A DNA stretch of 41,586 bases from Chlorobiota bacterium (GTDB lineage Bacteria > Bacteroidota > Bacteroidia > Bacteroidales > VadinHA17), in assembly GCA_013152085.1 (NCBI GenBank), contig JAADHC010000060.1:1-41586 (forward strand), written 5' to 3'. Positions 1 through 41,586 of the stretch are shown in pieces. The notes beneath the pieces were generated by a model. The model did no database searches. It had not been told where the DNA came from and was given only the letters and a program-made list of their open reading frames with translations. A program made the translations under genes and the position numbers. The stretch's first letter is position 1. Each line of letters begins with the position of its first letter.

Positions 1-2
1 CC

Positions 3-1004
3 GTTAGTAACAGTATGGACTATTTTGTTAACAGTAAAGGAGCAACATCATCGCTTCAGTTTTATACCCAGTCGAAATATTATTTAAGGAAGAACCTGGT
101 TGTAAATGCAGGTTTGCATTTGTATTATTTTAACCTGAACAATGATTATTCAATTGAGCCGAGATTAGGTATAAAATGGAATTTCATGCCAACCCGGTCT
201 TTGAGCTTTGCTTATGGGAAACACAGCAGGCGCGAACCCCTGCGCACCTATTTAATGGAAGTACAAACACCTGACGGCTGGAGCAGGCTCAATGAAGATC
301 TCAGCATTACAAAAGCACATCATTTTGTGTTGGGTTACGATTGGAATCTTGGCAATTCCACTCATTTGAGAATAGAACCTTATTATCAGATTTTATATGA
401 TGTGCCGGTGATTCCCGACAGTTCCTTTTCTATGATAAATTACAAAAACGATATGTTTTTCAGTTCAAAACTGACAAATGAAGGAACCGGGAGGAATATT
501 GGTGTTGATGTTACATTTGAACATTTTTTGAAAAACGGGTTTTATTATCTTTTTACTTCTTCTGTTTATGATTCAAAATATAAAGGTGGCGATGGTATTG
601 AAAGGAATACCCGTTACAACCAAAATTATGTTATGAACCTGCTTATGGGCAAAGAATGGCAGGTACGAGACAACAATATTTTCAGCCTGAATGGTAAATT
701 TACAGTATTAGGAGGGCAGAGGTATGCCCCGGTTGATGAGAAAAAATCAATCCGGTATAAGTTTGTAGTTTATGACAATTCCAAAATTTATGAAGAACAA
801 TCGCCTGCAAACTATTACCTCGACCTCTCGGTTAACTACAGGATAAACAAAGCAAGATGCAGCCATACAATAATATTCCAGATTAAGAATCTGCTGATGC
901 AAAAGGAATTCCTCGGCCATGCATATAATTACGAGACAGCCACGGTCGAACCTTATGAACTCACGATTATGTATCCGTATTTAAGTTATAAAATTGAGTT
1001 TTAG
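3..1004 (+). CDS. TonB-dependent receptor, C-terminal barrel (5' partial)
   Basis: The frame is open from the first bases of the window, so the true start lies upstream and the in-frame ATG at 15 is not the start. About 333 residues are visible. They consist of alternating polar/aromatic strands broken by loop-like stretches, and the chain ends in a terminal Phe (YKIEF), as expected of an outer-membrane beta-barrel. The pattern, with a penultimate strand such as 'FQIKNLLMQKEF', fits the C-terminal barrel of a SusC/CirA-like TonB-dependent receptor; the plug and any carboxypeptidase-regulatory domain would be outside the window. The substrate cannot be told. The stretch looks more AT-rich than the genes from 2971 onward. 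It ends about 390 bp before the RRM gene and probably belongs to a different transcript. Confidence 0.75.
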   Translation, partial: VSNSMDYFVNSKGATSSLQFYTQSKYYLRKNLVVNAGLHLYYFNLNNDYSIEPRLGIKWNFMPTRSLSFAYGKHSRREPLRTYLMEVQTPDGWSRLNEDLSITKAHHFVLGYDWNLGNSTHLRIEPYYQILYDVPVIPDSSFSMINYKNDMFFSSKLTNEGTGRNIGVDVTFEHFLKNGFYYLFTSSVYDSKYKGGDGIERNTRYNQNYVMNLLMGKEWQVRDNNIFSLNGKFTVLGGQRYAPVDEKKSIRYKFVVYDNSKIYEEQSPANYYLDLSVNYRINKARCSHTIIFQIKNLLMQKEFLGHAYNYETATVEPYELTIMYPYLSYKIEF

Positions 1005-1263
1005 AATTAAAGTGAAGTTTTCTTTTCTGCAGGGCTTTCAGGAAATACAACCGTAACCCGGTTAATAAGCCAGGCAAAGTATAAAAAAACCGGGCATTAT
1101 CGGAACCGGCTTTGGTTTGACCTCTGAATACTGAAAATAAAAGCGTATATTCGCATTAATTTCTGATTTGAAAACTTGTGCATATATCTACTAAATCCCG
1201 TCACCGTTAGTTCATTGCTGCTCATCTTTTTTAATCATTTATTAACTTTTAAATAACAGAAAT
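1005..1263. other. Intergenic stretch, no gene seen
   Basis: No convincing reading frame on either strand. Around 1088-1120 there are CCGG-containing inverted segments that could form a weak hairpin after the receptor gene, but there is no clear T-run. The promoter of the next gene follows at 1264. Confidence 0.4.
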
Positions 1264-1294
1264 TTTGAAAGTCAAACCTGCCCGGATAAAGTTG
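1264..1294 (+). promoter_or_regulatory. Promoter for RRM/cold-shock unit
   Basis: TTTG at 1264-1267, a 19-bp spacer, then TAAAGTTG at 1287-1294, one mismatch from the Bacteroidota -7 consensus TAnnTTTG. Transcription would start near 1300, giving a leader of roughly 98 nt before the ATG at 1398. The leader contains a 7-bp hairpin with one G-U pair (arms 1310-1316 and 1323-1329, loop CAAAAA). Long structured leaders are common on cold-shock genes; whether this one is regulatory is inference. Confidence 0.5.
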
Positions 1295-1397
1295 CTTGTT
1301 CTGTTTTCCGTTACGGCAAAAACTGTAACAGCAGATTATTTCCTGACCGGCAAAAGAGCGTGTTGTTAAAAAATATTAACCATTAAATTATTGAATC

Positions 1398-1652
1398 ATG
1401 AACATTTATGTAGGAAATCTTGATTTTAAGGTATATGAAAATGACCTGGAAGCAATATTCGGAGCATATGGAACCGTAAGTTCTGTTAAAATTATTACCG
1501 ATAAAATAAGTGGCAGAAGCAGGGGCTTTGGTTTTGTCACCATGGAAAATGAGGATGAAGCAAACAAAGCAATAAAAGAACTTAACGGCACGACATTAAA
1601 AGACCGGGAAATAGTTGTAAATGAGGCGAAACCAAGGAGAAACAATTATTAA
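1398..1652 (+). CDS. Small RRM-domain RNA-binding protein
   Basis: An 84-residue protein made of one RNA recognition motif. RNP2 is IYVGNL (residues 3-8) and RNP1 is RGFGFVTM (residues 42-49); both carry the aromatic residues that stack on RNA bases. The tail is short and basic (KPRRNNY), unlike the glycine-rich tails of cyanobacterial and plant relatives. Single-RRM proteins of this size are widespread in Bacteroidota, where they bind single-stranded RNA and act as post-transcriptional regulators. The gene starts about 98 nt after a predicted promoter and sits 9 bp before a cold-shock protein gene, so the two are almost certainly co-transcribed. An antisense frame of similar length is a shadow. 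Confidence 0.93.
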   Translation: MNIYVGNLDFKVYENDLEAIFGAYGTVSSVKIITDKISGRSRGFGFVTMENEDEANKAIKELNGTTLKDREIVVNEAKPRRNNY

Positions 1653-1661
1653 TATTTAATT

Positions 1662-1862
1662 ATGGAAAAAGGGAAAGTAAAATGGTACAACGCAGCCAGG
1701 GGTTTTGGTTTTATTGAATCGGATAATGGCGAAGATATTTTTGTTCACCGAACCGGTTTAGATAGTGCTATTAAAGAACTTAAACCCGATGAGGAAGTTG
1801 TTTTCGAAACCAAACAGGGCGAAAAGGGTCTGACGGCTATTAACGTGAAACCGGCAAATTAA
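1662..1862 (+). CDS. Cold-shock protein (CspA family)
   Basis: A 66-residue single cold-shock domain. The start MEKGKVKWYNAARGFGFI contains RNP1 (RGFGFI, residues 13-18), and RNP2 is DIFVH (residues 25-29). Length and motifs match the CspA family, small OB-fold proteins that bind single-stranded RNA/DNA and melt secondary structure. It lies 9 bp after the RRM gene, so both products of this operon are single-stranded RNA binders. No separate promoter is visible in the spacer. Whether it is cold-induced or constitutive cannot be decided from sequence. Confidence 0.96.
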   Translation: MEKGKVKWYNAARGFGFIESDNGEDIFVHRTGLDSAIKELKPDEEVVFETKQGEKGLTAINVKPAN

Positions 1863-1890
1863 TTCATTTATTCTGATATCATTTAATATC

Positions 1891-2066
1891 GAAGATCTCA
1901 AAGTTCCTGTTTCAGTCGTTCAAGGAAGAACGGGTATGGGTATTTTCTTTCCGGAATGGCGTCAGGAGTAACCAACATGGAAGGAATGGGTGATGTTTCG
2001 GCCGTGGAAAATGCTTTAACCGGATTCAGAAACGAAAACCTTCAGGCCCAAAAAATAATTAAATAA
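1891..2066 (+). other. Possible gene remnant or 36-codon ORF before sigma gene
   Basis: Two overlapping frames give protein-like sequence. The first, 1891-1971, reads EDLKVPVSVVQGRTGMGIFF and ends at a stop at 1969. The second, 1956-2066, starts with ATG and reads MASGVTNMEGMGDVSAVENA before a further 16 residues. The stretch could be a frameshifted remnant of one gene, or the second frame could be a genuine 36-residue ORF ending 6 nt before the sigma gene's GTG, positioned for translational coupling. I do not recognise a family in either frame. Confidence 0.25.
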
Positions 2067-2072
2067 ATTTCA

Positions 2073-2939
2073 GTGCGGCAACTTAGAATCACAAGACAAA
2101 TAACCCAGCGTACCGATAAATCCATAGGTCGCTATTTTCAGGAGATAAACAGGTATCCGATGATTACCACCGAAGAGGAAGTTGAATTATCGGAGCGCAT
2201 CAGGAATGGCGATACGGATGCCCTGGACAAGCTGGTTCTTGCCAACCTTCGTTTTGTAATCTCAGTAGCAAAACAATATCAAAACCAGGGCTTGTCATTT
2301 TCCGATTTAATTAACGAAGGGAACCTCGGATTGGTGAAGGCAGCTAAGAAATTTGATGAAACACGGGGATTTAAATTTATTTCGTATGCCGTCTGGTGGA
2401 TCCGCCAGTCAATGATCCAGGCTATTTCTGACCAAACCAGAATTGTGCGTTTGCCATTAAACAGGGTTTCGTCGATTAATAAAATTAACAAGGCTATTCC
2501 TTTTCTGGAACAGGAATTTGAGCGGGAGCCGGTTGATGCTGAAATTGCCGAGTACCTCGATCTGACCCATGACGAAGTAATCATTGCAAACAATATTAAG
2601 AGGCGTGAGGTTTCTTTTGACAGACCCCTCGCGCGCGATGGCAACAATGATTTCAGCTTGTATGATTATGTCCAGACCGGGGATATCCCTACACCCGATA
2701 GCAATGTCATGAAAGAATCTGTTGTGACAAACATTAACCGGGCATTGAAAAAACTTACCGACAGAGAAGCTGTGATAATAACCATGTCTTTCGGATTGTG
2801 CAGTTCACCAACCTATTCCCTGAGCGATATAGCCACAAAATACGATATGTCATCCGAGCGCGTCAGGCAAATCAGAAGCAAGGGACTATTCAAGTTGAAA
2901 AATCTGCTGAAAGGAAAATATGCTTTTCTAGATTACTGA
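2073..2939 (+). CDS. RpoD-like sigma-70 factor, probable secondary paralogue
   Basis: A 288-residue sigma-70 protein without region 1.1, as in Bacteroidota primary-type sigmas. The GTG at 2073 is chosen because it gives MRQLRITRQI, matching the MRQL N-terminus usual in this family. Region 1.2 spans about residues 16-50 and region 2 about 55-125 (DLINEGNLGLVKAAKKFDE, then RGFKFISYAVWWIRQS in 2.3/2.4). Region 3 is about 135-210 and region 4 about 225-280, with a helix-turn-helix ending in SERVRQIRSKGLFKLKN. Region 2.4 is close to the housekeeping form. Region 4 departs from it: FGLCSSPTYSL replaces the usual FGxxxxxxxTLEEIG-type stretch, and the recognition helix is followed by GLFKLKN instead of the usual AIRRL. 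That suggests an alternative or stress-linked sigma, which suits the adjacent RNA-chaperone genes. It converges on the next gene with 31 bp between them. Confidence 0.88.
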   Translation: MRQLRITRQITQRTDKSIGRYFQEINRYPMITTEEEVELSERIRNGDTDALDKLVLANLRFVISVAKQYQNQGLSFSDLINEGNLGLVKAAKKFDETRGFKFISYAVWWIRQSMIQAISDQTRIVRLPLNRVSSINKINKAIPFLEQEFEREPVDAEIAEYLDLTHDEVIIANNIKRREVSFDRPLARDGNNDFSLYDYVQTGDIPTPDSNVMKESVVTNINRALKKLTDREAVIITMSFGLCSSPTYSLSDIATKYDMSSERVRQIRSKGLFKLKNLLKGKYAFLDY

Positions 2940-2970
2940 AAGCCCTCCTGACCCAATTAACAAACAATTA

Positions 2971-4629
2971 TTATCTTGGTCTGACCCCGGTACCGGGTCC
3001 ACGCACCACACGTCCCGGCAGGGCACCGGTATGTTTACCGTCTTTCAGCACCTGCTGACCGTTGACAAAAACATCAACCATCCCCACGGCATATTGATGG
3101 GGGCTGGTAAAGGTGGCCTTGTCAGCGATCTTTTCCGGATCGAACACCACCACATCGGCATAATATCCCGGTTTCAGCGAACCCCTTTTATATAATTTCA
3201 GGTTAGATGCAGGGAATGAAGTCAGGCGACGTACAGCTTCTTTAAGCGGGATCACCTTCTCCTCCCGGACATATTTTCCGAGCAGGCGGGCAAAGGAGCC
3301 GTAAGCCCGGGGATGGGGATTGGTTTTAAGGAAGACCCCCTCCGGAGCCAGTGATCCGGCATCCGAACAAAAACTCATCCAGGGCAGGGCGATTTTTTTC
3401 CGTATGTTGTCTTCGGACATCGTAAAAAATACCGTACCGATGCGGCTATCGTCATCCACGATCAGGTCGAGGACGGTATTTTTGAGGGAGGTTCCCCGGA
3501 GGCGGGCAACCTCGGCCAGGCTTTTTCCGGTGAGATATTTCAGCGAGTCGTTGGCGAACCCCACCAGCAAAATACTGTCCGGGGAACAGGGGAATTTGAT
3601 CTTATCCAGGATCTTCTTCCTGGTTTCAGGGTCTTTGATCCTGCCAACCTCAACATCATGACCGCCCTCTCTTGCCCATGTGGGCTCCACGGTATTCAAC
3701 CCAGTGGCCGAAGCGGGATAATTGTACATGTCGGCAGTAATCCGGAGGCCTTCTTTCCGGGCCTGCTCAATTTTTTTAATGGCCGTATCCAGTTTCGTCC
3801 AGTTTTTCCTGCCGCCGGCTTTAAAGTGGTAAATCTCCGAGCGGCATCCGGATTCACGGGCAATACGGATCAGTTCATCCACCGCTTGCAGCAAATGGTC
3901 ATTTTCATGACGGATATGAGAAATATAGAGCCCGTCATATTCTGCAACGACTTTAGCCAGTTCGATAAGCTCCCCGGTAGAGGCAAAAGTTCCCGGAATA
4001 TAGATCAGGGCGGAAGCCATCCCCACAGCGCCTTCCTCCATGGCCTGACGGACAAGGGATTTCATCTGCTCCATCTCCTCAGGTGTTGCCGGCCGGTTGT
4101 TCAGGCCGATCACATATTCCCGAACGGATCCCTGACCGATAAACGAAGCCACATTGGGTGAGATCCCCTTTTTCTCCAGGAAACGGAGATACCCGTCCAG
4201 GGTTGTCCAGGGAACATTATATTTAATATCATCCTGATCTTCCACCATTTCTTTTTTCATTTTTTCATTCAGTGGCCCCATGGATGAGCCCTCTCCCATC
4301 ACCTCCAATGTGACACCCTGGCGGATGTCGCTTTGCGAGCGGCCGTCTTGGATCAGGGATTCGGTTGCCCAGCTCAGCATGTTGATAAAGCCGGGAGCTA
4401 CGGCAAGCCCGGAGGCATCCATTTCCTGCACACCTTTTTTATTCCCCAGGTCACCGATCGCAGCAATGGTGTCACCCGAAATAGCCAGGTCGGCTTTGTA
4501 AGGTGTTCCCCCACTCCCGTCGTAGATCATGCCGTTGCGGATGATCACATCGTAATCCGGTGAAGAACAAGAGAAAAGAAAACCCAGCAACACCGGGAGC
4601 AGAAAAACAATTTGCCTGAATGATTTCAT
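2971..4629 (-). CDS. Amidohydrolase lipoprotein, D-aminoacylase family
   Basis: A 552-residue protein. I start it at the ATG at 4629, which gives a clean lipoprotein signal peptide with lipobox LFSC (Cys21). An upstream in-frame ATG at 4662 would lie before the predicted transcription start. The fold begins YDVIIRNGMIYDGSGG and continues to a C-terminal PGYYADVVVFDPEKI, both typical of the D-aminoacylase / N-acyl-D-amino-acid deacylase branch of amidohydrolases. Probable ligands are His238 (YISHIRH), His268 (EIYHFKAGG) and Asp423 (FCSDAG). The usual HxH after PGFI is replaced by NMLSW (residues 83-87), and the Cys found in the loop after GVT in characterised D-aminoacylases appears as Glu (VMGEGSS). 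The metal site is therefore unusual. The cell location would be the periplasm or the outer-membrane surface. The true substrate is unknown. Confidence 0.85.
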   Translation of the reverse strand: MKSFRQIVFLLPVLLGFLFSCSSPDYDVIIRNGMIYDGSGGTPYKADLAISGDTIAAIGDLGNKKGVQEMDASGLAVAPGFINMLSWATESLIQDGRSQSDIRQGVTLEVMGEGSSMGPLNEKMKKEMVEDQDDIKYNVPWTTLDGYLRFLEKKGISPNVASFIGQGSVREYVIGLNNRPATPEEMEQMKSLVRQAMEEGAVGMASALIYIPGTFASTGELIELAKVVAEYDGLYISHIRHENDHLLQAVDELIRIARESGCRSEIYHFKAGGRKNWTKLDTAIKKIEQARKEGLRITADMYNYPASATGLNTVEPTWAREGGHDVEVGRIKDPETRKKILDKIKFPCSPDSILLVGFANDSLKYLTGKSLAEVARLRGTSLKNTVLDLIVDDDSRIGTVFFTMSEDNIRKKIALPWMSFCSDAGSLAPEGVFLKTNPHPRAYGSFARLLGKYVREEKVIPLKEAVRRLTSFPASNLKLYKRGSLKPGYYADVVVFDPEKIADKATFTSPHQYAVGMVDVFVNGQQVLKDGKHTGALPGRVVRGPGTGVRPR

Positions 4630-4659
4630 GATATCCGGAATTAAGAGACAGATGACCGG

Positions 4660-4690
4660 CAAAATAGAAATAATGTTTCAGGATTACAAA
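4660..4690 (-). promoter_or_regulatory. Promoter of amidohydrolase lipoprotein gene
   Basis: On the minus strand GTTTG (about 4690-4687) is followed after 19 bp by CTATTTTG (4667-4660), which contains TATTTTG, a near match to the -7 element. The start of transcription would be near 4654, about 25 nt before the ATG at 4629; this supports that start over the ATG at 4662. Confidence 0.45.
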
Positions 4691-5098
4691 CAAAACAGAA
4701 CGGTATCGGTAATAAAATATTAAGGAGAAACCAAAATAAAACCATACAACCGGACTCACCGTGCCTGTCATCAGGTACGAATCACATTTAGCATGATTTC
4801 TAATGTTTTTGTAACTCCTGCTCACAGATCATATTTGCAGTTTCAATACATCGGCTCTCCCCGAATTCCTTTTTACCTCTAATGTGTGAAATTGTTAACA
4901 ATCATCCAGGGGAGGTGTCGTGCTTTCTTCTGCAATTCCGTACGTATGAAAGCAAAATGGGCAGAAAAGTTGCAGAACCGGAAATTTCTTTCGTTGCAAT
5001 ATGTTTCGTATTCCGGGCTGACGGCCGTGGTCAGTGATCTTTTGCCATATATTAACATCCCTGATAATGTGCGCCGTTCATTTGAGCGGAGCACAGTA
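4691..5098. other. Gene-poor stretch with one promoter-like site and a doubtful small ORF
   Basis: TTTG at 4808-4811, 18 bp, then CATATTTG at 4830-4837 (one mismatch to TAnnTTTG) would start a plus-strand transcript near 4842. Two short overlapping frames follow: an ATG frame 4882-5037 (51 residues, MCEIVNNHPGEVSC...) and a GTG frame 4886-5107 (73 residues). Neither resembles a known family, and they overlap in different phases, so at most one is real. The transcript would run into the 22-bp repeat array. Confidence 0.3.
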
Positions 5099-5186
5099 TC
5101 TACGTAGATAAATTTATTTAACTACGTAATTAATTATAAGAAACTACGTAGATAATTTTTATTAACTACGTAGTTAACTTTTCATA
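5099..5186. repeat. Four-unit 22-bp tandem array with TACGTA core
   Basis: TACGTA occurs at 5101, 5123, 5145 and 5167, exactly 22 bp apart. Three of the four units (1, 3 and 4) contain the 8-bp palindrome CTACGTAG; unit 2 has CTACGTAA. Each core is followed by about 14 bp of nearly pure A/T. A fifth unit beginning at 5187 keeps only ACT. The even spacing, close to two helical turns, would put every core on the same face of DNA, as in iterons or clustered operators. There are no unique spacers, so it is not a CRISPR array. Confidence 0.85.
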
Positions 5187-5319
5187 ACTGATTTAAATAC
5201 AAAACTCTCACAAGATCATCTTATTGTGCCACTATGTAATATTTCTTTCCGGGAAGGGATAATTCCGGCAAAAAAGACACTCTTCAGACACCTAATAAAA
5301 ATCAAGTAATTTATATTAT

Positions 5320-5338
5320 ACGACTCCGCCGGAGTCGT
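5320..5338. repeat. Palindromic hairpin ACGACTCC-GCC-GGAGTCGT
   Basis: Perfect 8-bp arms with a 3-nt loop. It shares the GACTCC...GGAGTC core with a second hairpin 32 bp downstream, so the pair looks like a small dispersed (REP-like) repeat family rather than a terminator; there is no T-run. Confidence 0.75.
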
Positions 5339-5369
5339 GGATCGGTAACATAGTCAATTTACAATAATC

Positions 5370-5386
5370 TGACTCCTACGGAGTCA
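5370..5386. repeat. Palindromic hairpin TGACTCC-TAC-GGAGTCA
   Basis: Perfect 7-bp arms around a TAC loop, the second copy of the GACTCC...GGAGTC core. The rest of the gap to 5549 shows no gene or further motif. Confidence 0.7.
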
Positions 5387-5549
5387 TCCTACGCTCATTA
5401 CGGCCCAGGATTCAGGTGTTTTTTATCTTTTTCATGCGAAGGCCTTTATATTGGCAGAAGAATATTATAACGAAAAATGATTGTTTCAACTTTTTCAATC
5501 CGGTACAGCCAGGCTCAATGTTCTATTTTAGTTCAATCCGCTCTGTGCT

Positions 5550-6287
5550 TTATTGAAAATACAGGGTAATTCCGATCCGGGTAGGGCCCATGATATGGTT
5601 GGAATAATTCCATGTCCAGCCAGGATAAAACAGATCTTTAATAAGAGGTCTGGCCACCGGTGAACCAAAGTCCCCGAAGAACGTCAGGGTCATATCCATA
5701 ATTTTAAAATCAACCCCGGCAAGCAGGGAATATCCGAACAGATACCCTTCGTCATTCCCATATGTTTTGTCTTTCTTGCTGTTAGCATAGTTAGCATTCC
5801 ACACATAATATCCCAGGGCAGCCCCAATCCATGGGGACATTTTTTCCCCATGTAAGAAATATTTTCCGCCAATACGGAATCCTGTCGACTGCATATAAAA
5901 ATTAACGTCCGTCTGAAACGGGCCTGCATTCATTGCTCCCGCATCGGTAAGGGTATATTGTTCGACAGTCCAGATACTTTGAGCATAGCCTCCCTGATCC
6001 ACCTGATTAATTTTATAGGTATAGAAGTTTGCATCGAAAAACAGGCCAACAGCATTTCCGAATTTCCGGTCAATGATCAACCCGAAACCATAGCTTGAAT
6101 TAAAGGAAACGGAATTTTTCAGGGCTGTGGTTGCAACCCCCATGGGCAAAACACCGGAAAATCCTATATGGCATTTTTTACCTTTTTCCGCCACATCCGC
6201 ACTTTCCTGTGCCGGGGACTTCATTGTCACTGCCAACAGTGCAATGATGGAGAACAAAAATGTAAAACGATTCATGGTATTATTCAT
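5550..6287 (-). CDS. Outer-membrane beta-barrel protein (paralogue of the one at 27033)
   Basis: A 245-residue protein with a signal peptide ending near SPAQ (MNRFTFLFSIIALLAVTMKS... after an alternative ATG four codons in). The rest is alternating-hydrophobic strands with glycines at turns and the aromatic C-terminus ITLYFQ, typical of a small outer-membrane barrel. The segment DFGSPVARPLIKDLFYPGW closely parallels DVGSPLAKPLRIDNLF in the protein at 27033-27851, and both end with a similar RxGxxxxxF strand, so they are paralogues. No enzymatic motif is present and the function is unknown. It lies 114 bp after the end of the zinc dehydrogenase gene on the same strand and may or may not share its transcript. 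Confidence 0.75.
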   Translation of the reverse strand: MNNTMNRFTFLFSIIALLAVTMKSPAQESADVAEKGKKCHIGFSGVLPMGVATTALKNSVSFNSSYGFGLIIDRKFGNAVGLFFDANFYTYKINQVDQGGYAQSIWTVEQYTLTDAGAMNAGPFQTDVNFYMQSTGFRIGGKYFLHGEKMSPWIGAALGYYVWNANYANSKKDKTYGNDEGYLFGYSLLAGVDFKIMDMTLTFFGDFGSPVARPLIKDLFYPGWTWNYSNHIMGPTRIGITLYFQ

Positions 6288-6401
6288 TTAAGGGTACAAT
6301 TTTTAAAAGTATTATAACCAATAAGACTTATAAAAACATGAAAAGGTTGTCTCCTATAACCACACTTGTAACCATTTTTTCAGAGTCTTCTTACGGTACT
6401 C

Positions 6402-7670
6402 CTACCCAACGTTCATCCGGGGACCATGTGCAAGCAGGTACTCCTCCGCCTCCACCGACCAGAGACCGTTATGACGGCGTGTGATCTCATCCAGCTTTGC
6501 AAAGAGCGGGTCTTCCCTGCCTTTTCCGGCAAAGTCCTCTATAGCCGTAAGAGGCAGGCTGAGATGGGTATAGATCAGTTTTTTGCCTCCGGGGATATCA
6601 GGCAGGTGCAATGTCGTGGGGATTACGGCATCCAGTCCGCCGATGTGAGTGATGAGCCCGGAAGGGTCCAGTCCCTCTGAAAACATCTGCAGCGCTTCTG
6701 CCATATCTTTATTGTTTCCGCCGCTGGTACCGGTGATATGGGTCCCTTCGTAATGCACATTATAGAAATTGAGACGGGCAGAAAAGTCCGGATCCGGCGG
6801 ACCCGCAAAAAAGTTGAGGCATCCGTCACGGCGGAGCAGGCTGTCGGCGATTTCTATTATTGCCGCCACAGGTGCAAACACAAATACATCATCATATCCT
6901 TTCCCTCCGGTCAGCGCCTTCAGGGTCTTTTCCGGATCATCAACATCCGCTGTATTCACATAGTGCAGTTTTATTCCCTGCTCGGCAGCTATTCCGGGCG
7001 GGAAAAGCGTGGCCGCCCTGTCGAGACGGGCCTGGTCAATATCCGTAACAACCATTACGGAAGGTTTGCGCGGCTGGTGGATGGCAAAGTTTATGGCCGC
7101 CAGGCCCATGGGGCCGGCGGCAGCCAGCAGCGCCAGATTTCCGCCCTGGCGTATTCCCATATCGTGATGATAAGTTCCGGGGGGTATATGATAACTTGCA
7201 TGGAAAGCCCCGAGCACACAAGAGAAGGGCTCGGCCAGGGACGCGGGAAAAAATCCGGGGCCTTCATACGGGAGCAGACAATCCATCTCCATCACCTCAC
7301 GAGGAATGAGGATCGTTGTGGCATCCCCGCCGATATAACGGTATGAATAGCCGGGCGCGTTCAGGCTATCTTTGTAATTGAGGGCAGGCTGGACGGAAAA
7401 CTTCATACCCCGGAAAAATTTATCCTGCCACTTTTTCCCTACCGCCACGATCTCCCCGGCGAATTCATGCCCGATGATGGTCGGGTTATCAGCCACATCA
7501 TCCGGAACCCGTTTATGATCAGCCCCCTGCATGGCAGCTTTATAACTGGACATACAGATACTGTCTGTGATCACCTTCGCGAGAATTTCATCATCCCGCA
7601 TGGGAGGCAGTTCAAAGGTTTCGAGGCGTAAATCCTGCTTACCGTATATTCTGACTGCCTGTGTTTTCAT
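6402..7670 (-). CDS. Zinc-dependent dehydrogenase, L-sorbose-1-phosphate reductase-like
   Basis: A 422-residue medium-chain dehydrogenase/reductase. Catalytic-zinc ligands are readable: Cys39 (SICMSS), His68-Glu69 (GHEFAGEI) and Glu147 (LAEPFSC). The Rossmann turn is AAAGPMGL near residue 185. The four-cysteine structural zinc lobe is absent. Length and layout recall SorE, which reduces L-sorbose 1-phosphate to glucitol 6-phosphate, but the exact substrate is inferred from the family only. The neighbouring SDR resembles sorbitol-6-phosphate 2-dehydrogenase, which would be the next step of that pathway. A terminator-like hairpin and a 368-bp spacer separate it from the SDR, so it is probably transcribed on its own. 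Confidence 0.8.
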   Translation of the reverse strand: MKTQAVRIYGKQDLRLETFELPPMRDDEILAKVITDSICMSSYKAAMQGADHKRVPDDVADNPTIIGHEFAGEIVAVGKKWQDKFFRGMKFSVQPALNYKDSLNAPGYSYRYIGGDATTILIPREVMEMDCLLPYEGPGFFPASLAEPFSCVLGAFHASYHIPPGTYHHDMGIRQGGNLALLAAAGPMGLAAINFAIHQPRKPSVMVVTDIDQARLDRAATLFPPGIAAEQGIKLHYVNTADVDDPEKTLKALTGGKGYDDVFVFAPVAAIIEIADSLLRRDGCLNFFAGPPDPDFSARLNFYNVHYEGTHITGTSGGNNKDMAEALQMFSEGLDPSGLITHIGGLDAVIPTTLHLPDIPGGKKLIYTHLSLPLTAIEDFAGKGREDPLFAKLDEITRRHNGLWSVEAEEYLLAHGPRMNVG

Positions 7671-7868
7671 TATTGACTATTTTTATGCTCATACATATTT
7701 TACCCACTCTGTCAGGTTCACTTCGTTCGCTGTTATTTATTTTTCGCTTCGTTCACTGTCATTTGCACACTTCGTGTGCGTCATACGTTGTCATTAGTCC
7801 TTCGCTGTGCCCGCCGTAGCCCTGGCGGAGGTGAGCTGCGATCAGGACGTCACTCTTTGTCTCGTCCT
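7671..7868. other. Spacer with small hairpins and low-complexity repeats
   Basis: No gene is visible. The sequence repeats CTTCGTTC-type words (near 7720, 7745 and 7770) and holds two hairpins: GCACAC-TTC-GTGTGC (7765-7779) and CCGCC-(8 nt)-GGCGG (7811-7828). The second resembles a dispersed intergenic repeat. No good match to the -33/-7 consensus was found for the dehydrogenase gene at 7670. Confidence 0.45.
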
Positions 7869-7927
7869 AAAAAAAGTTGACATGTTAAACAATAATTTCA
7901 TTTTTCTTTATTAATTTTTTTGTCAAC
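7869..7927 (-). terminator. Terminator-like hairpin after SDR gene
   Basis: Read on the minus strand, GTTGACA (7927-7921) pairs with TGTCAAC (7882-7876) and is followed directly by seven T residues (7875-7869). The loop is long (38 nt) but has its own AATAA/TTATT pairing. It would end the E2-E1-PHP-SDR transcript before the zinc dehydrogenase gene. Confidence 0.4.
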
Positions 7928-8038
7928 CATATTCAGGGAACTTCAGTACTTCATCGATCATCATTCATCCTTCATCCTTCGTCGTTCATCCATTATATAT
8001 TATTACTTCAACCTTTTTACTTTTTACTTCATTACTTC
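7928..8038. other. Low-complexity purine/pyrimidine stretch after SDR gene
   Basis: Runs of CATCCTTCAT- and TTACTTC-type words continue from the 3' end of the SDR gene. They look like slipped-strand expansion; no gene is visible. Confidence 0.5.
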
Positions 8039-9226
8039 TTACTTCAACATTACCTGACCGCCGGTAACCGGCAACGCCTGTCCCGTTTCATATTGTTGTC
8101 CGATGATATAGTTTACGGCACGGTAGAGGTCTTCGATCCTGCAGCCGCGCTTCATAGGGACGAGGTTTTCATAATATTTTCTCACCTCTTCCACCGTCCG
8201 TGCGCCGGGGACTTTCCCTGTTCTGAGATATTGTATAAACAATCCGTTATCCGGATCGGACCACAGCGGCAGGTCAAAGAAATTTCCGGGACAGACGGCA
8301 TTGACCTTGATGCCGTATTCCACCAGTTCCATGGCAAAGGACTGCACCAGTCCGATACTTCCGAACTTACTCCCGGCATAGGCAAAATTACGGTTACTGC
8401 CCTGTAATCCCGATTTGGAATTGATCTGGATTATGTCGGCAAACCGTGACGGGTTGTACCGGTACTGTCTTTTCATTACGGCGGAAACATATTTTGCCAG
8501 CAGGAAAAACCCGTGGTAATTCACATCATTTACAAAGTCGAATTCCTCCGGTGTCATCTCTTCCAGTCCGCCGGCCTTGAGCACGCCGGCATTACTCACG
8601 GCGATATCTATCCCGCCGAAACGTAGGACGGTTTGCCGGACCATCTCTTCAACAGAAGATGCATCGGTAACATCAACATGCAGGAAAAGCGCTTCATTGC
8701 CGGATGACATTCTGTTCAGCCTATCCGTTTGTCCTTTTCCGGATTCTTCATCAATCTCGGCAATAACAATATTGGCGCCGTCACGGAAAAAACGTTCAGC
8801 CAGCCCGGCTCCCACACCGCGTCCGGCACCGGTGATCAGGACAACTCGCTGATCAAACGGTTTTAAACTCATTTGCTTAACCGGTTCCGGCTTTTCCCCT
8901 TTCAGTATCCGGTTAACATCTACAGCCCGGAGAGCCCAAGCAATCAGTCCGTAACCTTTTACCATAGCCATACCTTCCCCGGCCGGCAACCGTGAAGTTA
9001 CAAATCCGGTCATTTGCTCCGGTCCGGGAAGTTCCGGGATATAAACAACCTGTCTGCCGGGATTTTTTTTCAGCCAGGCAGCATGGGTTTCCATATTTTC
9101 CGAAGCACTTACAAGTTCGTCTGTTCCGGCCATCCGGACCACTCCGGGAGATCCGCTGCCGGTTCTTAACATGCGTATTGCGGTAATAAACTCGCCTATC
9201 AGAGATTCAGGTATTTGTCTGGACAT
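8039..9226 (-). CDS. SDR oxidoreductase, sorbitol-6-phosphate dehydrogenase-like
   Basis: A 395-residue short-chain dehydrogenase with an N-terminal extension of about 120 residues. The NAD(P) motif is TGAGRGVG (132-139), then NAG at 212-214, catalytic Ser270 (INSKSG), Tyr283 and Lys287 (YAGSK). The C-terminal signatures VPMKRGC and VTGGQVM are those I associate with SrlD-type sorbitol-6-phosphate 2-dehydrogenases, which make fructose 6-phosphate. The extension (residues 1-120) is not a domain I recognise; its GYGLIAWALRAVDVNRIL segment faintly recalls the end of class II aldolases found fused to SDRs. The gene starts 6 bp after the PHP gene's stop, so they are co-transcribed. The exact substrate is unproven. 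Confidence 0.82.
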   Translation of the reverse strand: MSRQIPESLIGEFITAIRMLRTGSGSPGVVRMAGTDELVSASENMETHAAWLKKNPGRQVVYIPELPGPEQMTGFVTSRLPAGEGMAMVKGYGLIAWALRAVDVNRILKGEKPEPVKQMSLKPFDQRVVLITGAGRGVGAGLAERFFRDGANIVIAEIDEESGKGQTDRLNRMSSGNEALFLHVDVTDASSVEEMVRQTVLRFGGIDIAVSNAGVLKAGGLEEMTPEEFDFVNDVNYHGFFLLAKYVSAVMKRQYRYNPSRFADIIQINSKSGLQGSNRNFAYAGSKFGSIGLVQSFAMELVEYGIKVNAVCPGNFFDLPLWSDPDNGLFIQYLRTGKVPGARTVEEVRKYYENLVPMKRGCRIEDLYRAVNYIIGQQYETGQALPVTGGQVMLK

Positions 9227-9232
9227 AACCGT

Positions 9233-10486
9233 TTATTTTAATTGCCGGAAAAAATTGATTACGGCATTTCCCAGCCGGACAAACTTATCATACTCACTTA
9301 TCCGGATTGATCCGTCCGGGTTACAGTATCCTTTTTCACCCCGGGATACCAGGTATTGGTGGGCAGCTACCACACATGCGGAATCCCAGCCGGTTTTCCG
9401 GATATCCTCAGGCAGCGGTACACCGTTCCGGGCGAATACCTTCAAGGGAGTCATGGCAGGGGTATTATGCTCCGTACCGAAAAGCACCAAAAATCCGTCC
9501 CGTGCAAGGCAGCGTACATAATCCGAAAGGAACCCTACATCATTGCGTTGCGGAATAAATTCGACGGCATGCACATTCAATGACCGGAGTCTGCCGGCCA
9601 GGCTTTCCGGATCTTCTTCAAACTCCGTACATTCTCCGGCGGCATTGTCCAGCAAAACCGGATAACACGGAATTCCTCCCGTCTTTAACAGGGCATCCCG
9701 CACATCCGTCAGAAAAGGAAATGTTTCAGGATCTTCCGGGACATAAGCCACCCCCCCTTTTTTCAGGAGCCGGCCGCGGATCTCATTTTCGAGCGCCGCC
9801 GTTTCATCCATAGCAGAAGCCGGTTTCATTCCGGAAAATATTTTTTCATAAACCCCTATCCGTTCTCCTGTATCCGGATAGTGCCGTTCAACGATCATAC
9901 GGATGGCCTTTGCCAGATGACGCTCACGGACCAGTTGCTCAGCCAGCTCCGATTCCACCCACTCCCGGTTAAGTTTCAACACCGGATCAATTCGGGAAAG
10001 ATGTTTTGCCACCCGTTCCGCCATCTCCCTGACCCGGGCATTTCCTGTTTCCACCAACCGGTCAAGAAAATCCGGAAAATCACCGGTCGGCGAAAAGGGA
10101 AACGGCAATCCTTTTCCGCAAAAGTAGGTACGGCCGGGATTATCCGGGTCGTTCACCCGTAATCCAATTTCATGAAATTCTTCCGGCAACGCAATAAACT
10201 CAATATTAAACAACGGGAAAATACGGTACCGGAGGGCGTAATGCATAAATTCAGGATAACCGCCGGTAGTAATAAAATCATTGATCCCCAGAACTTCCAC
10301 ATGCTGTTGTGCGGCAAGGGAAAAAGCCTGTTCGATACAGGTAAATGCGCTGAACGACCAGGGTGTATGAATATGGGCGTTTACCTCCGGAATTCCCTCA
10401 CGAAAAAAAGAGGTGATCTTTTCACTGTCAGGGAAACGGTCAAATACCGGATCGTTCATTTCCGTTTTTTTCTTTTTTATTTCCAT
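9233..10486 (-). CDS. PHP-domain metal-dependent hydrolase
   Basis: A 417-residue protein with PHP-type metal-ligand motifs: NAHIH (His38, His40), GIND (Asp70), FNIEF (Glu96) and a late GTEHNTPAM. The family hydrolyses phosphoesters such as histidinol phosphate, or acts as a nuclease, using two or three metal ions. Long insertions between the early and late ligands make it bigger than a minimal PHP phosphatase (about 270 residues). The start at 10486 overlaps the end of the decayed HAD frame; a second ATG at 10459 is possible because the first nine codons are lysine-rich. In a pathway with sugar-phosphate dehydrogenases it could be the phosphatase or a lactone/ring hydrolase, but this is inference. 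Confidence 0.75.
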   Translation of the reverse strand: MEIKKKKTEMNDPVFDRFPDSEKITSFFREGIPEVNAHIHTPWSFSAFTCIEQAFSLAAQQHVEVLGINDFITTGGYPEFMHYALRYRIFPLFNIEFIALPEEFHEIGLRVNDPDNPGRTYFCGKGLPFPFSPTGDFPDFLDRLVETGNARVREMAERVAKHLSRIDPVLKLNREWVESELAEQLVRERHLAKAIRMIVERHYPDTGERIGVYEKIFSGMKPASAMDETAALENEIRGRLLKKGGVAYVPEDPETFPFLTDVRDALLKTGGIPCYPVLLDNAAGECTEFEEDPESLAGRLRSLNVHAVEFIPQRNDVGFLSDYVRCLARDGFLVLFGTEHNTPAMTPLKVFARNGVPLPEDIRKTGWDSACVVAAHQYLVSRGEKGYCNPDGSIRISEYDKFVRLGNAVINFFRQLK

Positions 10487-10608
10487 AACACACTGTCCAC
10501 ATCAGCAAGGTCGGGACAGATCAAGTCCGCTTCCTTTGGTTCGGAGGCGGGAAAACCGGTTGTCGGTGCCATTATCTTTGCTCCGGCAGCTTTTCCTGCT
10601 TCAGGCGA
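10477..10608 (-). pseudogene. C-terminal remnant of a HAD-superfamily phosphatase
   Basis: Between the fused E1 gene and the PHP gene the minus strand reads SPEAGKAAGAKIMAPTTGFP, then ...EADLICPDLADVDSVLWK and a stop at 10477-10479, 43 codons in all. This is the end of a HAD hydrolase: the motif IV region (EDSPxGxxAAxAAG) followed by the ADxVxxDL tail. A TAA lies just before the Ser codon and the upstream parts (motifs I-III) are missing, so the gene is broken. Its last codons overlap the PHP start (TTATGGAAATAA), a trace of the former translational coupling. It indicates that the ancestral operon also encoded a sugar-phosphate phosphatase. Confidence 0.8.
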
Positions 10609-10667
10609 TTAATATACACAAAAGTATCATTATCCGGAATGTGATCCGTCATGAACTACGAACATGC

Positions 10668-13136
10668 CTACATACCCTTTCTTTTCAGTTTCAATAGTTT
10701 ATCATTTGTAAAATTATTCTTCACCTTATGGCCCTCAAGTGGCATTATCCGTTCATGGATCGCATCAACCATCCATTCCGGTTGCGGGAAGAAGTAATCC
10801 TCCAGTTCATATGCCGGAGTGATCCAGTTTCTTGAGCCCACAACCACAGGAGGGGCATCGAGATCATCAAACGCAAGGTCAGCGATGGTTTGTGCCATTT
10901 CCTTCAGGAACGATCCCCGTTCCGTGGCATCTCCCGAGATCAGGACTTTCCCCGTTTTCCGGACAGATTCAAGGATCAGCGAATAATCAAGAGGAACCAG
11001 GCTGCGGACATCAATGATTTCGGCCGACACGTTATATTCTTTTTTCAGTATTTCTGCCGCTACTACCGCACGGTACAGTGTGGCGCCCACCGTAATGAGG
11101 GTTATGTCCGTTCCTCTGATTTTCACGTCCGGCTGACCGATGGGAATTTCATAATATCCTTCCGGCACACCGCCTTCGTGGAAATATTCACCCACATCGT
11201 AAATACGCTGGCTTTCGAAAAACACCACCGGGTCGGTTCCCTGGAGGGCGGCATTCATCAGGCCTTTGGCGTCATAGGGTGTAGCGGGAAAGACCACCTT
11301 CAGTCCCGGGATGTGTGCCACCAGAGAGGTCCAGTCCTGCGAGTGCTGAGCTCCGTATTTTGAACCGACCGACACCCGCAACACTACCGGCATTTTCAGT
11401 ACCTGCCCGCTCATGGCCTGCCATTTGGGCATCTGGTTAAAGACTTCATCCCCTGCACGTCCCAGGAAATCACAATACATAATTTCCGGTATTACCCGTC
11501 CCCCGCACATGGCATATCCTATGGCCGTCCCGGCAATAGCCCCTTCAGAAATTGTCGCATTAAATAAACGGTGATAAGGCAATGCTTCGGTCAGGCCGCG
11601 GTAAACAGCAAAGGCACCGCCCCAGTCCCGGTTTTCCTCACCATAGGCAACCAGCGTGGGATCTTTATAAAACCGGTCGATGATGGCCTCAAAGATACCA
11701 TCACGCAACTGGAAGGTTTTGACTTTGGAATACGGGCTACCCTGCGGATCCAGGCCAAACCGTTCTTTCTTTTTCAACTGCTGCACCCGCGAATTTTCTT
11801 CCAGCGGCATCAATACTTCCGGTTCCCGCTCTTTCATTCTTTCTGCCGATCCGTTGGAAAACATCAGTTCACCGATCTCATCCGGATGTTTGACCAGGTC
11901 CATGCGCGGAGAAACCTGATCATCAACTGCCCAGGTAAGGATCTTCATTATCCGTTGTACCGTTTCCGTATGCATCTCATCCGTTTTTTCCTTTACCAGA
12001 AGCTTATTTTCGACCAGCTCGTTGGCATAGAATCGTAACGAATCCTGTTGCATCCATGCTTCCACTTCTTTCCTGGTACGGTATGAAGAAGCATCGGAAG
12101 GAGAATGTCCGCTGTAGCGGTATGTGAGGGTATCCAGCAGGACAGGGCCTTTCTTTTGTCTGATCACTTCCATTTTTCTGCGGAAGGCATCAATCACAGC
12201 AAGGGGATTATACCCATCCACACGTTCGGCATGCATCATTTCCGGATTTACCCCGGCACCGATACGGGCGAGGATACCATATCCCATGGTTTCGCCGGCG
12301 GTCTGGCCACCCATCCCATACTGATTATTCATGAAATTAAAAATGAGCGGTAACCCGCCACGATAAGGTTCATCCCACAGGGTTTTAAACTGGTCCATGG
12401 TAGCAAAGCTGATCCCTTCCCACACAGGCCCGCAACCCATTGAGGCATCTCCGATATTTGCAACAACAATACCCTTTTCCCGGTTTACCTTTTTATATAA
12501 AGCCGCACCCACGGCAATATCCCCCGATCCGCCCACAATGGCATTGTTGGGATAGATACCGAACGGGGGGAAAAAGGCATGCATGGACCCCCCCAGGCCC
12601 TTATTAAAGCCGGTTTCCCGGGCAAATATCTCAGCCAGTGTCCCGTACAGGAGAAAATCGAGTGCCAGATCATAAACATCTTTGTGTTCTTCCCGTTCCA
12701 CGACTTTCAGTGTCCTGCCATCAAAATAGGACTCCATGATTTCTGTCAGCTCCTGCTCCTTCAAACGGTGGATCGCAGACAAACCTTTGGCCAGAATCTC
12801 ACCGTGACTGCGGTGTGAACCGAAAATAAAATCTTCCGGACCAAGAAGAAACGCCATTCCGACAGCAGCAGCTTCCTGCCCGATGGAAAGATGCGCAGGA
12901 CCCGGGTGGTTATAGGTAATTCCCTGGTATTCATTGGTGGTTTTGATCAGGTTCAGCATCGTTTCGAACTCACGGATCACGAGCATATCCCGGTAAATCC
13001 TGACCAGGTCACCGGCAGAATAGTTTTCCTTCTCCTCCTTAAGGGCTTTGTTATACTGATTTACGGGAATCTCACCAAAGGTGATTTTTCCCGGTTTTCT
13101 TACTTTCTGCGGATCAATAAAAAGTTGTTTCGGCAT
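10668..13136 (-). CDS. 2-oxoacid dehydrogenase E1, fused alpha and beta subunits
   Basis: An 822-residue TPP-dependent E1 in which the alpha subunit (about residues 40-400) and beta subunit (about 475-805) form one chain. The TPP motif begins GDASMG at 229 and ends at Asn270/271 (NFMNN). The phosphorylation-loop-like stretch is [10 protein letters not shown]. The beta half shows [11 protein letters not shown] and the usual [18 protein letters not shown] stretch. Residues 120-178 are about 45 longer than in pyruvate or branched-chain E1 alpha at this point (between LAKG and GGSMH). The enzyme decarboxylates a 2-oxo acid and passes the acyl group to the lipoyl arm of the E2 encoded 30 bp upstream. 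No E3 gene is present, so a shared dihydrolipoamide dehydrogenase must be used. The context points to a catabolic complex (acetoin-dehydrogenase-like or new) rather than the housekeeping one. Confidence 0.9.
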
Positions 13137-13166
13137 CTTTTTTCAGCTTTAAAATCATTGTTGTAA

Positions 13167-14525
13167 CTATTCCAATTCCGGGATTCCGGGATGAATGTTT
13201 TCTGTTTCAGCACAAAGGTCTTTCAGGAACCTTGAGGCAGGAGCGCCGTCAATCGCGCGGTGGTCATAGGTAAGCGAATATCCGATGTGGGGGAAGAAAC
13301 CCATGCCTCCGTTTTCGAGGGGTTTGGGCTGATACCTGATCGTGTTTACACCCAGTATCCCGATTTGCGGAAGATTTAGTACCGGGGTAAAATACTCAAT
13401 ACCAAAACTACCCAGGTTGGTAACGGTAAAAGATGCTTCACCGGCAGCAAGCAGGTCCGGGTTAATACTTCCGGACTGGCAGGCCTGAGCCAGTTCTTTC
13501 ATTGTCATACTAAGTTCCGGCAGCGTGAGCCGTGAAGCATCCTTAACCACCGGTACCATCAATCCCCGTTCGGTATCCACGGCAAATCCAAGGTGAACAG
13601 ACCGGAACACACGAATGGTTTCACCCAGAAAATGACCGTTCATCTCAGGATGTTTCTCCAGCGTTCTGATCACGGCATAACAAACCATATCATTAAGGGT
13701 TATATCGGGCAACCTGCCTCCGGTTTCAAGTGTTTTGACCTTTTGTCGCAGAGCAAGTATCCGTCCTGCACCGGCAGAGATGTGATGGGTAAGCTGTGCC
13801 GATTCGCTTAAAGATCGTTGCATACCGGCAGCGATCAGCTTCCGCATCCTTGACAGTGGCCTGTCCGTGTAAACGGTCCCCTCTTCCGGTTTTTCAATAA
13901 GGTCCCCGGAAGTAATACGGATCCCGGGATGAGCTTTTTGCTGTGGCATCCCAAGCTTTCCGGATTTCAGTTTTTCTCTGGCCAAAGGAGTGACAACCGG
14001 GCTTTGTCGGATTGCCTGCAGGATATCCCGTTCGATGATCCGTCCTCCCGGACCGGTACCTGCCAGGTTTGTATAGCCAATACTTTTTTGTTCAGCCAGC
14101 TTTTTTGCCCTTGGAGAGATCGGGATTTCTCCTGAAGTTGCCCGGTATGCAACTGTAGATACGGCCGGTTCTTCCTTTATCATCAGCTCTTCAGGTTTCT
14201 CTCCGGATGCACTTTCCACCTCTTCAGGGCTTTCTTTTCCGCGCTCAGCGGGGCGGAATTCATCCACCGGTTCGCCCTGTTCACCGATCACAGCGACATT
14301 GGCAAGAACCGGGACTTCATCGCCTTCTTCATAAAAAATATCGAGAAGAATACCCGAGACTTGTGCCTCTTCGTCGAAAGCGGCCTTATCCGTTTCAAAA
14401 GCAAACAAAAAGTCACCTTCGGCAACTTTTTCTCCTTTTTGTTTATACCAGCGGGTAAGGATGCATGTTTCAACACTTTGTCCCTGCCTGGGCATTATAA
14501 CGGGATGTGCCATTGCTTCTGTCAT
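13167..14525 (-). CDS. 2-oxoacid dehydrogenase E2 (dihydrolipoamide acyltransferase)
   Basis: A 452-residue E2 with one lipoyl domain (about residues 5-82, lipoyl Lys47 in ETDKA), an acidic linker, a peripheral subunit-binding domain (about 136-170, PISPRAKKLAEQ...GTGPGGRI) and a catalytic domain ending in YDHRAIDG, the HxxxDG acyltransfer motif. The ATG at 14513 (fifth codon) may be the real start, since lipoyl domains normally begin like MAHPVIMPRQG and it leaves a leader of about 20 nt behind the predicted promoter. It is the first gene of the minus-strand operon and faces the GntR-family gene, the usual arrangement for a local repressor and its target. One lipoyl domain is typical of acetoin or branched-chain E2s. 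Confidence 0.92.
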   Translation of the reverse strand: MTEAMAHPVIMPRQGQSVETCILTRWYKQKGEKVAEGDFLFAFETDKAAFDEEAQVSGILLDIFYEEGDEVPVLANVAVIGEQGEPVDEFRPAERGKESPEEVESASGEKPEELMIKEEPAVSTVAYRATSGEIPISPRAKKLAEQKSIGYTNLAGTGPGGRIIERDILQAIRQSPVVTPLAREKLKSGKLGMPQQKAHPGIRITSGDLIEKPEEGTVYTDRPLSRMRKLIAAGMQRSLSESAQLTHHISAGAGRILALRQKVKTLETGGRLPDITLNDMVCYAVIRTLEKHPEMNGHFLGETIRVFRSVHLGFAVDTERGLMVPVVKDASRLTLPELSMTMKELAQACQSGSINPDLLAAGEASFTVTNLGSFGIEYFTPVLNLPQIGILGVNTIRYQPKPLENGGMGFFPHIGYSLTYDHRAIDGAPASRFLKDLCAETENIHPGIPELE

Positions 14526-14539
14526 TAAGGTTCGCGAAA

Positions 14540-14569
14540 CAAAGGTAAGAAATTTACTTGTAATTACAA
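14540..14569 (-). promoter_or_regulatory. Promoter of the E2-E1 operon
   Basis: On the minus strand TTG (14569-14567), 19 bp, then TACCTTTG (14547-14540), a full match to TAnnTTTG. Transcription would begin about 14534, leaving 9 nt to the ATG at 14525 or 21 nt to that at 14513. The -33 element lies inside a 16-bp palindrome, so a bound repressor would block polymerase. Confidence 0.7.
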
Positions 14570-14571
14570 GT
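14556..14571. promoter_or_regulatory. Candidate GntR operator, 16-bp palindrome
   Basis: ACTTGTAATTACAAGT is a perfect palindrome with a central GTAATTAC, like the GT-n-TA-n-AC class bound by HutC-type GntR regulators (centre AT instead of TA). It covers the -33 element of the E2 promoter and lies between the divergent promoters. Binding is inferred. Confidence 0.55.
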
Positions 14572-14640
14572 TAATTTATAAATTATTTTCATTACTGATA
14601 GACTGCTTATTACAACATATCTTCAACTATCAATATAAAC

Positions 14641-14652
14641 ATGTATATACAT
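14641..14652. promoter_or_regulatory. Second candidate GntR operator, ATGTATATACAT
   Basis: A perfect 12-bp palindrome whose core GTATATAC fits GTnTAnAC exactly. It ends 18 bp before the -33 element of the gntR promoter, a position suited to autoregulation. The same 12-mer recurs inside the gntR gene at 15099-15110. Confidence 0.5.
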
Positions 14653-14670
14653 TTTTCACTCACAATCCTG

Positions 14671-14699
14671 TTGAGGGGAAACATTTTTTCATATCTTTG
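14671..14699 (+). promoter_or_regulatory. Promoter of the GntR-family gene
   Basis: TTG at 14671-14673, 18 bp, then TATCTTTG at 14692-14699 (full consensus). Transcription would start near 14705, so the in-frame ATG at 14641 is upstream of the transcript and cannot be the start codon. Confidence 0.7.
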
Positions 14700-14721
14700 G
14701 AAGAAAAAGATCAAAGGCATT

Positions 14722-15441
14722 TTGAATCTTCAGGATCAACATACGCCACAGTACCGGAAGTTATATGAACTGTTGCGCAGGCACATCGTAGACGGATTAT
14801 ACCGTGAGGGTGACCTGTTACCGTCGGAAAATGAGTTGTCGAGAATATACGGGATGGCACGGCCTACCGTACGTCATGCCCTGGACGAACTGGTCAAAGA
14901 CGGGTTTATCCGGAAACAACACGGAAAAGGCAGTATTGTACATCCCCTGCCGAAAGGGATCGGTATTCTTTCCATTGCCGGAACAACTTCAGCCATTGGT
15001 CAGAAAAATCTTGAAACGCATATCCTTCAGAAACCTGAAATCAGCCATTGGCCTGAACCGTTCATATTCCCGCTGCCCGACCTTATCCGTGAATCGGGAT
15101 GTATATACATGAAACGTCTGAGACTGGTGGAAGGGAAACCGCTTTTCCTGGATATCACCTGGATACCGAATATCAATTTACCCCGGTTCACTGCCCGGAA
15201 ATTTGAAAACCGTTCGCTTTTTGATACATTACGCAAACATTACCGGATTGAGGTAACCGGCGGAGAGCAACGGTTGCGTGCCATCCGTGCAGATAAAGAC
15301 CTTGCTGCCCTTCTTACCATCTCAACCGGTAACCCGGTTCTGCATCTTGAGCGGAAAATTGATACCAACCGTACCGGATTCAGCTTTTATTCCAGCCTCT
15401 ATTGTAACACATCCGGTCATGCCCTGTATGGTATTTTTTAG
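14722..15441 (+). CDS. GntR-family regulator, HutC/UTRA type
   Basis: A winged helix-turn-helix domain (YRKLYELLRRHIVDG, then LLPSENELSRIYGMARPTVR and HGKGSIV) is followed by a UTRA effector domain (about residues 90-235, with PLFLDITWIP and a closing FSFYSSLYCNTSG strand). I take TTG 14722 (MNLQDQHTPQY..., 239 residues) as the start because the predicted transcript begins near 14705; the longer frame from ATG 14641 would add 27 hydrophobic residues not seen in this family. UTRA domains bind sugar phosphates, amino acids or similar small molecules, which fits control of the facing E2-E1-PHP-SDR operon. Two palindromes of suitable type lie in the shared promoter region. Confidence 0.9.
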   Translation: MNLQDQHTPQYRKLYELLRRHIVDGLYREGDLLPSENELSRIYGMARPTVRHALDELVKDGFIRKQHGKGSIVHPLPKGIGILSIAGTTSAIGQKNLETHILQKPEISHWPEPFIFPLPDLIRESGCIYMKRLRLVEGKPLFLDITWIPNINLPRFTARKFENRSLFDTLRKHYRIEVTGGEQRLRAIRADKDLAALLTISTGNPVLHLERKIDTNRTGFSFYSSLYCNTSGHALYGIF

Positions 15442-15467
15442 TTCGTAACCGGGATAAAAAAAATCTG

Positions 15468-15496
15468 TTGTAATTCGGCGGGGTTGTTTAATTTTG
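15468..15496 (+). promoter_or_regulatory. Promoter of the patatin-barrel gene
   Basis: TTG at 15468-15470, 18 bp, TAATTTTG at 15489-15496. The -7 element ends only 4 nt before the ATG at 15501, so the mRNA would be leaderless or nearly so; no later start codon would keep the signal peptide intact. Confidence 0.6.
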
Positions 15497-15500
15497 GGGC

Positions 15501-17693
15501 ATGCCTTTAAAACCTTATTCGGAAACCGGGTATCACCGGGCAGGAACGATCATTACGTTCGTCCTGATCCTGTTACAGGCCGTTCCGGTTGCCGCACAGC
15601 ACCGGCCCAAAGTAGGCCTGGTACTTAGCGGAGGTGCGGCCAAAGGGTTTGCGCACATCGGCGTACTTAAAGTCCTTGAAGAGGCAGGCATGCCCATTGA
15701 CTATATTGGCGGGACCAGTATGGGCGGTATTGTAGGCGGGTTGTATGCCATCGGCTACCCTGCCGACAGCCTGGAAGCCATCGTCCTGCGTCAAAACTGG
15801 GATGTATTGCTTACCGACGAGATCAGCCGGAATCAGTTATCCATAAATGAGAAACAAAGTCAGGACCGTTTTATCCTCAATGTTCCTATCGGGAAGAAAG
15901 GAGTACAGTTACCTGTCGGGGTAATTCGCGGGCAACATATTGAAAATTTACTCTCCCTCCTCACCCTGCCTGCATATAACATAAACGATTTCAACCACTT
16001 CCCGATTCCGTTTCTTTGTGTTTCACTTGACGTTGACCAGGGAAAAGATACGGTATTCCGGAGCGGGAACCTGGCTGTTGCCATGCGGGCAAGCATGTCC
16101 ATCCCTTCGGTATTCGAGCCTGTTGTGATCAATGGAAACCGCCTGGTTGACGGGGGCGTTGCCGACAATTTCCCGGTAGATTATGTAAAAAAGATGGGGG
16201 CGGATATTATTATCGGCGTTGATGTCGGTTTTGTAAGGAAAGACAGTACCGGCAAGGATGATTTTTTCAGGTTACTGGAAGATGCTCTTCTTTATCGTAC
16301 CCTCCGCACCAATGAGGAGAACAGGAAGAAAGTAGACATCTATATCGAACCTGACCTGAAAGGACTTGGTGTTACCAGTTTTAACAATGCCGATTCATTG
16401 ATCGCATACGGAGAAGCTGCTGCCAGGGCGATCTTTCCGCGTATAAAACACCTGGCCGATTCTATACGGGGAATTCAAAACCCGGAATCCCCAGTCCCTC
16501 TCCGGCAGCCGGATTCATTATACATTATGGCAATCCGGATGCGGGGGTTGAAAAATATTTCGGGGAAGATCATCAGTAAGCGTCTCACTTATCATCCCAC
16601 AGAATGGGTAACCCCTGCAGAGATTGCCCGGGAGGCTGAAATCTTTTATAATACGGGACTGTTTAATAAGGTAAACTTTACCATCACCCCTGACAGGGAA
16701 GGTGTTACTGTTGATTACCTGTTTAAAGAAAAGGAGGAGGGCTTACTGCGGTTAGGATTTTACTACGATAATAACTTTAAGTCTTCTGTTTTTCTGAATA
16801 CCACTTATTACAACCGGCTCATAAAGAATACGCGCTTTTCCGCTACGGCCGGACTGGGGAAGAATCCCACGATTGATATTGAATATTACCTGGATAAAGG
16901 GCCTATACTTTCCCCCGGGATCAGGGCCAACGCAGGATTGATGGAAACCTGGAGTTACGGAACCAACCGGAACCGGCTGGCAAGCACCTATTATCTTGTC
17001 GGCAGTGCCGAGATCTTCCTGCAATCTTCGTTTGCAAACCTGATGCAGATTCGTCTGGGCTCGGTTTTTAATCACACGACCCTTCAGCCGGGGATCGGGA
17101 AACTTGACCTGGGAACCGTCAGTGACAACCACCTCGGGTTTTTCGGACAGCTTTATCTGGATACCCGTGACAGGGCATATTTTGCGGAAAAAGGGCATCT
17201 GCTATGGATTCGCGGAGAATATTTCCTGAACGGAGAACTACCCTCATTCCATTATATAACAGGACATTATATGGCAGCTGCAAAGCTTTCGAAACGGATT
17301 ACACTTATGCCTGAATTTTTTTCAGGCATTGCTGTCGGGGATACCATACCTTTTCCATATACTTTCAGAATGGGCGGGACAACACAGACAACCTTTATCG
17401 GGAACATACCTTTCCCCGGTTACCGTTTTCTGGAAGTTTCCACTCCTTCGGTGGTTTTTGGTGGAATTACGGCAAATATTGAAATATTCCCCGGCGTGTC
17501 TGCGATCCTTTTTGCCAAAGGCGGGTTACGTGCAGGGAATTTCCCGGACATGTGGCTGAAAGGAACCCCGATTTCCGGTTTCGGTGTCGGGGCAGGTATT
17601 AACGCACCTTTTGGTCCGATAAAACTCACCATCAGTAAGTCGGGAGAATTCAGACAGACTTATGCCTATATACAGGCAGGATATTGGTTTTAA
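15501..17693 (+). CDS. Patatin-like phospholipase fused to outer-membrane barrel (PlpD-like)
   Basis: A 730-residue protein. Signal peptide residues 1-33 (ending VAAQ) are followed by a patatin domain (about 36-330) with oxyanion loop SGGAAKG (43-49), nucleophile Ser73 in GTSMG and catalytic Asp217 in DGGVADNFP. A POTRA-like segment (about 345-420) and a C-terminal Omp85-type barrel (about 420-730, ending QAGYWF) follow. This is the architecture of type Vd autotransporter-like lipases, in which the barrel carries the lipase to the cell surface, or of the related RssA-BamA fusions common in Bacteroidota. All catalytic residues are present. It is monocistronic by layout: the next gene is on the other strand. 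Confidence 0.93.
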   Translation: MPLKPYSETGYHRAGTIITFVLILLQAVPVAAQHRPKVGLVLSGGAAKGFAHIGVLKVLEEAGMPIDYIGGTSMGGIVGGLYAIGYPADSLEAIVLRQNWDVLLTDEISRNQLSINEKQSQDRFILNVPIGKKGVQLPVGVIRGQHIENLLSLLTLPAYNINDFNHFPIPFLCVSLDVDQGKDTVFRSGNLAVAMRASMSIPSVFEPVVINGNRLVDGGVADNFPVDYVKKMGADIIIGVDVGFVRKDSTGKDDFFRLLEDALLYRTLRTNEENRKKVDIYIEPDLKGLGVTSFNNADSLIAYGEAAARAIFPRIKHLADSIRGIQNPESPVPLRQPDSLYIMAIRMRGLKNISGKIISKRLTYHPTEWVTPAEIAREAEIFYNTGLFNKVNFTITPDREGVTVDYLFKEKEEGLLRLGFYYDNNFKSSVFLNTTYYNRLIKNTRFSATAGLGKNPTIDIEYYLDKGPILSPGIRANAGLMETWSYGTNRNRLASTYYLVGSAEIFLQSSFANLMQIRLGSVFNHTTLQPGIGKLDLGTVSDNHLGFFGQLYLDTRDRAYFAEKGHLLWIRGEYFLNGELPSFHYITGHYMAAAKLSKRITLMPEFFSGIAVGDTIPFPYTFRMGGTTQTTFIGNIPFPGYRFLEVSTPSVVFGGITANIEIFPGVSAILFAKGGLRAGNFPDMWLKGTPISGFGVGAGINAPFGPIKLTISKSGEFRQTYAYIQAGYWF

Positions 17694-17923
17694 TCTTTGA
17701 ATATTTTACCTGAATAATCCGGGAAGGATGATCTCACTGAAGGTTATTGTGAAACGCAACCTTTTAACCCCGGTTTTCATCTATATTACAGGTTTGACTT
17801 TTTATTTTCGTCCATGCCTTGACACATGATGTTACTTTTCCTGCAACCCGGCTGATTTTCTCACGCTGGTTGTATGACGAAAGGTCAGTCTGCAGGAAAA
17901 AGGTGTTTTTAGGGTTAGTGGAA
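17694..17923. other. Intergenic stretch after patatin-barrel gene
   Basis: A weak AAGGTT/AACCTT hairpin (17740-17763) may end the patatin transcript. Otherwise nothing is recognisable. Confidence 0.35.
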
Positions 17924-17960
17924 AAATTGCCATTGGTTCACCAATGGCAATTTGCTTTTT
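17924..17960. terminator. Strong bidirectional terminator
   Basis: A perfect 13-bp stem (AAATTGCCATTGG at 17924-17936 with 17941-17953), loop TTCA, followed by GCTTTTT on the plus strand and preceded by A residues that give T's on the minus strand. It stands just beyond the stop of the redoxin gene on the minus strand and also insulates the patatin gene. Confidence 0.88.
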
Positions 17961-17967
17961 ATCCGGA

Positions 17968-18549
17968 TCATATCAGGTCACAGGCTTCCGAAGGCATCCA
18001 GTGCGGATCTTTTCCATCCCATTTGATGGTACAGCCGATAGGGTTGGTGACCGGAACACGTACCGGTCTGCCTGCCAGGTGGTCTTCAAGGGCATTTTCC
18101 AGGTCGTTCACCTTAATCCGGGAGGCATCTCTGGGGCTGTCCACGCCCCTGCCGGTATAAACCAGTTTCCGGTTTTTATCGAATATGAAAAAGTGAGGCG
18201 TTTTCAAACCACCGTATTTACGGACAACTTTCTGTGTATCATCACGGAGGTAAACCCAGGGAAAATGATATTGCTCCATACGTCTCACCATGTAATCAAA
18301 TCCGTCTTCGGCATAAGTATTTTCCGAATTGGAATTAATGCCAACAAATTTCACCCCTTTAGATGCATATTGGTCTGCCGTTGCTCTTGTCACTTCATCC
18401 GATCCGATGACATAGGGACAATGATTACAGGTAAAAAAGATGACCAGTACGGGATATTCATCAAAGTCGTGCAATCCGTAAAACTTACCATCGGTCGCTT
18501 TCAGGTTAAAATCAGGAGCTGTTGCCCCGATCTGCAGTGTGTAAGCCAT
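17968..18549 (-). CDS. Thioredoxin-fold protein (AhpC/TSA-type redoxin)
   Basis: A 193-residue redoxin. The N-terminus [15 protein letters not shown] is the standard peroxiredoxin/TlpA opening, and the active site is TCNHCPYV with Cys41 and Cys44 in a CNHC arrangement. Then come the FVGINSN strand, the cis-proline loop KTPHFFIFD and a C-terminal extension ([16 protein letters not shown]) found in the 'thioredoxin family protein' group of about 190 residues. There is no signal peptide, so it is probably cytoplasmic. Its likely role is a thiol-disulfide reductase or peroxidase; the partner is unknown. It is transcribed with the SRPBCC gene 31 bp upstream and followed by a strong terminator. Confidence 0.88.
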
Positions 18550-18580
18550 AATAATCTGATTTTAAGGTATAAGGAGAATG

Positions 18581-19102
18581 TCAGGAAGCTTCCATCATCT
18601 CTTTGAAGTGCATAAAATTTTGATACAGTTCTTTTTTAATCCAGGGTTTGGCCCAGGGTAACAGGATTTTTTTTACAAGTCCTTTTGCTGAAATCAGGTG
18701 GGTTCCGTCAACATAGGTTTTATCTTCGATCTCATAAAAATAGATATCGGAGTCTATTTGCAAACCCCGGATATGCATTTCCAGTTTAAGATTCTTTTTC
18801 CAGTCTATTTTGACAACTTTCTCAACCGCAGAAAAAGTTTGACCCTTTCTTTCCCAGGTAATCCGGTAAACACTACCCGGAACGAAGGGCATCCCCTGCA
18901 AATGTTCTATTTTCTGAAATCCTTCGAACCAGTAAGGTAATTTTGCAGGATCAGCGAGGCCGATATAAACAGCCGCAATGGGTTTTTGTACAGCAACTTT
19001 GGTAGTTACTTTCACCTTACGCGTAACCAGTCCCGGTAAGATCAATAAAATAATTAACGCGGGAAGGATATATTTAATTAACTTTTTAAACATCACATCC
19101 AA
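18581..19102 (-). CDS. Membrane-anchored SRPBCC-domain protein
   Basis: A 173-residue protein with an N-terminal membrane helix (about residues 8-26, YILPALIILLILPGLV) and then a START/SRPBCC-like domain: VAVQKPIAAVYIGLADPAKL opens it in the usual way, with strands such as VYRITWERKGQTF and a long C-terminal helix (KKELYQNFMHFKEMMEAS). Such folds bind hydrophobic ligands; no catalytic motif is visible and the ligand is unknown. The fourth codon (ATG at 19093) is an equally good start. It is the first gene of a pair with the redoxin. Confidence 0.78.
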   Translation of the reverse strand: MDVMFKKLIKYILPALIILLILPGLVTRKVKVTTKVAVQKPIAAVYIGLADPAKLPYWFEGFQKIEHLQGMPFVPGSVYRITWERKGQTFSAVEKVVKIDWKKNLKLEMHIRGLQIDSDIYFYEIEDKTYVDGTHLISAKGLVKKILLPWAKPWIKKELYQNFMHFKEMMEAS

Positions 19103-19247
19103 ATAAACCGAATTGCATCCAATTCATACCACAGCTTAAAAATAGGAAAATTCCTGTAACTACCTATATATATTTTTCCCTACGTTAGCTTAGCTAAGAA
19201 TATCCTGAAGATTCCTAAATCACATCTTATAAATACGAACCGGTTAT

Positions 19248-19265
19248 GTTGATTTATTGTTAAAT
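19248..19265 (+). promoter_or_regulatory. OmpR/PhoB-type direct repeat before porin gene
   Basis: GTTGATT (19248-19254), spacer TATT, GTTAAAT (19259-19265): two 7-bp half-sites on an 11-bp period, 66 bp before the porin ATG. Compare the exact repeat at 26917-26934. Confidence 0.4.
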
Positions 19266-19331
19266 AAATCATGAAAAGATCTCTTGTAATCTCTTCATGT
19301 TGTCTTACCTTCCCGCAAAAAATAAATTCGA

Positions 19332-20345
19332 ATGATCGGAATCAGGTTTTTGCAACGGTGTTCACTTTTGTTCTTATTTTTTCCCGCTCTTTATAGTTTC
19401 TCCCAAACGGCAGAAAAAGAGGTATTCTCTCCATACGGATCACCTTTCGGCAGGATTTTTACTAATTTTCATCTGGAACTTACCGGACAGGACAGGCAAT
19501 CTGCTTTTGCCGTAGACCGCGCTTACCTGGGATATAACTACACCATGACCAGGGAATTGTCTGCCTTTATAAAACTGGATATTGGCAGTCCGAATGATAT
19601 TTCGGAGTATTCAAAATTCCGCAGGTATGCTTATTTCAAAAATGCCGGTTTCAGATATCATAAGAACAGGCTCACCTGGTCTTTTGGACTGATAGACACA
19701 CGGCAGCTTTTATTGCAGGAAAAAATCTGGGCGCACCGGTATATCATGAAATCGTATCAGGATCAGTATAAATTTGGTCCGAAAGCGGATCTCGGTACCA
19801 TTCTGGCCTGGCAGTTTACCTCATGGCTTTCGGCAGACCTGTCTTTTCTTAACGGGGAAGGATATAAGCAATTACAACTGGACAACACTTATAAAAGTGC
19901 CTTTGGAATTACGCTTACACCGGGAAATCACTGGATTTTCAGGATGTATGGAGATATTATGATAAAAAATACGACAGAATCCGACGTCGCTCTGTTTATC
20001 TCCCGGAAAGGCGAAAAAATGCAATATGGTGCGGAGTTTAATTACCGGTTTAATGACAATTACATCGACAATCATGATATGTGGGGAACATCCCTGTATG
20101 GGTTGTACAGGGTTTCGGAAAAGTTTGAACTCTTTGCCAGATATGATTATCTGACATCCAATCCGGCAGAACTGCCGGATGCCGGATGGAACTTCAATCA
20201 CGATGGCAGTGCTTTAATAACCGGCATTCAGTATCAACCGATAAAGTCGTTTAAAGTAGCTGCCAATTACCAGGATTGGTATCCGTGGCCGGAAAATTTT
20301 GACAATCAGACTTTTTTCTTTCTTAATTTTGAAATCGACCTGTAA
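19332..20345 (+). CDS. Outer-membrane porin
   Basis: A 337-residue protein with a signal peptide (ending about YSFSQ, residue 25) and then a barrel of alternating strands. It includes GRIFTNFHLELTGQ, a DRAYLGYNYTMTRELSAFIK strand pair and the terminal LNFEIDL. The sequence recalls the phosphate-selective porin O/P family and related general porins of Bacteroidota, about 16 strands by size. It probably admits a small anionic solute, but that is inferred only from the family and the neighbouring response regulator. A TTG-20-TAAATTCG promoter-like match ends right at the ATG, which seems too close. The 7-bp repeats at 19248 suggest activated transcription instead. Confidence 0.78.
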   Translation: MIGIRFLQRCSLLFLFFPALYSFSQTAEKEVFSPYGSPFGRIFTNFHLELTGQDRQSAFAVDRAYLGYNYTMTRELSAFIKLDIGSPNDISEYSKFRRYAYFKNAGFRYHKNRLTWSFGLIDTRQLLLQEKIWAHRYIMKSYQDQYKFGPKADLGTILAWQFTSWLSADLSFLNGEGYKQLQLDNTYKSAFGITLTPGNHWIFRMYGDIMIKNTTESDVALFISRKGEKMQYGAEFNYRFNDNYIDNHDMWGTSLYGLYRVSEKFELFARYDYLTSNPAELPDAGWNFNHDGSALITGIQYQPIKSFKVAANYQDWYPWPENFDNQTFFFLNFEIDL

Positions 20346-20359
20346 AAACAAACAGATGA

Positions 20360-20467
20360 TCCATTCGTCCGGGGTTTGAAGCGGTAACCTATAAAGGGGC
20401 TTTTGGAGAAGTCAACCGGGCAAAGGGATGGACATTATTGAGTACAGACGGGTTTATCAAATTATAA
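20360..20467 (+). pseudogene. C-terminal remnant of a beta-helix lipoprotein
   Basis: The 35-codon frame after a TGA at 20357 reads ...GFEAVTYKGAFGEVNRAKGW followed by TLLSTDGFIKL and a stop at 20465. It matches the end of the lipoprotein at 21408-22793 (WFDNVTYQGAF...WAQGWTLLFGSK) residue for residue in the VTYxGAF and GWTLL parts. No start or upstream body exists: the porin gene ends at 20345. This is the tail of a lost paralogue of that lipoprotein. Confidence 0.82.
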
Positions 20468-20505
20468 CAGAGAAGCTTGTGCGGATGCAAATAATATTCA
20501 AAGGA

Positions 20506-21192
20506 TCATTCTGCAAACTTATATCCCACTCCTTTAACCGTTATAATAACCTCTGGGCCCAGTTTTTCGCGGAGTTTACGGATATGAACATCAAGTGTCC
20601 GGTCGCCGACGATGATCTGATCGCCCCAAACTCTTCTGAAAATCTCATCTCTCGAAAAAACTTTTCCGCGCCGGGAAATCAAAAGGGCAAGTAATTCAAA
20701 TTCTTTTCTGGGTAATGACAGTTCTACTCCCCTGTTTACGACAAGATACCTTTCCCTGTCCAGAACAATTTCCTGTGTTTTTTCTTCCTGTTTTCCGGAT
20801 TCGGAATTTTTTCCTGCCCTTTTCAATAATGCGGCAATACGACTCAGAAGTACTCTGGGTTTGATCGGTTTGATAATATAATCGTCACCTCCGGCCTCAA
20901 ATCCGGCAATCTGTGAATAGTCCTCCCCCCGGGCTGTAAGGAAAGCTATAATCGTCTGGCTCATTTCAGGAAGTTTTCTGATCTCAGCGCAGGTTTCGAT
21001 ACCGTCCATTCCGGGCATCATTACATCCAATAAAATAAGTTGCGGATTCTCCTCTGCAGCTTTTTCGATGGCATCACGACCATTATTTGCAGTACAAACC
21101 TGGTAACCTTCCTGCTTGAGATTATAAGAAAGAAATTCCAGGATATCCTTTTCATCATCCACAAGTAAAATTCGATATGCTTCAGGGTTCAT
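20506..21192 (-). CDS. OmpR/PhoB-family response regulator
   Basis: A 228-residue two-domain regulator. The receiver domain (1-120) has the acidic pair in LLVDDEKD, phospho-acceptor Asp56 (LLDVMMPGMDG), Thr86 and Lys108 (IIKPIKP). The C-terminal winged helix (about 135-228) has SLPRKEFELLALLISRRG and ends TVKGVGYKFAE. This is the PhoB/PhoP-like class common in Bacteroidota, normally followed by a histidine kinase, but no kinase gene lies nearby: downstream is only the lipoprotein remnant and then the porin. It stands between a porin and a lipoprotein/receptor pair on the other strand, both with OmpR-type repeats upstream, so local control of outer-membrane uptake is likely. Confidence 0.93.
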   Translation of the reverse strand: MNPEAYRILLVDDEKDILEFLSYNLKQEGYQVCTANNGRDAIEKAAEENPQLILLDVMMPGMDGIETCAEIRKLPEMSQTIIAFLTARGEDYSQIAGFEAGGDDYIIKPIKPRVLLSRIAALLKRAGKNSESGKQEEKTQEIVLDRERYLVVNRGVELSLPRKEFELLALLISRRGKVFSRDEIFRRVWGDQIIVGDRTLDVHIRKLREKLGPEVIITVKGVGYKFAE

Positions 21193-21266
21193 GGGGGCTG
21201 TATTTTTTTACGCGTTAAAGGTATAGGTTTCTGCTAAGAACATTCTAAAGCAATGCTTAATCTATT

Positions 21267-21284
21267 GTAAAAATAATGTTAAAT
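21267..21284 (+). promoter_or_regulatory. Possible OmpR/PhoB-type repeat before lipoprotein gene
   Basis: GTTAAAT at 21278-21284 has a 5/7 match (GTAAAAA) 11 bp upstream at 21267-21273, and weaker 4/7 matches at 21256 and 21289. It lies in the 215-bp divergent region between the response regulator and lipoprotein genes. A degenerate -7 (TTTCTTTG) sits downstream near 21355. Confidence 0.3.
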
Positions 21285-21407
21285 CATCGATAATCAGGAC
21301 CAATTATTAAGATTTATTTAAAGTAAAACCAAGGAAGAATGCAAACAGGAACTATTTCTTTGTAACAGACAATAAGTCTTTAATTATTCAAACAAAAAAA
21401 CAAAAAA

Positions 21408-22793
21408 ATGAGAACATCAAAAATCGGATTTTGGGCGTTAACTCTGCTTCTTGGAAGCACCGTATTGTTTCATGCATGTAAAAAAGAGGAGACTGCTCCT
21501 CCTGATCCCAATGCCACCGAGTATAACGAGAGCAACGGTGTGGTTACTGTAATTGACCATGGCCAGGGTACCGGTACGATGACGTGGACAAGTGACAAAA
21601 TTTGGTTACTTGACCATCTTGTATTTGTAAATGAAAGCCAGACTTTAACGATTGAGGCCGGGACTGTTATAAAAGGGAAATCCGGACAGGAAACTGATGC
21701 CAGTGCACTTGTTGTTGCACGTGGCGGAAAGATTATTGCTGAAGGAACAGCTACAAACCCGATTATATTCACTGCTGAAGCTGACAATTTATCCGGAAAT
21801 ATAGGAAATGACCAGCGCGGCCTTTGGGGTGGCGTAATCCTCCTTGGGAAAGCACAACTGAATTCTTCTCCCGGGGAAACCGCCATTGAAGGGATTCCGA
21901 CAACCGAGTCCAGAGGTCTTTATGGCGGTTCGGATGATAACGACAACTCCGGTATATTAAAATATATATCGATCCGTCACGGCGGAACAGATATAGGTGA
22001 AGGCAATGAAATCAACGGTCTGACCTTCGGAGCTGTCGGCAGCGGAACAACGGTTGATTATATAGAAGTCATTGCCAATAAAGACGACGGGATGGAATTT
22101 TTTGGCGGGACACCACGCGTAAAACATATTCTCGTCGCTTATTGCGCTGATGACGGTCTTGACTATGACGAAGGATTCCGCGGATCGGTTCAATTTTATC
22201 TGGTAATACAGGATCCGAATGCCGGTGACCGGCTTGGTGAGCATGACGGCGGTACTGATCCCGAAACGGGCACTCCTTATGCCATACCTGAAATTTACAA
22301 TAATACATATATCGGCCGTGGTGCCGACGCAGGAAAACGAGTGATCACCTTCCGTGACAATGCAGGCGGTCATTATTACAATTCTATTTTTGCCAACCAG
22401 GCCAAAGGTGTTGATGTGGAACTGCTCTCCGGGCCCCAGGACAGTTACAAACAGCTGTTGGACGGCAATCTTTCCGTAGAAAACTGCCTGTTTCAGAACG
22501 TTGCCGACGGGACTGCTTCCGGTATTTTCAGGATCTCCACCGGGGAAGGGGTATCCGGCGCAGACAGTACGGCAGCCGTTACTTTATGGGCAGGAAAATT
22601 TGACGAATTTTCAAACAGTGTTACACCCGGTGATCTTGTCAGTGCTGCCAATCCTGTTCCTCCGGCCGGAACAGCCCAAAACGGTGTAGCCCCAACCGAT
22701 CCATGGTTTGATAATGTTACTTACCAGGGTGCTTTTGAACCGGGCGGTTCAAACTGGGCACAGGGTTGGACGCTTCTGTTCGGTTCAAAGTAA
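21408..22793 (+). CDS. Right-handed beta-helix surface lipoprotein
   Basis: A 461-residue lipoprotein: signal peptide with Cys24 (LFHAC), then acidic/polar KKEETAPPDPN. The body shows repeated beta-helix-like turns: LTIEAGTVIKGKSGQE, ALVVARGGKIIAEGTATNPI, LWGGVILLGKA, ILKYISIRHGG and VDYIEVIANKDDGMEFFGG. It is rich in Gly, Asn and Asp, and there is no hydrolase motif I can name. The gene lies 92 bp before a TonB-dependent receptor gene with a terminator-like hairpin between them, so the pair probably works as surface-exposed binding lipoprotein plus receptor, analogous to SusD/SusC but unrelated to SusD. A homologous C-terminal fragment lies at 20360-20467. The substrate is unknown; phosphate-containing ligands are a guess from the regulator. 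Confidence 0.8.
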   Translation: MRTSKIGFWALTLLLGSTVLFHACKKEETAPPDPNATEYNESNGVVTVIDHGQGTGTMTWTSDKIWLLDHLVFVNESQTLTIEAGTVIKGKSGQETDASALVVARGGKIIAEGTATNPIIFTAEADNLSGNIGNDQRGLWGGVILLGKAQLNSSPGETAIEGIPTTESRGLYGGSDDNDNSGILKYISIRHGGTDIGEGNEINGLTFGAVGSGTTVDYIEVIANKDDGMEFFGGTPRVKHILVAYCADDGLDYDEGFRGSVQFYLVIQDPNAGDRLGEHDGGTDPETGTPYAIPEIYNNTYIGRGADAGKRVITFRDNAGGHYYNSIFANQAKGVDVELLSGPQDSYKQLLDGNLSVENCLFQNVADGTASGIFRISTGEGVSGADSTAAVTLWAGKFDEFSNSVTPGDLVSAANPVPPAGTAQNGVAPTDPWFDNVTYQGAFEPGGSNWAQGWTLLFGSK

Positions 22794-22807
22794 TCTGTAA
22801 TTACAGA
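22794..22807. repeat. Palindrome TCTGTAATTACAGA at lipoprotein stop
   Basis: A perfect 14-bp palindrome immediately after the stop codon. Its role is unknown; it may stabilise the mRNA end. Confidence 0.5.
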
Positions 22808-22838
22808 TCAATAATACGTTACGCTTACACTCGTCAAT

Positions 22839-22873
22839 GCTGGCATTGCCTGAGAGCAATGCCGGCTTTACTT
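22839..22873 (+). terminator. Hairpin between lipoprotein and receptor genes
   Basis: GCTGGCATTGC (22839-22849) pairs with GCAATGCCGGC (22856-22866) over 11 bp with one G-T pair, loop CTGAGA, followed by TTTACTT. A strong stem with a weak T-run suits partial termination, which would set different levels for the lipoprotein and the receptor. Confidence 0.6.
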
Positions 22874-22885
22874 ATGAACATATAA

Positions 22886-25693
22886 ATGCTAATGAAAATA
22901 TCCGGAATTTTTCTTTTACTGATCCTGTTTTTCCCTGCCTTTTTCCCGGTCATGGGGCAGACAGGGATTCTTCGTGGTAAGATTATTGATGCCAACACGG
23001 GCGAAGAACTTATCGGAGCTACGGTAGTTGTCGAAGGAACAACCAATGGAACCATTTCTGATTTTGACGGCAACTATTCCCTTAAACTTGATACCGGAGT
23101 CCATAAAATCAGATACTCCTATATTTCTTACCAGACACAGATGTTTGAAGACATTCACATCTCGGAGGGAAAAGTTACCCTTAACAATGTGACCATGGAG
23201 GAGGCAAGGGTTGAGCTGGAAGAGGTCAAGGTAGTAGCCCGTTCAACACGGCGTACGGAGGCTGCATTCCAGGTAATGCAAAAAAAATCGGGAACGGTTA
23301 TGGATGGAATATCTGCAGAACAAATTTCCCGTTTGGATGTGGCTGATGCGGCTTCTGCCCTGAAACGGGTTACCGGTGTTTCGGTGAAAGCCGGCAAGTA
23401 TGTTTATGTCAGGGGGCTCAGTGACCGGTATAGTCTTACAACCCTGAACGGGGCACAAATCCCCGGTCTTGATCCCGACAAGAATACCGTTCAGATGGAC
23501 CTGTTTCCTTCAAATATTATTGAAAACCTGGTCGTCAGAAAAACTTTTTCACCGGATTTGCCCGGTAGTTTCACGGGAGGATATGTTAACATCGTCACCC
23601 GTGATTTTCCGGAAAAATTTTCCCTGCAGTTCTCTGCATCTACCGGTTACAATCCCCGGAATAACATGAATAATCACTTTATTTCTTATCCCGGGGGTAA
23701 GCTGGACTGGCTGGCTTTTGATGACGGCACGCGTGATATCCCGGAAATAGCCAAAGGACAAATCCCCGCCCGCTTTGAGGACAATCAGAAGCTTGATGAG
23801 ATAACCCGTTCCTTTAATAAAAACATGGAACCCGTTATCAGGAAATCTTCACTGGATCAATCATACTCTTTTGGTATCGGCAACCGGATAAATCTCGGTA
23901 AAAAACCTTTCGGTTATAATATCGGTATCTCTTATTCGGGTAGATATAAATACTACGATAACGGCTTTACGGGCAGGTACAAACTTATCGATGGAGCAGA
24001 CCAGACACTCACGGGACAATTAACGCTGGATACTGACCGGAAAGGAACTCATGAAGTCCTCTGGTCGGCGCTGGTTAACGGTAATCTGAAACTTTCGGAA
24101 AAACATAAAATCGGATTTTTACTGTTACATAACCAGAGCGGAGAATCCATGGCCCGTTATCAGGAAGGGGAAAAACAATCTGACGAAATCGGGATGTATT
24201 ATCAAACCCGGACACTTCAATATCTGGAGCGCGGGTTTACTTCCGGACAACTCAAAGGAGAACATTATTTTGACAACTTCATGAGGCTGAAAGCAGACTG
24301 GTTCAGTTCGGTGACCCTTTCCACGCAGCAGGAACCGGACCTGCGTTTTTTCACCAATCATTATACCCTGGATCCGCTGGGGAACCGGTTGTATGAAATT
24401 GCACAATCACTCTATCCCGTACCTACACGCTATTACAGGAATATGGATGAATTAAACCTTGACAACAGTATTAAAGCCGAAATACCGGTTCGGTGGTTTG
24501 GTAGTGAATCATCAAAAATAAAGGCCGGTGGGGATTTCGTTTACAAAAACCGGCATTTCAGGGAGCACAAGTTCACATTCAACGAGAACAACAACTCCTA
24601 TACCGGCGATATACCGGCCTACCTGGCCGACAGTAATATTGATGCTGCCGGTGGAAAGTTGCATGTTATAAATTCCATTGCTTCGGATGAACAAAACAGT
24701 TATGATGGCAAACAGGCTGTTTTCTCCGCTTTCGGCATGATTGATCTGAGCTTCTCCACAAAATTCCGGCTTATCTCCGGTTTGCGAACGGAACAGGGAT
24801 ACATTGAAACCCGCAGCCTGAAAAACAGTTTGCAACCGGGCATTCTGAATAACCTTGATTTTCTGCCTTCGCTGAACCTGACCTGGCATCCGGTTGAAAA
24901 TATGAATCTCCGTATGGGTTATAACCGTACCCTGGCCAGACCATCGTTCAGGGAACTTGCACCCTATGCATCCCTCAATTTCGTTGGGGATTATATTTTT
25001 ATCGGGAATGCTGATCTTGAGCGGACGCTGATCGATAATATCGATATACGGTGGGAATATTTTTTCAGACCGGGAGAAATGATCGCCGTAAGCGGGTTTT
25101 ACAAGAATTTTAACAATCCCATCGAACGTACTTTTAATACCGAAGCGGCTAATCCGGAACTGACATTGCGAAATGTCAGTCAGGCATCGGTTACAGGCGT
25201 TGAATTTGAGCTGAGAAAGAAGCTGGATTTTATTCCCCTGCTAAAGCATTTCCTCATCGGCGGGAATGCCAGCCTGGTTAAGTCTTCGGTAAGTGTTGAT
25301 TCGAAAGAACTGCAGTTAAAGAGAGAACTTGACCCTGTTTTTCCCGCAACACGTGTCATGATGGGACAGTCACCTTATCTTATCAATGCATTTCTTAATT
25401 ATGCAAATATAAAATACGGAATGGAAATCAACGTGAGTTTTAACACCTCAGGCGAAAGCCTCTATCTGGTAAATGCCGTAGGTGTTCCGGATGTTTACCT
25501 GCAGCCCAGGAAACAACTTGATGTCAATTTCGCAAAATCATTCGGAAAAAATTTCCAGGTAAAGTTCTCGGTAAAGAATATCCTGGATGATCCCTATAAA
25601 ATCACCTACCCGTTTAACGGCATCGGTTACCTTTACGAAAGTTATTTGCTGAACCGGACCTTTACGCTTGGCATAAGATATGTAATAAAATAA
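22886..25693 (+). CDS. TonB-dependent receptor with carboxypeptidase-regulatory domain
   Basis: A 935-residue outer-membrane receptor. Residues 1-24 are a signal peptide. Residues 27-105 are a CarboxypepD_reg-like Ig domain (GKIIDANTGEELIGATVVVE). The plug (about 125-235) contains VDAASALKRVTGV-type sequence (VADAASALKRVTGVSV), RGLSDRYSLTTLNG and LPGSFTGGYVNIVT. The barrel follows, with NPELTLRNVSQASVTGVEFE and a terminal LGIRYVIK strand. The length is close to the SusC/OMR family range. It forms a unit with the beta-helix lipoprotein upstream and the YwqK-like gene 60 bp downstream. The energy source would be TonB-ExbBD; the ligand is unknown. Confidence 0.93.
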   Translation: MLMKISGIFLLLILFFPAFFPVMGQTGILRGKIIDANTGEELIGATVVVEGTTNGTISDFDGNYSLKLDTGVHKIRYSYISYQTQMFEDIHISEGKVTLNNVTMEEARVELEEVKVVARSTRRTEAAFQVMQKKSGTVMDGISAEQISRLDVADAASALKRVTGVSVKAGKYVYVRGLSDRYSLTTLNGAQIPGLDPDKNTVQMDLFPSNIIENLVVRKTFSPDLPGSFTGGYVNIVTRDFPEKFSLQFSASTGYNPRNNMNNHFISYPGGKLDWLAFDDGTRDIPEIAKGQIPARFEDNQKLDEITRSFNKNMEPVIRKSSLDQSYSFGIGNRINLGKKPFGYNIGISYSGRYKYYDNGFTGRYKLIDGADQTLTGQLTLDTDRKGTHEVLWSALVNGNLKLSEKHKIGFLLLHNQSGESMARYQEGEKQSDEIGMYYQTRTLQYLERGFTSGQLKGEHYFDNFMRLKADWFSSVTLSTQQEPDLRFFTNHYTLDPLGNRLYEIAQSLYPVPTRYYRNMDELNLDNSIKAEIPVRWFGSESSKIKAGGDFVYKNRHFREHKFTFNENNNSYTGDIPAYLADSNIDAAGGKLHVINSIASDEQNSYDGKQAVFSAFGMIDLSFSTKFRLISGLRTEQGYIETRSLKNSLQPGILNNLDFLPSLNLTWHPVENMNLRMGYNRTLARPSFRELAPYASLNFVGDYIFIGNADLERTLIDNIDIRWEYFFRPGEMIAVSGFYKNFNNPIERTFNTEAANPELTLRNVSQASVTGVEFELRKKLDFIPLLKHFLIGGNASLVKSSVSVDSKELQLKRELDPVFPATRVMMGQSPYLINAFLNYANIKYGMEINVSFNTSGESLYLVNAVGVPDVYLQPRKQLDVNFAKSFGKNFQVKFSVKNILDDPYKITYPFNGIGYLYESYLLNRTFTLGIRYVIK

Positions 25694-25753
25694 ATGCCGT
25701 ATTTTAGCAACTTCAATTAAATAAGCGGCAACAAATCCCTAAAAACCAAAATA

Positions 25754-26215
25754 ATGAAATATTTGTTAGGTATACTCTATTTTACTTTTTCACTCACGTC
25801 ATTCGGACAGATTATTCAGGGTGACGACGGGCTTTACTATGACGAGAATGACAAACCCTTTACCGGCACTTATAAGGAATACTATAAGGATGGGACAGTA
25901 CGTACGGAAATGGAACTGACCAATGGTATGAAAAACGGACTTGTAAAGATCTATTACCCCAATAAAAAAATCCGTGAGATCCGCTCCTATTCCTTTAACA
26001 AAATGGATGGAAAATGGGAAACATGGAATCCAGAAGGGATCAAGACTGCCGAAGCCAATTACCTCAACGGCCTTAAACACGGAAAATGGCTGATCTGGGA
26101 TGATAAGGGTGTCCTGCGTTACGATATGACCTACGGGCATGGCAGGAAAACAGGGATATGGAAAATCTATGATGCCGAAGGAAAACTGGTAAGCGAAAAG
26201 AAGTTTGACCATTAA
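25754..26215 (+). CDS. YwqK/MORN-like repeat protein, secreted
   Basis: A 153-residue protein with a signal peptide (ending about SFGQ, residue 19). At least four repeats of about 23 residues follow, with the pattern Y-x-(N/D)G-x-x-x-G-x-W/Y: TYKEYYKDGTVRTEMELTNG, NGLVKIYYPNKKIREIRSY, DGKWETWNPEGIKTAEANY and HGKWLIWDDKGVLRYDMTYG. This is the MORN-variant repeat of the YwqK family. Many are annotated as antitoxins, but no toxin gene is adjacent, so that role is not supported. It follows the receptor gene at 60 bp and is likely the last gene of that transcript. Confidence 0.8.
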   Translation: MKYLLGILYFTFSLTSFGQIIQGDDGLYYDENDKPFTGTYKEYYKDGTVRTEMELTNGMKNGLVKIYYPNKKIREIRSYSFNKMDGKWETWNPEGIKTAEANYLNGLKHGKWLIWDDKGVLRYDMTYGHGRKTGIWKIYDAEGKLVSEKKFDH

Positions 26216-26351
26216 GATTTCCGGTGGGATAGCAAAAGCGTGCAAGAGTAGTTGGCAAATGGGAAGTCTGGTTTCCCTTCCTGTCCTTTCCCAAAGGGAG
26301 GAACTATTAGATTTCGGAAATACCTGTATTTTTTTGTTTTTAATCTCTTCC
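26216..26351. other. Short spacer after YwqK-like gene
   Basis: No gene. Short inverted words (TTCCC/GGGAG near 26289 and AAATAC/GTATTT near 26318-26331 followed by T's) may act as a weak end for the receptor transcript. Confidence 0.3.
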
Positions 26352-26380
26352 TTGTGCAACCTGGTACTCGGGTATCTTTG
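26352..26380 (+). promoter_or_regulatory. Orphan consensus promoter
   Basis: TTG at 26352-26354, 18 bp, TATCTTTG at 26373-26380, a full match to the Bacteroidota consensus. No plus-strand gene follows; a terminator comes about 50 nt after the expected start (near 26386). Confidence 0.6.
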
Positions 26381-26385
26381 TGATT

Positions 26386-26460
26386 AAGAAAATGTCGTCA
26401 GGACCGGTTTCATTAGCATAAGGCACAAAAAAAAACCGGTATAAGCCGGTTTATTTTTTG
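26386..26460 (+). ncRNA. Putative small RNA with alternative hairpins
   Basis: A transcript from the orphan promoter would be about 75 nt and end at the AAACCGG-TATAAG-CCGGTTT terminator. Its 5' part holds ACCGGTTT (26403-26410), which can pair perfectly over 8 bp with AAACCGGT (26433-26440), the same bases that form the left arm of the terminator. The two structures exclude each other, as in an attenuator. Read-through would make RNA antisense to the gene at 26483-26842. There is no coding capacity. Its existence is inferred. Confidence 0.4.
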
Positions 26461-26461
26461 T
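26433..26461. terminator. Terminator AAACCGG/CCGGTTT
   Basis: A 7-bp stem (26433-26439 with 26446-26452), loop TATAAG, then ATTTTTTG on the plus strand; an A-run precedes it, so it also serves the minus-strand gene that stops at 26483. Confidence 0.8.
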
Positions 26462-26482
26462 TAAGGAAGTATCAGAATGACC

Positions 26483-26842
26483 TTATTTTTTTTTCATCTT
26501 AACTTTCACGCTTTTTTTGGCGGCTTTTTCAACCTTGATATTTTTATCCACATGGACCTGGTAAGAGATCAGCTTTGTTACTACCTCATACGCTCCGGGC
26601 TGCACATTTTCAAAATTAAAATATCCATTAAAATCAGTGTACGTTTCCTGGCCGGTACTATTGATTTTTACCAGGACACCCGTCAGCACTTCACCGGTTT
26701 CATCATCAATCACCTGTCCGGATATTGAAGCTGTCGCTACCGGAGTTGAAGTCTTTTCCTTATCTTTTCCTTCGGCAATTGACTGTGTGCCCGTAGCGGC
26801 AAGAAACAGGGCAATGGTCAGATATATTGCTATTCTTTTCAT
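26483..26842 (-). CDS. Small secreted carboxypeptidase-regulatory-like domain protein
   Basis: A 119-residue protein. The signal peptide (about 1-23, ending SIAE) is followed by a short polar linker and one CarboxypepD_reg-like Ig fold: ISGQVIDDETGEVLTGVLVK, TYTDFNGYFNFENVQPGAYE. It ends in a very basic tail (KAAKKSVKVKMKKK). This fold is usually the N-terminal part of TonB-dependent receptors; here it stands alone, so it is not a truncated receptor: signal peptide, full domain and stop are all in place. Such stand-alone domains are periplasmic and of unknown role. A -7 element TATTTTTG (26873-26866) lies 24 nt upstream. Confidence 0.78.
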   Translation of the reverse strand: MKRIAIYLTIALFLAATGTQSIAEGKDKEKTSTPVATASISGQVIDDETGEVLTGVLVKINSTGQETYTDFNGYFNFENVQPGAYEVVTKLISYQVHVDKNIKVEKAAKKSVKVKMKKK

Positions 26843-26865
26843 GATTTGCTATATTTATTCCGATA

Positions 26866-26873
26866 CAAAAATA
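26866..26873 (-). promoter_or_regulatory. -7 element of the small Ig-like protein gene
   Basis: TATTTTTG on the minus strand, a full TAnnTTTG match, 24 nt before the ATG. No good -33 was found, so an activator may be needed. Confidence 0.4.
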
Positions 26874-26916
26874 AGTTCTCAATATTACCTGAACTTTAAT
26901 ACATATTCATTTTTAT

Positions 26917-26934
26917 GTTAAATTAGCGTTAAAT
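26917..26934 (+). promoter_or_regulatory. OmpR/PhoB-type direct repeat, best copy
   Basis: GTTAAAT (26917-26923), spacer TAGC, GTTAAAT (26928-26934): an exact 7-bp repeat at 11-bp period in the region between the divergent genes at 26842 and 27033. It has the geometry of sites for OmpR-family regulators and could serve either gene. Confidence 0.5.
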
Positions 26935-27032
26935 TTGGTACAAATATCTCATCTTACACATTGGATGGTAAGAGACATAATAATGAAAACGGGATATGAT
27001 TTCATTCCGGATCCCTTAATAAAATATTCATT

Positions 27033-27851
27033 ATGAAAAGAACCATACTTTTCATTTACGGTATTTTATTCTCCCTTATAATTTCAGGGCAGGATTTTAA
27101 CACGAACACAAATCCATCCGGGATATCCCTGCCGTTTCAGGGACAGCAAAACAGCCAGGAAGGCTGGCGAAAAGTTAACTTTCGCGCTCTCGGGACACTG
27201 GATATGGGACATGCCCGTGTCATGCCCTGCTGGCCGGAAAATCAATCAGAAAAATATGGTAACGGAAAATTTCCCGTATATGGATATGGTGCAGGCATAA
27301 CATTTGATTACCGGCCTTTGCTGCATATTGCCCTGTTTACCGATATTACCACGCATCACTGGAAATTCCGGGTAGGCGGAAAAGATCAACGCAGCGAAAG
27401 TGACTGGATTTTGCAACAAACCGACTCAGTTACCCGCTATACCGGCACCTGGGATCAGGATATTTATTTCAGGATGAATGCCATACAGGTACGTCTGGGA
27501 ATGCGATACATACAGCCTGTTAATGATAAAATCGAAACCTGGGCCGGTTTTGGCGGGAGTATTACCACCTGGAAAGGTATTGTTTCTGCCAAAGATCAAT
27601 TTGGAAGTTACGGCCTGGATGATGGTACCGGATTCTCCGTTTTTGCCCAGGCAGGTGTGGATCTCTATATTCATCCCGTAAAAGGGGATAAAACCGGTTT
27701 TATCATGTCCCTGTTCATTGATGTGGGTTCACCGCTGGCCAAACCTCTGCGTATTGACAATCTCTTTAATAACGGATGGAACTGGGATAACCGGCAAGGG
27801 GAGTTTGCCGTCCTGCCCTACCGCTTCGGTGTAGCCTTTACCCTATTTTAG
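27033..27851 (+). CDS. Outer-membrane beta-barrel protein (paralogue of the one at 5550)
   Basis: A 272-residue protein with a signal peptide (ending about IISGQ) and then barrel-like strands; the C-terminus is RFGVAFTLF. DVGSPLAKPLRIDNLFNNGW corresponds to DFGSPVARPLIKDLFYPGW in the barrel protein at 5550-6287, and the spacing to the final strand is similar. The N-terminal third (SGISLPFQGQQNSQEGWRKV) has no counterpart there. The function is unknown. An exact GTTAAAT direct repeat lies 98 bp upstream. Its last 9 bp overlap the end of the GH2 gene on the other strand. Confidence 0.75.
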   Translation: MKRTILFIYGILFSLIISGQDFNTNTNPSGISLPFQGQQNSQEGWRKVNFRALGTLDMGHARVMPCWPENQSEKYGNGKFPVYGYGAGITFDYRPLLHIALFTDITTHHWKFRVGGKDQRSESDWILQQTDSVTRYTGTWDQDIYFRMNAIQVRLGMRYIQPVNDKIETWAGFGGSITTWKGIVSAKDQFGSYGLDDGTGFSVFAQAGVDLYIHPVKGDKTGFIMSLFIDVGSPLAKPLRIDNLFNNGWNWDNRQGEFAVLPYRFGVAFTLF

Positions 27852-29636
27852 CCCGCCTGTATTGATGGCATGTGCCTGCACAGGATCGATCTTGATCACC
27901 TTCCGGTCGTAGGTCATCAGGCCGTTGGTTTCGGTTTCCACATCCGTAATCTGGGTATACACCGATGCACTCAGACCCGGATTGTCTTTCATCTGCCAGA
28001 CAAGCGTATAAAACTGTTTGTAACGGTTGAGTAACTCAGCGGAATCCTGCATGTTCCGGTAACCCCAGTTCTTATCCACCCAGGTATGCCCCGGGACGGG
28101 CAGCCCGAGGCCGCCAAACTCCCCCAGGACAATTGCCCGGTTTTTTTCGGCCGTCGGGGCAACGGGCTCAGGATAATGATGCACATCACGGAGATCCCCT
28201 GCCCCGCGATCGGTCCAGCCACTGGCGGAATTGATCAGGCGGGTGCTGTCCAGAGAACGGATGAAAGAAACGATCCCTTCGGTATCAAATTGTCCCCATC
28301 CCTCGTTAAACGGCACCCATACGACAATGGACGGATGATTATCATGTTTTACAATAAGCTGTTTCAGCTCCTTTTTATATTGTGCTGCAGAAGTGTCACT
28401 CCGCACCAGGTCGGGATCATTCCGGCCGATATAACCATCTCCGCTGGGCATGTCCTGCCATACAAGGATCCCCATTTTATCACACCAGTAATAATACCTG
28501 CGGGGTTCTACCTTGACATGCTTCCGCAGCATATTGAATCCGAGTTCCCGGATCACTTCGAGATCGTATTTCATAGCCTCTTCTGTCGGCGGAGTATAAA
28601 TACCGTCCGGCCAGAAGCCCTGGTCCAGTGGCCCGTTCTGGAACAGAAAACGGCCGTTCAGCATCATCCGGGTGATTCCCCGGTCATCTTTTCCCAGGCG
28701 GATATCCCTGAAACCAAAGTATCCCTCCACCTTATCCAGAGTTTTACGTTCGTTGAAGAGGGTAATCCGGATATCATAAAGTACAGGATGATCCGGTTCC
28801 CACCATTCCACACCGGGCAAGGTAAGGATGACGGGGTCACCCCATTCCACGGTAGTAACTGCCAGCACGGAATCCTCTTTAAGCACCTCGGCCCTGACGC
28901 TTGTGCCGGGAAAGATATTGTGCCCTTCAAGCGACAGTGACACCTGATTCTTCTCCGGCAGGGTTTGTACCCGATATTTTTTCAGGTACGACAGGTTGAC
29001 CGGTTCAAGCCAGACCGTCTGCCATATCCCGGTCACGGGAGTATACCAGATTCCCCGCGGATGGTTTACCTGTTTTCCACGGGGCTGGGTGCCGTCGTCG
29101 GTTGGATCCCACACCCTGACCAGGAGACCGGCCTTTTGACCGGAACGGACCCAATCCGTAATATCAAAAGTAAACGGATCATAACCTCCGCGGTGCATCC
29201 CGGCATACTGTCCGTTTACCCAGACGCGTGTTTCCCAGTCTGCCGCCTCGAAATGGAGCAAGACCTTATGGTCTCTCCAGCCGGAGGGAATTCTGACGGT
29301 TCTGTGATACCATACAATACTGTCGGTACCGGGATGTACACCCAGACCTGACAGAGAAGACTCTACGGGAAACGGTACGAGGATCTGCCGGTTCCAGGTT
29401 CCGGGTGCCGGGTTACCGGCAGGTGTAATAGCAACCTCCCACAAACCATTCAGATTGAGCCATTCGTCGCGTACCATCTGCGGCCGGGGATATTCAGGCC
29501 AGGGATGTCCAGGATCAACCTCCGCAGTCCATCGTGTGGAAAGTGGGCCCGGAGCCGGTTTCCAGGATATCCCCGGTCTGTTGCATGAACCAGTAATCAA
29601 CAGAAAAACTGCCAGAAAGAAAAGCGGGTATTTCAT
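27843..29636 (-). CDS. Glycoside hydrolase family 2 lipoprotein
   Basis: A 597-residue enzyme. Lipoprotein signal with Cys18 (TGSC). A sugar-binding jelly-roll (about 35-215: LNLNGLWEVAI, HFEAADWETRVWVNG) is followed by an Ig-like domain (about 220-315) and a TIM barrel with acid/base Glu445 (NEGWGQF) and nucleophile Glu506 (LGEFGG). The set is typical of GH2 beta-galactosidase, glucuronidase or mannosidase relatives; the length fits the compact group lacking the C-terminal domains of LacZ. Specificity cannot be read from sequence. It is an exo-acting enzyme anchored in the periplasm or on the outer membrane. No SusCD pair is adjacent, so it is not in a classical polysaccharide utilisation locus. 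Confidence 0.92.
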   Translation of the reverse strand: MKYPLFFLAVFLLITGSCNRPGISWKPAPGPLSTRWTAEVDPGHPWPEYPRPQMVRDEWLNLNGLWEVAITPAGNPAPGTWNRQILVPFPVESSLSGLGVHPGTDSIVWYHRTVRIPSGWRDHKVLLHFEAADWETRVWVNGQYAGMHRGGYDPFTFDITDWVRSGQKAGLLVRVWDPTDDGTQPRGKQVNHPRGIWYTPVTGIWQTVWLEPVNLSYLKKYRVQTLPEKNQVSLSLEGHNIFPGTSVRAEVLKEDSVLAVTTVEWGDPVILTLPGVEWWEPDHPVLYDIRITLFNERKTLDKVEGYFGFRDIRLGKDDRGITRMMLNGRFLFQNGPLDQGFWPDGIYTPPTEEAMKYDLEVIRELGFNMLRKHVKVEPRRYYYWCDKMGILVWQDMPSGDGYIGRNDPDLVRSDTSAAQYKKELKQLIVKHDNHPSIVVWVPFNEGWGQFDTEGIVSFIRSLDSTRLINSASGWTDRGAGDLRDVHHYPEPVAPTAEKNRAIVLGEFGGLGLPVPGHTWVDKNWGYRNMQDSAELLNRYKQFYTLVWQMKDNPGLSASVYTQITDVETETNGLMTYDRKVIKIDPVQAHAINTGGLK

Positions 29637-30114
29637 CTTTATATGGATTGGTGATCCGTTTTGATTTGACTTCCCGCGAATCTACAAAATTCCGGACAAA
29701 TCCACATTCTGATGTATTTATGTATTTTATTATGTATTATATTATATATATTTATTATGTCACGTATTCACGAACCAGGATTGAATTTTGTATCGTTTCG
29801 AATCAGAAAACTTTCCGTGTTCACATAGGTCTTAAAGATGGTTTTGCATACTTATTCCGGAAATGGATTTGTACATCCCGGAATCACATTTATCATTACA
29901 CAGGGATGTTCGCAAAATAGAGGATATTTTAAAAGGGTTGGTATTTCAGGCAATAATATATTCGGATTCCTGCTTTCAGGTTTTCATTTGCATTCTTTCA
30001 CCAAAATCCATAGATTTGTTCCGGACACCCTCATTTTTTACCGGTTTTTCGAATAAAAAGATGACATCATAAAAAGATGAGGATGATGGCAATGAATACT
30101 CTATATTTCAATAA
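29637..30114. other. AT-rich intergenic stretch
   Basis: Positions 29715-29760 are almost pure A/T (TATATATATTTATTATG-like). Short frames near 29838-30056 do not resemble any family and overlap each other in different phases. A direct repeat AAAAAGATGA occurs at about 30055 and 30071. It looks like decayed DNA upstream of the BNR fragment. Confidence 0.4.
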
Positions 30115-30310
30115 ATGAAATCTCTTGACGGAGGACGAACATGGAATTTTATGGACTTTGCACCTACAGGCGTTAACAGCATTGGTTTTACGGACAATGG
30201 CGAATTAGTGGTCTTTGGTGGAAGGGATTATTACAGTGGAAGTTGCAGTGATGTATGGAATTCCGGATTCAGCATTGACAGTGTTCCGGCAGACGGAAGT
30301 TATAACGTAG
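30115..30310 (+). pseudogene. Fragment of a BNR/Asp-box beta-propeller protein
   Basis: The frame from ATG 30115 begins MKSLDGGRTWNFMDFAP, a clear Asp-box (S-x-D-x-G-x-T-W), and continues GELVVFGGRDYYSGSCSDVW, the next blade's strands. A stop codon directly precedes the ATG, and from about 30320 the frame runs into the antisense of aroE with no family resemblance. One blade and a half of a sialidase-like or sortilin-like propeller remain; the rest is gone. Confidence 0.6.
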
Positions 30311-30343
30311 TTTCCATACTGCCACTTGCAATCGCATTGTCCG

Positions 30344-31081
30344 TTACCCGTTCCATATCTCCCAGGATCTTTCCGCCTGCAGTTTCAGCATCTCCAGGCC
30401 ATTGAAAACCGCTGCACCCTGTGCTTTTCCTTTTTTCATAAAAAGGGTCTCTTCAGGATTATAGACCAGGTCGAAAAGAAGATGTTGCGGAGTAAGAGCA
30501 TCGTAAGGAATGGGCGGAAAGGTATCCGTATCCGGAAACATACCCAGAGGAGTTGTATTTATGATCAGCGTATATTGTAATATGAGTCCCCCGGTGAGAT
30601 CTTCATAACCCAACATCCCCACTCCTTTTTGCGGATGTCGTGAAACAATACTGTAATCTAACCCCATTCTATTAAAAGCAAAACAGACCGCTTTGGATGC
30701 CCCGCCACTGCCCAGTACCAGCGCCTTAGAGTGATGCGGTTTCAGACAGGGTTCCAGGGCTTTTGTAAATCCGTAAACATCGGTATTAAATCCCTCCGTT
30801 TTGCCCTCCCGGATACGGACAGTATTTACCGCCCCGATCTCTGCAGCTTCTCCGGAAACATGATCCAGAAAGGGCAGCACGGCTTCTTTGTAAGGAATGG
30901 TAACATTCAGTCCGGCCAGCCCGGGCTCATCAGCGATCAACCCGGGCAGTTCACGGATATTTTTTATGGGATAGTTCTGATAGACACAATCCTTTATACT
31001 TTCTCTCCTGAATTTCCCTGCAAAATATTTTTCAGAGAAAGAATGGGTCAGCGGATAACCGATCAGTCCGAACTTTTTCAT
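30344..31081 (-). CDS. aroE: Shikimate dehydrogenase
   Basis: A 245-residue enzyme that reduces 3-dehydroshikimate with NADPH in aromatic amino-acid synthesis. GYPLTHSFSEKYF (residues 8-20) supplies the shikimate-binding serines. NVTIPYKEAV contains catalytic Lys65, followed by GAVNTV. The NADP loop GSGGASKAV and the late QGAAVFNGLEML (Gln contacting shikimate) are intact. It is slightly short for AroE (usually about 270 residues), as in other Bacteroidota. Its ATG overlaps the stop of the DUF368 gene by 4 bp (ATGA), so translation is coupled. Confidence 0.95.
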   Translation of the reverse strand: MKKFGLIGYPLTHSFSEKYFAGKFRRESIKDCVYQNYPIKNIRELPGLIADEPGLAGLNVTIPYKEAVLPFLDHVSGEAAEIGAVNTVRIREGKTEGFNTDVYGFTKALEPCLKPHHSKALVLGSGGASKAVCFAFNRMGLDYSIVSRHPQKGVGMLGYEDLTGGLILQYTLIINTTPLGMFPDTDTFPPIPYDALTPQHLLFDLVYNPEETLFMKKGKAQGAAVFNGLEMLKLQAERSWEIWNG

Positions 31082-32022
31082 ATTTTCTCGGTTTTCCTGC
31101 CGGCGTAGTATTCTATCACCCAGATCACCAGGAATCCGATTACCATAATCGTAAAAGCAACAAAGACGGTATGGTCCCAGTTATCCGGCATAAATTTCCG
31201 GTACTGTGCAATCACCGGTGTTCCGTCAGCTTTGGTCACCACATGGCCAGCCGTATCCAGTTTATAAATGGCATTTTTCCAGGGCCAGAGGATATTCAGG
31301 GACCCGAAGATGAAACCGGTAAGGAGGGCTATGGTCTGATTCCTGAATTTATTTAACAACCATGAGAGAAAATGGGAGAAAGCCAGCAGGCCGACTACGG
31401 CGCCCAGTACCACGGGCAGCAGAACCCCGATATCCATCCGGTTTACAGCATGAATAAAGATCAGTTCGTAATTCCCCATGAGGATAAGGACAAAGGATCC
31501 GGAAAGTCCGGGCAGGATCATACTGCATACCGCAACGATACCGCTCAGGAACAGGTAAGCCGGCGAATCATTGGCATTGGCGGGTGAGAGATATGAAATT
31601 CCCACGGCAATAATCACACCCACCAGGCCGGAAAGTACCACAGGCAGGTTGATTTTTTCAATGGTTCGACCGACAAAATAGACCGAAGCCAGGATCAGTC
31701 CGAAAAAGAAAGCCCAGGTATAAACCGGATAAAATTTAAAGAGGTATTCAAGCAAACGGGCCAGCGAGAGAATACTGACACCAACGCCGGCAAATACGGC
31801 AACCAAAAAAACAAGATCGATATGGGCGGCAAAATCTTTAAACCTGCCTGAAAAAAGGAGCCTCACCGCCTTCAGGTCGAAAGATTTGAGGGCTTTCACC
31901 AGGCGTTCAAATATTCCGGTAATCAGTGCAATGGTACCCCCGGAGACACCGGGGATCACGTTAGCGGCGCCAATACCCAGGCCTTTTAAAAACCAGTTTA
32001 CATATTGCCTGGTGTCCGCCAT
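31078..32022 (-). CDS. DUF368 polytopic membrane protein, PopT-like lipid-carrier transporter
   Basis: A 314-residue inner-membrane protein with about eight or more hydrophobic helices. It has two copies of the family motif, NVIPGVSGGT (residues 21-30) and MILPGLSGSF (about 168-177), giving the internal two-fold repeat of DUF368. Members of this family were shown to recycle undecaprenyl phosphate across the membrane for cell-wall and glycan synthesis; function here is by family membership. A hydrophilic loop (residues about 250-285, KLDTAGHVVTKADGTPV) precedes the last helix. The gene sits between the ComA homologue (48 bp) and aroE (4-bp overlap). Confidence 0.9.
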   Translation of the reverse strand: MADTRQYVNWFLKGLGIGAANVIPGVSGGTIALITGIFERLVKALKSFDLKAVRLLFSGRFKDFAAHIDLVFLVAVFAGVGVSILSLARLLEYLFKFYPVYTWAFFFGLILASVYFVGRTIEKINLPVVLSGLVGVIIAVGISYLSPANANDSPAYLFLSGIVAVCSMILPGLSGSFVLILMGNYELIFIHAVNRMDIGVLLPVVLGAVVGLLAFSHFLSWLLNKFRNQTIALLTGFIFGSLNILWPWKNAIYKLDTAGHVVTKADGTPVIAQYRKFMPDNWDHTVFVAFTIMVIGFLVIWVIEYYAGRKTEKI

Positions 32023-32070
32023 AAGTGGATGCTCAGTTAGAGAATTTTGCTGCTAATTTATCAAAAAGGC

Positions 32071-32850
32071 TTAATTATTGGGTTGCAGATCTTCGGGCAG
32101 GAAGCGATAAAAAGTATCACCGCGTAAGCCAAGTCGCAGGGTTTCCAGGGAAATCACATCCAGCGGTGCTATATTTCCCACATTAACATTGGCTCCCAGC
32201 AATTTAATAAACCATACCTGCTGGCCTTTATTCGGAGCTTCCCAGATAACTTTATCAATATCCACATTCGTGATGATATCATCGATCAGGCTTCTGTTGG
32301 CACTTCCATCTTTATGGTACAAACCGATCGTACCGCTTTCGCGGGCCTCCCCGATCACTTTCCAAGATCCTGCTTCCAGTTCTGTTTTCATGTAATCCAC
32401 CCATACAGAATCGGACAGGGGAATATCGTCACTTTTGGTCCCCACCTCGGATAATACAGTCACTTCTTTTGAGAGCTGCCGTATATACTCCAGCTTTTCA
32501 TCGTGAGGGATAAACATAGAACCGTCCGAAACTTCGGCATACTTCATGCCAAATTCAGCCAGGTATTTCAACAGGTCATCAAACCGGTTCCGGATCACGA
32601 AAGCTTCAAAAAGCGTTCCTCCGAAATAGGTTTTAATTCCGGCATCGTTATAGATTTTAAGTTTTTCTTTCAGGTGCGGGATAACCAGGGATGTTCCGAA
32701 ACCCAGTTTTACCATGTCGGTATAATCGCCGGCAACCGATAAGAAATCTTCCGTTTCCCGCAGTGACAGGCCTTTGTCCATCACCATGGTGAGTCCGGAT
32801 TCCCGTGGTTTTTCTGACCTTTCGGGGATAAAGGGCAAATCATAGTTCAT
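32071..32850 (-). CDS. comA: Phosphosulfolactate synthase (ComA-family) homologue
   Basis: A 259-residue TIM-barrel protein from the ATG at 32850, which overlaps the end of the TPR gene by 11 bp; the longer frame from 32892 has no support. Family features are RESGLTMVMDKGLS at the start, DMVKLGFGTS, GIKTYFGGTLFEAFV, EVSDGSMFIP and LSEVGTKSD. The founding enzyme adds sulfite to phosphoenolpyruvate to give (R)-phospho-3-sulfolactate in coenzyme M synthesis. No other coenzyme M genes are near and the host is not a methanogen, so the product's use is unclear: sulfolactate, or a sulfonate precursor. It is translationally coupled to the TPR gene. Confidence 0.9.
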   Translation of the reverse strand: MNYDLPFIPERSEKPRESGLTMVMDKGLSLRETEDFLSVAGDYTDMVKLGFGTSLVIPHLKEKLKIYNDAGIKTYFGGTLFEAFVIRNRFDDLLKYLAEFGMKYAEVSDGSMFIPHDEKLEYIRQLSKEVTVLSEVGTKSDDIPLSDSVWVDYMKTELEAGSWKVIGEARESGTIGLYHKDGSANRSLIDDIITNVDIDKVIWEAPNKGQQVWFIKLLGANVNVGNIAPLDVISLETLRLGLRGDTFYRFLPEDLQPNN

Positions 32851-34267
32851 GCTTTCTGTTTTTATAGTATTCGATAAGCGTTTGCAATGCACGGTGATCC
32901 TGCAATCCGGTATTTCTTCTTAAATAGTAGCTATGACGTTCAAAATCAAGGATTAAACCATTCCTGAAAAATTGCAGTCCTTTCCGCTCCTCCCCGGTTC
33001 TGATGAGGAAAACGGCATAGCTGTAATGAAAATCGGAAAAACCGGGCATATCTTTAAGCACCTGACGGTAAAGCAGATGGATTTTATGATCGGGATGTAT
33101 TTCCTGACTGATATCGATTATTTTCTTCCGGAAGCTGATCCGGAAAGGATCTTCAACAGAGAGTCTTTCCAATGCTTTCAGTGCTGTTTCGGGTTTCCGG
33201 CGTTTTCTGAAATACCGATAAACATCGATCAGAAGGTTTTGATCCGGAGTATTACGATCAATGGCAGACTCGTAAACTGCAGACCCAATATCTTCACGTC
33301 CCAGACCTAGATAGATCCTGGCACTGAAGAAATCCAGATAATCCTTGTATTTTTCCGTAATAAGAATCTCAGGCGGAAGCAGCCGGAGCGCTTTTTTAAA
33401 ATCGCCTGTTTCGGAATAAACAGCCGATATAAACAGCCGTGCAAGTCCATCCGATAACGGATCGGGAACAAGTTCGTGAAAATATTTTTCTGCTTCGATG
33501 GTCAATTTCATTTTACCCATGATCCGGGCACGAACAAAATAAAACTCGATTTGATCGGGAAGCAAGGCAATGGCATAATCTATGGCTTCGAGGGCCTTCT
33601 TATAGTGGCCAATCCGTAATGCACCTGTCGCAACCAGGTACCACATCTCTCCCGAAAAAGGGTCTTCATCCAGAAAATTATCGATCCATTGTAACGCCAT
33701 CCTGGAATTGCCCATTGCATCCCAGGCGCTGAAGATTTCATATATCACCTCACTATCGCCGGGATAAAGCATCAGGGCCTGCTCGAAACAGACAAGTGCC
33801 TGAGGGAAAAAGTGATTATCGGCAAGCTGCTTTCCGGCGCGCATAGCCATATCCAGATCACCTTCCTCATCCATTTTCAGGGCACGGGCAAAGTAGTTAA
33901 AAGCCTTTTCATAATGATACAAACGCAAGTTCACCACACCCAGCAGGAAAATAATTTCCGGATTATCCGGTTCGATGCTTTCCAGGTATTTTAATATCTT
34001 CAGCGCATCTGTATTTTTGTTAATCCTGATCTGAAGATCGGCCTGCAACAATTTCAACGAGTTGGTAGCGGGATGCTGTGTCATGGCAGCATCGATGGCT
34101 TGTCCGGCTTTTTTATAATCTCCGGAGTCCAGATATGCATCGATCAGTTCTTCAAACTCGGCCACATCAAGGAAACGCACATGTCCGGTTTTGTGCATTT
34201 TTTCAAACTCCCGGAACAACCTGCGATGTTGTTCTTCGTCATACAATCCAAAAAAATCTTCTTCCAT
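32840..34267 (-). CDS. Tetratricopeptide-repeat protein
   Basis: A 475-residue, largely helical protein without a signal peptide. About ten TPR-like helix pairs are readable, for example PEIIFLLGVVNLRLYHYEKA, GEMWYLVATGALRIGHYKKA (with ALEAIDYAIALLPD after it) and FSDFHYSYAVFLIRTGEERK. The first 40 residues (EEDFFGLYDEEQHRRLFREF) are acidic and unlike TPRs. TPR proteins are scaffolds; the partner is unknown. It is the first gene of a probable operon TPR-comA-DUF368-aroE, and its last 11 bp overlap comA. A consensus -7 element lies 20 bp before its ATG. Confidence 0.88.
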   Translation of the reverse strand: MEEDFFGLYDEEQHRRLFREFEKMHKTGHVRFLDVAEFEELIDAYLDSGDYKKAGQAIDAAMTQHPATNSLKLLQADLQIRINKNTDALKILKYLESIEPDNPEIIFLLGVVNLRLYHYEKAFNYFARALKMDEEGDLDMAMRAGKQLADNHFFPQALVCFEQALMLYPGDSEVIYEIFSAWDAMGNSRMALQWIDNFLDEDPFSGEMWYLVATGALRIGHYKKALEAIDYAIALLPDQIEFYFVRARIMGKMKLTIEAEKYFHELVPDPLSDGLARLFISAVYSETGDFKKALRLLPPEILITEKYKDYLDFFSARIYLGLGREDIGSAVYESAIDRNTPDQNLLIDVYRYFRKRRKPETALKALERLSVEDPFRISFRKKIIDISQEIHPDHKIHLLYRQVLKDMPGFSDFHYSYAVFLIRTGEERKGLQFFRNGLILDFERHSYYLRRNTGLQDHRALQTLIEYYKNRKHEL

Positions 34268-34286
34268 TATCCAAAAATCAACATTA

Positions 34287-34294
34287 CAAAATTA
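34287..34294 (-). promoter_or_regulatory. -7 element of the TPR-comA-DUF368-aroE unit
   Basis: TAATTTTG on the minus strand, a full match to TAnnTTTG; transcription would start about 15 nt before the TPR gene's ATG. No clear -33. Confidence 0.45.
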
Positions 34295-34413
34295 ACATTA
34301 TTCCCGTCCATTGAAGAAAAGTTATTCACACCTTTCTGTTCATATTTCGGGAGATTTTACCCGTGAACAGGTCTTTCCAGTCCGTTATATCCGGAAAATA
34401 CATCCGGTATTTC

Positions 34414-35301
34414 CTAAGACGGATAAATTTCCCTGCGGGCAGCCAGCAGGGTATTTTTCAACAGGGAGACTATAGTCATCGGGCCCACACCACCGGGAAC
34501 GGGTGTGATATAAGTGCATTTTGGCGCCACCTGTTCAAAATCAACATCCCCGAGTAATTTCCAGCCCGATTTTGTCTTGTCCGATTTCACTCTTGTAATA
34601 CCGACATCAATAACCACCGCACCATCCTTTACCATACCGGCAGTCAGGAACTTTGCTTTTCCCAGTGCTGCCACGATGATATCCGCACTCCGGGTTATTT
34701 CTGCCAGATGCTGTGTACGGCTATGGCAAACCGTTACCGTACAATTTCCGGGATAACTTTTGCGGGAAAGGAGGATACTCATTGGTTTTCCGACAATATT
34801 ACTGCGACCAATCACCACACAATGTTTCCCCTCGGTCGGTATCCGGTAACGTTCAATCAACTCAAGGATACCGGCAGGTGTTGCTGAGATATAGGCAGGC
34901 AACCCGATCACCATACGGCCGACATTTACCGGATGAAAGCCATCCACATCTTTGGCCGGGCGGATGGCTTCGATAACTTTCTGTTCGTTGATATGCTGTG
35001 GCAACGGCAACTGCACAATCAGACCGTCGATCTCAGGGTCTTTATTGATCTCTGCAACTTTTTCCAACAGTTCATGCTCCGTGATGGTATCTTCATAACG
35101 GATCACAGTCGAATAAAATCCCACGGCACTGCAGGCTTTTTCCTTTCCGGCAACATAGGTTTCGCTGGCTCCGTCATGTCCGACCAGGATAGCAGCCAGG
35201 TGGGGGATTTTACCTCCCTGTTCCTTTATTTTATTTACCTCGGCAGCAATTTCTTCACGTACTGTGGCTGCCGTAGCCTTACCATCGATTATCCGGTACA
35301 T
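34414..35301 (-). CDS. folD: Methylenetetrahydrofolate dehydrogenase/cyclohydrolase
   Basis: A 295-residue bifunctional enzyme interconverting 5,10-methylene- and 10-formyl-tetrahydrofolate with NADP. Key parts: [12 protein letters not shown] with catalytic Lys (about residue 54), [13 protein letters not shown], the nucleotide motif [11 protein letters not shown] and the closing [11 protein letters not shown]. The length is normal. It lies 22 bp after ffh on the same strand with no room for a promoter, so both are probably on one transcript. Confidence 0.97.
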
Positions 35302-35323
35302 ACTTTTCGTTTTTTTATCAGGG

Positions 35324-36652
35324 TTAGTGTAAACCGGGCATATTCATCATCCCGGAAAGTTTTTTCTTGTTGCTCATCAGTTTCATCATTTTCCGGGTTT
35401 CATTAAACTGCTTCATGAGCCGGTTTACCTCCGGGACGGAAGTTCCGCTGCCCTGCGCAATACGTTTCCGGCGGCTGCCGTTCAGCACCATGGGATTGGC
35501 ACGCTCTTCGGGCGTCATCGACCGGATAATGGCTTCAATCCCTTTAAAAGCATCATCATCAATATCCATGTTCTTAATGGCTTTACCCACCCCGGGGATC
35601 ATGGCTGCAAGGTCTTTGACATTTCCCATCTTCTTGATTTGCTGAATCTGTCCCAGGAAATCATCGAAATTAAACTGGTTTTTGGCAATCTTCTTCTGAA
35701 GTTTCCGGGCCTCTTCTTCATCAAACTGCTCCTGTGCTTTTTCGACAAGCGAGACGATATCTCCCATCCCGAGGATCCTGTCGGCCATTCGCTCCGGGAA
35801 GAAAACATCCAGGGCATCAACTTTCTCACCGGTCGACACAAATTTAATGGGTTTATTCACCACACTTCGTATGGTCAGGGCAGCACCCCCCCGGGCATCA
35901 CCATCGAGTTTGGTCAGCACAACCCCTTCATAATCGAGGCGGTCATTAAAAGTTTTGGCTGTATTCACGGCATCCTGCCCTGTCATGGCATCCACGACAA
36001 ACAAGGTTTCGTGGGGATTAACGGCTTGTTTTATGGACGTGATCTCTTTCATCATCTCCTCATCCACTGCCAGCCGGCCGGCCGTATCAATGATCACGGC
36101 AGAATATCCCTCTTTTTTTGCATGCCTGATGGCATTTTTGGCAATTTTCACCGGGTCTTTCACTCCCTCTTCGGTAAATACCGGCACCCCGGCCTGTTCG
36201 CCCAGCACTTTTAACTGGTTGATAGCGGCGGGCCTGTAGATATCCCCGGCTACCAGCAAAGGCTTCTTACTCCTTTTTGTTTTCAGCAGGTGGGCCAGTT
36301 TTGCAGCAAAAGTCGTTTTACCGGAACCCTGCAATCCGGCAATCAGGATAATGGCAGGGTTGGCTTTAATATTAATATCAACCGCTTCGTTGCCCATGAG
36401 TTCAGCCAGCTCGTCATGAACAATTTTGATCATAAGCTGTCCCGGCTGCACCGCAGCAATGACATCCTGTCCCAGGGCTCTTTCCTTAACACGATCGGTA
36501 AAGGTTTTGGCGATTTTATAATGAACGTCGGCATCGAGAAGGGCACGACGAACCTCTTTGAGGGTTTCGGCAACATTGATCTCGGTAATCCTGCCCTGCC
36601 CTTTGAGGAGTTTAAATGACCGCTCCAGCCTGTCCGTAAGGTTTTCAAACAT
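35324..36652 (-). CDS. ffh: Signal recognition particle protein
   Basis: A 442-residue SRP54-type GTPase that delivers nascent membrane and secreted proteins to FtsY. N domain about 1-90; G domain with P-loop [24 protein letters not shown] and the [10 protein letters not shown] closing loop. The M domain (about 320-442) is methionine-rich ([19 protein letters not shown]) with the RNA-binding [13 protein letters not shown]. All family motifs are intact. It is followed at 22 bp by folD. Confidence 0.97.
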
Positions 36653-36682
36653 GGTTTAACCGTTTGTTTTTAAAAATATCTG

Positions 36683-36690
36683 CAAAAATA
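36683..36690 (-). promoter_or_regulatory. -7 element of ffh-folD
   Basis: TATTTTTG on the minus strand, a full consensus match about 30 bp before the ffh ATG. The expected -33 position carries CTG rather than TTG. Confidence 0.4.
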
Positions 36691-36714
36691 ATAAAAAAGA
36701 CGGCCCGCAGGAAT

Positions 36715-38508
36715 CTACATTCGTTCCGGCAGATCGATCCCCAGCAGATACATAGCCCGGTAAATGGTTTTCTCTACCTGCACGGCCAGTGCGATCCTGA
36801 AACGGCGCGCCTCGACGGCAGGCTCATTCAGAATCGAATAATCGTGATAAAACTGGTTAAAAGCTTTAACTATCTCATACACATAATTCGCCAGTAACGA
36901 AGGATTCATCATTTCGGCTGCGTCATCAAGAACTCCCGGGAAACGCATTAAAGACCTCATCAGGAGGATTTCTTTATCATTCGGAAGATACCCGCTCCCG
37001 GGTTTTTCATCTACGGGAATACCCCGCTCTTCCGCTTTCCGCATCACCGAACGTATCCTTGCATAGGTATATTGAATGAACGGGCCTGTATTTCCGTTAA
37101 AATCAATAGATTCACGGGGATTAAAAGTCATATTCTTTTTGGGATCCACCTTCAGGATAAAATACTTCAGAGCTCCCAGACCAACTTTTCTGAAAACGTC
37201 CTTTTTTTCATCATCTCCCAGCGTATCGAGTTTTCCAAGTTCATCACCCATTTCGCGGGCGGTCTTTTTCATCTCACCGATCAGGTCATCGGCATCCACG
37301 ACGGTTCCTTCGCGCGATTTCATTTTCCCTTCGGGGAGTTCGACCATACCGTATGAAAGGTGATACAGGTTATCGGCCCATGGATATCCGATTTTTTTCA
37401 GTATAATTTTCAATACCTGGAAGTGATAATTCTGTTCATTTCCGACCACATAAATATGACGGTCAAAATGGTAATCATCGTATCTGATTCTTGCCGTACC
37501 CAGGTCCTGTGTTATATAGACGGCCGTACCGTCTGAGCGCAGGAGTAGTTTTTCGTCGAGGCCTTCGCCGGTAAGGTCTGCCCAGACGGAGTTATCCTCA
37601 CGCCTGTAAACATACCCTTTTCTCAAAGCATCCAGGACAATCTCCTTACCAAGCTTATAGGTTTCGGATTCATAATAGATCTTATCAAAAGAGACACCCA
37701 GCTCGGCATACGTTTCACCGAACCCGTCATAGACCCAGTTGTTCATCTGTTTCCACAATGCAATGGTATCGGGGTCACCTGCCTCCCATTTCCGCAGCAT
37801 TTCCTGTGCTTCCTGCATCAAAGGAGCTTTGCGGCGCGCTTCATCCTCTTTCATCCCGCCGGACACCAGGGATTCAATTTCCTTTTTGTAATGCTGTTCA
37901 AACATAACATACAGGTCACCCACCAGGTGGTCACCTTTCTTACCGGCTTTTTCCGGTGTAATCCCTTTTCCCCACTTTTGCCATGCCAGCATGGTTTTAC
38001 AGATATGGATACCGCGGTCGTTGACAATGTTTGTTTTAATGACCTGGTATCCACGGCTCCCGAGAATCCTTGAGAGGGCAAAACCGATCAGGTTATTCCG
38101 TATATGACCGAGATGCAGCGGTTTATTAGTATTGGGTGAAGAATATTCTACCATATACACAGGCTGATTCTCCATCGGTTCCTTACTGCCGGGGACAGCC
38201 GAATCTGACAATTCATCCAGCACCTTTACCCAGAAACCTTTCGAAAACTCCAGGTTAAGAAAACCTTTCACCGTATTAAAATCAGCAATCCAATCGATTT
38301 TATCCCGTAGATAACCTCCGATAATTTTACCCGTCTCTTCAGGAGATTTTCTCAGGATCTTCACCAAAGGAAAGACAACCAGTGTTATATCTCCGGAGAA
38401 TTCACGCCGCGTATCCTGGATCTGGAGTGCTTCGGGAGGGAATGGTTGCAGGCTTTTTTCGTCCAGATACCGGATTACCGTATCCCTTATTCGTTTTTCA
38501 ATATTCAT
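36715..38508 (-). CDS. argS: Arginyl-tRNA synthetase
   Basis: A 597-residue class I synthetase charging tRNA-Arg. The N-terminal additional domain (about 1-110) precedes the HIGH-type motif HLGHIRNN (about residue 133) after VEYSSPNTNKPL. The second signature KMKSREGTVV appears in KMSK position. The C-terminal anticodon-binding domain begins near 470 (FIQYTYARIRSVMRKA) and ends LLGIDLPERM, the usual ArgS terminus. The length is normal. It is monocistronic by layout, with a consensus -7 element upstream. Confidence 0.97.
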   Translation of the reverse strand: MNIEKRIRDTVIRYLDEKSLQPFPPEALQIQDTRREFSGDITLVVFPLVKILRKSPEETGKIIGGYLRDKIDWIADFNTVKGFLNLEFSKGFWVKVLDELSDSAVPGSKEPMENQPVYMVEYSSPNTNKPLHLGHIRNNLIGFALSRILGSRGYQVIKTNIVNDRGIHICKTMLAWQKWGKGITPEKAGKKGDHLVGDLYVMFEQHYKKEIESLVSGGMKEDEARRKAPLMQEAQEMLRKWEAGDPDTIALWKQMNNWVYDGFGETYAELGVSFDKIYYESETYKLGKEIVLDALRKGYVYRREDNSVWADLTGEGLDEKLLLRSDGTAVYITQDLGTARIRYDDYHFDRHIYVVGNEQNYHFQVLKIILKKIGYPWADNLYHLSYGMVELPEGKMKSREGTVVDADDLIGEMKKTAREMGDELGKLDTLGDDEKKDVFRKVGLGALKYFILKVDPKKNMTFNPRESIDFNGNTGPFIQYTYARIRSVMRKAEERGIPVDEKPGSGYLPNDKEILLMRSLMRFPGVLDDAAEMMNPSLLANYVYEIVKAFNQFYHDYSILNEPAVEARRFRIALAVQVEKTIYRAMYLLGIDLPERM

Positions 38509-38529
38509 TCCGGTGTTTTAAAATTGCCG

Positions 38530-38537
38530 CAAAGTTA
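38530..38537 (-). promoter_or_regulatory. -7 element of argS
   Basis: TAACTTTG on the minus strand, a full TAnnTTTG match, giving a leader of about 17 nt before the argS ATG at 38508. The -33 position has TGG. Confidence 0.5.
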
Positions 38538-38582
38538 ACACAGATGGGTGAAATTCCATCAGTATAAGCATCGAAAAACAAA

Positions 38583-39515
38583 TTATTCCGGAGGGTACCC
38601 TGTTATAAAGTTCACAAGTAATCCCAGCTTATAAACATCCATCAGGAACAGGGACGGAATTGATCCGCTGAGGTTTTTCTTTAAGACGGGCAAAATCCCT
38701 GTTAAAAGTGTACTTATTAAACGTTTATGCAAAAGGAGCCGGAAGCGACAATAAACCCTGGCCAAACGGATACTTTTAACCGTCGCTGATTGACACCCTT
38801 CCTGCATGAGGATGGTGGCCAGAGTACCCACTGCATCAGCGGTTTTTTCAAGGAACAGGTCTGCATCATCCAGCCCGTCATGCATTAAAGGAATATCTGT
38901 GTGTATTACCGGGATCCCTGCCTGCTGCAGGGCAATGCCGAAAAAAGTATCCTCATGCCCATAGCCCGGATGCAGTGACTGAAAAAGTATCCCGGGAAAC
39001 AGGGAGGCCGGTACCAGAAAATGAAAGGTAGTAAATGATTGCCAGGGATTTCCTGACCGTTTTTCAGCAGGAACAGATTCTCTTTTTCTGCCATATTTCC
39101 ATCGCAATACCCTGGTTGTATCTGAAGGCTTTTCAGGCAGGTATACGGTCATCCCCGTGATGACGCTATTTCCGTCGAAATGTTCAAGCATCTTCGATAC
39201 ATACCGTGAATCCGTGAGCTGTGCATCACAATCCATAAACAACAGGGCTTCATACCTGGCCAGTGAAGCCAGCCGGTTTCTTGCAGCTGCACGACCGATG
39301 TTGACAGACATGGTGTGGCAAAAAACATGTTTGCCATCGGCAAGATTCCGGTATACCTTTGTCCACGGGTCACCCGAAGCATCGTCAAGAATAATGATTT
39401 CAAAGGGAACTGTTAGTTTTCCGGCCTGGTTTTTGAGTTCCTCTGTCAGTGTGGAAATATCCCACCGGAAGGCTGGGATCAATATTGACAAAGAAGGTAT
39501 GTCTCTTTCGGCCAT
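38583..39515 (-). CDS. Family-2 glycosyltransferase
   Basis: A 310-residue GT-A enzyme. I start at the ATG at 39515 (MAERDIPSLSILIPAF), because family members begin just before the SxLIPxx strand; the frame extends nine codons further upstream. Nucleotide-sugar motifs are IIILDDASGD and LFMDCDAQL (the DxD equivalent), with an N-I-GRAAARN stretch typical of GT2 and an acceptor-side GHEDTFFGIALQ with ED in place. No membrane helices are evident except a weakly hydrophobic C-terminus, so it is cytoplasmic or peripheral. Donor and acceptor are unknown. A TTATTTTG -7-like element (39547-39540) precedes it. Confidence 0.88.
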   Translation of the reverse strand: MAERDIPSLSILIPAFRWDISTLTEELKNQAGKLTVPFEIIILDDASGDPWTKVYRNLADGKHVFCHTMSVNIGRAAARNRLASLARYEALLFMDCDAQLTDSRYVSKMLEHFDGNSVITGMTVYLPEKPSDTTRVLRWKYGRKRESVPAEKRSGNPWQSFTTFHFLVPASLFPGILFQSLHPGYGHEDTFFGIALQQAGIPVIHTDIPLMHDGLDDADLFLEKTADAVGTLATILMQEGCQSATVKSIRLARVYCRFRLLLHKRLISTLLTGILPVLKKNLSGSIPSLFLMDVYKLGLLVNFITGYPPE

Positions 39516-39552
39516 GTTGAAAAATGCGATAAGAAGCTTCAAAATAAGAAAC

Positions 39553-39560
39553 TATCTTTG
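39553..39560 (+). promoter_or_regulatory. -7 element of thioredoxin-fold protein gene
   Basis: TATCTTTG, a full TAnnTTTG match. Transcription would start near 39566, about 36 nt before the ATG at 39602, which argues against the upstream TTG at 39563 as start. No -33 was found at the right distance. Confidence 0.45.
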
Positions 39561-39601
39561 TATTGTCAAAATTGCATAGTATCAATAAAAAAATCAAACG
39601 C

Positions 39602-41014
39602 ATGAAACAGAAATCTTTATGGGCAATGCTGTTATTCCTGGGTTTTTCCGTGGGAATAAAAGCACAGGGATATGAGATAAAAATCATCTTTCACCATTTG
39701 CAGGATACTTCTGTGTACCTGGGGTATCATTTCGGCGATAAAAAATTTGTCAAAGACACCCTGCATCTTGACCGGTATGGTATGGGCGTGTTCCGTGGTG
39801 ATGAAACTTTACCCGGGGGCGTGTACCTGCTGGTGATGCCCAACATGCGCTACCTGGAGTTCCTGGTAGATGACAACCAGCATTTTACCATCGAAACAGA
39901 CACTACGGATTTTCTTAAAACGTTACATTTTAAAGGATCTCAAACGAATACCGATTTTCTTGCCTACCAGTCAAAACTGGTTGAGCTAAACCGGAAACTG
40001 CAGGAATTAAACCGGAAGGAAAGGACACTGAAAAGCCAGCCGGACTCGCTGAAAGCCGTGCGCAATCGTATTGAAGAAATCAATCAAAAGACGAGGGCAT
40101 TAAATGAACAGGTGATCGCTTCGCATCCGGGCAGTTTCCTGGCACACCTGGTAAGTGCCATGACACCCCCGATAGTACCGGACTTTGAAATTCCTGAAAA
40201 CAGTGCCAATCCCGATTCGGTGCGCTGGGTGATGAATTATCAATACCTGCGTAATCATTATTTTGATGATGTTGATTTTTCAGACGACCGGTTGCTGAGA
40301 TCACCGATTTTGTACAACCGGTTGACACAATATTTCAATAACATCCTGCTGCAGACTCCCGACTCACTGATCCCCGAGGTTGACCGGATTATTGAAGCTT
40401 CGCGTGCCAACAAAGATGTTTACCAGTACGTTGTGATCACGCTGCTCAACCATTTTCAACGGGCTACGGTCATGGGACTGGATGAGGTATACGTTCACAT
40501 TGCCGTTAAATATTACCTGACGGGACAAACCCCCTGGTCGGATTCCACTTTTCTGGCCGAACTGAAACAACGGGTGGAAAAGATCAAACCCAACCTGATC
40601 GGACACAAGGCCCATGACCTGAAGATGGAAACCATTACCGGTGAATGGGTCGATTTGTATGAAGTTAATGCGAAATATATTATCCTGTATTTCTGGGAAC
40701 CCAACTGCGGACACTGTAAAAAAGTCACCCCGATATTGTACAAAGACATCTACCTGAAATACCGGGATAAAGGGCTGGAAGTTTTTACCGTATATATTTA
40801 TGATAATCACAAGGAATGGGAGGATTATCTCAACGAACACGGTTATGACTGGATCAATGCATGGGATCCCAAGCAGCTTACCTATTTCCGGTACTATTAT
40901 GATGTATACAGCACACCGACGATCTATGTGTTAGACCGGGATAAAAAGATCATTGCCAAGCGCCTGGACATCAAAACACTGGAGAAATTTCTTGCCCGGT
41001 TATTCGGAGAATAA
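39602..41014 (+). CDS. Periplasmic thioredoxin-like protein (DUF4369/DUF5106-TlpA)
   Basis: A 470-residue exported protein. The signal peptide ends near IKAQ (residue 22). The N-terminal DUF4369-like beta domain (about 23-120: YEIKIIFHHLQDTSVYLGYH) is followed by a helical DUF5106-like part (about 125-330, with a coiled-coil-like KLVELNRKLQELNRK segment). The C-terminal TlpA/thioredoxin domain (about 335-470) has the active site WEPNCGHCKK (CGHC) and the cis-proline loop YSTPTIYVLD. Such proteins are abundant in Bacteroidota and act as periplasmic disulfide reductases or isomerases; the client is unknown. The frame extends to a TTG at 39563, but ATG 39602 gives the proper signal peptide. Confidence 0.92.
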   Translation: MKQKSLWAMLLFLGFSVGIKAQGYEIKIIFHHLQDTSVYLGYHFGDKKFVKDTLHLDRYGMGVFRGDETLPGGVYLLVMPNMRYLEFLVDDNQHFTIETDTTDFLKTLHFKGSQTNTDFLAYQSKLVELNRKLQELNRKERTLKSQPDSLKAVRNRIEEINQKTRALNEQVIASHPGSFLAHLVSAMTPPIVPDFEIPENSANPDSVRWVMNYQYLRNHYFDDVDFSDDRLLRSPILYNRLTQYFNNILLQTPDSLIPEVDRIIEASRANKDVYQYVVITLLNHFQRATVMGLDEVYVHIAVKYYLTGQTPWSDSTFLAELKQRVEKIKPNLIGHKAHDLKMETITGEWVDLYEVNAKYIILYFWEPNCGHCKKVTPILYKDIYLKYRDKGLEVFTVYIYDNHKEWEDYLNEHGYDWINAWDPKQLTYFRYYYDVYSTPTIYVLDRDKKIIAKRLDIKTLEKFLARLFGE

Positions 41015-41015
41015 A

Positions 41016-41029
41016 GCCGGACTTCCGGC
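41016..41029. terminator. Weak hairpin after thioredoxin-fold gene
   Basis: GCCGG-ACTT-CCGGC, 5-bp stem, with only ATATTTC after it. It may end the plus-strand transcript or serve the converging MarR gene, but lacks a good T-run. Confidence 0.35.
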
Positions 41030-41123
41030 ATATTTCTTCACCCTCAAAGCTATGATGGAGATAAAAACTTCTTAACCTGCACACGTATGACGGCTGCCTC
41101 ACCCTGATGAAAGTTTCCGTCAT

Positions 41124-41576
41124 TTAACCGGATGACCTGATTTTATCCAAAAGGGTATTTAATTGTATAGCCTCTTTTTCCGTCAGGTTGCTCATCGGGT
41201 GGTCCAGCTCCTGTTCACAATGATCCATACCTGCTATCAGTTCAAGGCCATTCTTTTCAATGCGGATATCCTTTACGCGCCGGTCATCCTTGTTCTCCAC
41301 ACGGGCAATCAGTTTCCTGGCGTATAAACGATCAATCAGGCGACTGACATCCGGCCGGCTGTCAAGCAACCGTTCCCGGATATACTGGATACTGACAGCC
41401 CCGGGATACTGACTTCTCAAAATCCGCAGGACATTATACTGAACCGGCGTAAGTCCGTATTTCTTCATCAAAGAAAGAAACCTGTACGTTAGGTAATTGT
41501 TGGTGTAATAGATATTGATCCTTGCCTTATGAAATTCGTTGCGGAAACGGCCATGGATCTCTTCCTCAATTTTCAT
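41124..41576 (-). CDS. MarR-family transcriptional regulator
   Basis: A 150-residue winged-helix protein. The N-terminal helix is RFRNEFHKARINIYYTNN. The DNA-binding part is GLTPVQYNVLRILRS, then IRERLLDSRPDVSRLIDRLY, with the wing RVENKDDRRVKDIRIEKNG (DxRxxxI/L is the MarR signature). The C-terminal dimer helix is LTEKEAIQLNTLLDKIR. Length and order match the family. The start is 10 bp from the window edge, so its promoter and any divergent target gene are not visible. The ligand is unknown. Confidence 0.93.
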   Translation of the reverse strand: MKIEEEIHGRFRNEFHKARINIYYTNNYLTYRFLSLMKKYGLTPVQYNVLRILRSQYPGAVSIQYIRERLLDSRPDVSRLIDRLYARKLIARVENKDDRRVKDIRIEKNGLELIAGMDHCEQELDHPMSNLTEKEAIQLNTLLDKIRSSG

Positions 41577-41586
41577 GGTTGATTTG

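Follow-up and report, generated by a model that had tools for sequence, protein, structure and literature searches.

Arrays of a TACGTA palindrome at fixed steps in three genera of one Bacteroidales family: probable docking sites for a candidate DNA-binding protein

Results

A four-site array in a long intergenic region

The stretch of DNA analysed here (the window, 41,586 nucleotides) sits on contig 70 of a genome of 3.38 Mb in 75 contigs, referred to below as G000. Two predicted genes in tandem are separated by 914 bp, in agreement with the preliminary description of a region of about 0.9 kb with few or no genes, and within this interval lies an array of four palindromic sites. The features are as follows.

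2971-4635, minus strand: predicted amidohydrolase gene (Pfam); the start codon is uncertain, the codon-bias caller of this analysis giving 4629
4636..5549, no strand: 914-bp intergenic region around the array, with flanking predicted genes in tandem, both minus
5097..5176, no strand: complete array, four palindromic sites with arms, 22-bp steps
5097..5110, no strand: site 1, TATCTACGTAGATA, matching the genome consensus TAWCTACGTAGWTA fully
5119..5132, no strand: site 2, TAACTACGTAATTA, with one departure (CTACGTAA)
5141..5154, no strand: site 3, AAACTACGTAGATA, left arm with one departure
5163..5176, no strand: site 4, TAACTACGTAGTTA, matching the consensus fully
5550-6287, minus strand: gene for a 245-amino-acid protein without a Pfam match

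The TACGTA cores start at 5101, 5123, 5145 and 5167 (steps of 22, 22 and 22 bp). Three of them are part of the octamer CTACGTAG (5100-5107, 5144-5151 and 5166-5173) and one of CTACGTAA (5122-5129), just as had been described, and the AT richness noted for the linkers also holds (97.6% A+T). Four TACGTA at exact 22-bp steps are expected 1.3e-11 times in the window under an order-2 Markov model; the hexamer itself is not over-represented there (6 seen, 5.5 expected). Rfam and tRNA scans of the window found nothing. A promoter-like site at 4808-4837 had been thought to point at the array; this received no support when 4600-5560 was scanned for sigma-70 promoters, the 4 hits (3.2 +/- 1.8 in shuffled sequence) all lying elsewhere, with the Bacteroidota consensus outside the scan. 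Promoters of Bacteroidota follow another consensus than sigma-70.

Other repeats were seen around the array. A 108-bp stretch beside it (4978-5085) recurs, inverted and at 74% identity, in the flank of array L049, and judging by this match is probably a second dispersed intergenic repeat. Two hairpins of the form GACTCC-N3-GGAGTC, 49 bp apart (5322-5336 and 5371-5385), may represent another intergenic repeat family. The left flank CACAGTAT (5092-5099 in the window) is common to four G000 arrays (that of the window, L058, L160 and L178), with GCACAGTAT in two of them; three of the four extend to GATTTTA(A/G)CACAGTAT, which would point to a longer common element or a common origin.

An array family with a symmetric 14-bp site

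The fetched loci of G000 hold 37 arrays on 31 of the 75 contigs, a set that leaves out one wider pair on contig 54. By step, 12 of the arrays have 22 bp, 10 have 14 bp only, 14 have 12 bp and one has 15 bp. Those of the 22-bp class (n=12) are made of three or four units; two of them mix steps of 22 and 14 bp, and three have one step of 23 or 27 bp. Helical phasing at 22 bp, first taken as the defining feature, does not define the family, in which steps of 12 and 14 bp occur about as often. Nor does the spread over 31 contigs fit the iteron reading first offered, and a plasmid iteron cluster, that is, one cluster beside a rep gene, was rejected on the same count. The preliminary description had also held that an array without other copies and absent in close relatives would indicate a private minisatellite; copies are present both in G000 and in relatives (see below), which rules that candidate out. 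No predicted gene wholly contains any of the 37 arrays, and one array overlaps a gene end, gene positions here being those of our simple codon-bias caller and not of an annotation.

In the linkers of the 22-bp type in G000 (n=24), T at +2 and A at -2 are invariant (24 of 24 each), A occupies +3 in 22 linkers and T occupies -3 in 18; the eight bases in the middle are almost exclusively A or T and otherwise free. The site is a 14-bp palindrome, TAWCTACGTAGWTA; in terms of this site, neighbours share a TA at the 12-bp step, abut at 14 bp and are separated by an 8-bp gap at 22 bp. Across the family, an element consists of two to five copies of CTACGTAG at fixed centre-to-centre steps; the octamer, the step and two to three arm bases are conserved, and the linkers and outer arms vary. 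Because the linker positions adjacent to the octamer are fixed and the middle ones free, the arrays look like symmetric DNA recognition with fixed geometries, unlike a copied repeat unit. As would be expected of cooperatively bound operators or of chromosome-organising sites, they combine a repeated palindrome, fixed spacing and a symmetric consensus.

Distribution in relatives

The pattern TACGTA-N(5-9)-TACGTA matches 33 times in G000, 19-61 times per g13 genome (in all seven tested) and 61 times in G004 (g5), as against 0-1 in every one of 15 genomes from elsewhere in the family (ten genera), of which G003, G013 and G023 are 68-83% complete; the reversed-pattern control gives 0-5. The matches listed, which span all or part of seven genomes (G000, G004, G012, G022, G060, G061 and G062, with G029 and G034 outside), are mostly CTACGTAG at a 12-bp step, with a few other TACGTA pairs. 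The element family occurs in three genera (g1, g13 and g5) of one Bacteroidales family. The 12-bp step is found in all three, with 14 and 22 bp also in G000. Most of the listed g13 arrays are pairs whose spacer is rich in GC (GCGC for 22 of the 42 fetched G022 pairs), those of G062 (g13) often have three units, and G004 arrays have two to five units at exactly 12 bp.

A loose pattern of two TACGTA at 22 +/- 1 bp matches in 22 of 117 genomes of the family. Beyond G000, however, the matches listed include CTACGTAG arrays of the 22-bp type only in G012 and G022, one in each, next to a GH2 gene (on the opposite side in G012 is a SelR gene), and by this count the 22-bp type appears nearly private to the genome of the window (cf. 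also 3/60). A wide scan of genome contigs for three CTACGTA at steps of 22 +/- 1 bp returned 85 stretches, two of them known g13 arrays; a wide taxonomic spread was rejected, as most of the 85 resemble, by eye, minisatellites with conserved linkers. By eye, none of the 10 stretches from a viral scan resembles the window array, and phage records gave no match.

Retention between species and the array as a unit

To judge retention, 38 G012 arrays were queried against 1.146 Mb of tiled G022 sequence, and 28 are without an orthologue in the tiled part. The array is kept in 8 of the 10 testable orthologous regions, the two misses being the in-gene array L208 and L181, at a contig end. In 23 orthologous G012/G022 pairs identity (gapped, +/-120 bp, array included) ranges from 51 to 87%. 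Twenty of these pairs (without L059, which is of the 22-bp type, and without L186 and L193, which are coding, but with L214, which overlaps a gene end) were compared base by base: the first 12 bases beyond the array are the same in 256 of 480 comparisons made without gaps (7 to 15 of 20 per position), and the spacers agree in 48 of 80 letters. The position is thus kept between the two species while the surroundings diverge; the retention count is the fairer test of this, because the aligned pairs were picked for an array in both.

What is maintained is the multi-site array. Of the 42 CTACGTAG in this 1.146 Mb of G022, 37 have a further copy within 40 bp (at step 12 for 34 of them, at step 22 for 3), and the five lone copies are near chance level, the Markov expectation for the word being 1.7-3.8.

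Between genera, three cases have an array beside the same gene and on the same side, with a different unit number or step:

GPx / DUF5698 intergenic array: L333 (g5) and L189 (g13) share both neighbours, L229 one
Array upstream of a CvpA-like gene: L344 (g5); L194 and L221 (g13)
Array upstream of an ECF sigma gene: L058 (g1); L201 and L245 (g13)

Several other neighbours common to different genera have the array on the opposite side of the gene, which indicates that array positions also turn over.

Gene neighbourhoods

For every one of the 37 G000 arrays one neighbour or more was scanned with Pfam, which revealed mixed functions and no common pathway. The neighbours include methionyl-tRNA synthetase, a fumarase-type lyase, a Clp-type ATPase, the aconitase family, SmpB, RecG and a RecQ-type helicase, as well as glycosidases, transporters and peptidases. 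The families that recur, twice, are M14 peptidase, UPF0004/radical SAM, PD40, short-chain dehydrogenase and DsbD-like.

Orientation was counted for arrays between two genes, excluding those without a flanking gene, with other steps or overlapping genes. In G000 (n=35), 12 arrays are between convergent genes, 19 between tandem and 4 between divergent ones. Convergent placement is commoner than among array-free regions in G000 (12/35 vs 17/157, p = 0.0013), and the preference reaches significance there only (G012: 7/32 vs 13/98, p = 0.26); the lower share of divergent regions in G000 (4/35 vs 37/157) is not significant (p = 0.17). Of 37 arrays between tandem genes, G000 and G012 taken together, 26 lie nearer the stop of the preceding gene than the start of the following one (p = 0.02). 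Some g13 arrays are located inside genes.

By eye, arrays of G000, G004, G012 and G022 are often near contig ends, with six places in G004 within ~130 bp, a judgement that suggests repeats or population variants at the arrays.

Hairpins and terminators

The proximity to stop codons, together with a predicted fold of the window array into two hairpins (-23 kcal/mol), is consistent with a possible though unlikely alternative in which the arrays act as hairpins, in RNA or in extruded DNA, and serve as a REP-like 3'-end element or a factor-dependent terminator, with two CTACGTAG forming the stem and the spacer the loop. Further signs of such hairpins come from g13. The outer arms pair around the axis of the pair for a mean extension of 2.17 in G012, compared with 0.86 when permuted (n=36), and of 2.49 compared with 1.04 in G022 (n=41; p ~0.0003 in each); omitting the duplicated L200 and the in-gene arrays, the values are 1.81 vs 0.86 (n=31) and 2.47 vs 1.09 (n=36), with p ~0.0002. 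The two genomes are related, and these are not two independent tests. In about 5 of 20 orthologous G012/G022 pairs the spacers match better when one is reverse-complemented; among the five spacers with little direct identity, four then agree in at least 3 of their 4 bases (permutation p = 0.004). Arms of single palindromes in g13 show no significant covariation.

Arm pairing and spacer flips of this kind would be expected of inverted repeats that flip or become perfected by template switching. Template switching during replication can yield flipped loops and perfected arms without selection, which speaks against the hairpin reading. Stem covariation is not seen in the other genera: the 22-bp linkers of G000 have 85 pairs against 92.9 expected (p = 0.94), and in the fetched G004 arrays there are 72, with 70.1 expected (p = 0.37). 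A universal hairpin was rejected on these grounds, covariation being present in g13. Moreover, three-unit arrays are common and one has five units, and some arrays lie between divergent genes.

An array scores as a loose terminator at 14 of 43 array-facing gene ends in G000, where ordinary terminators are rarer (2/43 vs 14/126); beside g13 arrays they are not rarer (5/29 vs 3/77 in G012, 7/42 vs 7/85 in G022), and a stricter caller finds too few terminators for a comparison. U-tracts have no consistent orientation, either in tandem G000 arrays (T4 downstream in 6/19, A4 upstream in 6/19) or in G012 (3/18 and 4/18). An intrinsic terminator was rejected because there is no oriented U-tract in G000 and G012 and no substitution for terminators in g13, the case of G000 being less clear; a weak terminator-like signal is present in G000 and none in g13.

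Regulon, mobile insertion and minisatellite

That the arrays serve as operators of an ordinary transcription factor, its regulon being large and of mixed function, is improbable. The arrays that precede an ECF sigma gene (g1, g13) or a CvpA-like gene (g5, g13) are in favour of such a regulon, and some arrays are within promoter distance. However, the 12 convergent G000 arrays have no promoter facing them and only 4 of 35 are divergent (subject to the p value given above), and the neighbours lack a common pathway, even though several Pfam families come up twice.

A tiny mobile insertion (~20-24 bp), or a target-site hot spot for a transposon that duplicates CTACGTAG, we regard as quite improbable, although several loci call it to mind. 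In G012, an array lies within an mnmA-type gene (L193:4016-4035), its orthologue L246 in G022 has an array too, and the codons of the array fall at an 8-residue insertion relative to MnmA proteins of solved structure (three alignments displayed of four PDB hits); an origin of this array by short insertion is possible from these alignments. By contrast, the LuxC-like in-gene array of G022 shows no gap relative to the G000 orthologue. In UvrC of g13 the array is in the C-terminal tail. Apart from two short matches, the 37 G000 arrays have unique flanks, and the flanks in g13 are nearly unique (in G012 one 30-bp match besides the L200 duplication, in G022 one 316-bp match), which together with stable positions speaks against mobility; flanks of G004 arrays do have other repeats in common.

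Nor do Y1 transposases (PF01797, a family wider than RAYT) track the arrays. Matches occur in 19 of 25 genomes: there are none in the array-rich G004, G029 and G061, 11 each in the array-free G013 and G023, and 2-6 each in the arrayed G000, G012, G022, G060, G062 and G034 (3 in G000). A RAYT-driven REP was rejected because of this lack of co-occurrence.

Two contig ends of G004, L330 (end) and L347 (start), carry the same 15-17 bp sequence directly abutting CTACGTAG, a pattern resembling what an inserted transposon would leave in an array if CTACGTAG were its 8-bp duplication. At the end of contig 80 of G012 (L200) an array pair forms an inverted duplication around a perfect palindrome, either an assembly artefact or a real large palindrome.

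A neutral minisatellite is hardly credible: Tandem Repeats Finder does list the window array as a 22-bp tandem repeat, but palindrome and step are conserved and linkers are not, and there are many arrays, several steps and retention between species.

Discussion

Candidate cooperative sites for a DNA-binding protein

The arrays are probably docking sites for a candidate DNA-binding protein, and the array of the window, as a member of the family, is very probably functional. More specifically, we give an about even chance to their being cooperative sites of a putative lineage-specific oligomeric protein with a chromosome-wide rather than a pathway role, a proposal drawn from sequence. Each palindrome would be bound by a dimer of one sequence-specific protein, and neighbouring dimers would touch and bind cooperatively, which would explain both the fixed steps and the missing lone sites. 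Such a protein would more likely organise, bridge or mark the chromosome than regulate one pathway, a role favoured because the arrays adjoin genes of mixed function and are often near gene ends. A more elaborate version, to which we hold only tentatively, is a lineage-restricted chromosome-organising system in which an oligomeric protein would use tens of multi-palindrome sites for nucleation and in which geometry would have changed (12 bp, then also 14 and 22) while the octamer was kept. Whatever weight is left beyond the five readings considered here belongs to an explanation that we have not thought of.

That the array is protein-bound rather than the result of drift was already proposed in the preliminary description. 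For the family, the case against drift has become stronger, with 37 arrays, quantised steps, a symmetric 14-bp consensus, retention in 8/10 regions between sister species and no clear excess of lone sites; the binding itself we infer. Several observations do not sit easily with a binding protein. The arm covariation and spacer flips of g13 would not be predicted by plain DNA binding, and 12 bp is no whole number of helical turns. The convergent preference is significant in G000 only, and some g13 arrays are in genes. There are also the terminator-like scores in G000 and the repeats shared by G004 flanks. Nevertheless, a sequence-specific DNA-binding protein, itself putative, fits all three genera better than a hairpin, and the hairpin property seen in g13 may be incidental or a further role.

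A family of cis-elements of exact geometry, with tens of sites kept between species, offers a testable route to a new DNA-binding protein of Bacteroidota, for which, to our knowledge, few nucleoid or segregation factors are known. The three step classes within one genome are a natural experiment on how much change of geometry cooperative binding tolerates.

Comparison with known systems

Chromosomal sites such as parS, Noc, SlmA and matS are, like the arrays, short palindromes dispersed along the chromosome, next to genes with no relation to one another. They are usually single sites, whereas the arrays contain 2-5 sites at fixed steps and have another octamer. MetJ operators, which are cooperatively bound tandem 8-bp palindromes with an ACGT core, resemble the arrays in having several such palindromes with the same core; Met boxes, however, are contiguous and belong to one pathway, and the arrays have a spacer and occur at tens of loci of mixed function.

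REPs are stem-loops with an unpaired GTAG or CGTC tag, the GTAG REPs being tied to RAYTs, and like the arrays they are intergenic, palindromic and mostly between tandem and convergent genes (PMC3733652). The arrays share this placement near gene ends; they differ from REPs as described there in lacking a tagged hairpin and a link to Y1 transposases and in having a strictly spaced unit. Of the features of GTAG REPs and REPINs, the arrays have neither the conserved 20-40 bp stem-loop with unpaired GTAG nor an associated RAYT (tested as PF01797).

The BrickBuilt MITE of Porphyromonas gingivalis is characterised by a 23-nt repeat, a leader, a tail and terminal inverted repeats (PMC4596501). Both it and the arrays are intergenic repeat arrays in Bacteroidales; in the arrays, by contrast with that description, it is mainly palindrome and step that are conserved and flanks are nearly all unique. 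No common leader, tail or terminal inverted repeats are apparent in the 37 G000 flanks, with their two short matches, while G004 flanks share repeats.

HIP1 of cyanobacteria, as presented in PMC4390886, is a highly iterated and highly frequent 8-bp palindrome and, like CTACGTAG, is spread over the genome; lone CTACGTAG, however, is near chance, and here the array is the unit. No description of CTACGTAG arrays was found in the titles and abstract starts of the open-licence papers listed.

Finally, TACGTA arrays with 22-23 bp steps and palindromic arms are also seen in Azobacteroides, Parabacteroides and Prevotella (L113, L116, L076, L095, L133 and L135); these are possibly an analogous system, the resemblance being one of likeness only.
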